Source: Haliea alexandrii
Lineage (GTDB): Bacteria > Pseudomonadota > Gammaproteobacteria > Pseudomonadales > Halieaceae
Assembly (NCBI RefSeq): GCF_003719295.1
Contig: NZ_RFLW01000002.1
Coordinates: forward strand, 114,763 to 178,762
Length of the DNA: 64,000 bases
Direction of reading: 5' to 3'
Part shown: positions 1 to 64,000 of the stretch, one piece after another
Layout of the letters: each line of letters begins with the position of its first letter
How positions within the stretch are numbered: position 1 is the stretch's first letter
Notes under the pieces: generated by a model
What the model was told of the DNA's origin: nothing
Database searches by the model: none
What the model saw: only the letters and a program-made list of their open reading frames with translations
Made by a program: the position numbers and the translations under genes

Positions 1-218
1 TCGCCGGGCTGCTGGCGGGCTCGTTTGTGGTGGAGACCATTTTTCAGATTCCGGGCCTGGGGCGCTTCTACGTACAGGCCGCCTTCAACCGCGATTACAC
101 CATGATCCTCGGTACGACGGTGTTCCTGTCGACGCTGATTGTGCTGTTCAACCTGCTGTCCGACATTCTCGCCGCGTGGTTGAACCCGCGCTTGCGCGCT
201 CAGTATGGGGAGGCATGA
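1..218 (+). CDS. ABC peptide transporter permease (OppB/DppB-like), C-terminal fragment
   Basis: The reading frame is open from the left edge, so this is the 3' end of a gene that begins outside the window. About 71 residues remain. They include a segment with VVETIFQIPGLGR, which matches the EAA-type coupling region of OppB/DppB/GsiC inner-membrane permeases, followed by a hydrophobic helix (FLSTLIVLFNLLSDIL) and the usual C-terminal basic stretch (NPRLRAQYG). The stop codon directly abuts the ATG of the second permease, so the two are co-transcribed. The substrate (di- or oligopeptide, or a related solute) cannot be read from this fragment. Confidence 0.9.
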   Translation, partial: AGLLAGSFVVETIFQIPGLGRFYVQAAFNRDYTMILGTTVFLSTLIVLFNLLSDILAAWLNPRLRAQYGEA

Positions 219-1106
219 ATGACGTCTGCGAACCTCACTGATACGGCACAGGTGGAGCAGGGCACGTCGCTGTGGAAAGACGCCTGGCGCCGACTGCGCA
301 AGAATCGTCTGGCCCTGTTCGGCCTCGCTGTGCTCACCGTGTTTATCGCGCTGGCTCTGTTGACGCCGTGGATAGCGCCCTATGCCTACGATGCCCAGAA
401 CCTCGATCTCGGTGCCTCACCGCCTTCCGCCGCGCATTGGTTAGGCACGGACATCTTCGGGCGTGACCTGTTGACCCAGATACTCTACGGCGGGCGTATT
501 TCCCTGGCGGTCGGTTTTGTCGCCACTGCGGTGGCGCTGGTGATCGGCGTGACCTGGGGCGCTATTGCCGGTTATGTGGGCGGCCGCGTGGACGCGGTGA
601 TGATGCGGCTGGTGGATATCCTCTACGCCTTACCCTTCATGATTTTCATCGTGTTGTTGATGGTGGTGTTCGGGCGCAATCTGCTGCTGCTGTTCCTGGC
701 CATCGGTGCGGTCGAGTGGCTGACCATGGCGCGCATCATGCGCGGCCAGGTGCAGTCCCTGCGCCAACAGGAGTTTGTCGAGGCCGCGGTGTCGCTGGGT
801 TTGTCACCCGCAACCATCGTCCGCCGTCATCTGGTGCCCAACGCACTGGGGCCGATTATTGTCTACACCACCTTGACCATTCCCAGCGTTATGCTGCTGG
901 AGGCGTTCCTGAGCTTTCTCGGCCTCGGCGTACAGCCGCCGGCCACCTCCTGGGGACTGTTGATTTCCTACGGTGCTGAAACCATGGAGGAGTATCCGTG
1001 GTTGCTGATTTTCCCGGGTGCGGCGCTCACCCTGACCCTGTTTGCATTGAACTTTCTTGGCGACGGCCTGCGCGATGCGCTGGACGTGCGCGGCTCCGGA
1101 GACTGA
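219..1106 (+). CDS. ABC peptide transporter permease (OppC/DppC-like)
   Basis: This 295-residue inner-membrane protein is the partner permease of a dipeptide/oligopeptide/nickel-family ABC importer. It has the N-terminal OppC extension (residues about 18-60, one helix with NRLALFGLAVL), then LGTDIFGRDLLTQILYGGRISL, which is the family hallmark before the second helix. The EAA loop (EFVEAAVSLGLSPATIVRRHLVPNALG) contacts the ATPase. Length is typical for DppC/OppC. The ATG follows the upstream stop with no gap, and the ATPase gene begins within 10 bases of its end, so it sits in the middle of an operon whose solute-binding protein gene must lie to the left of the window. Confidence 0.93.
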   Translation: MTSANLTDTAQVEQGTSLWKDAWRRLRKNRLALFGLAVLTVFIALALLTPWIAPYAYDAQNLDLGASPPSAAHWLGTDIFGRDLLTQILYGGRISLAVGFVATAVALVIGVTWGAIAGYVGGRVDAVMMRLVDILYALPFMIFIVLLMVVFGRNLLLLFLAIGAVEWLTMARIMRGQVQSLRQQEFVEAAVSLGLSPATIVRRHLVPNALGPIIVYTTLTIPSVMLLEAFLSFLGLGVQPPATSWGLLISYGAETMEEYPWLLIFPGAALTLTLFALNFLGDGLRDALDVRGSGD

Positions 1107-1112
1107 TTGCCC

Positions 1113-2699
1113 ATGCCTCTGCTCAGTGTCCGCGACCTCCAGGTCGACTTCACCACCCGCAACGGCCGCATCACGGCGGTAAACCGTATAGGCTTTAACG
1201 TAGAACCCGGGCAGATCACCGCGATCATCGGTGAGTCAGGGTCGGGCAAGTCGGTTGCCTGCTACAGCCTGCTGGGGTTGCTTCCCACGCCGCCTGCCAG
1301 TATCGAGAGTGGCAGTGCAGTGTTTGACGGGCGCGACCTGCTGCAGATGAGCGAGCGCGAGCTGCGCGAGATCCGCGGCCGCGATATCGCCATGATCTTT
1401 CAGGACCCGATGACCTGCCTCAACCCCTACATGACGGTGGGTAACCAGCTGGTGGAGCCGCTCATCTACCACCGCAAGGTCACCCGGGCACAGGCCAGGG
1501 AGCGCGCACTGGAACTGCTGGCGGAAGTGGGGTTGCGCGACCCGCAGGCAACCATCGACCAGTACCCACACCAGTTTTCCGGCGGTATGCGTCAGCGGGT
1601 AATGATCGCGATGGCGCTGATCAATGAGCCCAGGCTGTTGATTGCTGATGAGCCGACCACGGCACTGGATGTCACTATTCAGGCGCAGATACTCGAACTC
1701 ATTGCCGAGCTGCAGCGCAAGCGCAACATCGGCGTGATTTTCATCAGCCATGACCTGTCTGTGGTTGCTGACATTGCCGATGACATCGTGGTGATGGAAA
1801 AGGGACATGTGGTGGAGCGGGGCGATCGTCAGGCGATTTTCCAGGCCGCCGAGCACCCTTACACACAGAAACTGCTGGCGGCGATACCCGCAGGCAGCAA
1901 GCCCCCGGCAGACGCCGTGCGGGAAGACCTCATTCAGGTGCGCAACCTGTGTACCTGGTTCCCCCAGGGGCGCGGTGCTGAACCGTTGCGTGCAGTGGAC
2001 GATGTCAGCTTCACCGTGCAACGAGGCGAAGTGTTGGGTCTGGTGGGTGAATCGGGCAGTGGCAAGTCGACCATCGGCCGCTCGCTGCTGCGCCTGGTGC
2101 CGGTGACCAGTGGCGAGGTGCTCTTTGATGGCACGGATGTCACCGGCCTTGCCGGCGCCGGCTTGAAACAGATGCGGCGCCGCATGCAGATGATTTTCCA
2201 GGACCCCTACGCCTCGTTGAACCCGCGCATGTCCGTGTACGACACCCTGGCCGAACCCCTGCTACTGCACGGTATCGCCACGCGCAAAACGGTCGAGCAG
2301 GGCGTGCTGCAGCTTATGGATGACGTGGGCCTGGCGCGTGCGTTCGTGCGCAAGTACCCGCATGAGTTTTCCGGTGGCCAGCGCCAGCGTATTGCTATCG
2401 GCCGTGCACTGGCAACGCGCCCGGAGTTCGTGGTGGCGGATGAGCCGGTGTCGGCGCTGGATGTGACCATTCAGGCACAGATTCTCGAGCTGATGCTGGA
2501 ACTGGGGCGTGAATACGGCCTGACCATGCTGTTTGTCTCTCATGATCTGGCCGTTGTGCGACATATCGCCGACCGCATACTGGTGTTGTACAAAGGGCGT
2601 GTCGTGGAGCAGGGCACCGGTGATGCGCTGTTTAACGCGCCGCAGGAAGACTACACACGACAACTGCTGCAGGCGATTCCAGGGCGTGGCCTGCTTTAA
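1113..2699 (+). CDS. Dual-domain ABC peptide transporter ATPase (OppD-OppF fusion, GsiA/YejF-like)
   Basis: This 528-residue cytoplasmic protein carries two complete nucleotide-binding domains in one chain. The first has Walker A GESGSGKS at residues 40-47, a signature FSGGMRQRV and Walker B LLIADEPTTALD. The second, starting near residue 275, repeats GESGSGKS, FSGGQRQRI and FVVADEPVSALD. It powers the permeases encoded just upstream. The ATG at 1113 (MPLLSVRDL) is preferred over an in-frame TTG six bases upstream because it places the start at the usual distance from the first beta strand. Fused ATPases of this type occur in Yej and Gsi systems; the substrate is not deducible here. Confidence 0.93.
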   Translation: MPLLSVRDLQVDFTTRNGRITAVNRIGFNVEPGQITAIIGESGSGKSVACYSLLGLLPTPPASIESGSAVFDGRDLLQMSERELREIRGRDIAMIFQDPMTCLNPYMTVGNQLVEPLIYHRKVTRAQARERALELLAEVGLRDPQATIDQYPHQFSGGMRQRVMIAMALINEPRLLIADEPTTALDVTIQAQILELIAELQRKRNIGVIFISHDLSVVADIADDIVVMEKGHVVERGDRQAIFQAAEHPYTQKLLAAIPAGSKPPADAVREDLIQVRNLCTWFPQGRGAEPLRAVDDVSFTVQRGEVLGLVGESGSGKSTIGRSLLRLVPVTSGEVLFDGTDVTGLAGAGLKQMRRRMQMIFQDPYASLNPRMSVYDTLAEPLLLHGIATRKTVEQGVLQLMDDVGLARAFVRKYPHEFSGGQRQRIAIGRALATRPEFVVADEPVSALDVTIQAQILELMLELGREYGLTMLFVSHDLAVVRHIADRILVLYKGRVVEQGTGDALFNAPQEDYTRQLLQAIPGRGLL

Positions 2700-4047
2700 C
2701 TCGACTTCCCCAACGGGTGCGGACGGGTATCCTCCGGCAGCGACCGCCAACTACGCGCTGATACTGCTGTTGTTGGCGTACATCCTGTCGTTTATCGACC
2801 GCAATGTCATGGCAGTGCTGATTGGCCCCATTCGCGCCGATTTCGCCATCAGCGATTTTCAGTACAGCCTGCTGCACGGCTTCGCGTTTTCCATGTTCTA
2901 CATCGTTATGGGGCTACCGATTGCGCGCCTCGCCGACCGCCACAGCCGCAAGTGGATTATCACCGCCGGGCTGGTGGCCTGGAGTGCGATGACCTGCCTG
3001 TGCGGTGCTGCCCGCAGTTTTGGCGGCCTGTTCCTCGCGCGTGTCGGCGTCGGTATCGGTGAGGCCACGCTGTCGCCCTCGGCGTTTTCCATGCTCGGTG
3101 ATCTGTTTCCCCGCGAGAAGCTGGCGCGTGCGCTGGCCATCTACAGTCTGGGTATTACGCTGGGTGGTGGCATGGCGTACGTGGTGGGCGGGGCCGTGTA
3201 TGCGTGGTTTGCGCAGGGCCCTCCGGTAACGCTGCCGTTGTTGGGCGAGATGCGCCCGTGGCAGATGACCTTTATTGCAGTGGGCGCACCGGGGTTGTTG
3301 CTTGCGGTGCTACTCGGCTTTCTCCCGGAACCCGTGCGCCGCGAAGACGTTGTCCGCACTGCAGCGCAGAATGAGCAGCAGTCAGCCCCCGGCCTCGCAG
3401 CGATTTTGGCCCACCTCAGGGCGCACGGGCGAGCCTATCTGGCCCCGATGGGCGCCGCGTCAGTGCTGAGTATTCTTGGCTACGGCACCATGGCCTGGTA
3501 CCCGGAATTCCTGATTCGCAGTTTCGACATGCCCCGCGCAGAGGCGGGCAGCCAGTTCGGGTTGATGTTTCTGCTCGCAGGCAGCGCGGGTGCGCTCGCG
3601 GGAGGCTGGTCGGTGGAACCGTTGCGGCGACGCGGTTATGCCGATGCGCCGCTGCGCATCGTACTGCTGGTTGCCGCACTGTGGTTGCTGCCCGCGGTTG
3701 CCGGGCCACTGAGTGGCAGCGCCACGTTGGCCATCTGGTGGGCCGCGCCGATCGTGTTTTTCCTCAATGCGCACTTTGGCGTGGGTGTGGCAGCGGTGCA
3801 GTTCATGACGCCCAATCGAATGCGTGCGCAGGTGTCAGCCTTGATGCTGTTTTTCACCAACCTGTTCGGGCTGGCGTTTGGGCCCAGTGCTGTCGCGATA
3901 CTCACTGACTTTGTATTTGGCGACGACCAGGCCCTGCGTTACGCGCTGGCGCTACTGCCGCTGCTGGTCTGCCCGCTGGCCATTGTGCTGGTGCTTCAGG
4001 GTATGCGGTCCTATCGCGAGTGCATAGCGGAGACGAGTCAGCTTTAG
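2686..4047 (+). CDS. MFS transporter, Spinster-like
   Basis: A 453-residue major facilitator with about 12 membrane segments. The N-terminal helix carries LSFIDRNVMAVLIGPI and is followed by the loop GLPIARLADRHSRKWI, which is the MFS motif A region. The FIDR/DRN motif at the end of TM1 is typical of the Spinster-like branch common in marine proteobacteria. The start is uncertain. A GTG at 2686 overlaps the ATPase gene by 14 bases and gives the normal family length, whereas no ATG lies near the first helix; an open frame continues further upstream but only as a shadow of the ATPase gene. Co-orientation with the ABC importer suggests co-transcription. The substrate is unknown. Confidence 0.85.
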   Translation: MACFNSTSPTGADGYPPAATANYALILLLLAYILSFIDRNVMAVLIGPIRADFAISDFQYSLLHGFAFSMFYIVMGLPIARLADRHSRKWIITAGLVAWSAMTCLCGAARSFGGLFLARVGVGIGEATLSPSAFSMLGDLFPREKLARALAIYSLGITLGGGMAYVVGGAVYAWFAQGPPVTLPLLGEMRPWQMTFIAVGAPGLLLAVLLGFLPEPVRREDVVRTAAQNEQQSAPGLAAILAHLRAHGRAYLAPMGAASVLSILGYGTMAWYPEFLIRSFDMPRAEAGSQFGLMFLLAGSAGALAGGWSVEPLRRRGYADAPLRIVLLVAALWLLPAVAGPLSGSATLAIWWAAPIVFFLNAHFGVGVAAVQFMTPNRMRAQVSALMLFFTNLFGLAFGPSAVAILTDFVFGDDQALRYALALLPLLVCPLAIVLVLQGMRSYRECIAETSQL

Positions 4048-4051
4048 ATAC

Positions 4052-4080
4052 TTGACGTCCTCATAATTTGGGAATATATT
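4052..4080 (+). promoter_or_regulatory. Sigma70-type promoter of the DUF6502-DUF5666 operon
   Basis: A -35 hexamer TTGACG (4052-4057) and a -10 hexamer TATATT (4075-4080) are separated by exactly 17 bases. The expected transcription start, 6-8 bases after the -10, falls at about 4086-4088, which is the ATG of the next gene. The transcript would therefore be leaderless, consistent with the absence of any Shine-Dalgarno sequence. Confidence 0.75.
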
Positions 4081-4087
4081 CCCAAAT
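4066..4087. promoter_or_regulatory. Perfect 22-bp palindromic operator candidate over the -10 element
   Basis: The arm ATTTGGGAATA (4066-4076) is followed immediately by its exact reverse complement (4077-4087). The palindrome contains the -10 hexamer at its centre and ends on the base before the ATG of the DUF6502 gene. A dimeric repressor bound here would occlude RNA polymerase. The natural candidate is the DUF6502 protein itself, which has a helix-turn-helix-like segment; this is inference. Confidence 0.7.
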
Positions 4088-4903
4088 ATGGATATGCCAA
4101 TACATCAAGTTCTCAGTGACGCGGTGGTCCGAATCATGCGGCCTCTCGCCCGTGTGCTCCTTTCTCACGGCATGGCGTACGGTACCTTTGCGGAGTTGGC
4201 CAAACGTGCATTCGTTGAAGAAGGGTTTCTTCAGGTCGAGCGCGATGGCAAACGCGCGACAGTGTCCGCTGTGTCAGCGCTGACGGGATTGACACGCAAG
4301 GACGTCAGCCGCATCCGGGATTCCGAGGCACCTGTGGATGTCGGTGCCAGCCAGCGTTATAACCGTGCGATCCGTGTCATCAGCGGCTGGATCAACGACG
4401 CGGATTTCACGGATGCCAGCGGGCAGCCCGCTCCCCTGCCTCTCGAAGGCTGTGATTGGAGTTTTGCGGCGCTTGTGCGGCGCTACAGTGGTGATATTCC
4501 GGCTGCGGCCATGCTCTCCACACTCCAGGCGAGTGAGAACGTTGAGGTACAAGGTGGCAATGCGGTGCTCGTGGAGCGCGCCTATATCCCGCGGGCAACA
4601 CCCCTGGAGAAGATCAATATCCTGGGCAAAGACGTAGGGGAGCTGGTCCACACCATTGGCCACAACCTTGAGGTATTGCCCGAGCAACGCTTCTTCCAAC
4701 GAAAAGTGTCTAACGCCTCGATTGCTGCCGCAACAGCGACTGAGTTCCGGGCACTGTCTACCCGCAAGTCTCAGGCGTTGCTGGAAGAGTACAACGCTTG
4801 GTTGACGCAACATCAATCAGAAAGCGATGAAACGGCGGGTGAGGCCCTACGTTACGTTGCGGTTGGCATTTATTACATCGAACTTCCCGAACAGGAGCAG
4901 TAG
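4088..4903 (+). CDS. DUF6502 family protein, predicted winged-helix regulator
   Basis: A 271-residue soluble protein without signal peptide or membrane helix. Residues 5-45 (HQVLSDAVVRIMRPLARVLL and following) match the start of DUF6502 proteins. Residues about 57-80 (ATVSAVSALTGLTRKDVSRI) look like a helix-turn-helix recognition unit preceded by a wing-like basic turn. The C-terminal half (VGELVHTIGHNLEV, FRALSTRKSQALLEEYNAWL) looks helical and could serve in dimerisation. The ATG lies exactly where transcription is predicted to begin and no ribosome binding site precedes it; an alternative ATG is at 4094. Two bases separate it from the downstream DUF5666 gene, so the two form an operon. DNA binding and autoregulation are inferred, not established. 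Confidence 0.8.
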   Translation: MDMPIHQVLSDAVVRIMRPLARVLLSHGMAYGTFAELAKRAFVEEGFLQVERDGKRATVSAVSALTGLTRKDVSRIRDSEAPVDVGASQRYNRAIRVISGWINDADFTDASGQPAPLPLEGCDWSFAALVRRYSGDIPAAAMLSTLQASENVEVQGGNAVLVERAYIPRATPLEKINILGKDVGELVHTIGHNLEVLPEQRFFQRKVSNASIAAATATEFRALSTRKSQALLEEYNAWLTQHQSESDETAGEALRYVAVGIYYIELPEQEQ

Positions 4904-4905
4904 CC

Positions 4906-6750
4906 ATGAAGAGTCCATTTGTGCCGCGTCCCTTGGTAACCTCCAGTGCCTTGGCATTGGTCCTTTCCGCCTGCGGCGGCGGTGGTGGTGGCGATAGTCT
5001 GGTAGCGGTGAATCCATCCCCGCCTACCGGCGGTGGTGGAATCGGGGGGTCGGGTCAGAGCACGACCAGCAGCGGTACTATTGACGGCTTCGGCAGTATC
5101 TTCGTTAACGGTGTGCGTTACGAAACGGATGACGCCGAAGTCATCATCGATGGCGAAGTACTCGATGATGATGCCTTGCGTCTTGGCATGGTTGTTCTGG
5201 TCACTGGTCAGGTCGACGATAGCGGCGCGACCGGGGATGCCGAGCGCGTTGTGTATGACAACGAGTTGAAAGGACCGATATCCAGCATAGAGGTGTCTGC
5301 GGATGGTGACGCCAAGCTGCTGACTATTCTTGGCGTCAATGTGATCGTTGAACGTGCCGGAACGGTATTCGAAGATGTGGACTTCGACAGCGTGGGTATC
5401 GATGACTTCGTCGAAGTATCCGGGTTCACTGGTCGTGGTGACAGCCTGCGTGCCACTCGCCTGGAACGAAAGGACCCGTTTGTTCCTGGTCAGTCACTCG
5501 TTGAGGTCCGTGGCCGCGTCGGCGTGGTCTCGGGGAGCCAGTTTGCCTTTGGCGACGTGAGCGTGGATTACAGCACCGCAACGCTTGAGGATTTTGGCAG
5601 CATCGCGGTCAGCGAAGGGCAGCTGGTAGAGGTGCACGGTACGCTGGCAGATGGTCTCATTACCGCAACGCGTATCGAGCTGGATGGGGGTTCCGCGAGC
5701 CGCTTCACGGATGGGGCGATCGTCCAGGTTCAGGGCGCAGTCACCGGTTATCTGGACTCAACAAGTTTCCAGGTGGGTGGTGTTGACGTGGACGCTTCCA
5801 ATGCGGTGTTGCAGCCCGCGAATCTGGTGCTTGCCAACGGGGCGGTAGTGCAGATCAATGGTGTCTGGGAGGCCGGGCGACTGCTTGCGGACACGGTCCA
5901 GTCGCGCCGCGGTCGTATCAAGGTCGAGGGCCCGCTTGGAGCAGTCGATACAGAGGCGGGAACAGTCACGCTGCAACTCGTGCCGGGGTCGGTCACCGTA
6001 AGTATCGATTCCGCGACGCGCTTTGATGACGACACTGATCGCTCCAGTATTTTGCGCATTGGCGACTTGGTTCCCGGTGATTTTCTCGAAGTGGAAGCAT
6101 ACCTTGACGGCGATCGCCTGGTGGCGACGACGCTTGATCGCGACGATGACGACAATGAGCAGGAACTGCAGGGTCCGGTAGACAGTTTCGTAGCAGGTGA
6201 AAGCGTCACCATACTCGGCTTGACCTACAGCACCACTGGTGCCGAGTTTGAGGGACGTGACGATGTTGATATCAGTGCCGACACGTTTTTCGCAAACGTG
6301 CAAGCTGGCGATCTGGTCAAGATCAGCGACGACAGTATCGCCGACGGGATTGCCGATGAGGTTGAGTTTGAAGACCGTGTCGCGCTGGCCGGTGAACGAG
6401 AGTTCGCCTGTTTTGGTGACGACGACTCGGAAGATGATGACGAAACGGACGACTCCAGTGAAGGGTGTGATGACTTCGACGATGACAACCCCTTGGCGTC
6501 AGACGATGACCTGACGGACGATGACCTGACCGAGGACGATGATCTGACCGAGGATGATGACCTGACCGAGGACGATGATCTGACCGAGGATGATGACCTG
6601 ATCGAGGACGATGATCTGACCGAGGATGATGACCTGATCGAGGATGATGACCTGATCGAGGACGATGATCTGACCGAGGACGATGATCTGACCGAGGACG
6701 ATGAGCTCAACGACGATGAGGGTGATGACCTCAACGATGACGACGACTGA
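4906..6750 (+). CDS. DUF5666 repeat lipoprotein with acidic hexapeptide tail
   Basis: A 614-residue predicted lipoprotein. The signal peptide (residues 1-22) ends in a lipobox LSAC followed by six glycines. Residues about 50-470 hold several DUF5666 beta-rich modules of 65-75 residues; the first begins SGTIDGFGSIFVNGVRYETD, and later modules restart at G-x-V or G-x-L (VRGRVGVVSGSQFAFGDVSV, VQGAVTGYLDSTSFQVGGVD). The last 120 residues are extremely acidic and contain a run of DDDL(T/I)E hexapeptides. The protein should be exported and anchored in the envelope. Acidic Asp-rich tails often bind divalent cations such as Ca2+, but no RTX nonapeptide is present. It is encoded two bases after the DUF6502 gene, and the function is unknown. 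Confidence 0.85.
   Translation: MKSPFVPRPLVTSSALALVLSACGGGGGGDSLVAVNPSPPTGGGGIGGSGQSTTSSGTIDGFGSIFVNGVRYETDDAEVIIDGEVLDDDALRLGMVVLVTGQVDDSGATGDAERVVYDNELKGPISSIEVSADGDAKLLTILGVNVIVERAGTVFEDVDFDSVGIDDFVEVSGFTGRGDSLRATRLERKDPFVPGQSLVEVRGRVGVVSGSQFAFGDVSVDYSTATLEDFGSIAVSEGQLVEVHGTLADGLITATRIELDGGSASRFTDGAIVQVQGAVTGYLDSTSFQVGGVDVDASNAVLQPANLVLANGAVVQINGVWEAGRLLADTVQSRRGRIKVEGPLGAVDTEAGTVTLQLVPGSVTVSIDSATRFDDDTDRSSILRIGDLVPGDFLEVEAYLDGDRLVATTLDRDDDDNEQELQGPVDSFVAGESVTILGLTYSTTGAEFEGRDDVDISADTFFANVQAGDLVKISDDSIADGIADEVEFEDRVALAGEREFACFGDDDSEDDDETDDSSEGCDDFDDDNPLASDDDLTDDDLTEDDDLTEDDDLTEDDDLTEDDDLIEDDDLTEDDDLIEDDDLIEDDDLTEDDDLTEDDELNDDEGDDLNDDDD
6502..6711 (+). repeat. 18-bp tandem repeat encoding DDDL(T/I)E
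   Basis: About ten consecutive 18-base units of the type GATGACCTGACCGAGGAC encode DDDLTE or DDDLIE. Nine units are complete and the flanking ones are degenerate (DDDLTD, DDELND). Synonymous variation (GAC/GAT, GTC-free, ACC/ATC) alternates between units, which suggests amplification in blocks of two units. On the opposite strand the same bases give a spurious Ser/Arg-rich frame. Confidence 0.9.
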
Positions 6751-6774
6751 GGTTACATCGACTTGTTGAGAGTC

Positions 6775-7230
6775 TTACGGGGCCGGCCTCGCAGGGTCGG
6801 CCCCCGCAATTTGCCGGATGCGCGCGACCATCGCCCGTAAACCGTTGCCCCGTGTAGGAGACAGGTGGTGCAGGAGGTCGAGCTGCTCGAAATACTGGTC
6901 GATATCGAAGGCCCGGATGTCCTCGGGTGTTTTGTTGTTGTAGGCGGCGAGCACAACACCCAGCAGGCCCTTGACGATAAACGCATCGCTGTCGACTGAC
7001 AGCTGCAGGCGGTTCTCCTCCAGTCGGGTATCGATCCACACCTGGCTCTGGCAACCGCGGATCTTGCGGTCTTCCGTGTGCAGCTCGTCGGGCATGGCAG
7101 GCAGCTCACGGCCCAGATCAATGATGTACTTGTAGCGGTCTTCCCAGTCGTCGAAAAAGGCGAGTGTTTCGACAATGTCGTCACTGGTGATGCTGTGGCC
7201 AAACGGATTGGCGGGCGCCGGGTCTGGCAC
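6775..7230 (-). CDS. sufE: SufE cysteine desulfuration protein
   Basis: SufE accepts persulfide sulfur from the SufS cysteine desulfurase and passes it to the SufBCD scaffold in the cytoplasm. The 151-residue protein has the family core with the acceptor cysteine in KIRGCQSQVW (Cys60), the preceding LPAMPDELHTED segment and the C-terminal LSPTRGNGLRAMVARI helix. The start is a GTG at 7230, chosen because a strong GGGAGAG ribosome binding site lies 6 bases upstream and no ATG is available. It is the last gene of the suf operon, 12 bases after sufT. Confidence 0.95.
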   Translation of the reverse strand: MPDPAPANPFGHSITSDDIVETLAFFDDWEDRYKYIIDLGRELPAMPDELHTEDRKIRGCQSQVWIDTRLEENRLQLSVDSDAFIVKGLLGVVLAAYNNKTPEDIRAFDIDQYFEQLDLLHHLSPTRGNGLRAMVARIRQIAGADPARPAP

Positions 7231-7242
7231 GATGAACTCTCC

Positions 7243-7785
7243 CTAGTAAAACATGCCGGTTTCGAGCTGTGCCTCTTCGGACATCATGTCGCGGCTCCAC
7301 GGCGGGTCGAACACAAGTTCCACTTCAACCGCGTTGACATTGGGTACCTGTGAAACACGGTATTTTACATCGCCCACCAGCACGGGGCCCATGCCGCAGC
7401 CCGGAGCCGTGAGGGTCATGCTGATGGCAACGCTGGCAGCACTCTGGTCGATATCCACACGGTAAATCAGCCCCAGGTTGACCAGGTCGACCGGCACTTC
7501 CGGATCGTAGACCGTACCCAGTGCCTCCCACACCTGTGCTTCATCGATTCGTCCGTCCGCGGGCGGGGTGAAATCAAGCCGCTGCGGCGTCAGCCCCAGG
7601 GCATCGGCATCGGTGCCGTCTACCCGCACCATGTTGCCGTTGTGGATAACGGTGTAGTTGCCGCCCAGGGCCTGGGTCAGGGTGACGAAGGTATGCGCCG
7701 GGATGGTGACCGGGTCGCCCACGGGTACCAGACGGCCCGGGCAATCGCGCTGGGTGGTGAGCAGGGTTCGTTCCTGGGCGCTCAT
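7243..7785 (-). CDS. sufT: SufT, putative Fe-S cluster assembly protein
   Basis: The 180-residue protein has an N-terminal SufT-specific region (residues 1-75, with CPGRLVPVGDPVTIPAHTFV) and a C-terminal MIP18/DUF59 domain (EAQVWEALGTVYDPEVPVDL, then MTLTAPGCGMGPVLVGDVK). SufT-type DUF59 proteins assist Fe-S maturation under demanding conditions. The start is the ATG at 7785; a TTG six codons upstream would overlap the sufA stop region. A GGTGA motif lies 8 bases before the ATG. Its place between sufA and sufE in the operon supports the assignment. Confidence 0.92.
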   Translation of the reverse strand: MSAQERTLLTTQRDCPGRLVPVGDPVTIPAHTFVTLTQALGGNYTVIHNGNMVRVDGTDADALGLTPQRLDFTPPADGRIDEAQVWEALGTVYDPEVPVDLVNLGLIYRVDIDQSAASVAISMTLTAPGCGMGPVLVGDVKYRVSQVPNVNAVEVELVFDPPWSRDMMSEEAQLETGMFY

Positions 7786-7799
7786 GTAATGTTCACCAA

Positions 7800-8156
7800 T
7801 CAACTAATACTGAAGCTTTCGCCACAGCCACAGGCGGCAGTGACGTTCGGGTTGTGGAACTTGATGGTGCGGTTCAGCCCTTCCTTTTCGAAGTCCAGCC
7901 GGGTGCCCTGCAAAACAGGCAGCGAGGCGCGGTCCACGAAAATATCCAGTTCGGCATCCGGATGCAGCGTGAGGTCACCTTCCTGACCGCTGTCCACTTC
8001 ATCCATCACGTACATGAAGCCGGTACAGCCACTCTCCCGCACACTGATGCGCAGTGCCCGTTTGCCTGACTGGCCGAGCTGTTTCTTCAGATAGGCTGCC
8101 GCTGCGGGTGTAACCTGCAGGGCATCGGTGTTCACGTCAAACGTTTCAACGCTCAT
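7800..8156 (-). CDS. sufA: SufA/IscA-type Fe-S cluster carrier
   Basis: This 118-residue A-type carrier receives clusters from the scaffold and delivers them to apoproteins. All three ligand cysteines are present: Cys44 in ESGCTGFMY and Cys109/Cys111 in ACGCGESF. The true start is the ATG at 8156 (MSVETFDVN) with an AAGG ribosome binding site; the frame stays open 22 codons further upstream as a shadow of sufS. The gene lies 10 bases after the sufS stop and 14 before sufT. By sequence alone SufA, IscA and ErpA are hard to separate; the operon context decides for SufA. Confidence 0.93.
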   Translation of the reverse strand: MSVETFDVNTDALQVTPAAAAYLKKQLGQSGKRALRISVRESGCTGFMYVMDEVDSGQEGDLTLHPDAELDIFVDRASLPVLQGTRLDFEKEGLNRTIKFHNPNVTAACGCGESFSIS

Positions 8157-8166
8157 AAGTAACCTT

Positions 8167-9399
8167 TTAGCCAAAGAGGCGTTTTGCCTTGTGGATACCG
8201 GCGAACAGTCGCTCCACGTCATCCGCCGTATTGTACAGCGAATAGGACGCGCGTACGGTCCCTGGCACCTGGTAATGCGCCATGAGTGGTTGAGTGCAAT
8301 GGTGGCCGGTGCGCACGGCTATACCCTGTTCGTCGAGCAGCATGCCCAGGTCGGAGGGATGCACGCCCTCCAGTACGAAGCTGAATATGCCCACGGTTTG
8401 TGCGGGGTTGCCGATGCGTCGCAGCCCGTCGATATCACCAGCCAGATCGATGGATTGCTGCAGCAGGCTGCACTCGTGAGCTGCTGCGGCGGCAATGTCG
8501 ATGCCCGCCAGGTAATCGATGGCGGCCGCCATGCCGATCGCGCCGGCAATATTGGGCGTGCCGGCTTCGAATTTGAAGGGCAGTGCGTTCCAGGTGCTGC
8601 CGCTGAAACTCACCGTCTCGATCATTTCACCCCCACCGAGAAACGGGGGCATCGTGTCGAGCAGCGCTTCCTGCCCCCACAACACGCCCATGCCGGTAGG
8701 GCCAAACAGCTTGTGCCCGGAGAACACGTAAAAATCGCAGCCTATGGACTGGACATCCACGGGCATGTGAGCAATCGCCTGGGCGCCGTCGACCAGCACT
8801 TTTGCCCCCGCCGCATGCGCCAGCCGGCTGATCTCCGCCACCGGGTTGATTGTGCCGAGTGCGTTCGATACGTGGTTCACGGCCACCAGCTTGACCCGCT
8901 CGTCGAGCAGCCCCGTCAGTGCTTGCAGGTCGATGTCACCGGCTTCCGTGATGGGAATCGGCACGACCTCGGCACCGGTGGCGGCGGCCGCCAGCTGCCA
9001 GGGCACGATGTTGGAATGATGCTCCAGGTAGGACACGAGAATCCGGTCGCCGGCACGCAAGTGCGTGTGCCCCCAGCTGTAGGCAACCAAATTAATGGCC
9101 TCGGTAGCACCCCGCGTCCAGATGACCTGATTGCTGCGCGGGCTATTGATAAACCGCGCAACCGTTTCCCGTGCCGCTTCAAAGGCAACGGTGGCCCGGT
9201 CGCTGAGTGTATGTGCGCCGCGGTGCACATTGGCGTTGTCTCGGCGGTAGTAGTTGGCAATCGCCTGAATAACCACCTCGGGTTTCTGCGTGGTGGCGGC
9301 ATTGTCCAGGTAGACCAGGGGTGCGCCATTGACGGACTGCTGCAGGATAGGAAAATCCTGGCGCAGGGCGGCGGGGTCAAAGGGGGCTGCAGAGGCCAT
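8167..9399 (-). CDS. sufS: SufS cysteine desulfurase (class II, PLP-dependent)
   Basis: SufS removes sulfur from L-cysteine and transfers it to SufE. The 410-residue protein has the class V aminotransferase fold with YLDNAATTQKP near the N terminus, the PLP lysine in FSGHKLFGPTG (Lys230) and the catalytic cysteine in VRTGHHCTQP (Cys368). The ATG at 9399 (MASAAPFDP) gives the usual family length. An alternative GTG at 9417 overlaps the sufD stop as GTGA and has an AGG motif at suitable distance, so translational coupling with a start six codons earlier is possible. Confidence 0.96.
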   Translation of the reverse strand: MASAAPFDPAALRQDFPILQQSVNGAPLVYLDNAATTQKPEVVIQAIANYYRRDNANVHRGAHTLSDRATVAFEAARETVARFINSPRSNQVIWTRGATEAINLVAYSWGHTHLRAGDRILVSYLEHHSNIVPWQLAAAATGAEVVPIPITEAGDIDLQALTGLLDERVKLVAVNHVSNALGTINPVAEISRLAHAAGAKVLVDGAQAIAHMPVDVQSIGCDFYVFSGHKLFGPTGMGVLWGQEALLDTMPPFLGGGEMIETVSFSGSTWNALPFKFEAGTPNIAGAIGMAAAIDYLAGIDIAAAAAHECSLLQQSIDLAGDIDGLRRIGNPAQTVGIFSFVLEGVHPSDLGMLLDEQGIAVRTGHHCTQPLMAHYQVPGTVRASYSLYNTADDVERLFAGIHKAKRLFG

Positions 9400-9413
9400 G
9401 GCGGTCGATGCGT

Positions 9414-10718
9414 TCACAGGATATGCCTCGTCAGGCGTGCATCGCGTGCGAAACGCCTGGCCAGGAGGGGCTTGAGAAACGCCTGCACGGCCGGTTGCGC
9501 GATAGCTTCCACCAGTTCGTTGATAAAGCCGTAGCTCAGCATCACTTCGGCCTCTTCGCGCGGTACACCGCGGGTGCGCAGGTAGTGGAGTGCAAGCGGG
9601 TCCAGCTGGGCAACGGTAGCACCGTGGGCGCACTGCACGTCATCGGCGTAGATTTCCAGCTCCGGCTTGGTGTTGATTTCCGCCTTGTTGCTGGTCAGCA
9701 GGTTCTTGTTGCTCAGCTCCGCGCGGGTTTTCTGTGCCTGCGGATGGATGTGAATCCGCCCGTTGAAAACCGCAGTGGCTTCATCGGCGATGATGCCGCG
9801 GAAGCGTTCCTGGCTGGTGCAGTGCGGGACAGCATGTTCAATGCAGGTGTGGTAGTCGACGGTTTCGGTGCCGCGGGGCAGGTACAGGCCGTCCAGTGCG
9901 CAATGGGCGCCGCTGCCCTGGTGGTCCACGACCAGGTCAATGCGTTTCAGCGCGCTGCCCAGGGCGAGGTGAAAGCCGTTCAGCAGGCTGTCTGCGTCCT
10001 GCCGTGCATGTACGCCGCCAATATGCACCGCGTCACCCTGCTCCAGGTGCAGGCGGTAGTGGTTCAGCTGCGCGCCGCGGGCCAGCAGCAATTCGGTAAT
10101 ACCATTGGTGAAGGCCGTGCCTCCGGTCGCCGTGTTGGCGAAAGACTCAACCAGCGTAGCGCTGCTGTTCTCCGCGAGACATACCAGCAGGCGCTGGGTG
10201 ATGCTGATCGATTCATTCTGCCCGGTGGTTAGCCAGGCAATGTGCACCGGTGTATCGATATGGGCGTTGGCCGCCACCTCCATGAACACACCGTCGGCGA
10301 GCGTGGCGTCATTCAGGGGCGCGAAAACGTGGCGGCCAGGCTGCAGGGCACTGCCCAGAGCGGCGGCAATGCGCGCTGCCTGCTCGCTGTTCGCATCGGC
10401 GAAGCGTACCAGGTTCAAGCCGGCCGGAAGTTCGCCGTGAGACAGCTCGGCGCGGTAGTGGCCGTCGGCGAATACCAGCGTTGGGCCGGCCAGCTCCGGC
10501 AACGGGATATCGTCGAGCGGTGAGCGCGCGGATTCGGTAGCCGGTGCGCTGAACGTTTGCTGCAAGGGTTGCAGGCTGGTGTATTTCCAGGCCTCGGTTT
10601 TGCGCGTGGGCAGTGCCGTTTTGGACCATGCGTCGCGGCCGCGGGCCTGAACGGGCTCCAGCCAGGCCGGCGCGGTGCGCGCGGCGGCCGCCAGCGCCTG
10701 CTGCATGAAGTCACTCAT
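9414..10718 (-). CDS. sufD: SufD, Fe-S cluster assembly protein
   Basis: SufD forms the SufBC2D scaffold complex with SufB and the SufC ATPase. The 434-residue length and the C-terminal beta-helix region match the family, including HIHPQAQKTRAELSNKNLL and the conserved CAHGATVAQLDPLALHYLRTRG (this stretch contains the SufD histidine at the SufB-SufD interface). The ATG overlaps the sufC stop by one base (TGATG), so translation is coupled. Residues 1-150 are less conserved, as usual for SufD. Confidence 0.95.
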   Translation of the reverse strand: MSDFMQQALAAAARTAPAWLEPVQARGRDAWSKTALPTRKTEAWKYTSLQPLQQTFSAPATESARSPLDDIPLPELAGPTLVFADGHYRAELSHGELPAGLNLVRFADANSEQAARIAAALGSALQPGRHVFAPLNDATLADGVFMEVAANAHIDTPVHIAWLTTGQNESISITQRLLVCLAENSSATLVESFANTATGGTAFTNGITELLLARGAQLNHYRLHLEQGDAVHIGGVHARQDADSLLNGFHLALGSALKRIDLVVDHQGSGAHCALDGLYLPRGTETVDYHTCIEHAVPHCTSQERFRGIIADEATAVFNGRIHIHPQAQKTRAELSNKNLLTSNKAEINTKPELEIYADDVQCAHGATVAQLDPLALHYLRTRGVPREEAEVMLSYGFINELVEAIAQPAVQAFLKPLLARRFARDARLTRHIL

Positions 10719-11464
10719 CAGGCTACGTCCTCCAACCAGGCATAGCCGCGTTCTTCAAGCTCCAGTGCCAGCGAGTGGTCACCGGATTTCACGATGCGAC
10801 CGCCGGACAGGACATGCACCCGGTCCGGTTTGATGAAATTGAGCAGGCGCTGGTAGTGAGTCACCAGAATAAAGCTACGCTCGGGGCTGCGCATGGCGTT
10901 GATGCCGTTGGCGACCACCTGCAGCGCGTCGATATCCAGCCCGCTGTCGGTTTCATCCATGATGCACAGCTTGGGTGCAAGCAGCATCATCTGCATCAAC
11001 TCGTTGCGTTTTTTCTCGCCACCGGAGAACCCTTCATTGACACCGCGCTTGAGAAACGCGGCGTCGAGATCGACCGCCTTGCAGGCTTCGCGGGCCTGTT
11101 TCATGAAGGTCACGCTATCCAGCGCGGCTTCGTTGCGGTGTTCACGCACGGCGTCGACGGAGGCCTTGAGGAACTCCATGTTGCTGACGCCGGGAATCTC
11201 CACCGGGTACTGGTAGGCGAGAAACAAGCCCAGGTGCGCACGCTCCTCCGTATCCAGTGTCAGCAAATCCTGCCCCAGCAATTGTGCGCTGCCCGCCGTA
11301 ACGGCATAGCCGGGTCGCCCGGCGAGCACGTGCCCGAGTGTGCTTTTGCCCGAGCCGTTGGGGCCCATGATAGCGTGTACCTCACCGGGGCCGACCGTGA
11401 GGTCCAGACCCTTGAGGATAGCCTTGTTCTCCACGCTGGCGTGCAGGTTGTCGATCTTCAACAT
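10718..11464 (-). CDS. sufC: SufC, Fe-S cluster assembly ATPase
   Basis: SufC is the ABC-type ATPase of the SufBC2D scaffold. The 248-residue protein has Walker A GPNGSGKS at residues 34-41, the SufC-specific signature FSGGEKKRNE and Walker B LCIMDETDSGLDIDAL, in which the usual proline-threonine is replaced by the SufC-typical TDSG. The ATG at 11464 (MLKIDNLHA) follows a GGAG motif; the frame continues upstream only through non-coding leader bases. It follows sufB after a 50-base gap containing a perfect stem-loop. Confidence 0.96.
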   Translation of the reverse strand: MLKIDNLHASVENKAILKGLDLTVGPGEVHAIMGPNGSGKSTLGHVLAGRPGYAVTAGSAQLLGQDLLTLDTEERAHLGLFLAYQYPVEIPGVSNMEFLKASVDAVREHRNEAALDSVTFMKQAREACKAVDLDAAFLKRGVNEGFSGGEKKRNELMQMMLLAPKLCIMDETDSGLDIDALQVVANGINAMRSPERSFILVTHYQRLLNFIKPDRVHVLSGGRIVKSGDHSLALELEERGYAWLEDVA

Positions 11465-11481
11465 GGTTTTCTTGCTCCGAA

Positions 11482-11501
11482 GTGCGACCGCAGGGTCGCA
11501 C
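11482..11501 (-). promoter_or_regulatory. Perfect stem-loop in the sufB-sufC intergenic gap
   Basis: Arms GTGCGACC (11482-11489) and GGTCGCAC (11494-11501) pair perfectly around a 4-base loop. No T-run follows, so it is not a classical terminator. It may be an mRNA-stabilising or processing element that tunes SufB versus SufC expression; that role is inferred. Confidence 0.55.
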
Positions 11502-11514
11502 GCTAGTGTTTGCC

Positions 11515-12954
11515 TTAGCCGACAGAACCTTCGAGGCTCACTTCCAGCAATTTGCCTGCTTCCATGGCAAATTCCATGGGCAGCTCCCTGAAGACTTCCT
11601 TGCAAAAGCCGTTGACGATCATGGACACCGCTTTCTCGGCATCCAGTCCGCGTTGCTGGCACAGGTACAGCTGATCGTCGCTGACCTTGGACGTCGTGGC
11701 TTCGTGTTCCACAACAGCCGAAGGATTGCGGCTTTCGATATACGGGAATGTGTGCGCAGCGCAGCGGTCACCAATCAGCAGGGAGTCGCACTGGGTGTAG
11801 TTGCGTGCGCCCTCTGCGCGCGGGCTCATGCGCACCAGCCCGCGGTAGGCGTTGGAACTCTTGCCCGCGGAAATCCCCTTGGAAATGATGGTCGAGCGGG
11901 TGTTCTTGCCCAGGTGGATCATCTTCGTGCCGGTATCCGCCTGCTGCGCGTTGTTGGTCAGCGCTACCGAGTAGAACTCACCGATGCTGTTGTCGCCACG
12001 CAGTATGCAGCTGGGGTACTTCCAGGTGATGGCCGAACCGGTTTCCACCTGGGTCCAGGAGATCTTGGCGTCGCGGTGCGCCACGCCGCGCTTGGTGACG
12101 AAGTTGTAGATACCGCCTTTGCCTTCGGCATCCCCGGGGTACCAGTTCTGCACCGTGGAGTACTTGATCTCGGCACCGTCGAGTGCCACCAGTTCAACCA
12201 CCGCCGCGTGCAGCTGGTTCTCGTCGCGCATGGGGGCCGTGCAGCCCTCAAGGTAGCTGACGTGGCTGCCTTCGTCGGCGACGATCAGCGTGCGCTCAAA
12301 CTGGCCGGTGTTGGCTTCATTGATGCGAAAGTAGGTGGACAGCTCCATGGGACAGCGCACCCCTTTCGGGATGTAGACGAAGGAACCGTCGCTGAACACC
12401 GCGCTGTTGAGAGCGGCGTAGAAATTGTCTTTGCGCGGCACGACACTGCCCAGGTATTTCTTGATCAGCTCGGGGTAATCGTGCACCGCCTCTGAAATCG
12501 AGCAGAAGATCACGCCGGCTTCCCAGAGCTTCTCGCGGAAGGTGGTGGTGACGGACACCGAGTCGAACACGGCATCGACCGCAACGCCCGCGAGCGCCGC
12601 CTGCTCATGCAGGGGGATGCCGAGCTTGTTGTAGGTTTCGATCAGCTCCGGGTCGACTTCATCGAGGCTCTGGGGCCGGTCCTTCATCGCCTTGGGGGAT
12701 GAGAAATAGGAGATTTCGTTGAATTTGACCGCCGGGTACTGCACATGCGCCCATTCCGGCTCAGCCATCTTCAGCCAGTCGCGGTAGGCCTCCAGGCGCC
12801 ATTCGAGCAGCCACTCGGGCTCGTTCTTGCGGCCGGAAATGAACCTGATAGTGTCTTCATTCAGGCCCGGTGGCAGGGTGTCGGACTCGATATTCGTGGT
12901 GAAGCCCGCAGCGTACTCCTTGCGTATGGCGTGTTCGATGTGTTCCTGCGACAT
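11515..12954 (-). CDS. sufB: SufB, Fe-S cluster scaffold protein
   Basis: SufB is the scaffold subunit on which clusters are built. The 479-residue protein shows the family landmarks [20 protein letters not shown], a glutamate-rich [16 protein letters not shown] segment, the beta-helix with [20 protein letters not shown] (contains the conserved cysteine of the sulfur path), and the C-terminal [20 protein letters not shown]. The ATG at 12954 is preceded by an AGGTCA motif. It is the first gene of the operon and lies about 105 bases downstream of an IscR-like operator and promoter. Confidence 0.97.
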
Positions 12955-13058
12955 AATCAGTGACCTGTGCTGACGGGCGAGACGACGGTAACGGTGATTC
13001 AGTGCATTTTCGCACGCGCTGCACCCGGATGGCGACAAGCGCGATGGGGTGCCGATGA

Positions 13059-13083
13059 ATACCCGAGTATTTTAGTCGACTAT
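13059..13083 (-). promoter_or_regulatory. IscR type-1-like binding site upstream of sufB
   Basis: Read on the minus strand, the 25-bp element has arms ATAGTCGACT and ACTCGGGTAT separated by five A/T bases. It fits the published IscR type-1 consensus (ATAsyyGACTrwwwyAGTCrrsTAT) at all but one position (ACTC instead of AGTC). It overlaps the -10 and spacer of the sufB promoter, a position expected for repression by [2Fe-2S]-IscR. No iscR gene is in the window, so the regulator would act in trans. Confidence 0.7.
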
Positions 13084-13097
13084 TGCGGTCGGTGCAA
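13069..13097 (-). promoter_or_regulatory. Promoter of the sufBCDSATE operon
   Basis: On the minus strand, TTGCAC (13097-13092) and TAAAAT (13074-13069) form a -35/-10 pair with an exact 17-base spacer. The predicted start is near 13062, giving a 5' leader of roughly 108 bases before the sufB ATG. The IscR-like site covers the -10. Confidence 0.65.
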
Positions 13098-13120
13098 CGC
13101 ACGGCAGGCCGCCAGCGCGT

Positions 13121-14545
13121 TTACCGTGTTGCAGGGCGCTTGCGCCGTCGCTCCCGGTAACCGCCAGACTCCGGTGGGCTGCTCAGGCGGGGTCGCGCGA
13201 GCTCATCCTCGTAGGCACGCACAAGCGGCGCCAGTTGGTGGCGAAAGCGTTTCGCAAACCCCACCAGTGTCGGGCTGATCTCGCCAACGGCATCCAGAGA
13301 GCGGCTTGGAAACACGCGCCAGTTCTGCCCCTGGCCGGAGCCATTCGGCGCGGGCCGGCGCGAAGCGTCGAGTGCGAGCAGGGACATCAGCTGGTCGCGC
13401 ACGGCAGCCGGCTCACGCACCAGTGTTTCGTAGCGGACTTCAAGCACGGGGTTGGGCAGGGCCGCCTGCCAGTGGGCGATGAGCTTCTCGGCCAGGGCAA
13501 TTGCCCGGCCAATAGTGGCGAGCTGATAACTGTAACGGTGCCCGCTGCGAAAGTTTTTGAAAAACAGCGCGAGCCCCAGGTCCAGCGGTGCCCGTCGGCA
13601 AAGGACAACCGGCATGTCCGGGTGCAACAGGCCCAGCCAGCCGAGACGGCTGAGGTTCGCGGGCGACGTGTCCACCAGGTAGCGCACCTCACTCCCTGCA
13701 AGCGGTGGACACAGTGCCACCAGGGGGGAACCCGGTTCCGCTGCCAGCCTGGTTGCCTGGGCCTGTACGTTCTCCCGCGTCGGGAGGTTGGCGGCCAGTT
13801 TGCGCACCAGCGCCAGTTCACCTCCTGCTGCCACTCGGGGGTGTTGCGCCAACAGTGTTTCAACCAGGCTTTTGCCAGAGCGGGGCAAGCCGGCCACCAC
13901 CAGCAGCGGGCAGGCAGGCGTCGGGTGTTTGCGCGGGTGGCGTTGAAAGAACTGCCGATCCATAACGGCGGCGCTGGGGGAGACCTGGTACTCGCGGTTT
14001 CCCGTGATGTCCTTTGCGGCAAAGCGGTTGGCCTGCTCATAGAAGGCGAAGCCAGGGTTGTCGAGACCGGATTCCGTATAGATTTGTCCGAGCAGAAACA
14101 GCGCCCGGGCTCGGGCTGAATGGCTGCGCTCCGTATCCAGGGCAAGTTTCAGCAAGGTGGCCACTTCCGGGCTGTCCAGGGGAATTGCACGGAAATTGAG
14201 CAGGCCGCGGTAGGCATCGGTGAGGCTGGCGTCCGCCGCCATTGCCCGGCTAAAGCAGTCGCAGGCTTCGTCCCCGCGGTTCTGTCGGCTTAACAGGTGG
14301 CCGAGTTGAACCAGCAGGCGGGGTGCGTCACGACAAGCCTCCAGGCCGCTGCGATAACAAGCTTCCGCCTCTGCCAAACGGCCCAGACCCTGTAGCGATT
14401 GCCCCTGCAGGCTCCACAGCTCCGCCATGCTGCTGTTCTGTTCGAGCAGCAGCGTGGATTCACGCAAGCTGCGCTCGAACTCCTTGCCTTGTACCTGCTC
14501 GCGTATCACCGCAAGCGCTGTTTTATAGTCAGGCCGCTGGGGCAT
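13121..14545 (-). CDS. TPR-repeat sulfotransferase family protein
   Basis: A 474-residue two-domain protein. Residues 5-200 are helical tetratricopeptide repeats (SLQGLGRLAEAEACYRSGLE, HLLSRQNRGDEACDCFSRAM). Residues 212-460 form a PAPS-dependent sulfotransferase domain, with the 5'-phosphosulfate loop VVAGLPRSGKSLVETLL (GLPRSGKS at 219-226) and a downstream RRAPLDLGLALFFKNF segment. The family transfers sulfate from PAPS to proteins or glycans; the acceptor here is unknown. No signal peptide is seen. The ATG at 14545 (MPQRPDYKT) is chosen because the longer frame upstream is low-complexity shadow sequence. The gene reads toward the suf promoter and ends just upstream of it. Confidence 0.85.
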   Translation of the reverse strand: MPQRPDYKTALAVIREQVQGKEFERSLRESTLLLEQNSSMAELWSLQGQSLQGLGRLAEAEACYRSGLEACRDAPRLLVQLGHLLSRQNRGDEACDCFSRAMAADASLTDAYRGLLNFRAIPLDSPEVATLLKLALDTERSHSARARALFLLGQIYTESGLDNPGFAFYEQANRFAAKDITGNREYQVSPSAAVMDRQFFQRHPRKHPTPACPLLVVAGLPRSGKSLVETLLAQHPRVAAGGELALVRKLAANLPTRENVQAQATRLAAEPGSPLVALCPPLAGSEVRYLVDTSPANLSRLGWLGLLHPDMPVVLCRRAPLDLGLALFFKNFRSGHRYSYQLATIGRAIALAEKLIAHWQAALPNPVLEVRYETLVREPAAVRDQLMSLLALDASRRPAPNGSGQGQNWRVFPSRSLDAVGEISPTLVGFAKRFRHQLAPLVRAYEDELARPRLSSPPESGGYRERRRKRPATR

Positions 14546-14630
14546 GAGCCGCTTTCCTGCTAGGACGCCCTGACGCGCGGAATCGCGGTTTGCGCCAACA
14601 GCTGAATAGTTGCTCAGGGTGCGGCTGCGG

Positions 14631-15086
14631 TCAACTGCTTTGACCGCGCTGCTCGGTGTTGAGTTCTGGCTGGCGCGCCAGGATGGCAGCGCGGAAGTGG
14701 GCGGGAATGCTTGTCGCCTTGCGGCTTTGTTTGTCGGTGAAAACCTGGGTGAGGCTGCCTCGGGCAAGGGGGCGGCCACTGTTTTTTTCCTGCAGGCTGA
14801 AGGCGAGCTCGGCACTGCTGCGGCCGAGGCGGGTGTAGCCAAGTTCCACGGTGACGGTTTCGTAGGCCCGGCATTCACCCAGGTAGTCGCAGTTGATGTT
14901 CACGGTGAAGATGAAGCAGGGAGCTGTTTGCGGGTTCATCGCCCCCAGGCCCAGTTCTTCCATGTAAAAGCCGGCGACTTCATCGGCGTAAACCAGGTAG
15001 TTGGCAAAATAGAGATGTCCCTGGGCGTCGGTGTCGCTGAAACGCACCACCATGTCCCCGCTGTAGGCTGGCTTGGCAGAGCTCAC
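14631..15086 (-). CDS. Acyl-CoA thioesterase, 4HBT hotdog family
   Basis: A 151-residue single hotdog domain. The motif RFSDTDAQGHLYFANYLVYA matches the 4-hydroxybenzoyl-CoA thioesterase active-site segment with its conserved aspartate (DTDAQGH). The rest (ELGYTRLGRSSAELAFSLQE) forms the beta sheet. It likely hydrolyses a short- or medium-chain acyl-CoA or aryl-CoA in the cytoplasm. The GTG at 15086 overlaps the upstream stop as GTGA, indicating translational coupling with the lipoprotein gene. The substrate cannot be assigned from sequence. Confidence 0.85.
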   Translation of the reverse strand: MSSAKPAYSGDMVVRFSDTDAQGHLYFANYLVYADEVAGFYMEELGLGAMNPQTAPCFIFTVNINCDYLGECRAYETVTVELGYTRLGRSSAELAFSLQEKNSGRPLARGSLTQVFTDKQSRKATSIPAHFRAAILARQPELNTEQRGQSS

Positions 15087-15772
15087 GGCTGCGCAAGCTC
15101 CAGGGCGTGTTGCAGGTAATGCAGTTCATTGAGGGAAATGTCCGCATTTTCGTCCACGCCCCCCGGGGCATTGTCAGCGCCGAGGGTCAGCAGTGAAGGC
15201 GGTTGGCGCGAGCCTGCAAAGTCGGGCGCTGCGTAGCGGTAGGGGCGCTGCCACGGGTCTTGCGGAATCGCTTCAATATAGCCGCCGTCCCTGAAGCGAC
15301 CGGCACGACGCATGCTGCCGATGGGGCGCACCAGGCTCTCAAGGCCGGGTTCGCTCTGCGGGAAGTTCGCGATGTCTTCGTAGTACGTGTCCAGTGCCGC
15401 TTGCAGGCGGGTGAGGTCATCCGCAATCTTGTGCAGCTCTGCGCTCGGGGCAGGGGAGGTCTGGATGCCGGTCATTGCATACAGCACCGCCTGCGGTTGT
15501 TCCGAGCAGAACACCCGGATGTCTTCGGCAGTGGGCAACACGTCCGCCTGGCCGGCGCGGAAAATGAACGGCTTGAACCCCGGGCTGTCGCCATAGCGCT
15601 GGATGGAGCGATAGTCGCCGCACACCACCTTGCCCGGGTAGTTCGCCAGCTCCCGGAATTCAATGGTCTCCACTGCCGGCAGAGCCGTTGTTACGGCTTC
15701 CTGCGCTCGCTGGGCCTGGTTGGTACACGCGGTCAGCCCGGCGAGGCCGAGAATGAGGAGCAGCTGTTTCAT
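15083..15772 (-). CDS. Lipoprotein with GspG-like (type II secretion major pseudopilin) C-terminal domain
   Basis: A 229-residue predicted lipoprotein (signal MKQLLLILGLAGLTAC with lipobox LTAC at Cys16). Residues about 120-229 resemble the globular part of GspG: a helix leading to YYEDIANFPQSEPGLESLV, then GGYIEAIPQDPWQRPYRY and a calcium-loop-like LLTLGADNAPGGVDENADI. The pilin N-terminal methylation helix is absent, so it cannot assemble as a normal pseudopilin. The ATG overlaps the msrB stop (ATGA) and the stop overlaps the thioesterase GTG, so all three are one operon. The function is unknown; a periplasmic Ca2+-stabilised binding domain is plausible. Confidence 0.8.
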   Translation of the reverse strand: MKQLLLILGLAGLTACTNQAQRAQEAVTTALPAVETIEFRELANYPGKVVCGDYRSIQRYGDSPGFKPFIFRAGQADVLPTAEDIRVFCSEQPQAVLYAMTGIQTSPAPSAELHKIADDLTRLQAALDTYYEDIANFPQSEPGLESLVRPIGSMRRAGRFRDGGYIEAIPQDPWQRPYRYAAPDFAGSRQPPSLLTLGADNAPGGVDENADISLNELHYLQHALELAQP

Positions 15773-16230
15773 TGCGCATCCTCGGCGTCCGCGAGCTTGC
15801 GCAGGGCGGCTGCGTTCATGCAGTAGCGCAGGCCACTTGGCGGTGGTCCGTCCGGGAACACGTGCCCGAGATGTGCGTCGCAGGTGTTGCAGGTGGTCTC
15901 GATGCGTGTGCGTCCGAAGCCGTGATCGGTGTGGTAGGCAATGACGTTGGTTTTTACCGGCTGCGTGAAAGAGGGCCACCCGCTGCCGGATTCAAACTTC
16001 TGCTCGCTGTCGAACAGCAGGGTGCCGCAGCAGACGCAGGCGTAGTCGCCGGGCTCAAAGCGCGAGCACATCTCGTTACTGAACGCACGCTCCGTGCCCG
16101 CCTGGCGGGTTACGTGGTACTGTTCCGGCGTGAGCAGGGCGGCCCACTCCTCGTTGCTGCGTTGCAGCCTTGTATCAGGTTCGGGATTGCCTTCGTTGGC
16201 GAGGCGACAGATTTCATTCCAGGTGAGCAT
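15769..16230 (-). CDS. msrB: Peptide-methionine (R)-S-oxide reductase MsrB
   Basis: MsrB repairs oxidised methionine (R-sulfoxide) in proteins. The 153-residue protein carries two zinc-binding CxxC pairs (ACVCCGTLLF and CNTCDAHLGHVF), the SGSGWPSF core and the catalytic cysteine in RYCMNAAALR. No signal peptide is present, so the enzyme is cytoplasmic. It heads an operon with the GspG-like lipoprotein and the thioesterase genes, each overlapping the next by four bases. Confidence 0.95.
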   Translation of the reverse strand: MLTWNEICRLANEGNPEPDTRLQRSNEEWAALLTPEQYHVTRQAGTERAFSNEMCSRFEPGDYACVCCGTLLFDSEQKFESGSGWPSFTQPVKTNVIAYHTDHGFGRTRIETTCNTCDAHLGHVFPDGPPPSGLRYCMNAAALRKLADAEDAQ

Positions 16231-16439
16231 GGCAACAACCTCGTAGTGACATGTGAGCCAAACACGTTCAGCGGGCCCGGTCGGCGCACAGTAGGGGCAA
16301 GCCGCGGCAAGATCAAGAGGTAGCGAGCGCGCTGCCGTGATGTAAAAACTGCGCTTTTCACGCAGGTGCTTTGCCGAGAGCGGGTGCAGTATACTGTGTT
16401 TAAAGGCCGCGTCGGTGGCGGCTGTGATAAGGGGTTTTC

Positions 16440-17096
16440 ATGGTTTTGCGATTCACAGGAACAGCGCTTGCGTTGGGCGTGGTGTTGGCGGGTTGCCAGA
16501 GTTTGCCCGAACCGGCGCCGGCGGCGGTCGCCTGCCCCGAGGTGCCGGTGGTGGAATGTCCGGTGTGTCCGTTGCAGGAGTGTCCGGAGCCCAGGGTGCT
16601 CGAGAAAATTGTGCTGCGCCCCGCAGCACCGGCGGCTGTGCCCGTGCGGCCGGAGACCGCCGGGGAACTCGAACTGCCCATCATTGGTGTGTTGGAGTTC
16701 ATTCGTGTGGAACCCTCTGGGCTGACGCTGGAAGCGGTCGTGGACACGGCGAGCGAGCACACCACGATTGCCGCGCGCGATGTGCGTCTATTGGAAAAAG
16801 ACGGCAAGCGGTACGTCAGCTATGTTCTGGTCGACCCTGCCAGCGATGAACAATACGGACTGGAGGCGCCACTCCTGCGCCGGGCCTCGGTGGTTGACGC
16901 GCACGGCGGCAGCGCGCGCAACTACGTCGTCACCATGTGGCTGACCCTGGGTGACAACCGTGCCCGGGTGGAGGTCAGCCTGTCTGAGAATATCGATATG
17001 CCCTATCCCCTGGTGATAGGGCGCAACCTGCTGACTGACATGGCCATTGTCGACGTCAGCCGGCGCCACACGCTCGAGCATCCGGCGGCCCCATGA
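16440..17096 (+). CDS. Retropepsin-like (RimB/PF05618-type) lipoprotein protease
   Basis: A 218-residue predicted lipoprotein (lipobox LAGC, Cys19). Residues about 78-210 match the family annotated as ATP-dependent zinc protease, now regarded as retropepsin-like. The putative catalytic aspartate lies in EAVVDTASEHTTIAAR (Asp102), with the conserved PLVIGRNLLTDM near the C terminus. An unusual linker (residues 31-50) contains four Cys-Pro pairs (Cys32, 40, 43, 48). The gene overlaps the next by four bases and forms a trio with a transglutaminase-like membrane protein and an ATP-grasp ligase. Such trios have been noted in surveys of amide-ligase systems; their biochemical role is not settled. 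Confidence 0.82.
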   Translation: MVLRFTGTALALGVVLAGCQSLPEPAPAAVACPEVPVVECPVCPLQECPEPRVLEKIVLRPAAPAAVPVRPETAGELELPIIGVLEFIRVEPSGLTLEAVVDTASEHTTIAARDVRLLEKDGKRYVSYVLVDPASDEQYGLEAPLLRRASVVDAHGGSARNYVVTMWLTLGDNRARVEVSLSENIDMPYPLVIGRNLLTDMAIVDVSRRHTLEHPAAP

Positions 17097-18616
17097 TTGC
17101 ATCTCGCGCCAAGGTCGGCATCGTTGCCGGTGCATTGATTCTGTTCGGTATTGCGGTCACGGCCTACAAGGTGGTCGGCCTGGACTTGCCGCTGTGGCCG
17201 GGTGAATCCCGTGAAGTGTGGACCATCGAGACGAAAGTGAGTTTCAAGCCGGCCAGCGGGCCGGTCGAGGTGGATCTGGCCCTGCCCTCGGGCCTTGGTG
17301 GCTGGGTGACACTGGAAGAGCATTTTGCCTCTTCCGGGTTTGGTTTCTCCGTTTCCGAGGAAGCCGGTGGCCGAGTGGCGCGGTGGTCGCGGCAGTTACT
17401 CGAGCACCCAACCACACTCTATTACAAGCAGCAGGTGTATCGGGCGCGGCGCGCTCAGCTGCCGGACATGCCTATCGAAACGCCGGATCCGCCGCTGCTG
17501 GAACCTGATCAACAGGCCGCCATGGAGCGTTTTGTGGCAGATCTGCGTGAACGCTCCAGCAGCCCCGCGACGCTGACCGCACTCATGATCCAGGAATTGC
17601 GCAGGCCGCAGCCCAGCCAGGATGCGGAATTCCTGCTTGGCACCTACAGCGATACCCCCCTGCGGGTGATGTTTGACGTGCTGGCCTATGCCGATATCCC
17701 CGCCTATCCCGTGCGCGGTATCGCGCTGCAGGACGGCCGGCGCCGGCAAACACTGAGTAGCCTGCTGCAGGTTTACGACGGCAGCGACTGGGAGGTGTTT
17801 GACCCGGAAACGGGGCAGGCCGGCCTGCCCGAGGATTTCTTCGTTTGGCGTCAGGGCAACGGCGCGGCCCTGCGGGTGCTCGGTGGGCGTGATTCCAGGC
17901 TGGAGTTTGCCCTGGTACGCAACAGCCTGTCAGCGAAAACGGTGGTCAGCATGGAAGAGCGCAGCGATGAATTCGCGCTGCTGGACTTCTCCATTTACGC
18001 CCTGCCGGTGGAGCAGCAGGGGATCTTCAAGGGTATTCTGTTGTTGCCGGTAGCTGCGTTTGTGGTGGTGATGATGCGCGTGCTGGTAGGTATCAAGACT
18101 TCGGGCACGTTCATGCCGGTGTTGATAGCGCTGGCCTTTTTGCAGACCACGCTCTGGGTCGGTCTGGCCATCTTCCTCCTGCTGGTGAGTGTGGGGCTGT
18201 GGATTCGATCCTGGCTCAGCCACCTCAACCTGTTGCTGGTGGCCCGCGTTTCGGCTGTGGTGATTGTAGTGGTGTTACTGATGGCTGCACTGTCACTGAT
18301 CAGCTACAAGCTGGGTGTGGACCAGGCGCTCACGGTCACTTTCTTCCCCACCATTATTCTCTCCTGGACCATCGAGCGCATGTCGATACTCTGGGAAGAA
18401 GAGGGGGGCAGGGAAGTCATGATGCAGGGCGGTGGCAGCCTGTTGGTCGCCGTACTCGCCTATCTCACCATGTCAGTGCCTCTGGTTGAGCACCTCACTT
18501 TCAACTTCCCGGAGCTGTTGATCAGTCTCCTGGGTGTGATTCTACTGACCGGTAAATACACGGGCTACCGCTTGTCCGAGCTCTATCGTTTCCGCGACAT
18601 GGCGCAGATGAAATGA
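17093..18616 (+). CDS. Inactive transglutaminase-like protein fused to seven TM helices (UUP1 family)
   Basis: A 507-residue inner-membrane protein. It has one N-terminal helix (residues 8-28), a periplasmic region of about 240 residues containing a transglutaminase-like fold (PLRVMFDVLAYADIPAYPVRG, then YDGSDWEVFDPETG), and about seven helices from residue 310 to 500. The Cys-His-Asp triad of active transglutaminases is not recognisable: the usual cysteine-bearing helix reads GTYSDTPLRVMFD, and the protein appears to be a non-catalytic receptor-like domain. The ATG overlaps the protease stop (ATGA) and its own TGA overlaps the ATP-grasp start. Confidence 0.85.
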   Translation: MIASRAKVGIVAGALILFGIAVTAYKVVGLDLPLWPGESREVWTIETKVSFKPASGPVEVDLALPSGLGGWVTLEEHFASSGFGFSVSEEAGGRVARWSRQLLEHPTTLYYKQQVYRARRAQLPDMPIETPDPPLLEPDQQAAMERFVADLRERSSSPATLTALMIQELRRPQPSQDAEFLLGTYSDTPLRVMFDVLAYADIPAYPVRGIALQDGRRRQTLSSLLQVYDGSDWEVFDPETGQAGLPEDFFVWRQGNGAALRVLGGRDSRLEFALVRNSLSAKTVVSMEERSDEFALLDFSIYALPVEQQGIFKGILLLPVAAFVVVMMRVLVGIKTSGTFMPVLIALAFLQTTLWVGLAIFLLLVSVGLWIRSWLSHLNLLLVARVSAVVIVVVLLMAALSLISYKLGVDQALTVTFFPTIILSWTIERMSILWEEEGGREVMMQGGGSLLVAVLAYLTMSVPLVEHLTFNFPELLISLLGVILLTGKYTGYRLSELYRFRDMAQMK

Positions 18617-19608
18617 TCAAGCTGGTGAAACCCTCTGTGCTGCGTGAGCGTGGCATTCTCGGTATGAACAGGCGCAACCTGACGTTTATCGGCGCGAATA
18701 ATCCGCGGCGTAATTACCAGCTCGTGGACAACAAGTTGCTCACCAAAAAAGCCGCGCTGGAGCGCAACGTGGTGGTGCCCGAGCTGTACGGGGTGATCGA
18801 GCATCAGTTCCAGATCAACCGGATGCTGGAGATGCTCGAGGGTCGTGAGGCGTTCGTTATCAAGCCGGTGCAGGGCAGCGGTGGCAAGGGTATTCTGGTG
18901 ATTACCTCGCGTGATGGCGACCACTTTGTAAAGTCCAGCGGCGGCGTGATCGATGACCGCGACCTGCGCCGGCACACGTCGAACATCCTGGCCGGCTTGC
19001 ACAGCCTCGGCGGACGCAACGACGCGGCCATGATCGAGGCACTGATCGACTTCAATCCGCTGCTCGCGGCATACAGCTGCGAAGGTGTGCCTGATATTCG
19101 GGTGATTGTTTTTCGCGGTGTGCCGGTGATGGCGATGATGCGCTGCGCGACACACGCCTCGGACGGCAAGGCGAATCTGCATCAGGGTGCCGTGGGTGTG
19201 GGCCTGGATATTGGCGAGGGCTTCAGTATCGCTGCGGTACAGCACGGCAGCCTGGTCACCCATCACCCGGATACAGGCGCGTGTTTCAAGTCGCTGCGGC
19301 TGCCGGATTGGGATGCCATTCTCGACCTTGCAGCCAGCTGTGCAGAAATGACGGGGCTGGGTTATCTCGGCGCAGACATCGTGCTGGACCGCACGCGTGG
19401 GCCGATGTTGCTGGAGCTGAACGCCCGGCCCGGGTTGGCGATTCAGGTAGCCAACCAGGAGGGCCTGATTCATCGCCTCGGTATTGCGGCGGAGATTGCC
19501 CGCACTGCAGCGGATCACGACGCGCGCATCCGCGAGGCCAAACTGCGCTTTCATCGCCCCGAAGCCGTGTTGCAGGCCTCTGACAGCGCGGCGACGGCCG
19601 CGAGCTGA
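18613..19608 (+). CDS. Alpha-L-glutamate ligase-like ATP-grasp protein
   Basis: A 331-residue cytoplasmic ATP-grasp enzyme. The N terminus ([20 protein letters not shown]) is characteristic of the 'alpha-L-glutamate ligase-like' family. The ATP-binding core shows [17 protein letters not shown] and the metal-binding C-terminal motif [20 protein letters not shown]. The family forms peptide or amide bonds through acyl-phosphate intermediates; RimK and glutathione synthetase are relatives. The start overlaps the transglutaminase-like gene by four bases. The substrate is unknown, but the partners suggest modification and export-side processing of an envelope peptide or metabolite, which is inference. 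Confidence 0.85.
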
Positions 19609-19622
19609 CCACCCGGGCAAAC

Positions 19623-19650
19623 TTGCATTCAGCTCGCATTCGCGTACCAT
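19623..19650 (+). promoter_or_regulatory. Candidate rhlE promoter
   Basis: TTGCAT (19623-19628) and TACCAT (19645-19650) are spaced by 16 bases, about 100 bases upstream of the rhlE ATG. The hexamers match the sigma70 consensus at 4/6 each, so the assignment is tentative. A long leader would fit a cold-inducible helicase gene. Confidence 0.3.
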
Positions 19651-19747
19651 CCGCTGCGCACCCGCTGACGGTGCTCGTCCGCGTCAGCATTACTCCGCCA
19701 GACATTGCCATTTTTCTGTCGACGTATTTATCCAGAGATTGCTGACC

Positions 19748-21010
19748 ATGACTTTTGATTCTCTCGGGCTGTCCGCCAGCCTGCTGCGTGCTGTTGCCGA
19801 CCAGGGTTACGCAAGCCCTTCACCCATTCAGGCGAAAGCCATTCCGCTGATCCTTGCAGGCAGGGATGTCATGGCCGCCGCACAAACCGGTACCGGTAAA
19901 ACCGCGGCGTTCACGTTGCCACTGTTGCAGCGCCTTGCCGGAGGCCCGCGTGCGCAGGCCAACCGCTGTCGCGCCCTGGTGCTGACGCCTACCCGTGAAT
20001 TGGCCGCACAGGTGCAGGAAAGCGTGCGCGACTACGGCAAGTACGATGGCTATCGTTCCGCTGTCGTTTTTGGCGGCGTGAACATCACTCCGCAAATCGC
20101 GCAGCTGAAGCGCGGTGTCGACGTGCTGGTCGCCACCCCGGGCCGTTTGCTCGACCTCCATGGGCAGGGTTTTGTGGACTTCCGCGACCTGCAAATGCTG
20201 GTGCTCGATGAGGCTGACCGCATGCTGGACATGGGCTTTATTCACGATATCCGCCGTATCGTCAAATTGCTGCCCGTAAAGCGCCAGACGCTGATGTTTT
20301 CCGCCACTTTTTCCACCCAGATTACGCAATTGGCACAGGGCTACATGCAGAGCCCGGTCAAGGTAGAGGTCAGTCCGCCGAATGCCACGGCCGAAACAGT
20401 GCAGCAGTGGGTGTACCCGGTGGACAAGAAGCGCAAGCCCGAGCTGTTGAGCCACCTGATACACGCCAACAACTGGGACCAGGTGCTGGTGTTTACGCGT
20501 ACCAAGCACGGTGCCAACAAACTGAGTCAGCAGCTTGAGAAGAACGGTATCCGGGCGGTTGCCATTCACGGCAACAAGAGCCAGAACGCGCGCACCCGAG
20601 CCCTCGGCGACTTCAAGCAGGGGCGGGTACAGGCCCTGGTGGCTACCGATATTGCGGCACGGGGTCTGGATATTGAGCAGTTGCCGCAGGTGGTCAACTT
20701 CGACCTGCCCAACATCGCGGAAGACTACGTGCATCGCATCGGCCGTACCGGGCGCGCCGGCGCGGCCGGACAGGCCTATTCGCTGGTCAGCGCCGACGAG
20801 GCGGATTACCTGTACGGCATTGAACGCCTGATCCGCAAAACATTGCCGCGGGAAGAGGTGGAGGACTTCGAGCCCGAGCACTCGGTTCCGCAGGGTCGCC
20901 CGACAGCGGCCCGTCCGGCGCAGGCCCGCCCGGCTAAGGCCCGCCCGGCGCAGGCCCGCCCGGCTAAGGGGCGCCCGGCTAAGGCCCGCCCGGCGCGCTT
21001 GCGCCGGTAA
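19748..21010 (+). CDS. rhlE: DEAD-box ATP-dependent RNA helicase RhlE
   Basis: RhlE unwinds RNA duplexes and acts in ribosome assembly and RNA decay. The 420-residue protein starts with the Q motif ([17 protein letters not shown]), then AQTGTGKT (motif I), PTRELAAQ (Ia), [11 protein letters not shown] (II), SATFS (III) and [10 protein letters not shown] (VI). The C terminus after residue 380 is a basic low-complexity tail built from Ala-Arg-Pro-(Ala)-(Gln/Lys) repeats, likely an RNA-binding extension. The ATG at 19748 (MTFDSLGLS) is the family start; the open frame continues upstream into unrelated sequence. The assignment within the DEAD-box family rests on the N-terminal motif and tail. Confidence 0.93.
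20905..20997 (+). repeat. 15-bp repeats in the rhlE tail encoding (A)RPA(Q/K)A
   Basis: Six to seven copies of a 15-base unit of the form GCCCGCCCGGCTAAG or GCCCGCCCGGCGCAG encode [11 protein letters not shown] 30-base segment made of one Q unit and one K unit is repeated exactly, so copy-number change by slippage or recombination is likely. Confidence 0.85.
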
Positions 21011-21078
21011 CACGATTGCTGTAATTCTGTGCGCTCTAACGATGCATGCTGCCTGCAGCATTCCCCACGGAGCACACA

Positions 21079-22806
21079 ATGACCGATCATCCTCAACTGC
21101 GTCGCCGCACCCTCGTCAAGGGGATCGCGGCGGCATCGCTGTTGCCGCTCTTGGGCGGCAATCTTGTGGGCTGCTCAGACAGCACGGACGCCCCGCCCGC
21201 GCCGGAAGGTGTGGCCGCTGATTTCAATCACGGGGTTGCCTCCGGCGATCCGCTCACTGATCGCGTCATCATCTGGACGCGTGTTACCCCCCGTGAACCG
21301 GGCTTTGTGACGGTCGAGTGGGAGGTCGCCAGTGATGATGGCTTCGCCGATATCGTTGCCAGTGGGGTTGGCAACACCGATGAAGCGGTGGATTTCACGC
21401 TGAAGGCCGACGTCACCGGCCTCGCGGCCGGTACGACCTATTACTACCGTTTCCGCGTAGGTGACGTCCTCTCCCCTGCAGCGCGGACGCGCACGGCGCC
21501 CTCAGGTGCGACCGCAAGCGCGGCGTTTGCCGTTGTCTCCTGCTCCAATTACCCGGCAGGCTACTTCAATGTTTATCGTGAGGTGGCGGCACAGCCGGTG
21601 GACGCGGTGTTGCATCTGGGGGATTACATCTACGAATACGCCCCTGGCGGCTATGCCAGTGCCAACGCCGAGGCTCTGGGCCGCGTGGTAGAGCCCGCCA
21701 GCGAACTGTTCAGCCTTGCGGACTATCGGGGCCGCTACGCACAGTACCGCACCGACCCCGACTTGCAGGCGGCACATGGGGCACACCCGTTTATCGTGGT
21801 CTGGGACGACCATGAAATCGCCAACGATGCCTGGCGTGAAGGTGCGGAGAATCACGATCCGGCTACCGAAGGCGAATACTCCGAGCGCCGCGCCGCGGCG
21901 ATTCAGGCCTGGTACGAGTGGTTGCCTGTGCGCCCCCCGGCCAGTGAGCAGGAGATCATCTACCGTCGCCTGCCCTACGGCGACCTCGTGGACCTGATTA
22001 TGCTGGATACCCGTGTGATTGGGCGCGACCGTCAGTTCGTGTATCCGGATTTCGTCAGTGGTGGCCGCATCGATATCGACGCAACGCGTGCAGCCAGCAA
22101 CGCCGCAGACCGCACCCTGCTCGGTGCGGAGCAGCTCGCCTGGCTGGAAACGCAACTGATCGACTCCAGTGCGCGCTGGCAAGTGCTGGGCCAGCAGGTG
22201 CTGATGGCGCGCTACCTGTTGCCTGCACCCATCCTGGAAGCGCTGGAACCGAGTATCAGTGGCGGCGATGCACTCGCTGCCGGCACTGCGGCGGTGCTCG
22301 CCGCGGTCGCTGCCAAGAACAAAACGCCCGAAGAGCGCACCGTGGAAGAGCAGGCGCTGCTGGATTCTGCCGTGCCCTATAACCTTGACGCCTGGGACGG
22401 TTACGCCTTTGAACGTGACCGCGTGCTGGAAGTGGCGCGCCAGATGAACAGCCGACTCGTCGCTCTCGCTGGTGACACGCACAACGCCTGGGCGTCACAG
22501 CTGGTGGCGAGCACCGGCGAGGTGGTAGGTGTTGAGCTGGCGACCGCGAGTGTCAGTTCTCCCGGGTTGGAGGCCGTGCTTGGGGTTGATGCCGCGGGGC
22601 TGTTTTCGCCGCTCATTGCCACCCTGGTCGATGACCTCGTGTATGCCAACCTCATTGATCGCGGGTATCTGGTCACAATGTTCAGCCAGGATACGGTCAC
22701 TGCCGAGTGGCGCTATGTCTCAACCATTGACTCGCAGGACTACAGCGAGAAAACGGCTGCCTTCAGGCAACAGGTGGTGCAGCGCAGTGACCTCCTGTTG
22801 ACTTGA
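21079..22806 (+). CDS. PhoD-family alkaline phosphatase/phosphodiesterase, Tat-exported
   Basis: A 575-residue metallophosphatase. The N terminus has a twin-arginine signal ([18 protein letters not shown]) followed by a GCSDS segment, so it is probably exported folded and possibly lipidated. Residues 50-150 form the PhoD N-terminal beta domain (FNHGVASGDPLTDRVIIWTR), and the metal centre includes VLHLGDYIYEY, WDDHEIANDAW and the late ALAGDTHNAWAS. The family hydrolyses phosphomonoesters and diesters in the periplasm or outside the cell using Ca2+/Fe3+. The ATG at 21079 has a GGAG ribosome binding site. A phosphate-regulated promoter is not evident. Confidence 0.9.
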   Translation: MTDHPQLRRRTLVKGIAAASLLPLLGGNLVGCSDSTDAPPAPEGVAADFNHGVASGDPLTDRVIIWTRVTPREPGFVTVEWEVASDDGFADIVASGVGNTDEAVDFTLKADVTGLAAGTTYYYRFRVGDVLSPAARTRTAPSGATASAAFAVVSCSNYPAGYFNVYREVAAQPVDAVLHLGDYIYEYAPGGYASANAEALGRVVEPASELFSLADYRGRYAQYRTDPDLQAAHGAHPFIVVWDDHEIANDAWREGAENHDPATEGEYSERRAAAIQAWYEWLPVRPPASEQEIIYRRLPYGDLVDLIMLDTRVIGRDRQFVYPDFVSGGRIDIDATRAASNAADRTLLGAEQLAWLETQLIDSSARWQVLGQQVLMARYLLPAPILEALEPSISGGDALAAGTAAVLAAVAAKNKTPEERTVEEQALLDSAVPYNLDAWDGYAFERDRVLEVARQMNSRLVALAGDTHNAWASQLVASTGEVVGVELATASVSSPGLEAVLGVDAAGLFSPLIATLVDDLVYANLIDRGYLVTMFSQDTVTAEWRYVSTIDSQDYSEKTAAFRQQVVQRSDLLLT

Positions 22807-22867
22807 GCAGTCCGCCACCAATCCCATTGCGTATATTACGTACTGTTGTTTGTCGTGAGAGGAAATC

Positions 22868-23233
22868 ATGAAGCGTGTTGCCTGCCTGTTGCTGCCGGCC
22901 CTGTTGTTGACCCTTGCCGGTTGCGCCCAGTACGAAAACCGTCGCGGCGTCGAAGTGGGTTGGACAGATGCCTACATGCAAAGCCTGCAGCCCGGCGTCA
23001 CCACCCGTGCCGAGGTCATGGCCACTCTGGGGCCGCCGTCACAGGTTATCGCGCTTGAAGGTGAGTCCATTCTTTACTACCTGTTTGAACGCTCCGATGG
23101 TGAGGGCATCGTCTTGGTGCTCTACAACCGCATGCAGATCGACACGCACTACGATCGCGCTATCTTCTTCTTTGATGAGGACGGCCTGTTGACTGATGCT
23201 TCCAGCCGCATTGCCGACACCGACAATGGCTAG
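22868..23233 (+). CDS. BamE/SmpA-like small lipoprotein
   Basis: A 121-residue lipoprotein (MKRVACLLLPALLLTLAGC, lipobox LAGC). The mature part reads QSLQPGVTTRAEVMATLGPP, the characteristic turn of the SmpA/OmlA fold in which a helix 'TRAEVMATLG' precedes the beta sheet, followed by ESILYYLFER. The true BamE is usually encoded elsewhere near fur or recN, so this is more likely a paralogue of unknown function. A GAGAGG ribosome binding site precedes the ATG. Its stop lies within the start region of the next lipoprotein gene. Confidence 0.75.
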   Translation: MKRVACLLLPALLLTLAGCAQYENRRGVEVGWTDAYMQSLQPGVTTRAEVMATLGPPSQVIALEGESILYYLFERSDGEGIVLVLYNRMQIDTHYDRAIFFFDEDGLLTDASSRIADTDNG

Positions 23234-23825
23234 GCTTCTCCGGGCTTTGCTGGTGCCCCTGATGTTCGCCCTCGGTGGCTGCACACAGTGGCATTACACC
23301 CTGGGCGAGGCGTTGCCCGGCGCAGCGTCGCGTCTTGCCACGGAAACGGGCATCGACAGTCGCGAGGTGCTCGCGCGTCTGGGGCCGCCGCTGCGCGTGT
23401 CTGCCATTCCCGGCGGTTACGTTCTGGGTTGGGAGTCCTGGCAGGTTACGGAGAATGTCCTCGGCTTCAGCCTGGGCGCGCTGGGGGTGGACTTCCTGTC
23501 CATTGATATCGGCCGTGCCGACACACGCAATGAAGCGCTGTTGCTGACGTTTGCCAGTGATCATCGCCTGACCGGCGGCAGCTGGCATGGACGCGAAGAC
23601 AGCGTGGGTGGTGGGCGCTCAGTGCAGCCGCTGGTTGGCCTGGTGCCGGTGGTGGACGTTGACGACATCACCGAGCGCCTGCCACAGCACAACTGGGGTC
23701 GCGCCGCGCTGGAGCCTTTACCCATCGGCTTGAATCGCGCTCAGCGTCCGGATATGGGGCAGGGCGGCGTGGCCCAACGCGCCACACCAACCGGCACCGG
23801 CCAGCAGGCGCTTGAGTTGCGCTGA
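23226..23825 (+). CDS. Second BamE-like lipoprotein, hypothetical
   Basis: A 199-residue predicted lipoprotein; the signal MARLLRALLVPLMFALGGC ends in lipobox LGGC. The segment TGIDSREVLARLGPPLRVSA parallels the TTRAEVMATLGPPSQVIA segment of the preceding gene, so the two appear to be diverged paralogues. The C-terminal 70 residues (LVGLVPVVDVDDITERLPQH and beyond) are an unconserved extension. The ATG at 23226 overlaps the upstream gene by eight bases, so translation is coupled. The function is unknown. Confidence 0.7.
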   Translation: MARLLRALLVPLMFALGGCTQWHYTLGEALPGAASRLATETGIDSREVLARLGPPLRVSAIPGGYVLGWESWQVTENVLGFSLGALGVDFLSIDIGRADTRNEALLLTFASDHRLTGGSWHGREDSVGGGRSVQPLVGLVPVVDVDDITERLPQHNWGRAALEPLPIGLNRAQRPDMGQGGVAQRATPTGTGQQALELR

Positions 23826-23847
23826 GAACGAATTTGCTGGTATCCCT

Positions 23848-23871
23848 CGTCCGGTTTTGTAAACTGGGACG
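23848..23871. promoter_or_regulatory. Imperfect palindrome upstream of the acyl-CoA synthetase gene
   Basis: Outer arms CGTCC (23848-23852) and GGACG (23867-23871) and inner arms TTT and AAA are symmetric; 16 of 24 positions are palindromic. It lies 28 bases before the ATG of the AMP-dependent ligase, where a fatty-acid-responsive regulator could bind. It does not fit the FadR or PsrA consensus closely. Confidence 0.35.
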
Positions 23872-23898
23872 GACAAAATAAGTAGAGAGGGCACCATT

Positions 23899-25572
23899 AT
23901 GCAGGCTGATACGCTCGACAAACTCCTCGCTCACTGGGCGCGGGAAACGCCTGACAGGGTCTGGCTCAAGGATTTGCTGCCCGAGGGTTCCCGGGATGTC
24001 ACCTGGAGCGAGGCTGCCGCGACCGTCAACGCCATGGCGGCGATGTTGGAGCATCACTTCGGGCATGGCGAGCGCATATCGCTGCTGTCACGCAATTGCG
24101 CGCACTGGTTTCTCGCTGATCTCGCCATCATCAACTCAGGCAATGTCACGGTGAGCATGTTCTCTACCTTGCCGGCGTCGACCGCCCAGTACATCATGGA
24201 TTTTACCGAGACCCGTGTCCTGATTGTGGGTGAAACCAGCAACTGGCAAGCGGTGCGAAAGGTGCTGCCGGAAGGGATTACACTGATAACCTTGCCCGGC
24301 GTGGAGCTGGAAGAGCCGCACCTGCGTTGGGAGTCGCTACTCGCGGAGTGGCAGGGCAAGGCCCCCGGTTATCGCTGCCAGCCCGATGATGTGATCTCGC
24401 TGGTTTTCACCTCAGGCACGACCGGCTTGCCCAAGGGCGTCATCCAGACACACCGCAGCAACCTCGTTCCCATCACACGGTTTCGTAATTTCTTCGGCAC
24501 GCGCGATGAAGCACGTTACTTCTCCTATCTGCCGCTTCCCCACATCGCCGAGCGCCAGATCGTCGAGTTCTCATCCCTGACCTGTTGTGGTGAGGTGAGC
24601 TTCAACCAGAGCCTGGAAACCCTGGCGGCAGATCTGCAACGTACCCGTCCGCACATGTTTTTCGGTCCACCGCGTGTCTGGGAGCAGTTGAAGCAGGCGG
24701 TCGTTGCCAAGTTTGGCGGCAACGAGGCGCTGGAGCAGGCACTGCAGCAAGATGAGGAAGGTATCGGCCGCTTGATTCTCGAGGGACTGGGACTGGACCA
24801 GGTGGAGTATTGCCTGGTGGCTGCCGCGCCCACGCCGCCGTCATTGATCGAGTGGTGGCAGCGGCTGGGGCTGATTCTTATGGAGGGCTTCGGTCAGACT
24901 GAGGCCATGGGGGTGATTGCCAGTGGTCACGACTCACGCCGCATCGGTTCCATCGGCAAGCCCGTTGGCGAGGTAGAGTTTCGTATTACTGAGGAAGGCG
25001 AACTGGTAGTCCGCGCTGACGGCTGCACGCCGGGGTATTACAAGCAACCGGACAAGACCGCCGAGCTGATCCGCGATGGCTGGTTGCACACCGGCGACAA
25101 GGCACGGGTGGACGAGGACGGCTTCGTTTACCTCACGGGCCGCGTGAAAGAGTATTTCAAGACCATTCAGGGCAAGTTTGTGGCACCGCCCCCCATTGAA
25201 GGGGCATTCGCCAAGAACCCCCACACCGAGCAACACTGCCTGCTGGGGCGTGGTTTCTCCAAGACGGTGATGGTTGCCGTGCTCAACGATGCAGCTCGGC
25301 AGTTGGCCGAAGCCTCACGCGAGCAGGCAGAAGCGGAGATCGCCGAGGCGATACATCAGGCGGTACAGAGCATCAACGAGGCCGTCGAGAAGCACGCCCG
25401 CATCGGTGCCGTGATCCTTTCCCGGGAGGAGTGGACGATCGACAACGAGGTGCTCACGCCAACGCTGAAGATTCGCCGCGAAAAAGTCGAGGAACGCTAC
25501 GGAGAGCTTGCCGAAGGTCTTGCCCGCAGTGCGGCAGAGCAGCGTGAAGTCCTGCTGCACTGGGCGGACTGA
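23899..25572 (+). CDS. AMP-dependent long-chain acyl-CoA synthetase-like enzyme
   Basis: This 557-residue cytoplasmic enzyme activates a carboxylic acid as acyl-AMP and transfers it to CoA. The P-loop FTSGTTGLPKG is at residues 170-180, followed by the long-chain type YFSYLPLPHIAERQ, MEGFGQTEAMG and the late WLHTGDKARVDEDGFVYLTGR / KEYFKTIQGKFVAPPPIE motifs of the eukaryote-like FACL branch. The catalytic lysine near the C terminus is expected in LTPTLKIRREK. A strong GAGAGGG ribosome binding site precedes the ATG. The chain-length preference cannot be read from sequence. Confidence 0.9.
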   Translation: MQADTLDKLLAHWARETPDRVWLKDLLPEGSRDVTWSEAAATVNAMAAMLEHHFGHGERISLLSRNCAHWFLADLAIINSGNVTVSMFSTLPASTAQYIMDFTETRVLIVGETSNWQAVRKVLPEGITLITLPGVELEEPHLRWESLLAEWQGKAPGYRCQPDDVISLVFTSGTTGLPKGVIQTHRSNLVPITRFRNFFGTRDEARYFSYLPLPHIAERQIVEFSSLTCCGEVSFNQSLETLAADLQRTRPHMFFGPPRVWEQLKQAVVAKFGGNEALEQALQQDEEGIGRLILEGLGLDQVEYCLVAAAPTPPSLIEWWQRLGLILMEGFGQTEAMGVIASGHDSRRIGSIGKPVGEVEFRITEEGELVVRADGCTPGYYKQPDKTAELIRDGWLHTGDKARVDEDGFVYLTGRVKEYFKTIQGKFVAPPPIEGAFAKNPHTEQHCLLGRGFSKTVMVAVLNDAARQLAEASREQAEAEIAEAIHQAVQSINEAVEKHARIGAVILSREEWTIDNEVLTPTLKIRREKVEERYGELAEGLARSAAEQREVLLHWAD

Positions 25573-25601
25573 GGCCCCACGGTGCCCGCCGTGGCGCCGG
25601 G

Positions 25602-26933
25602 TCAACCTTGCTGCGCGTGATTCACGGCTGCCGGGTCTGTCTCAGGCTCGTCGGCCGTATGGTACTCATCTTGCCCCTGGGATTCCGAGGGTAGCAGGTC
25701 GCCCACCGCATCTTCCGGGCCGCGCGGGTCCAGCCCAAAGCCTGTGGGAGCCGCTTCGGTAGCGGCGGCGGAGAAGGGTACCTGGTCCTCTGCGGCAACC
25801 ACCTGACCCTTGTCCCGGGTTTGTATGGCGAGGTAAATGGTGAAGACTGCGCTCAGCGCGCCGAAGGACCAGAACAGCGCCGTCGCATCGTAGAGGCTCA
25901 TCAGCTGCCCCAGGAGGATGGGGGCGGAGGCGGCGCCCAGTGCGTTCAGCAACAATACCGATGTCCCGATTTCCACAAACTCCTCCGCGGAAGAATTGTC
26001 AGCCGCCGTGGCCAGCGAGATGGCGTAGAGCGGCATGGTCATGGCGCCGAAAAGAAAAACCGCAACCAGATGCGCGCTGTGCTGCACCGTGAGTGCGACC
26101 GCTGCCGATGTGGCGATAGCGCCGATACTGAGGCACACCAGCACATAGCGCCGGTCGATCCTGTCGGAGAGCCAGCCAATCGGGTACTGGAACAGCGCGC
26201 CCCCGGCGATACCCGCCGTAATAAACCAGGTGACGTCTGCCATGCTCGTGCCGTAGCGGCGCGCGAACACCGCCCCCAGCGCCCAGAAACTGCCGACCAC
26301 CAGCCCGGAGAGCAAGGTGCCGGCGAAGGCGGCGCGTGAACGTTGGTAGAGCAGGCTGAAGCGAATGCGGGTTGATTCGATGGGTGCAGGTGCCAGCCGG
26401 CTGGTGAGTCCAACCGGTACGATGGCCAGGGCCATGAAAATGGCTGCCAGAATAAACGGCGTGGCGCTACTGACGGGGCCGACATTGATCAGCACCTGGC
26501 CTACCGCCATCGAGGCGAGAATAATGAAGGTGTAGATGGCCAGAACCTGGCCGCGTGATTCAGCGCTGGTCTGATCGTTCAGCCAGCTTTCGATCACGGT
26601 ATACAGACCACAGATCATTGCGCCTGTGAGAAAACGGAGCAATAGCCACGGAACCCAGCCGTCCAGGGTTTCCAAAGCGAGAATCGCGCTCATCATGATC
26701 GCCGTGAGCACGGCGAAACTGCGAATGTGTCCCACCTTGGCGATGATCCTGGGGATCAACAGGCAGCCGGCAACAAAACCCATGAAATATGCGGAAGCGC
26801 TGACGCCGATAATGAAATCCGACAAGCCGATACTGCTGGCCCGCAAAGGCAGCAGGGTTAGCTGCATGCCCTGCCCGACCAGGAGCAGGGCGGTGGAGAT
26901 CAGCAGTGAGGTGAGGGTGAGCAGTGTTCTCAT
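25602..26933 (-). CDS. MFS transporter (YcaD-like)
   Basis: A 443-residue 12-helix transporter. The first helix (LTLTSLLISTALLLVGQGMQ) and LPLRASSIGLSDFIIGVSAS are typical of the YcaD/CynX-like MFS branch, and VIESWLNDQTSAESRGQVLA is a diagnostic loop after TM4. The last 70 residues (RDKGQVVAAEDQVPFSAAAT and on) form a cytoplasmic polar tail. The gene converges with the acyl-CoA synthetase gene at a 29-base gap that holds a GC hairpin without a T-run. The substrate is unknown. Confidence 0.87.
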   Translation of the reverse strand: MRTLLTLTSLLISTALLLVGQGMQLTLLPLRASSIGLSDFIIGVSASAYFMGFVAGCLLIPRIIAKVGHIRSFAVLTAIMMSAILALETLDGWVPWLLLRFLTGAMICGLYTVIESWLNDQTSAESRGQVLAIYTFIILASMAVGQVLINVGPVSSATPFILAAIFMALAIVPVGLTSRLAPAPIESTRIRFSLLYQRSRAAFAGTLLSGLVVGSFWALGAVFARRYGTSMADVTWFITAGIAGGALFQYPIGWLSDRIDRRYVLVCLSIGAIATSAAVALTVQHSAHLVAVFLFGAMTMPLYAISLATAADNSSAEEFVEIGTSVLLLNALGAASAPILLGQLMSLYDATALFWSFGALSAVFTIYLAIQTRDKGQVVAAEDQVPFSAAATEAAPTGFGLDPRGPEDAVGDLLPSESQGQDEYHTADEPETDPAAVNHAQQG

Positions 26934-27018
26934 GGTATGGCCAGCGCGGGTGCACAGTGCAGATGCGAAGGAGGCAGGTTACACGCTTTGCGGCGGCCGA
27001 AAAACCGTCATTGGGGAC

Positions 27019-27043
27019 AAAAAAATGCCCGGCAGTGCCGGGC
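27019..27043 (-). terminator. Rho-independent terminator after folE
   Basis: On the minus strand a 7-bp GC stem (arms GCCCGGC and GCCGGGC, 3-base loop) is followed after one base by a run of seven T. It lies 28 bases past the folE stop codon, the expected position. Confidence 0.85.
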
Positions 27044-27070
27044 CAAGCAGCCGAGTTCCCAGGGGGGGGA

Positions 27071-27748
27071 TCAGTTGAGGAACTCGGCTCGGGTGCTCGC
27101 GTTGGATTTGAAGGCGCCGCCCAGCGACGTCGTTCGGGTTCTGGAATTGCTGTCCATCACACCGCGTGACTTGACGCAGTAGTGCACAGCGTCGATAGTG
27201 ACAGCAACATCGTCGGTATCCAGCAGTGCCTGCAGGGCGACGAGAATTTGCTGGGTTAGCCGCTCCTGCACTTGTGGGCGCTGGGCAAAGAAGCGAACGA
27301 TGCGGTTGATCTTCGACAGACCTATGACTTTGTCTTTGGGTATGTAGGCGACACGAGCCAGGCCGTCGATGGTGACGAAATGGTGTTCGCAGGTGCTGAC
27401 AACATCAATGCTGTCGACCTGAACCATTTCCTCCACCTGCATTTTGTTGGAGATCACGGAGATTTTGGGAAATTGTGCGTAGTCCAGCCCGGAAAAAATC
27501 TCGTCGACATACATCTTGGCGATTCGGTGCGGCGTTTCGGCGAGGCTATCATCGTTGAGGTCCAGCCCCAAGGTGCGTGTGATCTCGGTGAATGACTGCA
27601 CGATGCGCCGGTATTTCTCGTCGCGTGTGAGTCCGTTCTGGATCATGGGGGTTTCCAGGCCGCGCTCCAGCAGGGCTTTGCGTACCGTGGCAGCCTCGGC
27701 TGACATCTTGCTCGGGTAAGGAATGTTGCCAGCCAGTGCAGTTTCCAT
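27071..27748 (-). CDS. folE: GTP cyclohydrolase I
   Basis: FolE converts GTP to dihydroneopterin triphosphate, the first step of folate synthesis. The 225-residue protein is collinear with E. coli FolE. The zinc cysteine-histidine set is in TSTCEHHF-like [14 protein letters not shown], and the second zinc cysteine in [10 protein letters not shown]; the core [20 protein letters not shown] is nearly identical. Because the zinc cysteines are kept, it is the type IA zinc enzyme. The ATG at 27748 has a GGAG ribosome binding site at 7 bases; a later ATG at 27706 is less favoured. It is transcribed divergently from the gap operon. Confidence 0.97.
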
Positions 27749-27827
27749 GTCGCATCTCCATTGTGTTTAGCGTAGTTACGATGAGGTGTGCAGGATGGAT
27801 TGCTGGTGTGTGCACCGGGTGCCGCAC

Positions 27828-27850
27828 TTGTCGGACAATTTGTGGACAAA
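27828..27850. promoter_or_regulatory. Two abutting palindromes upstream of the gap operon
   Basis: TTGTCGGACAA (27828-27838) is a perfect palindrome about a central G and fits the TNGTNNNACNA operator pattern of FadR-type GntR regulators. TTTGTGGACAAA (27839-27850) follows directly. Both sit 45-67 bases before the GAPDH-like gene and in the divergent folE upstream region. A regulator binding here is inferred. Confidence 0.5.
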
Positions 27851-27858
27851 AGCTGGTC

Positions 27859-27874
27859 ACCCGCGTGCGGGTGG
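27859..27874 (+). promoter_or_regulatory. GC-rich hairpin in the leader of the gap operon
   Basis: Arms CACCCGC and GCGGGTG pair perfectly with a 2-base centre, about 20 bases upstream of the ATG of the GAPDH-like gene and before its AGGAGG ribosome binding site. It could affect translation or be a further operator half. Confidence 0.4.
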
Positions 27875-27894
27875 TCTGACTCAGGAGGCGAAAC

Positions 27895-28914
27895 ATGACG
27901 CGTGGACAACCGATCAAGATCGGCTTGATGGGCTTCGGCCAGATCGGCCGGCAAGTGTATGACATAGCGGCGCGCAGCGCGGATATCGAGATCGTGGCGA
28001 TAGCGGATATTGGTGAGCCGGCGATTCTGCATTACCTGCTGGGTGCGGAAATGGGTGAGGATGCCTACCAGCTAGAGGGCAATTTCCTTCACAACAAACG
28101 CTTCCGCACTCGGCTTCTGCGCACCGACTCGCCGGCCGAAATGCCCTGGGATGTGTTTGGCGTGGATATCGTTATCGACGCGACCGGCAGGTTTCGTGAC
28201 CGCGCCGCCATGCAGCAGCATTTGCAGGCTGGTGCGCCCCGTGTGCTGCTGCGTACTCTGCCCACCGACCATATAGATCGCTTGGTAATGCCCGGTATTA
28301 ACGCCGACTCGATTCGGCCTGGGGACCGCATGCTCTCTGCAGGCTCGGCCACCACCACCGCGCTGTGCCTGCTGCTGCACGCACTCTCGCGTGATTTCGA
28401 TATCGACTGCGGCAGCATGACCACGGTGCACGCCTACACCTCAGACCAGGTGCTGCAGGACTACGCCGGCAGTGATTTCCGCCGTAGCCGCTCGGCGGCA
28501 GAGAACATTATTCCCAATCAGCACGAGGCGGGAGTCTGGCTGGGGCACGTGCTTCCCGCACTGGCGGGCAAGGTGCTGACCTCCGCGCTGAACGTGCCGA
28601 TTCATCAGGGGTGCCTGCTGGACGTCAATCTCGTTTTTGCCGACAGCGCGGTAACCGCCGATGCCGTCAACGACTGCATGCGTCGGCGTGCGGCCGACTA
28701 CGCCGGCATCGTGACGGTTGTCGAAGATCCCGTAGTGTCCTCAGATGTCATCGGCAACACCCACTCGCTCGTGTTTGACGCCTGGGGCACCATCAAGGCC
28801 GGCAGCAATACCGTCAAGGCGCTGGGCTGGTACGAAACTCTGGGGCACGCCGCGCGCCTGCTGGATGTGGCGCGTCTCTATGCAGAGCTGGATCATCGTG
28901 AGGAGGCTGCGTAA
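27895..28914 (+). CDS. GAPDH-like pseudoenzyme lacking the catalytic cysteine
   Basis: A 339-residue protein homologous end to end to type I glyceraldehyde-3-phosphate dehydrogenase. The NAD-binding turn (LMGFGQIGRQV), the Asp38 region and the base histidine (TVHAYTSDQ, His179) remain. The active-site motif SNASCTTN reads SAGSATTT, so the nucleophile is Ala152. The phosphate-binding TGAAK loop is replaced by NQHEAG (residues 208-213), the FRVP arginine is Asn233, and the C-terminal YDNEWGY is YETLGH. Dehydrogenase activity of the standard kind is therefore unlikely. The frame is intact and well translated (AGGAGGCGAAAC before the ATG). The TAATG overlap couples it to the canonical gap gene, suggesting a regulatory or structural partner role. 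Confidence 0.85.
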   Translation: MTRGQPIKIGLMGFGQIGRQVYDIAARSADIEIVAIADIGEPAILHYLLGAEMGEDAYQLEGNFLHNKRFRTRLLRTDSPAEMPWDVFGVDIVIDATGRFRDRAAMQQHLQAGAPRVLLRTLPTDHIDRLVMPGINADSIRPGDRMLSAGSATTTALCLLLHALSRDFDIDCGSMTTVHAYTSDQVLQDYAGSDFRRSRSAAENIIPNQHEAGVWLGHVLPALAGKVLTSALNVPIHQGCLLDVNLVFADSAVTADAVNDCMRRRAADYAGIVTVVEDPVVSSDVIGNTHSLVFDAWGTIKAGSNTVKALGWYETLGHAARLLDVARLYAELDHREEAA

Positions 28915-29912
28915 TGCGCGTTGCGATCAATGGTTTCGGCCGTATCGGCCGCTCGGTATTTCGCATTCTGGAAAATGACCCGGATATTCAGGTCGTTGTG
29001 ATCAACGACCTGTTTGACCACGCTGCCCTGCGGTACCTGTTGAATTACGACACCGTGATGGGACCATTCGGCAAGTCGCTGCTGCTTGAAGGCGACGAAC
29101 TGGTGACCGCGGGTGGGCGCTGCAAGCTTATCAGCGAGCGCGACCCGGCCGCTTTGCCCTGGGCGGAACTTGGCATAGACGCGGTGGTGGAGGCAACCGG
29201 GGCGTTTCGCAAGCGCGCCCAGCTCGAGGCGCATCTGGAAGCCGGGGCGGGCCGCCTGGTATTGACGGTACCGGCGTCCGACCCAATTGATTACACGGTG
29301 GTGCTGGGGGTGAACGATGCCGGGCTGCGACCGGAGCACCGCATTGTGTCCAATGCGAGCTGTACCACCAATTGCCTCGCGCCCATGGCCAGTGTGCTCG
29401 ATAGCGCTTTCGGTATTGAAGAGGGCGTGATCAATACGGTACACGCCTACACCAACGACCAGCGCCTGGCGGATGTACCGCACTCCGATTGGCGCCGCAG
29501 CAGGGCGGCGGCGGAAAACACCATTCCCACCTCAACCGGTGCGGCAAAGGCGGTGGGTGAGGTGTTGCCGCAATTGAAGGGCCGTTTGCACGGCATTGCG
29601 TCCCGAGTGCCGGTGCCCGACGGCTCCGTTGTCGACCTGTTCGTGAAACTGGCGCATCCGGTCACGGTGGATGCGGTGCACGATGCGGTGCGTGAGGCTG
29701 CCGGTTCGAGTGCGCTGCAGGGGATTCTGGCATTCAGTGAGCGGCCAATCGTGTCGACCGACATCATCGGTAACGCACATTCCTCCATCTATGACGCGGG
29801 CTTCACTGCCGTGGTGAACGAGCGCTACCTGCGCGTGCTGAATTGGTACGACAATGAGTGGGGCTATTCGGCTCGAGTGTGCGATTTGTTACGGAGGTTC
29901 AAGCAGTGGTAA
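28914..29912 (+). CDS. gap: Glyceraldehyde-3-phosphate dehydrogenase, type I
   Basis: This 332-residue enzyme oxidises glyceraldehyde-3-phosphate to 1,3-bisphosphoglycerate in glycolysis, or the reverse in gluconeogenesis. All key residues are present: [13 protein letters not shown], the nucleophile in [14 protein letters not shown] (Cys150), HAYTNDQ (His177), the phosphate loop [24 protein letters not shown] and [12 protein letters not shown]. The NAD-specific Asp32 is in NDLFD. The ATG overlaps the upstream stop by one base, with an AGGAGG ribosome binding site 7 bases before it. It sits between the GAPDH-like pseudoenzyme and PEP carboxylase in one operon. The erythrose-4-phosphate dehydrogenase alternative cannot be fully excluded. 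Confidence 0.94.
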
Positions 29913-32560
29913 GCACCAGAGAAGCGGGCAGTGGCGAACGTTCGGATTACAGTGAGCTGCGCAGTAACGTCAGTTTTCTCGGGCACCTGCTCGGTGACAC
30001 GATAGCGGCGGCGAACGGTGCAGATTTTCTCGCCCTGGTGGAAAAAATCCGGCGCCTGTCAAAATCCGCGCGGGCAGGTGGTGAGGATGCGGCGCACGCC
30101 GAATTGCTCGCCGTCCTGCGCTCTTTGGACAACCAGCAGCTGGTGCCGGTGGCGCGGGCTTTCAGTCAGTTCCTGAATCTCGCCAATATTGCCGATCAGC
30201 ACCATACCGTGTCGCGACAGATGGACCCCCTGTTCTCTGCCTCGCGCAATCTCAGCGGCAGTTTCGAGGCATTATTGGAGGAAGGCGTGTCCCCCGCAGC
30301 CATTGTTGATGCGGTGGCGGCCCTGCGTATCGACCTGGTGCTCACTGCACATCCCACGGAAATCATGCGTCGCACGCTGATCCACAAGCAGACTGAAATC
30401 GGTCGTTGCCTGTCGCAACTTGAGTTGGGCGGGCTCACCCGTCGCGAGCAGGACCAGCTGCATACGCGCCTACGCGAGCTGATAGCGCAAATCTGGTACG
30501 GCGATGATTTCCGTACTGAGCGCCCTTCGCCGGTGGACGAGGCAAAGTGGGGTTTTGCCGTGGTGGAAGACTCGCTGTGGCGCGCCGTGCCCGAGTATCT
30601 GCGTCGACTGGATGCGGCCCTGCAGGAAACCTGCGACAGCCGTCTGCCGCTGGACGCCGCGCCGGTGACCTTTGGCTCTTGGATGGGCAGCGATCGCGAC
30701 GGCAACCCGAACGTGACGGCCGAGGTGACCGCCGAGGTGCTGTGGCTCAGTCGCTGGCAGGCCATCGAACTCTACCTGCAGGACGTGACGCGCCTGGTGG
30801 AAGAGCTTTCGATGACGGTGTGTGACGCGGCGCTGGAGGCGGCTGCCGAAGGCTCGCATGAACCTTACCGCGCTGTGCTGCGCAGCCTGCGGGAGCGCCT
30901 GAAAGGCGACCTGCAGACCATCGAGGCGGCGCTGGCCGGGGAGGTGGTTGACAACACGGTACTCCTGACCGCTGACGACCTCTGGCAGCCCCTGGCGCTG
31001 TGTTATCACTCGCTGCAACACTGCGGTATGCAGGTGATTGCCGATGGCGCCCTGCTGGACCTGCTGCGCCGGGTGCGCTGCTTTGGTGTGCATCTGGTGC
31101 GCCATGACATCCGCCAGGACAGTGCACGACACACCGAAGTCCTGTCGGAATTGACCACCTGGCTCGGACTTGGCGACTACGCGGCCTGGGACGAGGATGC
31201 ACGCTGCGCCTTCCTCCGTCAGGAGCTTGCCAGCCGCCGTCCGCTGGTGCCGCCCCGCTGGGCGCCCAGTGAGTCGGTGGCCGAAGTCCTGGCGACCTTT
31301 GCCGTGATTGCCCGCCAGCCGCGCGAGGCACTGGGTGCCTATGTGATCTCCATGGCGCGGCAGGCCTCCGATGTGCTGGCAGTGCACCTTTTGCTGCGCG
31401 AGGCGGGTTGTCCCTTCGATTTGCCCGTGGCACCGCTCTTTGAAACGCTGGATGACCTGTCCCGGGCCCGTGAGGTGGTGACGGCGTTGCTGGCAGACCC
31501 CTGGTATCGCGGGCACATCCAGGGACAGCTGATGGTGATGATCGGCTATTCGGATTCCGCCAAGGACGCCGGTGTACTGGCGGCCGCCTGGGCCCAGTAC
31601 CGTGCGCAGGAGGAGTTGCTGGCGGTATGTGCTGCCAGCGATGTTCGCCTCACCCTGTTTCACGGTCGTGGCGGGACGATCGGGCGTGGCGGGGCGCCGG
31701 CACAGGCTGCCCTGTTGTCGCAGCCACCGGGCTCGCTGGAGCAGGGCTTGCGCGTGACCGAGCAGGGGGAAATGATTCGCACCAAACTCGGCTGGACCTC
31801 ACTGGCGGTGAAAACCCTGGCGCTGTACACCGGCGCCATTTGCCGGGCGAACCTGCAGACGCCACCGGCGCCAGAGCAATCGTGGCGTGACCTGATGGAG
31901 GAGCTCGCTGCGGGCTCGTGTACCGAGTACCGCCGGGTGATTCGCGAAGAGCCGGATTTCATCGCCTATTTCCGTTATGCCACCCCGGAGCAGGAACTGG
32001 CGGGGCTGCCGCTGGGCTCACGCCCGGCCCGTCGTCGCGGCGGCGGCGGTATTGAAAGCCTGCGCGCCATTCCCTGGATTTTTGCCTGGTCCCAGAACCG
32101 CCTGATGCTGCCGGCCTGGCTGGGAGCGGGTGCCGCCCTGCAGCAGGCGCTGGATGCCGGTCACGCGGGCCGCCTGCGCGAGATGGCCGCCGGCTGGCCT
32201 TTCTTCGCAACGCGTCTGTCCATGCTGGAAATGGTCTACGCCAAGGCGGACACGGGGCTTTCGGCACACTACGATGCCTGCCTGGTGCCCGAAGAGTTGC
32301 AGAGCCTTGGGCGCGCGCTGCGGGCATCGTTACAGCGGGATGTGGGCACGGTGTTGGAGATCAGCGGAGGGGATACGCTGCTTGCCGATTCACCCTGGAT
32401 TCGCGAGTCCATTCAGTTGCGCAATATCTACACAGACCCGCTCAACGTGTTGCAGGCCGAACTGCTACAGCGCCAGCGGCGTGAGCCTGAGGGTGGGCTG
32501 GAACAGGCCATCATGGTCACCTTCGCGGGGATTGCTGCGGGCATGCGCAACACCGGGTAA
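29906..32560 (+). CDS. ppc: Phosphoenolpyruvate carboxylase
   Basis: PEP carboxylase makes oxaloacetate from PEP and bicarbonate (anaplerosis). The 884-residue protein matches the E. coli enzyme in length. It has the catalytic histidine in [14 protein letters not shown], lysine in [10 protein letters not shown] and the glycine-rich [15 protein letters not shown], plus the QNR motif [13 protein letters not shown]. The C-terminal residues NTG are preserved as in regulated PEPCs. The start is a GTG at 29906 (VVSTREAGS), which has GGAGG 8 bases upstream and overlaps the gap gene by seven bases; a longer frame upstream is shadow sequence. Confidence 0.96.
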
Positions 32561-32643
32561 CTACGGCGGCGTGTCGTGCTATTGCCTCTCGCCATTCGGT
32601 GCTATTGTTGAAAATGGCGTCCAACTGACAAGTGAGACACATC

Positions 32644-33219
32644 ATGAAGAAGACCGCTGTTATGCCCATCCTGTACGTTCTGCTGGCACTGGTTTTGGCG
32701 CCATTGGCGCGGGCAGACAATTACGCAGAAGCGCTGGAGTCGTTTCGCAATGCGGGTGAAAGCGCCGTCTATTTTGACTCGGCTTACGGCTACGCCCTGT
32801 TCCCGACCATCGGCAAGGGGGGTATTGGTATCGGCGGTGCCCACGGCAAGGGGCGGGTGTATCAGCAGGGACATGTGATTGGCGAGGCGACCATGACGCA
32901 GCTCACGGTTGGCTTTCAGCTGGGTGGCCAGGCATTCAGCCAGATTATTTTCTTTCAGAGTGCCAACGCGCTGGAGCAGTTCACCAGCGGTAATTTCGAG
33001 TTCGGCGCTCAGGCAACTGCGGTCGCGATCACCGCGGGTGTTTCAGCAGAAGCGAGTACGGGTGGCGGGGTCAGCGCCGGTGTCAGCGGTGGCCGCAACG
33101 ACGCTTCCACGGCCAGCCTGGGCTATCGCAAGGGTATGGCGGTATTTACCATCGCCAAGGGTGGCCTGATGTACGAGGCGACTCTGGGTGGACAGAAGTT
33201 CAACTTCACGCCGAACTAA
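32644..33219 (+). CDS. SYLF (YSC84) domain lipid-binding protein, secreted
   Basis: A 191-residue protein with a cleavable signal peptide (residues 1-25, MKKTAVMPILYVLLALVLAP, then LARADN). The mature part is a glycine-rich SYLF/YSC84 domain, with GKGGIGIGGAHGKGRVYQ, TVGFQLGGQAFSQIIFFQSA and TRASL-like YRKGMAVFTIAKGGLMYEA. SYLF domains bind phosphoinositides in eukaryotes; bacterial members are periplasmic and of unknown role. The ATG at 32644 is preferred to the in-frame GTG at 32632. The stop overlaps the convergent lutC stop by four bases. Confidence 0.88.
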   Translation: MKKTAVMPILYVLLALVLAPLARADNYAEALESFRNAGESAVYFDSAYGYALFPTIGKGGIGIGGAHGKGRVYQQGHVIGEATMTQLTVGFQLGGQAFSQIIFFQSANALEQFTSGNFEFGAQATAVAITAGVSAEASTGGGVSAGVSGGRNDASTASLGYRKGMAVFTIAKGGLMYEATLGGQKFNFTPN

Positions 33220-33923
33220 AACGGGGCAGTCGCAAGGCTTTCCCTGGCGGCATCTACAGCCGAGGTTGGCGTGTCACCCACCAGGATGACATGCCAGCGC
33301 CGCGGGCCGTGTGCGCCCAGCACCAGTTGCGCCTCCACGTCAGCAGTGCTTGAGGGCCCTGCGATAAACTGAATACCGCGCGGCCAGCTGCCGGCTTGAG
33401 TATCCTGCCGTATCCGCACCCAGGCCTCTTCCAGAGTCGACACAACATCTTCACGGTTCACCAACACCAGATGATCTTCCGGCAGCAGGTTGTTGCGCCC
33501 GGGGTTCGCGCGCCCGGTGAAAGTGACAATGGCGCCGGTTTCGGCAACCCCCAGTTTTGCGTAGCTCAGTGCGGCGGCATCGCCGGCCTCCGCGACCCCG
33601 AAACGAGGCAGCACGCCGCCGTCTCGCCAGGGCATGGCGGCCAGCCTGGGGTCGTTGCCGGCAACCAGCTTGTGCGTGCGAAAGCGTTGGTAGAGATAAC
33701 GACCGATCGCCTGCACCGCGGCGCCACGGTCCCGCGCCAGCTCGACCGTGCCCTGATTGGCCAGTATGTTGGCAAGGAAGGCCGTATGCACATCGGGGTG
33801 GGGCGCGCGGGCAGCCTGTGCATGGCCAAGAGCAGCCAGCGCGTGCGCGATCTCCTCCGGTTCGGTCTCTGTTTCCTGCGCGCGCAGTCGCGCCAGCAGT
33901 TGGGCGCGTGCAGATTCAGCCAC
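33216..33923 (-). CDS. lutC: Lactate utilization protein LutC
   Basis: LutC (LUD domain, YkgG) belongs to the LutABC complex that oxidises L-lactate to pyruvate. The 235-residue protein has the LUD core with SYAKLGVAETGAIVTFTGRANP, LLPEDHLVLVNREDVV and a late FIAGPSSTADVEAQLVLGAHGP, in which the last stretch is the LUD signature for Lut/Lld proteins. The GTG at 33923 overlaps the lutB stop by eight bases and gives the expected length; the long open frame above is shadow sequence. Confidence 0.9.
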   Translation of the reverse strand: MAESARAQLLARLRAQETETEPEEIAHALAALGHAQAARAPHPDVHTAFLANILANQGTVELARDRGAAVQAIGRYLYQRFRTHKLVAGNDPRLAAMPWRDGGVLPRFGVAEAGDAAALSYAKLGVAETGAIVTFTGRANPGRNNLLPEDHLVLVNREDVVSTLEEAWVRIRQDTQAGSWPRGIQFIAGPSSTADVEAQLVLGAHGPRRWHVILVGDTPTSAVDAARESLATAPF

Positions 33924-35346
33924 GTCGTACCCCCCTGCGCCTGCGTGCCGCGTACTGGCCCATGAAGGTACCACCGCCTTCGGGTGCCGGAAAGTCGCGC
34001 TGCCCGGTCCAGCCGCTGGCAAAGGGCATGCGCCGAAAGGCTCCGCGGCGTTTGCCCAGCCAGCCCAACAGGCGCATGGCCCAGCCGGTGAAACGTTGGT
34101 AGAGGGCAGGGTGACGCAACAGCCAGGCGTGTAGGCGCAGCCCATGGCGCCAGCGCGCGGGCTTGATACGCTGCACACTCTCGTCCTGGCGCAGGTCACG
34201 CAGCAGGTCCGGCAGCGGTATGTTTGCCGGGCACACCTCCGCGCAGCGACCACAACTGGTACAGGCGTTGGGTAGGGCGTGCGCCTGCTCCAGCGAGGTG
34301 AGCAGCGGTGTCAGCACGGACCCCATGGGCCCCGGGTACACCCAGCCGTACGGGTGGCCGCCTACACCGATGTAAATGGGGCAGTGATTGAGGCAGGCAC
34401 CACAGCGGATACAGTCGAGTATCTCCCGGTAGTCGCTGGCCAGGATGTCACTGCGCTTGTTGTCGAGCAGAATGATGTGGGTTTCCAGCGGCCCATCGGG
34501 ATCGTCTTCCCGCCGCGGGCCGGAATAGAAACTGGTGTAGCAGGTTTGCGGCTGACCCGTGGCCGAGCGCACCAGCAGGCGCTGCAGCGCCATGGCGTCT
34601 TCCGCGCGAGGCAACAGGCGTTCAAAGGTCGTGCACACAATCAGCACCGGCGGCAGGTTGGCGCAGAGGTCGCCGTTGCCTTCGTTGGTCACCAGCATGC
34701 TGGTACCGTGTTCGGCGACCAGCGCATTGGCGCCAATGATGCCCACATCCGCTGCGAGAAACTGTTCGCGCAAAATCCCGCGCGCCTCTTCAACTACCTC
34801 ACTCGCCGTTTCCAGGCCGCGCTCGCCCAGTTTGTGTTTGTCGAGAAACAGTTGCCGGATCTCGGCCAGCGACTTGTGAAAGGCCGGGCCCACAATGTGG
34901 CTCGGGGTCTCACCCGCCTGTTGAATAATGTACTCCCCGAGGTCGGTTTCCAGCACCTCAAGTCCGGCCTTGAGCAGCAGCTCGTTGAGACCGGTTTCTT
35001 CGGTAACCATCGACTTGCCCTTGGCTACCCGCCTGGCGCTGTGTGCCTGGCAGATCGACAACACCTTACTATTGAGCTGCTCGGCGTCGGCAACGAAATG
35101 CACCTGGTTGCCGTGTTGTACCGCAGCTTCCTCGAACTGTTGCAGGTAATGGGAGAGGTGCTCGCTGGTATGTCGGCGCACCCGTTTCATGTGCGCTCTC
35201 AAGGCGTCGAAGTCACCGTATTTGCTGGCGGCGCTGTCCCGGGCCAGCGGCAGGAACTGGCCGAGCAGGTTGCGCCGCGCCACTTTTTCCGGCGCGTTGA
35301 GGGCAGCGCTCGCTTCCTGCAGAAAGTTGTCGCTGGCGAGTTTCAT
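33916..35346 (-). CDS. lutB: Lactate utilization iron-sulfur protein LutB
   Basis: LutB is the 4Fe-4S subunit of the LutABC L-lactate oxidation complex, found at the cytoplasmic membrane. The 476-residue protein has an N-terminal LUD domain (ADVGIIGANALVAEHGTSML) and two ferredoxin cysteine sets, CIRCGACLNHCP and CTSCGRCAEVCP, in the C-terminal third. The arrangement Cys-x2-Cys-x2-Cys-x3-Cys-Pro occurs twice as in Bacillus LutB. The ATG at 35346 overlaps the lutA stop by four bases. Confidence 0.94.
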   Translation of the reverse strand: MKLASDNFLQEASAALNAPEKVARRNLLGQFLPLARDSAASKYGDFDALRAHMKRVRRHTSEHLSHYLQQFEEAAVQHGNQVHFVADAEQLNSKVLSICQAHSARRVAKGKSMVTEETGLNELLLKAGLEVLETDLGEYIIQQAGETPSHIVGPAFHKSLAEIRQLFLDKHKLGERGLETASEVVEEARGILREQFLAADVGIIGANALVAEHGTSMLVTNEGNGDLCANLPPVLIVCTTFERLLPRAEDAMALQRLLVRSATGQPQTCYTSFYSGPRREDDPDGPLETHIILLDNKRSDILASDYREILDCIRCGACLNHCPIYIGVGGHPYGWVYPGPMGSVLTPLLTSLEQAHALPNACTSCGRCAEVCPANIPLPDLLRDLRQDESVQRIKPARWRHGLRLHAWLLRHPALYQRFTGWAMRLLGWLGKRRGAFRRMPFASGWTGQRDFPAPEGGGTFMGQYAARRRRGVRRG

Positions 35347-36134
35347 TCGCGGCCATCCCCTATGCCCGGCCCGCGAGGCTCGCCGACCAGCAGTTCAGCG
35401 ACATGCCGGAACTCCAGGTCCACGCCTCTGCGTCGCGCTCGGCCGGCCAGATGCAGGAGGCAGCCGAGATCTCCGCCGGCAACGATTGTGGCGCCGCTGG
35501 CCACCGCATCGTCCAGCTTGTCGTCAGCCATTTTTCCGGAAATTTCCGGCATGCGCGCGCAGAAAGTGCCACCGAAGCCACAACACACCTTGTTCTGGCT
35601 CAGCTCCTGCACCTGGGCGCCACATTGCTCCTGCAGTAATTGCCGTGGCTGCTGCTGCACGCCGAGCTCACGCAATCCGGCGCAGCCGTCGTGGTAGGTG
35701 ATGGCGCTCTCCAGCGGCGGACGCTTCGGTGCCGGCAGGCGCGCTACTTCCGTGAGAAACCGGGTGAGCTCCCAGGTCTTGGCGGCAAGGGCCAGGGCGC
35801 GGTCACGCCACTCGCCCTCGAACAGTGCGGGATAGTGGTGGCTGAGCATACCCGCGCAGGAACCGGACGGCACGACCACGTAGTCGAAGGGCTCGAATGT
35901 CTCAATGACTGCGCGTGCAACGGGCACTGCCGCATCAATTTCGCCACTGTTGTAGGCGGGTTGTCCGCAACAGGTTTGCTGCTCGGGCACGCTCACACGG
36001 CAGCCGGCGCGCTCCAGCAGGCGTATGGCGGCAAAACCGACTGAGGGGCGCATCAGATCTGCCAGGCAGGTGACCATCAATGCCACATCGCGCCGCTGAC
36101 GGCTGCGTTTGCGTTTTGGGTGTGGCTTGTCCAT
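35343..36134 (-). CDS. lutA: Lactate utilization protein LutA
   Basis: LutA is a cysteine-rich (CCG domain) oxidoreductase of the LutABC L-lactate oxidation pathway. The 263-residue protein has both CCG motifs, QQTCCGQPAYNSG and VCCGFGGTFCARM, with HDGCAGLRELGV before the second. Two CCG domains bind an iron-sulfur or heterodisulfide centre. The ATG at 36134 begins the operon lutA-lutB-lutC; no lactate permease or LutR-type regulator adjoins it here. A basic N-terminal tail (PKRKRSRQRR) precedes the domain. Confidence 0.93.
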   Translation of the reverse strand: MDKPHPKRKRSRQRRDVALMVTCLADLMRPSVGFAAIRLLERAGCRVSVPEQQTCCGQPAYNSGEIDAAVPVARAVIETFEPFDYVVVPSGSCAGMLSHHYPALFEGEWRDRALALAAKTWELTRFLTEVARLPAPKRPPLESAITYHDGCAGLRELGVQQQPRQLLQEQCGAQVQELSQNKVCCGFGGTFCARMPEISGKMADDKLDDAVASGATIVAGGDLGCLLHLAGRARRRGVDLEFRHVAELLVGEPRGPGIGDGRE

Positions 36135-36239
36135 GCGAGGTCCTTGTTCCTGTCCGCGTGTGCTGCCGTCTGGTGAGGCGTTTGCGCCCGCCGAGTATAA
36201 CGAATTTGCCCCGCCCGCGCCGTGTTTGGCGCAGCATGC

Positions 36240-38147
36240 TCAGGCCATCAGGCCCAGTACCAAAGCGCTAACGAGCAGAACCAGCATGGCGGCGCACGCC
36301 AATGCCAGCGGCTGTCTGGCCTCCAGCATCGTGACCACAACGCCGGCGGTGTCGCCACGGCTACAGCCGGAGAGTAGCCTTTCGACATCGGGCCAGCGAG
36401 AAGCCTGGAAAAGCGGTTTCCTGGCGGAGCCCGTGGGCACCTGAACCCCTTCGATACGCAGGAACCGCGGATGCCGCTGAACCTGTATGCCGTTGCCGGC
36501 ATGATAGACCCCGCGGTGGTCGACCAGCACCAGCAGCGGGCCGAGCAGGCCGATGTGTCCGCGCCCTTGCGCGCCGATCCAGCCCGCAAAGCCGCGACGC
36601 TTCATCGTGGCAGCAGCTTGCAGCCATTCGACGTGCTGCATGCGCGGCCCGAGCATGGGAGCATGACGTCCGCGATCGAGCGCGAACACCCGCTGTCTGG
36701 CGTACTGCCAGATACCGTAAAACGTAGCCAGTACACTCAGCAGCAATAACAGGATACGCGCACTCCCCAGCAACACCGCGCGCATCTGCAGTGCCCGGCT
36801 GCGTTGACCTGCGCGCGCCTTGAGTGCTTCCACTTCCAGCGCTGTTCCTGCCGTGCCGTCTGCCGCGTAGCGCTGCAGTGCATGCGCACCGGTGGGGAAC
36901 AGCAATAGCCGCTCTTCCCAGGGCACCAGCGTGAGTAAGGGTGTTGGCGCGGGCAGGGCAACGGGCGGCAGCGCATTCCATTGTGTGTCGAAGCGGAAGA
37001 CGCCGCGGTGGCCGGTTTCGGTATTCTCCAGCACCGCCCACCAAAATGCCCCGACCCGCGCGAAGTCCTGCACGTGAGCCAGTTCGGCGGCGACGGCGGC
37101 CGCTGGCAATAGCAGCAGCTCATCAAGCTGCTCGGCAAACGCTGCGACCTCATAGCGATAAACGCTCAGGGCAGGGCCAGCAGCACTGTTCGCGAACAGG
37201 AGTCCGTCGTGGATGCGCAGTTGCGGCCTGGTCGGCAGTGCGATGCTGCGCTCGGCCACCACATTGCCGGCGCCGTCCACGCGCAACAACCTGCCATTCG
37301 CGCTGTCGGCGAGTACGACATGCTGGCCGTTGGGAACCCGGACCATGGCCTCTGCGCGCCAGTGCCCCTGATCGCCGGCAAAGGCTCTGCATTGCGCCTC
37401 GGCGATCACGCAGCGGTACAGGTTGCCGCCTTCGGTGGTTGCTACCTGCACCAGCAGGCGCTCGCGATCCAGCCAGAGGAGTTGCTGCAGAGGTGCCGTG
37501 AGCCCTAGCTGTGAGCGCGACAGCGTGCCCAGTGCGGCGCCGGATCGGTCGTGGTGCAGCAGGAGCTGCCCGGTTGCCAGCATCAATTCGCCCGCGTCGT
37601 TGCTCGCCGCTGCGCGCAGTGCGGGCACGGCGGGGGGGGGCGGCAACAGCTGCGCCAGGGTTGTGAGCGCAAACAGCAGGCAGATGGCCAGCAGTGCCGT
37701 GCCGAGGGCGGCGTGGGCGCGCTTGCCGGCTTGCAGCGCGCGCTCGGACACGGCAGCCGGCGCACGGTAGGGCTTCAGTGTGTAGGGGTTGGGCCCCCAG
37801 CGGGCCGTGCCTGTTGCCGCGGGTGGAGCCAGGGTCCGCTTGCCGGGTTTTTCCGCGGCCGACACAGGCGGTAGCCCGGCTGCAGGTTGCAGGTGAGCCT
37901 GCAGGCCAATGCCGCGCATACGGACAAACCAGGCGGCAGCCGCTTTCTGCTCCAGGCCGCGGCGCAGAATGATCGATGCGCCGCTGAAGAAGCGTTCAAT
38001 ACGCGTCGGGTCGTCAATCTGGAACAGTGTGCCGAAATGCCGGCGCGCCGCGGCCGGGTCGGTACCGCTCAGGATCTCTCCCGAGAACACAAGGTTGAAA
38101 CGTTTCAACCCTGACGTTGAGGCCTGCGTAGAGGGTTGGTCAGGCAA
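36240..38147 (-). CDS. Large membrane protein of unknown function with N-terminal 'FNLVFSGEIL' domain
   Basis: A 635-residue protein that I cannot assign. Residues 15-90 form a compact basic domain (FNLVFSGEILSGTDPAAARR, then FFSGASIILRRGLEQKAAAA) seen at the N terminus of many proteobacterial membrane proteins. Predicted membrane helices lie at about residues 148-168, 460-480 and 613-633. Between the first two is a periplasmic-side region of about 290 residues with repeating NHL/beta-propeller-like strands (VVLADSANGRLLRVDGAGNV, VFRFDTQWNALPPVALP). The start is TTG at 38147, supported by a CCGGAG ribosome binding site 8 bases upstream. The gene is followed after 105 bases by the lut operon. 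Confidence 0.7.
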   Translation of the reverse strand: MPDQPSTQASTSGLKRFNLVFSGEILSGTDPAAARRHFGTLFQIDDPTRIERFFSGASIILRRGLEQKAAAAWFVRMRGIGLQAHLQPAAGLPPVSAAEKPGKRTLAPPAATGTARWGPNPYTLKPYRAPAAVSERALQAGKRAHAALGTALLAICLLFALTTLAQLLPPPPAVPALRAAASNDAGELMLATGQLLLHHDRSGAALGTLSRSQLGLTAPLQQLLWLDRERLLVQVATTEGGNLYRCVIAEAQCRAFAGDQGHWRAEAMVRVPNGQHVVLADSANGRLLRVDGAGNVVAERSIALPTRPQLRIHDGLLFANSAAGPALSVYRYEVAAFAEQLDELLLLPAAAVAAELAHVQDFARVGAFWWAVLENTETGHRGVFRFDTQWNALPPVALPAPTPLLTLVPWEERLLLFPTGAHALQRYAADGTAGTALEVEALKARAGQRSRALQMRAVLLGSARILLLLLSVLATFYGIWQYARQRVFALDRGRHAPMLGPRMQHVEWLQAAATMKRRGFAGWIGAQGRGHIGLLGPLLVLVDHRGVYHAGNGIQVQRHPRFLRIEGVQVPTGSARKPLFQASRWPDVERLLSGCSRGDTAGVVVTMLEARQPLALACAAMLVLLVSALVLGLMA

Positions 38148-38185
38148 TGGGCGATCTCCGGCCGTGTTGTGTGCGGTCGCGTGGG

Positions 38186-39418
38186 CTAATCGATCGCCAC
38201 TTCCTCGAAGGTGAGGCCGGCACGCGAGGTCAGGCGCTCAAGCAAATGCTCACCGAGCGCCGAGGAGGGGGTCCAGAAGCCGCCTCCGCAGGTGAGCGGG
38301 TCCTGGGCAAGGCTCACCGCGGACTCGGCCAACATGCGTGCCGTGGACCCGTAGCCCGGGTCGAGCTGGCCGGCGACGCGCACCCGTATGTCGCAGGCGC
38401 TGTCGTCGGGGTGTACGCCGTGGAAGAACAGTTCGTAGTGTCCGGCTTCCCGCTGCTCCCGATCGGGGCCTTCTCCCGGGGCAGGCAGGAAACGCTGCAG
38501 TAGTGTGCGCCCGGGTCCGGTTGACAGCCCCAGCATGGCGCCGCCGATGCCCAGTGTGTTGCGCAGGGCCTGCGCCCGCGAGGTGCACAGCTGTGCCTCG
38601 TCGAAGCGAAAGTCCTCACCCCAGGGCATGCCGAGCAGGTGATGGCTGCGACGCACAACGCGGCCGTTGATGGCGGCCATGATGAAGGGGCAGGTCCAGC
38701 GCTGGAAGTCGGTGTCGTAGCGAGCGCCGGCCTGGTCGCGCCCGTCCGGGCCGGTGGTGCCTTCCGGGCACAGGGAGTAGGGGTCGGCCAACAGCCTGCG
38801 CACCTGCTTGTCGCGCCGTGCCTCATCGAGAACTTCGAGCATACTGGCGATGGTGCCCCCACTCGCGGTGCGGCGATTCCGGCCTACCCGGGACTTCACG
38901 TGGCGTGCTGCCACCCCCCGGCGTGACACCATCTGACGTTGCAGAAACCAGGTGCCCATATCCGAGGGAATGGAATCGAAGCCGCAACTGTGTACCAGGC
39001 GTGCGCCACTGGCAGCCGCCGCGGCCTGATAGGCGGGTATGACTCGCGCCATCCACTGGACTTCTCCGGACAGGTCGCAATAGTGAGTGCCACTCTCCGC
39101 ACAGCTTGCGACCAGCGGCGTACCATAGCGTGCGTAAGGTCCTACCGTACTGCACACCACTGCGCCGCGTGCCACCATGTCACGCAGGCTCTGCTCATCA
39201 TCACTGTCGGCCACCACCAGTGGAACGGCTATGCCGCCGGTGTGGACCATCAGCGATTCCTGCACAGCCCGCAACTTCGCCTCATTGCGGCCCGCCAGCG
39301 CCCAGCGCAGGGTGCCGTTGGCGCCATAGCTCGTTGCCAGGTACTCCGCGACCAGTTGGCCGGTAAAACCGGTGGCCCCCCAAAGAATCATGTCGAACTC
39401 GCGATCCGCGCTTGTCAT
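38186..39418 (-). CDS. Saccharopine dehydrogenase-like reductase (trans-acting enoyl reductase type)
   Basis: A 410-residue NAD(P)-dependent enzyme. The Rossmann start MILWGATGFTGQLVAEYL and VCSTVGPYARYGTPLVASCA, followed by THYCDLSGEVQWM and HSCGFDSIPSDMG, match the family related to saccharopine dehydrogenase and mycobacterial trans-acting enoyl reductases. No lysine-biosynthesis partner is nearby, so saccharopine itself is an unlikely substrate; a lipid-like or polyketide-type substrate is more plausible from the family. It starts 19 bases after the peptide symporter gene and is probably co-transcribed with it. Confidence 0.87.
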   Translation of the reverse strand: MTSADREFDMILWGATGFTGQLVAEYLATSYGANGTLRWALAGRNEAKLRAVQESLMVHTGGIAVPLVVADSDDEQSLRDMVARGAVVCSTVGPYARYGTPLVASCAESGTHYCDLSGEVQWMARVIPAYQAAAAASGARLVHSCGFDSIPSDMGTWFLQRQMVSRRGVAARHVKSRVGRNRRTASGGTIASMLEVLDEARRDKQVRRLLADPYSLCPEGTTGPDGRDQAGARYDTDFQRWTCPFIMAAINGRVVRRSHHLLGMPWGEDFRFDEAQLCTSRAQALRNTLGIGGAMLGLSTGPGRTLLQRFLPAPGEGPDREQREAGHYELFFHGVHPDDSACDIRVRVAGQLDPGYGSTARMLAESAVSLAQDPLTCGGGFWTPSSALGEHLLERLTSRAGLTFEEVAID

Positions 39419-39437
39419 GGCTAGTGTCCTGTGCCGC

Positions 39438-40985
39438 TCAGTGAATACCGTGCATCATTTTCTTCAGCAGGGGCGCCAGCAGGAATTGCACTGCCGCCAC
39501 CCCGAGGCCGACGTAGAACAGACTCGTGAACAGTTCCGTGTAGGTGGCCAGAGCCGTGGCGACGTCACCGGCGCCGGTCTGCAGATCCAGTGCCGCCAGC
39601 TTGGACAGTTGCGCCGCCACGTGTTGCGAATAGGCGGTGGCGAGGAACCAGGCGCCCATCATAACGCCTACTACACCGGGTACTGACAGTTTGGTGACCG
39701 CAGACAGGCCGACGGGCGAAAGGCAGAGTTCACCGGCGGTATGCAGCAGGTACGCCAGCACCATCCAGTAGCCGATGACCAGGCCAGCCTCATTGGGGGA
39801 TGCGGCACCCAGTACCAGGGCGCCAAAGCCCAACCCGGCAAACGCCACACCCAGACCGAACTTCACGGGTGTGGAGGGTTCGATTCCCCGTCGGCCCAAT
39901 ACGGTCCACAGCCAGGCGAACACCGGGGCCAGCAGGAAGATGAAGAACGCGTTGAAAAAACCGAACTGCGCGGCGGTGAAATTGATGCCGAAAACCGTGC
40001 GATCCATGACCCGGTCGGCGTACAGCGTCATCGACGCAGCGCTCTGCTCGAACAACGACCAGAACACAACACTGCAGATGGTCAGTGCAACCAGCACCAG
40101 CATACGGCTGCGCTCTACCGGGTTGCAGCGGAAGGCGATGAACCACGCGAGGCCCAGGAGCACGACGATGGCGAGCACATTCAGCAGCACGCCCACGGCG
40201 CCGTGGAACTGCAGCATCTGCCAGGCGGCGACAACACCGGCGGCGGCACCCAGGTAAATGGCCCACTCCTTGTTCAGACCCGGCAGTGCACGCTCCCGCA
40301 GACGCTCGGGTACGGGCGGTTCTGCGAGGCCTCGCAGATGCTTCTGCCCGCGCAGGAAGGTCACCAGGCCAAACAACATGCCGATACCGGCCACACCGAA
40401 GCCGTAGCCCCAGCCGTAGGTCACCCCCAGGTAGCCACACACCAGCGTGGCGGTCAGCGCGCCGAGGTTGATGCCCATGTAGAAGATGGTGAAACCGGCG
40501 TCCCGTCGCGGATCGTCGATGCCATACAGCCGGCCGACAATGGTGGAAATATTGGGCTTCAGGAAGCCGACGCCGACCACGATCAGGGCCAGCGAAAAGT
40601 AAAACACCTGCAGGGCGCGGTCATCGCGTACCACGGTATCGCCGACCAGGCGCGCCTGCTCACCCTCAACCGCCATGCCGAGGTGGCCGAGGACCAGTAA
40701 TAGCCCGCCAAATACTACCGACTTGCGCATGCCCAGGTAGCGGTCGGCGAGCAGGCCGCCGATCACGGGCATCGCGTACACCAATGCGGCGTAGCCACCC
40801 AGCACCTCCAGACCGTTGGCATCCGAAAACAGGTGATACTTGGTGAGGTAGAGCAACAGGAGGTACTTCATACCGTAGAACGAAAAGCGTTCCCACAGTT
40901 CCGTCGCAAAGCATACATAGAGGCCGCGGGGATGACCGAAAAAGGCGGTGTCGTCCGCGGGGGCGGGGCTGGCTGTTATTGTCAT
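39438..40985 (-). CDS. Proton-dependent oligopeptide transporter (POT family)
   Basis: A 515-residue inner-membrane symporter taking up di- and tripeptides with protons. The motif FATELWERFSFYGMKYLLLL in TM1 contains the ExxERFxYY-like proton-coupling site (ELWERFSFYG), followed by GGYAALVYAMPVIGGLLADR and FYMGINLGALTATLVCGYLG, the PTR2 signatures. About 14 helices are expected. The ATG at 40985 (MTITASPAP) gives the usual length; the frame upstream lacks family similarity. Together with the ABC importer and the M28 peptidase it suggests growth on peptides. Confidence 0.93.
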   Translation of the reverse strand: MTITASPAPADDTAFFGHPRGLYVCFATELWERFSFYGMKYLLLLYLTKYHLFSDANGLEVLGGYAALVYAMPVIGGLLADRYLGMRKSVVFGGLLLVLGHLGMAVEGEQARLVGDTVVRDDRALQVFYFSLALIVVGVGFLKPNISTIVGRLYGIDDPRRDAGFTIFYMGINLGALTATLVCGYLGVTYGWGYGFGVAGIGMLFGLVTFLRGQKHLRGLAEPPVPERLRERALPGLNKEWAIYLGAAAGVVAAWQMLQFHGAVGVLLNVLAIVVLLGLAWFIAFRCNPVERSRMLVLVALTICSVVFWSLFEQSAASMTLYADRVMDRTVFGINFTAAQFGFFNAFFIFLLAPVFAWLWTVLGRRGIEPSTPVKFGLGVAFAGLGFGALVLGAASPNEAGLVIGYWMVLAYLLHTAGELCLSPVGLSAVTKLSVPGVVGVMMGAWFLATAYSQHVAAQLSKLAALDLQTGAGDVATALATYTELFTSLFYVGLGVAAVQFLLAPLLKKMMHGIH

Positions 40986-41163
40986 TCCACAGGTTCCTGG
41001 TGGTGATGGGGTGTGGGCGCCTGGCGCTGGGTCGGAGAATACCATTCATACGGTGACTTTGCGCAGCCCCCAGCCGCAGGGCGTGTAACCCACGGGGGCT
41101 CGTGCGGCGCAGGGTGAAACCGTCTATGCTTCGCATCACGTTGTTGCAACCGCTGGAGTTCCC

Positions 41164-42822
41164 ATGACATCACCCCTTGCTACCCTGGCCGCCGCTTGTG
41201 GCCTGAGTGCCACGCTCGCATGGTCGCAGGCGGCCGCTGCGCTGACCGTTGACGAGCAGGTGCAGAAGGACCTGCATTTTCATATTGCCGAACTCGCGCA
41301 GGATACTTACGCCGGCCGTGAACCGGGTACAGCCGGCGAAGAGATGACCATCGACTGGCTGGTTGAGCACTTTGCCGCGCTCGGGGCGAAGCCCGGCAAT
41401 GGTGACAGCTGGCTACAGGAAGTGGCCATCACGGCAGTGACCACTGACCCCGCAGCCGTGCTGGCCATACGCGGTGATGCCTTCAATGCTGATTGGGCCT
41501 ACGGCGAGGAGATGATGGTGTCGACCCAACAGCAGGTGGCCACCACCGGTATCGCCGCTTCCGAGCTGGTGTTTGTTGGCTATGGCATCAACGCGCCCGA
41601 GCGGGGCTGGAACGACTATGCGGACGTGGACGTGACCGGCAAAACAGTGGTGGTGCTGATTAACGACCCCGGCTTTGCCACGCAGGATCCGGCACTGTTC
41701 AACGGCAATGCCATGACCTACTACGGACGCTGGGATTACAAGTACGCCGAAGCGGCCCGGCAGGGTGCTGCAGGTGCATTGATCGTGCATGAGACCGACG
41801 CCGCTGCCTACCCCTGGGAAGTGGTGCGCAACAGCTGGTCGGGTGCCAAAATCGGCCTGACGGCAGAGAACCGCCATCGCGACAAGCTGGCGGTGGAAGG
41901 CTGGATTCCGCTAGCACAGGCGCAGAGGCTGTTTGCTGCGGCGGGGCGCGACTACGCCGCCGACAAGGCAGCTGCGGCCCATGCGGATTTCGAGGCGGTG
42001 GCCCTGGGAGGGATGCAGGCTTCGGTGACGCTCAATAACAACCTGTCCGACCGTATGTCACACAATGTGGCGGCGCTGGTTCCCGGCTCGCAACACCCCG
42101 ATGAGGTGATCATTTACACCGCCCACTGGGATCACCTCGGCGTGCGCCCGGGTGATGCCGGCGACAATATCTACAACGGCGCCAGCGATAACGCGTCCGG
42201 GGTGGCGGGGTTGCTCGCCCTGGCGCGGCAGTTTCTCACCGGCGGGGAGCGGCCCGAGCGCTCGGTGCTGTTTCTGGCGGTAACGGCGGAGGAGTCCGGG
42301 CTTCTAGGCTCAAAGTTCTACGCCGAAAATCCGCTGTTTCCCCCGGAAAAAACAGTGGCCAATTTCAATATGGATAACATCGCGGCTGGAAACCTCGGGC
42401 GCACTCACGATGTTGCCGTGGTGGGCTATGGCAACAGCGAACTGGAGGACTATCTACTGCGTGCCGCGCAGCGGCAGGGCAGGGTGGTGGTGCAGGAGCC
42501 CTATCCGGAAAAGGGTTCCTACTACCGCTCGGATCACTTTTCCCTGGCCAAGGTGGGCATTCCGGCACTGTACCTGACCAATGCGACCGACAGTGTTGAG
42601 CACGGCAAGGCCTGGGGCGATGCGCGCTTGCGTGACTACGTGGCCAACCACTACCACAAGCCATCGGATGAATACGATCCCGCCTGGGACCTGAGCGGCG
42701 CGGCACAGGAAGTGCTGTTGTTGCTGGAGATGGGCCGCGAACTGACATCCAGCCGCGACTTTCCCGAATGGCGTGACGGCGTGGAGTTCAAGGCAGCGCG
42801 GGAGGCTTCACTGACGCCGTAG
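41164..42822 (+). CDS. Secreted M28 family metallopeptidase with PA domain
   Basis: A 552-residue zinc aminopeptidase. An N-terminal signal peptide (residues 1-26) leads to a mature protein whose PA domain (residues about 120-260, with YGINAPERGWNDYADVDVTG) is inserted before the catalytic core. Zinc ligands lie in IIYTAHWDHLGV, GASDNASGVAG, LAVTAEESGLLGS and the late HYHKPSDEYDPAWD. The family removes N-terminal residues from peptides in the periplasm or outside the cell. It is divergent from the POT symporter and the pairing suggests extracellular peptide digestion followed by uptake. Confidence 0.92.
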   Translation: MTSPLATLAAACGLSATLAWSQAAAALTVDEQVQKDLHFHIAELAQDTYAGREPGTAGEEMTIDWLVEHFAALGAKPGNGDSWLQEVAITAVTTDPAAVLAIRGDAFNADWAYGEEMMVSTQQQVATTGIAASELVFVGYGINAPERGWNDYADVDVTGKTVVVLINDPGFATQDPALFNGNAMTYYGRWDYKYAEAARQGAAGALIVHETDAAAYPWEVVRNSWSGAKIGLTAENRHRDKLAVEGWIPLAQAQRLFAAAGRDYAADKAAAAHADFEAVALGGMQASVTLNNNLSDRMSHNVAALVPGSQHPDEVIIYTAHWDHLGVRPGDAGDNIYNGASDNASGVAGLLALARQFLTGGERPERSVLFLAVTAEESGLLGSKFYAENPLFPPEKTVANFNMDNIAAGNLGRTHDVAVVGYGNSELEDYLLRAAQRQGRVVVQEPYPEKGSYYRSDHFSLAKVGIPALYLTNATDSVEHGKAWGDARLRDYVANHYHKPSDEYDPAWDLSGAAQEVLLLLEMGRELTSSRDFPEWRDGVEFKAAREASLTP

Positions 42823-42827
42823 CAATG

Positions 42828-42847
42828 GGGGCGGCGCGCGCCGCCCC
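42828..42847. terminator. Perfect 20-bp GC palindrome between convergent genes
   Basis: Arm GGGGCGGCGC (42828-42837) is followed directly by its reverse complement (42838-42847), between the convergent M28 and cytochrome c peroxidase genes. It is probably a bidirectional terminator hairpin. Only weak T-rich sequence follows on either side, so efficiency is uncertain. Confidence 0.45.
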
Positions 42848-42859
42848 TGTGTATTGAGC

Positions 42860-43939
42860 CTAGTGGCCGGCGGTCGGTTTCCACATCGGGTCGGGGCGCG
42901 GGGTATCAGCCGTGCTGGGTGGCAGCAACGGGTACGCGATGTGCGGCTGTTCCCCGGTGAGTGACGCCAGGAATGCCGTGATCTGGCTGACTTCTTCGGC
43001 GTTCAGCTCGGCGCCCAGCTGGGAGCGGCCCATGATGGCAACCGCCTCCTCGAGGCTCCAGACCGCGCCCGAGTGGAAATAGGGTGCGGTGAGGGCCACG
43101 TTGCGTAGCGGCGCCGCGCGAAACACATACTCATCGGAGGCGGTGCGCGTAACGGCAAAGCGCCCCTTGTCGCCCACCGGCAGGATGTCAGCCCCTGGCC
43201 GCGCAATCAAGCCGAAGGGAAAGTAGTGTTGACCGCCTAAATTGACCCCGGTGTGACAGGCCGCGCAGCCCTTGTCCATGAACAGGCCGAGGCCGGCTTT
43301 CTGCTGCGCGGTGAGCGCCGCATCGTCGCCCTTGAGGTAGGCGTCAAAGGCCGAGTTCGGCGTGGTCAGGGTGGTTTCAAAGGCCTCGATGGCCAACGCC
43401 ATGTTATCGAAGCTCAGGGGCTCCGCTGCATCGGGAAAAGCGGTTTGGAAGCGTTCGAAATACTCCGGCATGCTGCTCAGCGTCGCCGTGACACGTGCTG
43501 GCGTGCTGCTCATTTCCACACTCGCCTGTACCGGGCCTTTGGCCTGCTCCGCGAGATCAGCGGCGCGTCCATCCCAGAACTGGGCCGCATTGAACACCGC
43601 ATTGAATACGGTGGGCGAGTTCCGGGGGCCCCGCTGCCAGCCGTGCCCGATGGAGGTGGGCAGGTAATCGTGACCGCCAAACCCAACGTTGTGGCAGGTA
43701 TTGCAGCTGATTAAATGGCTGGCGGAAATGCGTGGTTCAAAAAACAGCATTTTCCCCAGCTCGACCTGATCCGGATTCAACGCACGGCCGGTCGCGGTGT
43801 CGCTAATCGCAGGGACTGGATTGAACAGGTCGTTGGCGCGGTCTCGCAGTGGCTCGGCCCCGGCGGCAGCGGCCAACGCGATGCCGGTGAGCAGGCTGAT
43901 CGCCGGTGACAGACGGTGGCGTGGTGAAGTGGAAGTCAT
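42860..43939 (-). CDS. Di-haem cytochrome c peroxidase
   Basis: This 359-residue periplasmic enzyme reduces hydrogen peroxide with electrons from cytochrome c. The signal peptide spans residues 1-28. Two c-type haem sites are present: CNTCH (Cys79-His83, low-potential haem) and CAACH (Cys225-His229, high-potential haem). Conserved segments include FFEPRISASHLISCNTCHN, RGPRNSPTVFNAVF, FWDGRAADLAEQAKGP and the C-terminal APYFHSGAVWSLEEAVAIM. It corresponds to CcpA/MauG-type peroxidases; full peptides argue against MauG. An FNR/Anr-like box lies upstream. Confidence 0.92.
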   Translation of the reverse strand: MTSTSPRHRLSPAISLLTGIALAAAAGAEPLRDRANDLFNPVPAISDTATGRALNPDQVELGKMLFFEPRISASHLISCNTCHNVGFGGHDYLPTSIGHGWQRGPRNSPTVFNAVFNAAQFWDGRAADLAEQAKGPVQASVEMSSTPARVTATLSSMPEYFERFQTAFPDAAEPLSFDNMALAIEAFETTLTTPNSAFDAYLKGDDAALTAQQKAGLGLFMDKGCAACHTGVNLGGQHYFPFGLIARPGADILPVGDKGRFAVTRTASDEYVFRAAPLRNVALTAPYFHSGAVWSLEEAVAIMGRSQLGAELNAEEVSQITAFLASLTGEQPHIAYPLLPPSTADTPRPDPMWKPTAGH

Positions 43940-43952
43940 CGCAAAGCCCTCA

Positions 43953-43970
43953 CGGTAAATACTCTTACCG
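43953..43970. promoter_or_regulatory. Inverted repeat just upstream of the cytochrome c peroxidase start
   Basis: CGGTAA (43953-43958) and TTACCG (43965-43970) are perfect 6-base arms with a 6-base spacer, 14 bases before the ATG on the minus strand. It could be an operator or a leader hairpin covering the ribosome binding region. Confidence 0.4.
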
Positions 43971-44019
43971 CGATGATGGGGGCGCTAACAGCAGGGGGCA
44001 AGCCTGACCCTGTCACCTG

Positions 44020-44033
44020 TTGATTCAGGTCAA
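44020..44033. promoter_or_regulatory. FNR/Anr-like box upstream of cytochrome c peroxidase
   Basis: TTGAT-TCAG-GTCAA matches the FNR/Anr consensus TTGAT-N4-ATCAA at 9 of 10 defined positions. It lies about 87 bases upstream of the peroxidase ATG and directly after the convergent end of the SDR gene. Anr control of ccpA is known in Pseudomonas; here it is inferred. Confidence 0.55.
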
Positions 44034-44034
44034 A

Positions 44035-45811
<1,777 letters not shown>

Positions 45812-45947
45812 ATCGGGTCTCCGGTCGGTGTGCCAGTATACCGCTGTGCGCCTGCCGGGTTAAGCGCGGAGGTGGTGGGGGGCGAAGCGCACGTTGGCGC
45901 CCCGCAGCCAAGATGATTTATGATGCTAACGTGAGCTGAAGCGGTAC

Positions 45948-46220
45948 GTGGTTGTGCGCGAAGACGAACTTTTCATGCAGGGTGTGGAGCTGATGCTGTT
46001 TGGCGTCAGTGCGGTGGTGATTTTCCTCTCCCTGCTGGTACTGGCCATCGGGCTGGCCTCGCAGGTGATCCTGCGTTTTTTTCCGCAGCCTGCAGAGTCG
46101 CAAGCTGTGGCACAGCGGCGCACCAGCGCAGCGCCTGCAGAGTCCTCGCTGGACGCGGAGCGCATCGCGGTCATTACCGCCGCGGTGCACCAGCACCGCC
46201 AACGTGGCCGCAATGGCTGA
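45948..46220 (+). CDS. oadG: Oxaloacetate decarboxylase gamma subunit (OadG family)
   Basis: A 90-residue small membrane protein. A single helix (LMLFGVSAVVIFLSLLVLAIGLASQ) is followed by a polar, Pro/Ala-rich linker and a short basic C-terminal part, the architecture of OadG, which anchors the alpha subunit to the beta subunit and binds zinc. The C terminus AVITAAVHQHRQR has the two histidines expected of the metal-binding tail. The start is uncertain: GTG at 45948 (45954 also in frame) keeps the ELFMQGVELMLFG alignment, while ATG at 45975 would shorten it by nine residues. Confidence 0.85.
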   Translation: MVVREDELFMQGVELMLFGVSAVVIFLSLLVLAIGLASQVILRFFPQPAESQAVAQRRTSAAPAESSLDAERIAVITAAVHQHRQRGRNG

Positions 46221-46246
46221 ACCCGCCTCGAGGAGATTGAAACCGC

Positions 46247-48106
46247 ATGGCTGAAAACAAGCGCCCACTGGGCATCACCGACGTGGTTCTGCGCGATGGC
46301 AACCAGTCGCTGCTGGCAACCCGGGTTCGTCTTGAGGACATGCTGCCGGTGGCCGCTGAGCTGGATACGGTGGGGTACTGGTCGGTCGAAACCTGGGGCG
46401 GCGCCACCTTTGATGCCTGCATCCGTTACCTCGGCGAGGACCCCTGGGAACGCATTCGCGAGTTCAAGAAAGCCATGCCCAACACGCGTCAGCAAATGCT
46501 GCTGCGCGGCCAGAATATTCTCGGTTACCGGCACTACGCGGATGATGTAGTCGAGCGCTTTGTAGAACGTGCGGCGCTGAATGGTGTCGATGTGTTCCGT
46601 GTGTTTGATGCCATGAACGACATGCGCAACATCGAGGTGGCGCTGAAAGCGGTGAAGGCGGTGGAACGCCATGCCCAGGGTACGATCTCCTACACATTGA
46701 GTCCTGTGCACACACTGGATGCCTGGGTGGATCAGGGCAAGCGCATAGAGGATATGGGCGCCGACTCTATTGCGATAAAGGATATGGCTGGCCTGCTGCG
46801 GCCCTACACAGGCTACGAGTTGGTGCGCCGACTCAAGGAAAGTTGCGATATTCCCATCCACATGCAGTGCCATGCCACCACCGGGCTGTCCACCGCGACC
46901 ATTCTCAAGTGCGTGGAAGCCGGAATCGACAACGTGGATACCTCCATCTCCTCCATGTCGATGACCTATGGCCATTCGCCGACAGAGTCCGTTGTGGCGA
47001 TATTGGCCGGTACCGAGCGCGATACGGGCCTCGATCTGGAAAAGCTCGCCGACATCGCCGGCTACTTCCGCGGCGTGCGCAAGAAATACGCGCGATTCGA
47101 GGGCTCCTTGCGCGGCGTGGATGCGCGCATCCTGGTGGCCCAGGTCCCCGGCGGCATGTTGACCAATATGGAAAACCAGCTGCGTGAGCAGGGCGCCCTG
47201 GATCGCATGGACGAAGTCCTGGAGGAGATACCGAAAGTCCGTGAGGACCTCGGCTTTATCCCGCTTGTCACCCCCACCTCACAGATCGTCGGCACCCAGG
47301 CCGTGCTGAACGTACTGACCGGTGAGCGCTACAAGTCGATATCGCGGGAAACCGCGGGCGTGCTCAAGGGTGAGTACGGCGCCACTCCCGCGGCGGTTGA
47401 CGAAGCCCTGCAGCAGCGCGTACTCGAGGGCAATGAGGTCATCACCTGTCGCCCGGCCGACCTGCTGGAGCCGGAGCTGGATGGGTTGTCCAGCGAACTG
47501 CGCGCACTGGCGAAAGAAAAGAACATCACGCTGGCCAGCGGCGAGCGGGAAGTCGACGACGTGCTCACCTATGCGCTGTTCCCCCAGATCGGCCTGCGCT
47601 TCCTGCAGCACCGCGGTGACCCCTCGGCTTTTGAGCCGGCGCCGGGGGAGGAGCCTTCAGCGGCTGGTAGAGAGCCCTCAGCGGCTAATAAAGAGCCTTC
47701 AGCGGCTGACAAAGAGCCCTCAACCGCGAGTCAAGGCGCCTCAGCAGAAGAGCCCGGCATCTACACCGTCCGGGTCAATGGCCAGTCGTACTTGGTAGAA
47801 GTCAGCGCCGGCGGTGACGTCGACACCGTGCGCGAGTCCACCGCGGAGGCGCCGGCGGCAAAGCCGGCAGCCCGGCCTGCAGCGGCAGCAGACGCCACTG
47901 CCGTGCCGGCACCGCTGGCCGGCAATATCTTCAAGGTCAACGTGCAGTTGGGTGACGCGGTGGCCGCGGGCCAGGTGATTGTGCTGCTCGAAGCCATGAA
48001 GATGGAGACCGAAGTGCGCGCGCCGCAAGACGGCAAGGTCGCGAGCGTCGAGGTGAAGGCGGGCGATGTTGTTGCCGTTGGCGACACTTTGATCACCCTG
48101 GCCTGA
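46247..48106 (+). CDS. oadA: Oxaloacetate decarboxylase alpha subunit
   Basis: This 619-residue biotin protein carries the carboxyltransferase step of the Na+-pumping decarboxylase complex. The N-terminal TIM barrel shows [16 protein letters not shown] and [20 protein letters not shown]; the C-terminal biotinyl domain has the acceptor lysine in [15 protein letters not shown]. Between them a flexible linker of four EPSxxxx heptads is present. The ATG at 46247 lies 26 bases after oadG. The beta subunit (oadB) follows after four bases, so all three are co-transcribed. Confidence 0.95.
47651..47734 (+). repeat. Four 21-bp tandem repeats in the oadA linker
   Basis: Units of the form GAGCC(T/C)TCAGCGGCT followed by six variable bases encode [21 protein letters not shown] and EPSTASQ. 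The first three are nearly identical at the base level, which points to recent slippage. They form a flexible tether for the biotin domain. Confidence 0.88.
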
Positions 48107-48110
48107 CCCG

Positions 48111-49415
48111 ATGAGCAATCTGCTGCGTCTGTGGGACTCCACCGGGCTGGCCCACTTTCAGCCCGGCCAGGTGGTGATGATATTGATCGGCCTCTGCCTG
48201 CTGTTCCTGGCCATCCGCAAGCAATTCGAACCGCTGTTGCTGGTGCCGATCGGCTTTGGTGGCGTGTTGGCGAACATTCCCGGCGCAGGCCTCGCGTATT
48301 CCGCCGCCGAAAATGCGTTGCACAGCGCGGACCCCGCCGTGCTGGCGGAGATGGCCAGGTTGCTGGGCCAGTCCGTGGCCAGCGATGCCGAAGCGCTCCT
48401 GCAGGCGCTGGGAATGGCGGCGGCACCGGTGCAGCAGGCGGCGGCGAGTGCGGCTGGAGCGGCGGGGTTCAGCGACGGCATGCTGTATACGTTCTACACG
48501 GTCGCCATTGCCAGCGGTGTGGCACCGCTGGTGATCTTCATGGGCGTTGGCGCCATGACTGACTTTGGCCCGCTGCTGGCCAATCCCCGCACGTTGTTCC
48601 TGGGTGCGGCCGCGCAGTTCGGCATATTTGCCACCGTGCTGGGCGCTGTGGGCCTCAGCACCCTCGGCTTGATGGATTTCAGCCTCGCGGACGCCGCTGC
48701 CATCGGCATCATTGGCGGCGCGGACGGCCCAACCGCCATTTACGTCGCCAGCCTGCTGGCACCGGACCTGCTGGGGCCAATCGCGGTGGCGGCGTATTCC
48801 TACATGGCACTGGTGCCCCTGATTCAACCGCCGATTATGCGCGCGCTCACCACGCAAGCGGAGCGTGAGATCGTCATGACCCAGTTGCGCGAGGTGTCGC
48901 AGCGGGAAAAGATTGTGTTTCCGCTGATGCTGCTCATTCTGGTGGCGCTTTTGTTGCCCGCGGCGGCGCCTCTGCTGGGCATGTTCTGTTTTGGCAACCT
49001 GATGAAGGAATGTGGTGTGGTGAAGCGTCTGAGTGATGCCGCCCAGAATGCCCTGATCAACATCACCACCATTTTTCTCGGCTTGTCGGTTGGCTCGAAA
49101 CTCGTTGCCGACAAGTTTCTGGATATCGAGACCCTCGGTATCATGCTGCTGGGTGTGGTGGCCTTTGCCATCGGTACGGCCTCAGGCGTATTGATCGCCA
49201 AGCTGATGAACCGGTTTGGCAGTCACCCACTCAACCCGCTGATCGGCTCTGCCGGTGTTTCCGCGGTACCGATGGCGGCGCGCGTCAGCAACCGCCTGGG
49301 CCTGGAGGCGAACCCCAGTAACTACCTGCTGATGCACGCCATGGGCCCCAATGTCGCGGGCGTCATCGGCTCTGCCGTAGCGGCGGGGGTGATGATCAGC
49401 CTGGTTGGCGTGTAG
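48111..49415 (+). CDS. oadB: Oxaloacetate decarboxylase beta subunit, Na+ pump
   Basis: This 434-residue membrane protein decarboxylates the carboxybiotin and exports Na+. It has about 9-10 helices with the family's conserved [19 protein letters not shown] (containing the Na+-binding aspartate), [21 protein letters not shown] and the C-terminal [20 protein letters not shown]. The N terminus contains a short extra insertion around residues 75-115 ([20 protein letters not shown]) that some marine OadB proteins share. It lies four bases after oadA. The complex couples C3/C4 metabolism to the Na+ gradient. Confidence 0.95.
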
Positions 49416-49459
49416 GCAGCGGTGGCTGGTTGTACCTGCCTGCAACTGTCGGCCGGGAA

Positions 49460-49489
49460 TTGGTGTGCGCAGGATTAATTTTGTACACT
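49460..49489 (+). promoter_or_regulatory. Candidate accA promoter
   Basis: TTGGTG (49460-49465) and TACACT (49484-49489) are spaced by 18 bases and would start transcription about 25 bases before the accA ATG at 49522. The match is 4/6 for each hexamer. Confidence 0.4.
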
Positions 49490-49521
49490 GCGCGCTTGTG
49501 AATTGCTGAGTCCGAGAGCGC

Positions 49522-50469
49522 ATGAACCCCAATTACCTTGATTTTGAACAGCCCATTGCCGAGCTTGAGGTCAAGATCGAAGAGCTGCAACTTGTTGGGA
49601 CCGATGCCGACATCAATATCAGCGAAGAGATACGCACCCTGCGCGAGAAAAGCGCCAAGCTCACCGAAAAGATCTACGCCAATCTGAGCCCCTGGGATAT
49701 CGTCAAGGTGGCGCGTCACCCGCGTCGGCCTTACACGCTGGATTACATTTCCCGTCTCTTCACCGACTTCGATGAGCTGCACGGCGACCGCCATTTTGGA
49801 GACGACCGCGCCATCGTCGGCGGCACCGCACGCCTCAATGGGCGCCCGGTCGTGGTTATCGGGCAGGAGAAGGGGCGCGCAGTGAAAGACAAGGTGCTGC
49901 GCAACTTCGGCATGCCGAAGCCGGAAGGGTATCGCAAGGCGCTGCGCCTGATGTCCATGGCCGAGCGGTTCAAGATGCCCGTCATTACCCTGATTGACAC
50001 ACCCGGAGCCTACCCGGGGATCGACTCCGAGGAGCGGGGCATCAGCGAAGCCATCGCGCAGAATCTGGCGGTGATGTCACGGCTGGCCACCCCCATCATC
50101 TGCGTGGTCATTGGCGAGGGCAGTTCCGGCGGTGCGCTGGGTATCGGTGTGGGGGACCACCTGGCGATGCTGCAGTACGCCACCTATTTCGTTATTTCCC
50201 CCGAAGGCTGTGCCAACATCATCTGGAAGAGCACTGCCAATGCACCCGAAGCGGCGGCGGCAATGGGGGTAACCTCCAAGGTGTTGCAGGAACTGGGTAT
50301 CGTCGACGCCACCATTCCTGAACCCATGGGGGGTGCGCACCGCAACGTCGACCTGATGGCTGAGCGCATACAGGCGCACCTCATCAAGGAGCTCGACCGC
50401 CTGGAGCAATCCCCGGTCGAGGAGATGCTTGAACGGCGCTACGAGCGCCTCATGTCCTACGGCAACTGA
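49522..50469 (+). CDS. accA: Acetyl-CoA carboxylase carboxyltransferase subunit alpha
   Basis: AccA and AccD transfer the carboxyl group from biotin to acetyl-CoA, the first step of fatty acid synthesis. The 315-residue protein is collinear with E. coli Acc[21 protein letters not shown] at the N terminus, [60 protein letters not shown] and the late [10 protein letters not shown]-like tail. It is the first gene of the block accA-tilS-pyrG-kdsA-eno. Confidence 0.97.
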
Positions 50470-50489
50470 GCGCCGCCCAGTCCGGTGCC

Positions 50490-51851
50490 GTGACCGCGCC
50501 CCCAACTCCGACCCCGTTTGACAGCGCGGCGCTGGAGGCCGCACTGGCCCCCTGGCGCAGCGCGCGCCGCTGGTGGGTCGCCTTCAGTGGCGGGCTGGAT
50601 TCCACGGTGTTGCTGCACCTGCTGTGTTCCCAGCGCAGCGCAGGGCAGACTCCGCCCATCAGTGCCGTGCACATCAATCACCAGTTGCATCCGGCGGCAG
50701 AGCAATGGCAGCAGCGAGCCAGTGCGTTTTGTGCGGCGTTGGACGTGCCGCTGGAGGTCTGTACGGTCAGCGTACGGCAAACAGGCTCTGGCCTCGAGGC
50801 GGCCGCCCGCGAGGCACGTTATACGGCGCTGGAGCCTCTGCTGGAGGCGGGCGATGTGATGTTCTTTGCCCATCACCAGGATGATCAGGTGGAAACCGTA
50901 CTGCTGCGCTGGCTGCGTGGTGCCGGCCTGCGTGGATTGCAAGGCATGCCACAGCAGCGTGCACTGGGGCGAGGACAGCTGGTCAGACCGCTGCTGGGGT
51001 TCCCCCGCAGCGCGCTGCAGGCCTATGCCGTCGCCGAGCAGCTTGACTGGATCGATGACCCCTCCAACGTCGATACCTCACTGGACCGCAACTACCTGCG
51101 ACACACGGTGTTACCGGCCATTGCCGAGCGCTGGCCCGGTTACCGTGGCAGCGTGGAGCGCTCTGCGCATCAGCTGGGCGCCGCGGAACATGTGTTGGAA
51201 GACCTGTTGCCCGCGCCGAAGGCGGTGACCAGCATGTTCGGCGACCCGGGACTTGACCTGCATGATCTTCTCGCGCGACCTGGCGCGGCGGGCGTCATGG
51301 CGCTGCGCGGCTGGCTGGAGGATGCGGGCCTGCCTTTGCCGCCGGGGGCCACGGTCGCGGAGTTTTTGCGCCAGCTTCACGCGGGGGGCGGCAGCCCGTT
51401 GCTGACCTGGCAGGGATACGCCTTACGCCGTTTTGGCGATGGCGTATTCCTGCTGCCCCCTGCGCGCGAGCGCGACGCAGGGGGCGCGCAACTGGCGCCG
51501 GGCAAGTCGCTGCAGTTCGGCGGTGGGCAGCTGTCACTGGTGCCGGCTGGGCACGACACAGGCATTCGGCTGCCACAAGGCTCGGTGCTCACGGTGCACT
51601 GGCGCCGTGGCGGCGAGCGGTGCCGTCTGCCGGGGAGAGCGGGCAGTCGGCGTTTGAAAACGCTGCTGCAGGAGGCGGGTATCCCTCCCTGGTGGCGCGA
51701 GGATATTCCGCTGCTCTACCACGATGGGGTGCTGGTGGCGGTGGCGGACCTCTGGCTGTGTGACGGCAGCTGGCTTGTCCGGGACGGCGGCAAAGATGTT
51801 TGGCGGGTGCGCTGGAGGCGAAATACAGACGCCCGCGCGATTGAGCTCTGA
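50490..51851 (+). CDS. tilS: tRNA(Ile)-lysidine synthetase
   Basis: TilS converts C34 of the CAU-anticodon tRNA(Ile) to lysidine so that it reads AUA. The 453-residue protein has the N-type ATP-PPi loop FSGGLDST (residues 32-39), followed by HINHQLHPAAEQWQQ and the AAREARYTALE helix, plus HHQDDQVETVLLRWLRGAG. The C-terminal TilS domain ends with WRREDIPLLYHDGVLVAVADLW-like features. The start is a GTG at 50490, 20 bases after accA. Several other GTG/TTG codons exist but only this one gives the family N terminus. Confidence 0.94.
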   Translation: MTAPPTPTPFDSAALEAALAPWRSARRWWVAFSGGLDSTVLLHLLCSQRSAGQTPPISAVHINHQLHPAAEQWQQRASAFCAALDVPLEVCTVSVRQTGSGLEAAAREARYTALEPLLEAGDVMFFAHHQDDQVETVLLRWLRGAGLRGLQGMPQQRALGRGQLVRPLLGFPRSALQAYAVAEQLDWIDDPSNVDTSLDRNYLRHTVLPAIAERWPGYRGSVERSAHQLGAAEHVLEDLLPAPKAVTSMFGDPGLDLHDLLARPGAAGVMALRGWLEDAGLPLPPGATVAEFLRQLHAGGGSPLLTWQGYALRRFGDGVFLLPPARERDAGGAQLAPGKSLQFGGGQLSLVPAGHDTGIRLPQGSVLTVHWRRGGERCRLPGRAGSRRLKTLLQEAGIPPWWREDIPLLYHDGVLVAVADLWLCDGSWLVRDGGKDVWRVRWRRNTDARAIEL

Positions 51852-51869
51852 GGGCCTTTCTGGTAATCT
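51841..51869 (+). promoter_or_regulatory. Candidate pyrG promoter
   Basis: TTGAGC (51841-51846) and TAATCT (51864-51869) with an exact 17-base spacer lie at the end of tilS. A start near 51876 would leave a leader of about 98 bases before pyrG. Confidence 0.5.
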
Positions 51870-51940
51870 GATTTCCCATCTTTTTGCAGGTCTTGCGGGC
51901 CTCGGAAGCAGCTTCAAGCCTCCATCTGCAGGCCCCGTGA

Positions 51941-55793
<3,853 letters not shown>

Positions 55794-55794
55794 T

Positions 55795-56112
55795 ATGAAG
55801 TACCTGCTGGCCGGTATGCTGTTTTTGCTGGTCGCGTTGCAGTACCGGCTGTGGTTCGCCGAGGGCAGCCTGGCCGAAAAGCATCGTTTGCAGCAGCAGG
55901 TGCAGCGCGAGGAAGCCATCAACCGTGAGCTGCGCGCCCGCAACGCCGTTCTGGAGCGGGAAGTACTGGACCTGCAAACGGGCAATGACGGGCTCGAACA
56001 GCGCGCACGCGAGCAGCTCGGGCTGGTGCGCGAAGGTGAAGTCTTCTACCAGGTGGTGCCTAGTGACGGTGGCGGGCAAACACAGGCACCGCGCGCCGAG
56101 CCACAGGAGTGA
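55795..56112 (+). CDS. ftsB: Cell division protein FtsB
   Basis: FtsB is a bitopic inner-membrane protein of the divisome that forms a complex with FtsL and FtsQ. The 105-residue protein has one N-terminal helix (residues 2-17) and a periplasmic coiled coil (SLAEKHRLQQQVQREEAINR, ELRARNAVLEREVLDLQTG). The conserved GNDGLEQRAREQLGLVREGE follows. The C-terminal Gln/Ala-rich tail is an unconserved extension. Position between eno and ispD is the usual one in this group. Confidence 0.95.
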   Translation: MKYLLAGMLFLLVALQYRLWFAEGSLAEKHRLQQQVQREEAINRELRARNAVLEREVLDLQTGNDGLEQRAREQLGLVREGEVFYQVVPSDGGGQTQAPRAEPQE

Positions 56113-56117
56113 GCGAG

Positions 56118-56819
56118 ATGGCCCGGTGTTGGGGGGTCATTCCTGCCGCGGGCGCCGGAGTGCGCATGGGGCATGCCCAGCCCAAACAGCATTTATTGCT
56201 AGGTGGCAAAACGCTGCTGCGGCGCAGCCTGGAGGCCTTGCTTCGGCTCCCGGGCATGCAGGGGGTGGTGGTTGCGTTCGCCGCTGACGATCCGCGTGCG
56301 GCAGACTACCGCGATACAGACGCACGGATTCAGGTCGTGCAGGGCGGTGCCCAGCGCGCCGACTCCGTGCTGGCTGCGCTGCACTATCTGCAAAAAATTG
56401 CATATGATGATGATTGGGTGCTGGTACACGATGCGGCGCGCCCTTGCCTCGCCGCTTCGGATGGCGAGCGGCTGGTGACGCAGGTCCTGGCGAAAGGCTG
56501 CGGCGGGCTGCTGGCCGAGCCGGTGATCGACACACTCAAGCGCGTCGATGCCGATGGCTACGTGCAGGCGACTGTGGATCGCCGCGGACTGTGGCGGGCC
56601 CAGACGCCGCAAATGTTTGCACTGGGCCAGCTGCACAGCGTGCTGGCGGCTGCCCTGGCAGCCGGTGTCGAGATCACCGATGAGGCGTCCGCGATGGAGT
56701 GGGGCGGTCATCCCGTCCTGCTGGTGCCGGGGTCCCCGTCCAACTTCAAGGTGACAGTCCCGGGGGATCTTGAGCTGGCCGCATTCTATCTGGGTATCGA
56801 CCGCGAGGGGCAGGCATGA
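56118..56819 (+). CDS. ispD: 2-C-methyl-D-erythritol 4-phosphate cytidylyltransferase
   Basis: IspD transfers CMP to methylerythritol phosphate in the non-mevalonate isoprenoid pathway. The 233-residue enzyme has the CTP loop [20 protein letters not shown], the [16 protein letters not shown] motif and [15 protein letters not shown], and the late [16 protein letters not shown]. The ATG at 56118 is preferred over a GTG at 56109 because AGGAG lies 8 bases upstream of the ATG and overlaps the GTG. Its stop overlaps the ispF ATG. Confidence 0.96.
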
Positions 56820-57307
56820 ACAGCTTACGCATCGGGCATGGTTATGATGTTCATCGCTTCGGCCCGGGCAGCGCCGTGGTGCTCGGCGGAGTAAGCATTG
56901 CGCACACACAGGGACTGGTGGCCCACTCGGATGGCGATGTGCTGATCCACGCGCTGTGTGATGCCCTGCTCGGCGCGATCGGGGCCGGAGATATCGGTCG
57001 TCATTTTCCCGACAGCGACCCCGCCTTTGCCGCCATAGACAGCCGGATTCTGCTGCGTCGCGTGGTTGAACAGGTGCACGCCCGGGGCTGGCAACTGGTG
57101 AACCTTGACGCCACTTTGATTGCGGAGGCGCCACGCATGGCGGCGCATGTTGGCGCCATGCAGGGTAATTTGGCTGAGGATTTGCAGGTAGAGGTGGGGC
57201 AAGTCAACGTCAAGGCCACCACCACGGAAAAACTCGGCTTCACTGGTCGCGCTGAGGGTATTGCCGCACATGCGGTGGTGCTCTTGCAGGGTGCCGCCGA
57301 CGCATGA
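56816..57307 (+). CDS. ispF: 2-C-methyl-D-erythritol 2,4-cyclodiphosphate synthase
   Basis: IspF cyclises CDP-ME-2-phosphate in isoprenoid precursor synthesis. The 163-residue protein has the zinc ligands in [12 protein letters not shown] and [20 protein letters not shown], followed by [12 protein letters not shown] and [20 protein letters not shown], the active-site loop. Its ATG overlaps the ispD stop (ATGA) and its own stop overlaps the truD ATG, showing tight coupling. Confidence 0.97.
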
Positions 57308-58359
57308 TGCCTGAACTGAGCCGGGTAGGTCCGATCGCGCAGGCGCACGCGCTGATTCGCTGCAATCCCGAGGACTTTCTGGTTGACGAGCAACTGGGCT
57401 TCGCGCCTGACGGGGAGGGCGAGCACGTATTTCTGCACATCGAGAAACGCGGTTTGACCACGCCGGACCTGGTTGAGCGGGTGTCATCGCTTGCCGGCAT
57501 ACACCCGCGCGATATCGGTTACAGCGGCCTGAAAGATCGTCACGCCGTTACCCGGCAGTGGATCAGCGTGCGTATGGCGGGCAAGGCCGAGCCCGACTGG
57601 CAGCGCCTGCAGGTGCCCGGTGAAGTTGTCGTGCTGAATTGCTGCCGTCATTTGCGCAAGCTCAAGCGCGGCGTGCATCGCGGCAATGCGTTCACACTCC
57701 ATTTGCGTGCGCTGCAGGGCGACAAGTCGGGTTTGCTGAGTGCGCTGGAGCGCATACGCGATCGCGGCGTGCCGAACTATTTTGGCGAGCAGCGTTTCGG
57801 GCGCGGCGGCGCCACCCTGCTGCAGGCGCGCGCCTGGGTGCAGCGCGGGGCGCGCAAGCTGAGCCACAGTAAACGCGGCCTGTTTCTATCTGCCTTGCGC
57901 AGTGAACTGTTCAATCGCCTGCTGGCGGAGCGGGTTCAGGCGGACACTTGGGCCTGTCTGCGCGAGGGGGACGTCTGCCTGTTGCAGGGCAGCCGCAGCC
58001 TGTTTCCCTGCACCGAGCTGGACGACGCGTTGCAGCAACGCGCGGTGGACGGCGATGTGCATCCGGGTTTGCCGCTCTGGGGCAGTGGCGCCAGCCTGCA
58101 GAGCCCCTCCCTGGTGGCTGTACAGAAGTCAGTGCTGTCTTCCGAGGCAGCGGTGTGCGAGTTTCTGGAACGCGCCGGCCTGACGCTGTCGTATCGTGCA
58201 GCGCGGCTGTTGCCGGATGACTTTTCCTGGCGCTTTTGTGATGATGAGTCGCTGGTTCTGACATTCAGCCTGCCGCCTGGCAGCTATGCGACCGCCGTGT
58301 TGGCGGAACTACTGGATTACAGGGAAGGATATCGAGAGCGTGAGGGGCGCAGTGAATAA
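57304..58359 (+). CDS. truD: tRNA pseudouridine(13) synthase
   Basis: TruD isomerises U13 of tRNA(Glu). The 351-residue enzyme shows the catalytic aspartate in [14 protein letters not shown] (Asp78) with [15 protein letters not shown] before it, [12 protein letters not shown] and the [12 protein letters not shown] motif, followed by the TRUD insertion domain. Two adjacent ATGs at 57304 and 57307 are possible starts. In Pseudomonas truD is followed by surE, but here the next gene is pcm. Confidence 0.94.
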
Positions 58360-59014
58360 CGTCGATCTCAAGGGTATCGGGATGACCTCGCAGCGCACGC
58401 GCGAGCGACTGGTGCGACGCCTCGCAGAGCAGGGTGTGCAGGATGAACGCGTGCTTGACGTGATGCGGCGCACGCCCCGACACCTGTTTCTGGATGAGGC
58501 GATGGCGCATCGGGCCTATGAGGACACCGCCCTGCCCATCGGTTTTCAGCAGACCCTGTCCCAGCCTTATATTGTGGCCCGTATGACCGAGTTGCTGCTG
58601 GAGCAGGGGCCGCGCAGTCGCGTGCTGGAGATCGGCACCGGGTCCGGCTACCAGACGGCGGTGCTGGCGCAGCTGGTGGAAGAAGTCTGGAGTATTGAGC
58701 GCATCAAGCCCCTGCTGGACAAGGCGCGTGCCCGGCTGCGCCAGTTAAAGCTGCGCAATGTGCGCTTCAGCCATGCAGACGGTGGACTGGGCTGGGTTGA
58801 GGGCGCTCCGTTTGATGGCATCATCAGCACCGCAGCCCCTGAAACCATCCCAGAGGACCTGCTTCTGCAGCTGGCACCTGGCGGCTGCCTGGTCATCCCC
58901 GTCGGCACCTCCCTGCAGAACCTGCAGGTGATCACCCGCACCAGCGAGGGTTACGATACGCGCCTGGTGGAAGCGGTGCGCTTTGTGCCGCTGCGTTCCG
59001 GCACGGTCAAGTAG
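58352..59014 (+). CDS. pcm: Protein-L-isoaspartate O-methyltransferase
   Basis: Pcm methylates isoaspartyl residues in damaged proteins as the first repair step. The 220-residue enzyme has [20 protein letters not shown] and [20 protein letters not shown] at the N terminus and the SAM-binding motif [17 protein letters not shown], with the late [19 protein letters not shown]. The GTG at 58352 overlaps the truD stop by eight bases and has GAGGGG upstream; the first in-frame ATG lies well inside the conserved N terminus. Confidence 0.93.
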
Positions 59015-59018
59015 CGCC

Positions 59019-59921
59019 ATGACTCCGGTCGGTGTTTTTCTCCGCGGGGTCCTGATGGGGGCGGCGGATATCGTCCCCGGCGTCTCCGGCGGGACCATGG
59101 CCTTCATTACCGGTATCTACGATCGGCTGCTGGGCAGCATTCGGGCCTTCGACCTGCAGTTCCTGCGCTCGCTCTCCCGCGGTGAGGTGCGCCGTGCGTG
59201 GGAGCATGTCGACGGTGCATTCCTGCTCACGCTGGGAGCGGGTATTGCCACCAGCATTCTGTCTCTGGCGCAGATGATCGCCTGGTTGTTGGACGCCTAT
59301 CCTGTTCCCCTCTGGGCGTTTTTCTTCGGCCTCATTCTGGCCTCGGCGCTGGTTCTGCTGCGTCAGGTGCCGCAGTGGACCACAGCCCGGTGCGCCTGCC
59401 TGGCCGCGGGGCTTGCAATCGCCGCGGCGATTGCCCTGAGCCCCGTAGTGGCGTTGCCGGCAGGGCTTCCGGCGGTCTTCATTGCCGGCTTCATTGCCAT
59501 TTGCGCCATGATCCTGCCCGGTATTTCCGGCAGTTTCATCCTCATACTGCTGGGCATGTACGCTACGGTGCTGCACGCCGTGAAAAACTTCGAACTGTCT
59601 GTGATGCTGGTGTTTGCTGTTGGCGCCGCCCTTGGTCTGATGTGTTTTTCGCGCGTGTTGCACTGGTTGCTGCGCCGCTACCACGCGGCCACCATGGCGC
59701 TGTTGACCGGTTTTCTGTTTGGTTCGTTGCTTGTGGTGTGGCCGTGGAAACACCCGCTGGATTGGGTTCTGGGGAGTGATGGGGTGCCCCGGCCAGCACA
59801 GCAGGTTCCGGTGTTGCCATGGAATTTCGCCAACGAGCCCTGGCTGGTCATGTGCCTGTTGCTCATGGTCGCTGGCTTCGCTGTGGTGTGGTTGATAGAG
59901 AGGCGCTGGGGTGGGCGGTGA
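59019..59921 (+). CDS. popT: DUF368 polyprenyl-phosphate transporter (PopT-like)
   Basis: DUF368 proteins (PopT) recycle undecaprenyl phosphate across the inner membrane, as shown for Staphylococcus aureus and Vibrio cholerae homologues. The 300-residue protein has about eight helices and the duplicated signature: GAADIVPGVSGGTMAFITGI at the N terminus and AICAMILPGISGSFILILLG in the middle, forming the inverted repeat pair. The ATG at 59019 is four bases after the pcm stop. Here it sits between pcm and nlpD and would support cell-wall synthesis next to an amidase activator. Confidence 0.9.
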   Translation: MTPVGVFLRGVLMGAADIVPGVSGGTMAFITGIYDRLLGSIRAFDLQFLRSLSRGEVRRAWEHVDGAFLLTLGAGIATSILSLAQMIAWLLDAYPVPLWAFFFGLILASALVLLRQVPQWTTARCACLAAGLAIAAAIALSPVVALPAGLPAVFIAGFIAICAMILPGISGSFILILLGMYATVLHAVKNFELSVMLVFAVGAALGLMCFSRVLHWLLRRYHAATMALLTGFLFGSLLVVWPWKHPLDWVLGSDGVPRPAQQVPVLPWNFANEPWLVMCLLLMVAGFAVVWLIERRWGGR

Positions 59922-60810
59922 CAGAGTGCCGCTCATAAACCGCGCTGTGTCGCGTGTGGTACGAGGCCCGGCCGTTGTACTGTTATTGGGCGGTATTTTA
60001 TGGCTGACCGGCTGCGGTAGTGGCGGCCGGGCGCCTATCGAAGACCGGCATTCTCCTGCTGCGGTTGGCGGCGTCGCCTCGGAGCGTTACGTGGTGCGCC
60101 GCGGTGATACGCTCTACGCCATCGCCTTTCGCTTCGGTATGGATTTCCGCAGTGTCGCCGCCGTCAACGGCATTGCGTCCCCCTACACCATATATCCCGG
60201 CCAGAATCTGGTTATCCGCCCGGGCAGCGACGTGGCAGCGAGTCCACCGCGGTCTGCGCCTGACACCCGCAGCACTCGCTCAGTCCCGGTCGCGGCGGCT
60301 CCGGTACGCACGCCTCCTGCCCCCGCGCCTGTTACACAGCCGCCTGCAGCCCCCGCAATCAGCGCGCCGGCGGCGGCGCGCAGCGTCGACCCGGCTCCCC
60401 CGTTAGCGGCGGCACGCACGGCGCCGGCAGCGCGACTGCGACCGGTCAGCGCCTGGCGCTGGCCCTCGGAGGGCCCGGTCACCCGCCGCTACTCTGCAAC
60501 GGTGCACAAGGGCATTGATATTGGTGGCCGCAGGGGTGACCCGGTGGTGGCGGTAGCCGCCGGGGATGTGGTTTACGCCGGCACGGGTATTGTCGGCTTC
60601 GGCGAGTTGTTGATTATCAAACACGACGACGTCTACCTCAGTGCCTACGGCCACAACGACCGTTTGCTGGTGGTCGAGGGCGCGCGCGTAGACGCCGGGC
60701 AACAGATAGCGGAGAAGGGCAGCACGGGAACGGATGTCGTGAAACTGCACTTCGAAATCCGCAAGGAAGGCAAGCCCATCGACCCAATCCAGCTTCTGCC
60801 GCGTCGCTAA
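59911..60810 (+). CDS. nlpD: NlpD-type LysM/M23 lipoprotein, amidase activator
   Basis: NlpD activates the AmiC amidase during cell separation. The 299-residue lipoprotein has the lipobox LTGC at about Cys35, a LysM domain (YVVRRGDTLYAIAFRFGMDF, residues 58-102), a Pro/Ala-rich linker (100-185) and a C-terminal LytM domain. The final HLH motif reads KLHFEIRKEG, so one zinc histidine is missing, as in E. coli NlpD, and the domain is non-catalytic. The start is GTG at 59911 or GTG at 59926, both overlapping or adjoining the popT end. It precedes rpoS as in Pseudomonas. Confidence 0.93.
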   Translation: MGGDRVPLINRAVSRVVRGPAVVLLLGGILWLTGCGSGGRAPIEDRHSPAAVGGVASERYVVRRGDTLYAIAFRFGMDFRSVAAVNGIASPYTIYPGQNLVIRPGSDVAASPPRSAPDTRSTRSVPVAAAPVRTPPAPAPVTQPPAAPAISAPAAARSVDPAPPLAAARTAPAARLRPVSAWRWPSEGPVTRRYSATVHKGIDIGGRRGDPVVAVAAGDVVYAGTGIVGFGELLIIKHDDVYLSAYGHNDRLLVVEGARVDAGQQIAEKGSTGTDVVKLHFEIRKEGKPIDPIQLLPRR

Positions 60811-60880
60811 ACGGCCAACCCCGGTGTCTTGTAATGAATTGTAAGCATGGGGTAACCTGATCAGCCGGCGACAAAAAGCT

Positions 60881-60896
60881 CACCTGAGCGCAGGTG
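60881..60896 (+). promoter_or_regulatory. Stem-loop in the rpoS leader with alternative pairing to the ribosome binding site
   Basis: CACCTG (60881-60886) pairs perfectly with CAGGTG (60891-60896) around a 4-base loop. The same 5' arm could instead pair with AGGTG of the Shine-Dalgarno region AGAGGTG (60901-60907), ten to sixteen bases upstream of the rpoS ATG. This would allow a two-state translational switch; it is inferred from base pairing only. Confidence 0.45.
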
Positions 60897-60911
60897 GGAC
60901 AGAGGTGTGGC

Positions 60912-61949
60912 ATGGAAGTCGAGATAACAAAAACAGGCCAGCGAGTTGTTACCCACTCAGTCCGCGAGGCGGACGAGCCGACTTACGCGGTGGATACAGA
61001 AGACGCGGACAGCGAAGCCCACGAGGGCCTGGCCCCGGATGATGCGGGCGATGACTCCGGTGAAAGCGATGACACTGCCGCATTTGATCGCGCGCGCGCC
61101 GCCCGGGCGGGCGAAAAGTCGCTGGATGCCACCCAGCTCTACCTGAACGAGATCGGGTTTTCGCCCCTGCTCACTGCCGATGAAGAGAAATATTTTGCGC
61201 GGCTGGCGTTAAAGGGCGACGAAGCCGCGCGCCGCCGCATGATTGAGAGCAACCTGCGTCTGGTGGTAAAAATTTCACGCCGCTACATCAACCGCGGGCT
61301 CACACTGCTGGACCTGATTGAAGAAGGTAACCTGGGCCTGATCCGGGCGGTAGAGAAGTTCGATCCCGAACGCGGCTTCCGTTTCTCAACCTACGCGACC
61401 TGGTGGATTCGGCAGACGATTGAACGTGGAATCATGAACCAGACACGGACCATTAGGCTGCCTATCCACGTGGTCAAGGAACTCAACGTCTACCTGCGTG
61501 CGGCGCGGGAACTCACCCAAAAACTCGACCATGAGCCCACCGCAGAGGAAATCGCGCAGATGCTTGATCGCCCGGCGGGTGACGTCAAGCGCATGTTGGG
61601 CCTGAATGAACGCGTGACTTCCATCGACGTGCCAGTGAGTGCGGATTCGGACCGGGCGGTGCTGGAGACCATTGCAGACGCCAATGAGAATGACCCTTCA
61701 CAGCTGCTGCAGGAGGACGATATCCGTGACAGTATCAGCCAGTGGCTGGACCAACTCTCGGAAAAGCAGCGCGAAGTGGTTACGCGGCGCTTTGGTCTGC
61801 GCGGCCACGAGAGCAGCACGCTGGAAGAAGTGGGGCGGGAAATAGGCCTGACGCGAGAGCGGGTCAGGCAGATTCAGGTGGAAGCCCTGCGTCGCCTGCG
61901 CCAGATTATGGAAACCCAGGGCCTGAGCAGCGACGCGTTGTTCCGTTGA
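60912..61949 (+). CDS. rpoS: RNA polymerase sigma factor RpoS
   Basis: RpoS directs stationary-phase and general-stress transcription. The 345-residue sigma factor has region 1.2 ([20 protein letters not shown]), region 2 ([20 protein letters not shown], then [20 protein letters not shown]), region 3 and region 4 ([19 protein letters not shown]). RpoS rather than RpoD follows from the short length, lack of the 1.1/NCR region and the nlpD-fdxA-mutS neighbourhood. The ATG at 60912 (MEVEITKTG) has AGAGGTG upstream; a GTG six codons earlier is less likely. The N-terminal 70 residues are acidic and less conserved. Confidence 0.96.
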
Positions 61950-61953
61950 GTGT

Positions 61954-62277
61954 CTAGCGCTCCAGAAGGGCCAGCTTGTTCGGTTTGTTCGCCCATTCTT
62001 CGGCGTCCGCAGGGGGGGCTTTCATTTCCGTGATGTTCGGCCAGATCTCCGCCAGTTCAGCGTTGAGTTCAAGGAACACCTGCTGATCTTCGGGTAGCTC
62101 ATCTTCCGAGTAGATGGCATCTACCGGGCATTCCGGCTCGCACAGGGCGCAGTCAATGCATTCATCAGGGTGAATGACGAGGAAATTGGGTCCCTCGTAG
62201 AAGCAGTCGACCGGGCACACTTCCACGCAGTCTGTGTGCTTGCACTTGATACACTGTTCGCCAACAACAAAAGTCAT
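61954..62277 (-). CDS. fdxA: 7Fe-8S ferredoxin FdxA
   Basis: A 107-residue ferredoxin carrying one [3Fe-4S] and one [4Fe-4S] cluster. Two cysteine sets are visible: Cys9 to Cys21 ([14 protein letters not shown]) and Cys40 to Cys50 ([12 protein letters not shown]), with the extra spacing typical of the Azotobacter-type seven-iron ferredoxin. The polar C-terminal half has [15 protein letters not shown] as in Pseudomonas FdxA. It is convergent with rpoS, with only four bases between them, and lies downstream of mutS in the same direction. Confidence 0.94.
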
Positions 62278-62361
62278 GCCAGTAATGCCTCGTTTGTCAG
62301 GGGCGCCTCTGCCCGGCGGGCACCCGTACGGGGCGCAAGTTTACCCGCTGCGGGGGGAGTT

Positions 62362-64000
62362 TTAAAGGGTTCCGCGCAATTCATAGATCAGCTGTAGTGC
62401 CTCGCGCGGGGTGAGGGCATCGGGGTCTATCGTTTCCAGCCGGGTGAGGGCCGGGTGGGGCTCAGCACTGGCAAACAGCTCGGCCTGAGTGGGCGCCGGC
62501 AGCGGATCGGGGCGTCCGGGGCCCCGTTCCAGCGCCTGCAGTTTCTCGCGCGCGGCGCGCAGCACGCTGTCGGGAATGCCAGCCAGCTTTGCCACCTGTA
62601 AACCGAAACTGCGATTTGCCGGCCCCTCCTGGATATTGTGCAGGAACACCACGTGGTCTTCGTGTTCGGTCGCGTCCAGATGCACGTTGGCCATGCTCGG
62701 GCACTGCTCCGGCAGCGCGGTGAGTTCAAAGTAATGGGTGGCAAACAGCGTGAAGGCCCGTACGTTGCGCGCCAGTTGCACCGCGGCGGCCCAGGCCAGG
62801 CTGAGTCCGTCGAAGGTGCTGGTGCCGCGGCCTACCTCGTCCATCAGCACGAGACTGCGCTCGGTCGCATTGTGCAGAATGTTGGCCGTTTCGGTCATCT
62901 CCACCATGAAGGTCGAGCGCCCGCTGGCGAGGTCGTCCGATGAGCCGATGCGGGTAAAGATACGGTCCATGGGCGACAGTCGTACGCGATTGGCGGGGAC
63001 GAAACTGCCAACGTGCGCCAGCAGTGCAATCAGCGCGTTCTGGCGCATATAGGTCGATTTACCGCCCATGTTCGGCCCGGTAATCAGCAGCATCCGCCGA
63101 TGGTCGTTGAGCAGGGTATCGTTGGCGATAAAGGGGTCGTCCAGTACCTGCTCCACGACCAAATGGCGTCCCGCCTCTACCTCGAAGACCTGTTCTTCGG
63201 TGAATTCCGGCTGGCACAGGCGCAAGCGCTCGGCGCGCTCCGCCAGGGTAGCGAGCACATCAAGCTCGGCCACGGCGGAAGCACTGTCTTGCAGCGCCGC
63301 CAGTTGCTCGTTGAGTGTCTCGATAAGCGCTTCATAAAGGGCCTTTTCCCTCGCCAGCGCCCGGCTGCGTGCTGAGAGCGCCTTGTCCTCGAAGGTCTTG
63401 AGCTCCGGGGTGATGAAGCGCTCAGCGTTTTTCAGGGTCTGGCGGCGCTGGTAGCTGTCCGGCGCGCGCGCGGACTGGGCCCGGCTGATTTCAATAAAAT
63501 AGCCGTGCACGCGGTTGTAGCCAACCTTCAGGGTGCTGATTCCCGTGGCTGTGCGTTCCCGGGCCTCAATTTCCAGTAGATAATCGCCCGCGTTGCTACT
63601 GATCCGGCGCAGTTCATCCAGCTCCTCATCGTAGCCCGTGGCAATCACACCGCCTTCGCGAATGACCACGGGCGGGTTCTCACATACGGCCTGCTGCAGC
63701 AATTGGCACAGATCGGGATATTCCCCCGCCTGTGCGGAGAGTGTGGCCAGCCGTTCGGCCTGGCAGGCGTGCAGCGCTTCGCGCAGGGCTGGCAGAGCTG
63801 CGAGGGAACTGCGCAGGCGCGTCAGGTCGCGGGGGCGTGCGGAACGCAGTGCCACCCGGCTGAGTATGCGCTCCATATCGCCGATCGGTTTCAGGGCGGC
63901 GCGCACCGGTTCATGCTGGTAATCGGCACAGAGTGCGGCAACGGCCGCCTGGCGCTGCCCCAGCACAGTGGTATCGGTGAGCGGGCGATGCAGCCAGCGG
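62362..64000 (-). CDS. mutS: DNA mismatch repair protein MutS, C-terminal two thirds (truncated by window edge)
   Basis: MutS recognises mismatches and recruits MutL. The gene runs off the right edge, so 546 C-terminal residues are visible. They start in the lever domain ([20 protein letters not shown]), continue through the clamp ([40 protein letters not shown]) and end in the ATPase, with Walker [14 protein letters not shown], Walker [21 protein letters not shown] and the HYFEL motif. The last 60 residues carry the polar linker and a short C-terminal dimerisation helix ([14 protein letters not shown]). The stop is at 62362. Confidence 0.97.

Follow-up and report, generated by a model that had tools for sequence, protein, structure and literature searches.

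A 64,000-nucleotide stretch of Haliea alexandrii DNA, here called the window, encodes GapX, a 339-residue paralogue of glyceraldehyde-3-phosphate dehydrogenase (GAPDH). Sequence comparisons support its reading as a GAPDH pseudoenzyme with a dead active site. On balance, GapX is probably a dedicated non-catalytic subunit that joins and tunes the neighbouring Gap; the complex, its ligand, and the direction of regulation are points that we infer.

The gapX gene (27895..28914, plus strand) was delimited as an open reading frame with an ATG start and a TAA stop, and was assigned by Pfam, alignment, and a fold model. Reading of the sequence placed a Shine-Dalgarno motif, AGGAGG (27883..27888, plus strand), 6 bases ahead of the ATG. 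The partner gene, gap (28914..29912, plus strand), was identified as an open reading frame with a profile match, and its catalytic residues are present in the alignment. Its own Shine-Dalgarno motif, GAGGAGG (28900..28906, plus strand), was read within the final gapX codons, and the gapX stop (28912-28914) and gap start (28914-28916) overlap by one base in TAATG. An earlier note on this DNA had described an intact frame with a strong ribosome-binding site, translationally coupled to gap, and these motifs agree with that description. The pair is followed on its 3' side by ppc, encoding PEP carboxylase (29858..32560, plus strand; NF000584, 1083.8 bits versus a cut-off of 815); since the NF000584 match begins only at residue 34, the true ppc start is probably after 29912. 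The divergent neighbour folE (27071..27748, minus strand), assigned by an NCBIfam model, lies outside the proposed gapX-gap unit. Elsewhere in the window, the minus-strand genes at 33216-36134 resemble lactate-utilisation Lut genes by eye.

GapX and the Gap of the window are 40% identical (132/332). The full-length kinship with GAPDH claimed in the earlier note held, with both Pfam domains above cut-off (Gp_dh_N, 61 bits against 31.7; Gp_dh_C, 127 bits against 24.4), which places GapX in the GAPDH fold superfamily. On TIGR01534, the type I GAPDH equivalog model (cut-off 367.2 bits), GapX scored below the cut-off at 236.5 and the partner Gap above it at 401.9. Nor was GapX an erythrose-4-phosphate dehydrogenase by NF010058 (171.7 versus 539) or an ArsJ-associated GAPDH by NF033735 (158.1 versus 450). 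Five GAPDH-family genes were found in the genome that holds the window: gapX, gap, an ArsJ/PRK08955-type gene, an Epd-like gene just below cut-off, and a long PRK08289-type gene.

Active-site positions were compared across 46 distinct GapX sequences (the query included), 3 distant GapX sequences, 48 partner Gaps, and 33 other GAPDHs, after duplicates and one PRK08289-type paralogue had been dropped and broken copies left out. Numbering and residue roles follow general background on GAPDH, save those resting on PMC5119734. In the window protein, SNASCTTN has become SAGSATTT, and translation and alignment place Ala152 in the position of the catalytic Cys149; its GCC codon is at 28348..28350 (plus strand), not at 28350-28352 as the earlier note had it. 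The inorganic-phosphate loop is replaced by NQHEAG (residues 208-213; 28516..28533, plus strand), the phosphate-binding Arg231 by Asn233 (28591..28593, plus strand), and YDNEWGY by YETLGH, while the base histidine is retained as His179 (equivalent to His176), all as previously described. The nicotinamide asparagine, also reported lost, is indeed absent from the window protein (Thr315), but its loss is no family trait: position 313 is Thr in 20, Asn in 18, and Ser in 8 of the 46 sequences, and Asn in all three distant ones.

Across the family, position 149 is Ala in 34, Pro in 7, Gly in 3, and Ser in 2 of the 46 GapX sequences and Ser in 3/3 distant copies, compared with Cys in 81/81 other GAPDHs. 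Position 231 is Asn in 49/49 GapX and Arg in 81/81 other GAPDHs, and position 206 is Asn in 49/49. Thr208 is lost in 43/46 and retained in the remaining three and in the three distant copies, in which Gly209 is Trp. Deletions remove residue 314 in 45/46 and residues 51-53, at the Q interface, in 44/46. His176 is present in 49/49 GapX; Ser148, Asp33, Asp186, Arg194, Arg197, and Asp282 are, like His176, found in all 46, and Thr179 in 44. Thus, compared with type I phosphorylating GAPDHs (E. coli GapA and the partner Gap), GapX shares the fold, the two Pfam domains, His176, Ser148, Asp33, Thr179, and the S-loop, but lacks Cys149, Arg231, and mostly Thr208, and residues 314 and 51-53 are mostly deleted. 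At the coenzyme site, glycines 8 and 10 are kept, like Asp33, in 46/46; Asn7 and Asn32 are replaced in 46/46 and Arg11 in 41/46, position 77 is Asp in 37/46, and Thr119, which we take to lie beside the nicotinamide, is Arg in 32/46. Whether GapX would bind NAD is uncertain from these residues. In the three distant copies the catalytic position is Ser and a Cys lies three residues before it. These copies, which also keep Asn313 and Gly51/Phe53, are a less strongly modified version of this pseudoenzyme. A catalytic Cys shifted nearby was considered and rejected as a family trait, as Cys at the Asn146 position occurs only in these three.

GapX and its partner Gap were found in the same genomes in overlapping samples of relatives, order, and class. 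GapX orthologues, 58-97% identical to the query, were present in 32/58 relatives (own genome included); the partner Gap (at least 73% identity) was present in the same 32 and in none elsewhere among the matches listed, and 26 relatives had neither gene. In the order sample, 32/390 genomes carried GapX and the same 32 carried the partner Gap (at least 66% identity). The next Gap among the matches listed there, from genomes without GapX, was 57% identical over part of its length, and others were at most 54% identical. The class sample of 369 genomes contained, besides the query genome, three of one genus with GapX (~40% identity) and the partner Gap (62-64%). No further GapX was recognised in the phylum sample of 349 genomes, with 36 matching genomes at E <= 1e-80; the best match outside the query genome scored 287 bits versus 569 for GapX, and Cys149 was present in all 11 that were inspected of the 35 other matching genomes. 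The carriers are a group of mostly marine bacteria. Ten GapX loci of one search bore Haliea, Halieaceae, Halioglobus, Pseudomaricurvus, Mangrovimicrobium, and Chromatocurvus titles. The nearest named relative found was Haliea salexigens DSM 19537, with a 97% identical GapX. In one genome gapX appears in two pieces, and what is apparently the same locus in another record has a run of N there; in a further genome the partner gap is truncated by a contig end. Two genera have the pair in some genomes and a lone Gap of another subclade in others, as if the pair had been gained and lost as a unit. Six lone-Gap loci, some of them in these two genera, form a separate subclade that is ~53% identical to the partner Gap.

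The main rival of the subunit reading gives GapX a role of its own, in binding a ligand or in Cys-free catalysis: it would be a different enzyme or a stand-alone sensor for another metabolite of sugar breakdown, independent of Gap. Such a role would suit the retention of His176, Ser148, and Thr179 next to the new Asn208 and Asn233, and it would suit the state of the former catalytic columns, which are altered yet conserved (mean majority frequency 0.82 versus 0.67 for the rest). At ten positions, one residue is fixed or almost fixed (at least 93%) in GapX and the distant genus yet rare in the 81 active GAPDHs, with Met12, Asn208, and Asn233 occurring in 0/81; because of these residues, the pocket appears refitted rather than just broken. 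We nonetheless consider this role rather unlikely. It leaves unexplained that the partner Gap was never encountered without GapX, and the replacement of Asn7 and Asn32 in 46/46 and of Thr119 by Arg in 32/46 also speaks against it.

Returning to a subunit made for Gap, gapX lies directly 5' of gap, in the same orientation, in 48/48 distinct pairs with both genes readable. The junction is a 1- or 4-base overlap in 41 of the 48, and in the remaining seven the genes are separated by 0 to 15 bases. The gap Shine-Dalgarno motif falls inside the gapX end at many other junctions as well as in the window, and translational coupling of gapX to gap is supported by these sequence features. The tandem order could serve equal expression alone. 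As the final GapX residues are encoded by the gap Shine-Dalgarno region (28900-28914), protein conservation there may reflect an RNA signal, and an EEAA-type conserved C-terminus was rejected as a functional tail because this motif is the simpler explanation.

Gene neighbourhoods were compared at 51 loci, mostly from Halieaceae and their order, of which 47 had 2 kb of upstream and 46 had 3.5 kb of downstream sequence; for zwf, edd, glk, pgl, eda, ppc, and folE, one example each was assigned by an NCBIfam model above cut-off and the others by similarity. The gap-ppc synteny highlighted earlier was partial, with ppc directly downstream in 27/51 loci and missing there in 24. Directly upstream of gapX, eda was found in 15/51 loci, all 15 with ppc downstream. 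We found zwf at 4/51 loci, and 34/51, the window included, had no eda, zwf, or glk in their vicinity. Three loci combine zwf, pgl, edd, eda, gapX, gap, and ppc; one has glk behind gap, one an eda-edd-pgl-zwf cluster on the opposite strand, and one a galactonate-type aldolase ~7 kb off. The window locus reads folE (minus strand), gapX, gap, ppc, with edd elsewhere in the genome, which also has a PFK-family gene. The Entner-Doudoroff aldolase yields glyceraldehyde 3-phosphate, and the eda and zwf neighbours tie gapX-gap to Entner-Doudoroff glucose use, although the link is partial. Most likely, the pair serves glucose breakdown by this route; other routes are possible. A Halieaceae genomics paper describes a complete Embden-Meyerhof route in six strains and finds that only one strain lacks the Entner-Doudoroff route; the word "glyceraldehyde" is absent from its main text (PMC10100682).

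The same neighbourhoods bear on whether GapX might be a ligand-free helper of assembly, dosage, or channelling, such as a scaffold between Gap and KDPG aldolase or between Gap and PEP carboxylase. Adjacency of eda, gapX, gap, and ppc in 15/51 loci, together with coupled translation, would fit this role. However, ppc is missing directly downstream in 24/51 loci and eda directly upstream in 36/51, and a conserved, refitted pocket would be superfluous in a helper, which makes this explanation improbable in our view.

The history of the pair was examined with a quick tree of 83 rows (22/46 GapX, 3 distant GapX, 25/48 partner Gap, and 33 other GAPDHs). GapX and the distant genus formed a single clade (SH-aLRT 99), bearing out the idea that the Cys-less copies share a single origin in the tree; even the most distant genus carries both GapX and Gap. 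The partner Gap also formed a single clade (SH-aLRT 93), and the GapX clade, the partner Gap clade, and six lone Gaps formed one group (SH-aLRT 95). This topology fits one Gap duplication after which the upstream copy probably lost catalysis. Purifying selection on GapX, which the earlier note had left to a dN/dS check, was evident in an omega of 0.03-0.18 in 13/14 hand-chosen pairs, the remaining pair giving no dS; for the partner Gap, omega was 0.02-0.16 in 14 pairs. At least half of the dS values exceeded 1; omega was 0.03-0.08 in the four GapX pairs whose dS was 0.62 or lower. GapX distances were ~1.6x those of Gap (mean 0.39 versus 0.24). Across 25 ppc-bearing loci, GapX and Gap distances remained correlated once ppc was taken into account, with a partial r of 0.66; the corresponding values were 0.25 for GapX with ppc and 0.37 for Gap with ppc. 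This is weak evidence because gapX, gap, and ppc are neighbours.

A decaying duplicate retained just for the gap ribosome-binding site in its end would account for the Shine-Dalgarno motif in the last gapX codons of the window and many loci, but low omega, frames open for more than 300 residues in 49 aligned copies, and new residues fixed across the clade led us to reject it as the main reading and to regard it as very improbable. A sequencing or assembly error masking a normal GAPDH has a negligible chance of being correct and is refuted by the same substitutions in independent genomes, among them the 97% identical Haliea salexigens DSM 19537 copy, with Cys in 0/49 aligned copies. Overall, the earlier interpretation stood on the pseudoenzyme, purifying selection, coupling, and the single Cys-less clade; its synteny was only partial, and the eda context had been overlooked.

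For the proposed subunit, an AlphaFold2 monomer model had the GAPDH fold (pLDDT 86.6, pTM 0.86), with the S-loop (residues 181-206; 28435..28512, plus strand) below 50. The 50 Foldseek rows listed for this model were all GAPDHs, 2ep7 among them, with TM-scores by query length of 0.83-0.88. Conservation in GapX peaks at the S-loop, which is overlapped by all six of the most conserved among 302 GapX windows. In a tethered GapX-Gap model the Gap S-loop (521-548) was likewise low-scoring, so the low score is not special to GapX. That tethered fold gave a pTM of 0.58, no confident packing, and hence no support for a mixed dimer, with the GapX half on two rows, no linker, and no control pair.

In GAPDH, coenzyme-site residues and the S-loop form the R interface, and residues 43-53 together with 274-291 form the Q interface (PMC5119734). 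With interface column ranges transferred by offset onto the GapX/Gap alignment, the two consensus sequences agreed at 16/23 R columns, 10/15 Q columns at 271-288, 3/11 Q columns at 42-52, and 17/47 P columns, and at 9/19 N-domain coenzyme-site columns, 7/23 catalytic columns, and 73/190 of the remainder. This pattern fits a GapX that may still enter a GAPDH-type oligomer, with its partner in that oligomer unspecified. Because the S-loop is conserved in GAPDHs generally, its retention equally fits a GapX homotetramer. The deletion of Q residues 51-53 in 44/46 sequences counts against a mixed oligomer, as does agreement with Gap at P columns that is no better than at the rest. The GapX-Gap pairing, invariable in the genomes sampled, together with the kept S-loop leads us to favour the regulatory hetero-oligomer that the earlier note had suggested.

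We propose that gapX and gap would be made from one message via translational coupling, and that GapX would join Gap in a mixed oligomer. Retention of the GapX S-loop would let GapX pack onto Gap through the R interface, placing it beside the coenzyme site of Gap. The GapX pocket would be unable to hold the acyl-enzyme or phosphates and may have been refitted, through Asn208, Asn233, Met12, and Ser183 with His179 kept, for another ligand, which might be NAD(H) or a sugar acid. In this way GapX would adjust the rate at which Gap oxidises glyceraldehyde 3-phosphate from the Entner-Doudoroff aldolase. A bolder version, which we hold only tentatively and think unlikely in full, casts GapX as a bacterial glycolysis prozyme whose pocket would sense 6-phosphogluconate, KDPG, or the NADH state and switch the attached Gap on, so that feed-forward control would have arisen from a killed tandem GAPDH copy.

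Both a Cys-less GAPDH-like protein in trypanosomes and a dead activating paralogue in deoxyhypusine synthase are already described. TbGAPDHL, a trypanosomatid flagellar GAPDH-like protein, has its catalytic Cys replaced by Pro; the passages used suggest that a coenzyme-site ligand is retained and put interspecies conservation much lower than in active trypanosomatid GAPDHs (PMC4106842). It shares with GapX the GAPDH fold and a replaced catalytic Cys, which in GapX is Ala, Pro, Gly, or Ser. Unlike GapX, TbGAPDHL is eukaryotic and flagellar, and those passages mention no pairing with an active GAPDH gene (PMC4106842); the likeness drawn here is one of description. In deoxyhypusine synthase a dead paralogue is reported to join and activate its active twin (PMC3663545), and the AdoMetDC prozyme is likewise described as a prozyme-type dead paralogue (PMC6221367). 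Prozymes and GapX are alike in being paralogues of their partners that lack a catalytic residue, the inactivity of GapX being read from sequence. Prozymes are other proteins in other pathways, and complex formation and activation are reported for them in these accounts, whereas for GapX we infer both. The chloroplast GapA/GapB heterotetramer and the control of GAPDH by CP12 are examples of a hetero-oligomeric, regulated GAPDH, as proposed for GapX; GapB is catalytically active, whereas GapX appears dead, and CP12 is a small, unrelated protein. The CP12 complexes 6ghr and 6gve were among the Foldseek rows for the GapX model.

Few enzymes have been studied as much as GAPDH, and to our knowledge the bacterial enzyme is treated as a homo-oligomer. 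No bacterial pseudo-GAPDH was found among the matches listed when titles and abstract openings of the open-licence literature on GAPDH pseudoenzymes and dead paralogues, and on interfaces or Halieaceae metabolism, were searched. Annotation from GAPDH domains alone would class gapX as an active GAPDH. A conserved dead twin that is apparently co-translated in many genera, and unseen apart from Gap in the sampled genomes, suggests that bacterial GAPDH may have a dedicated control subunit.
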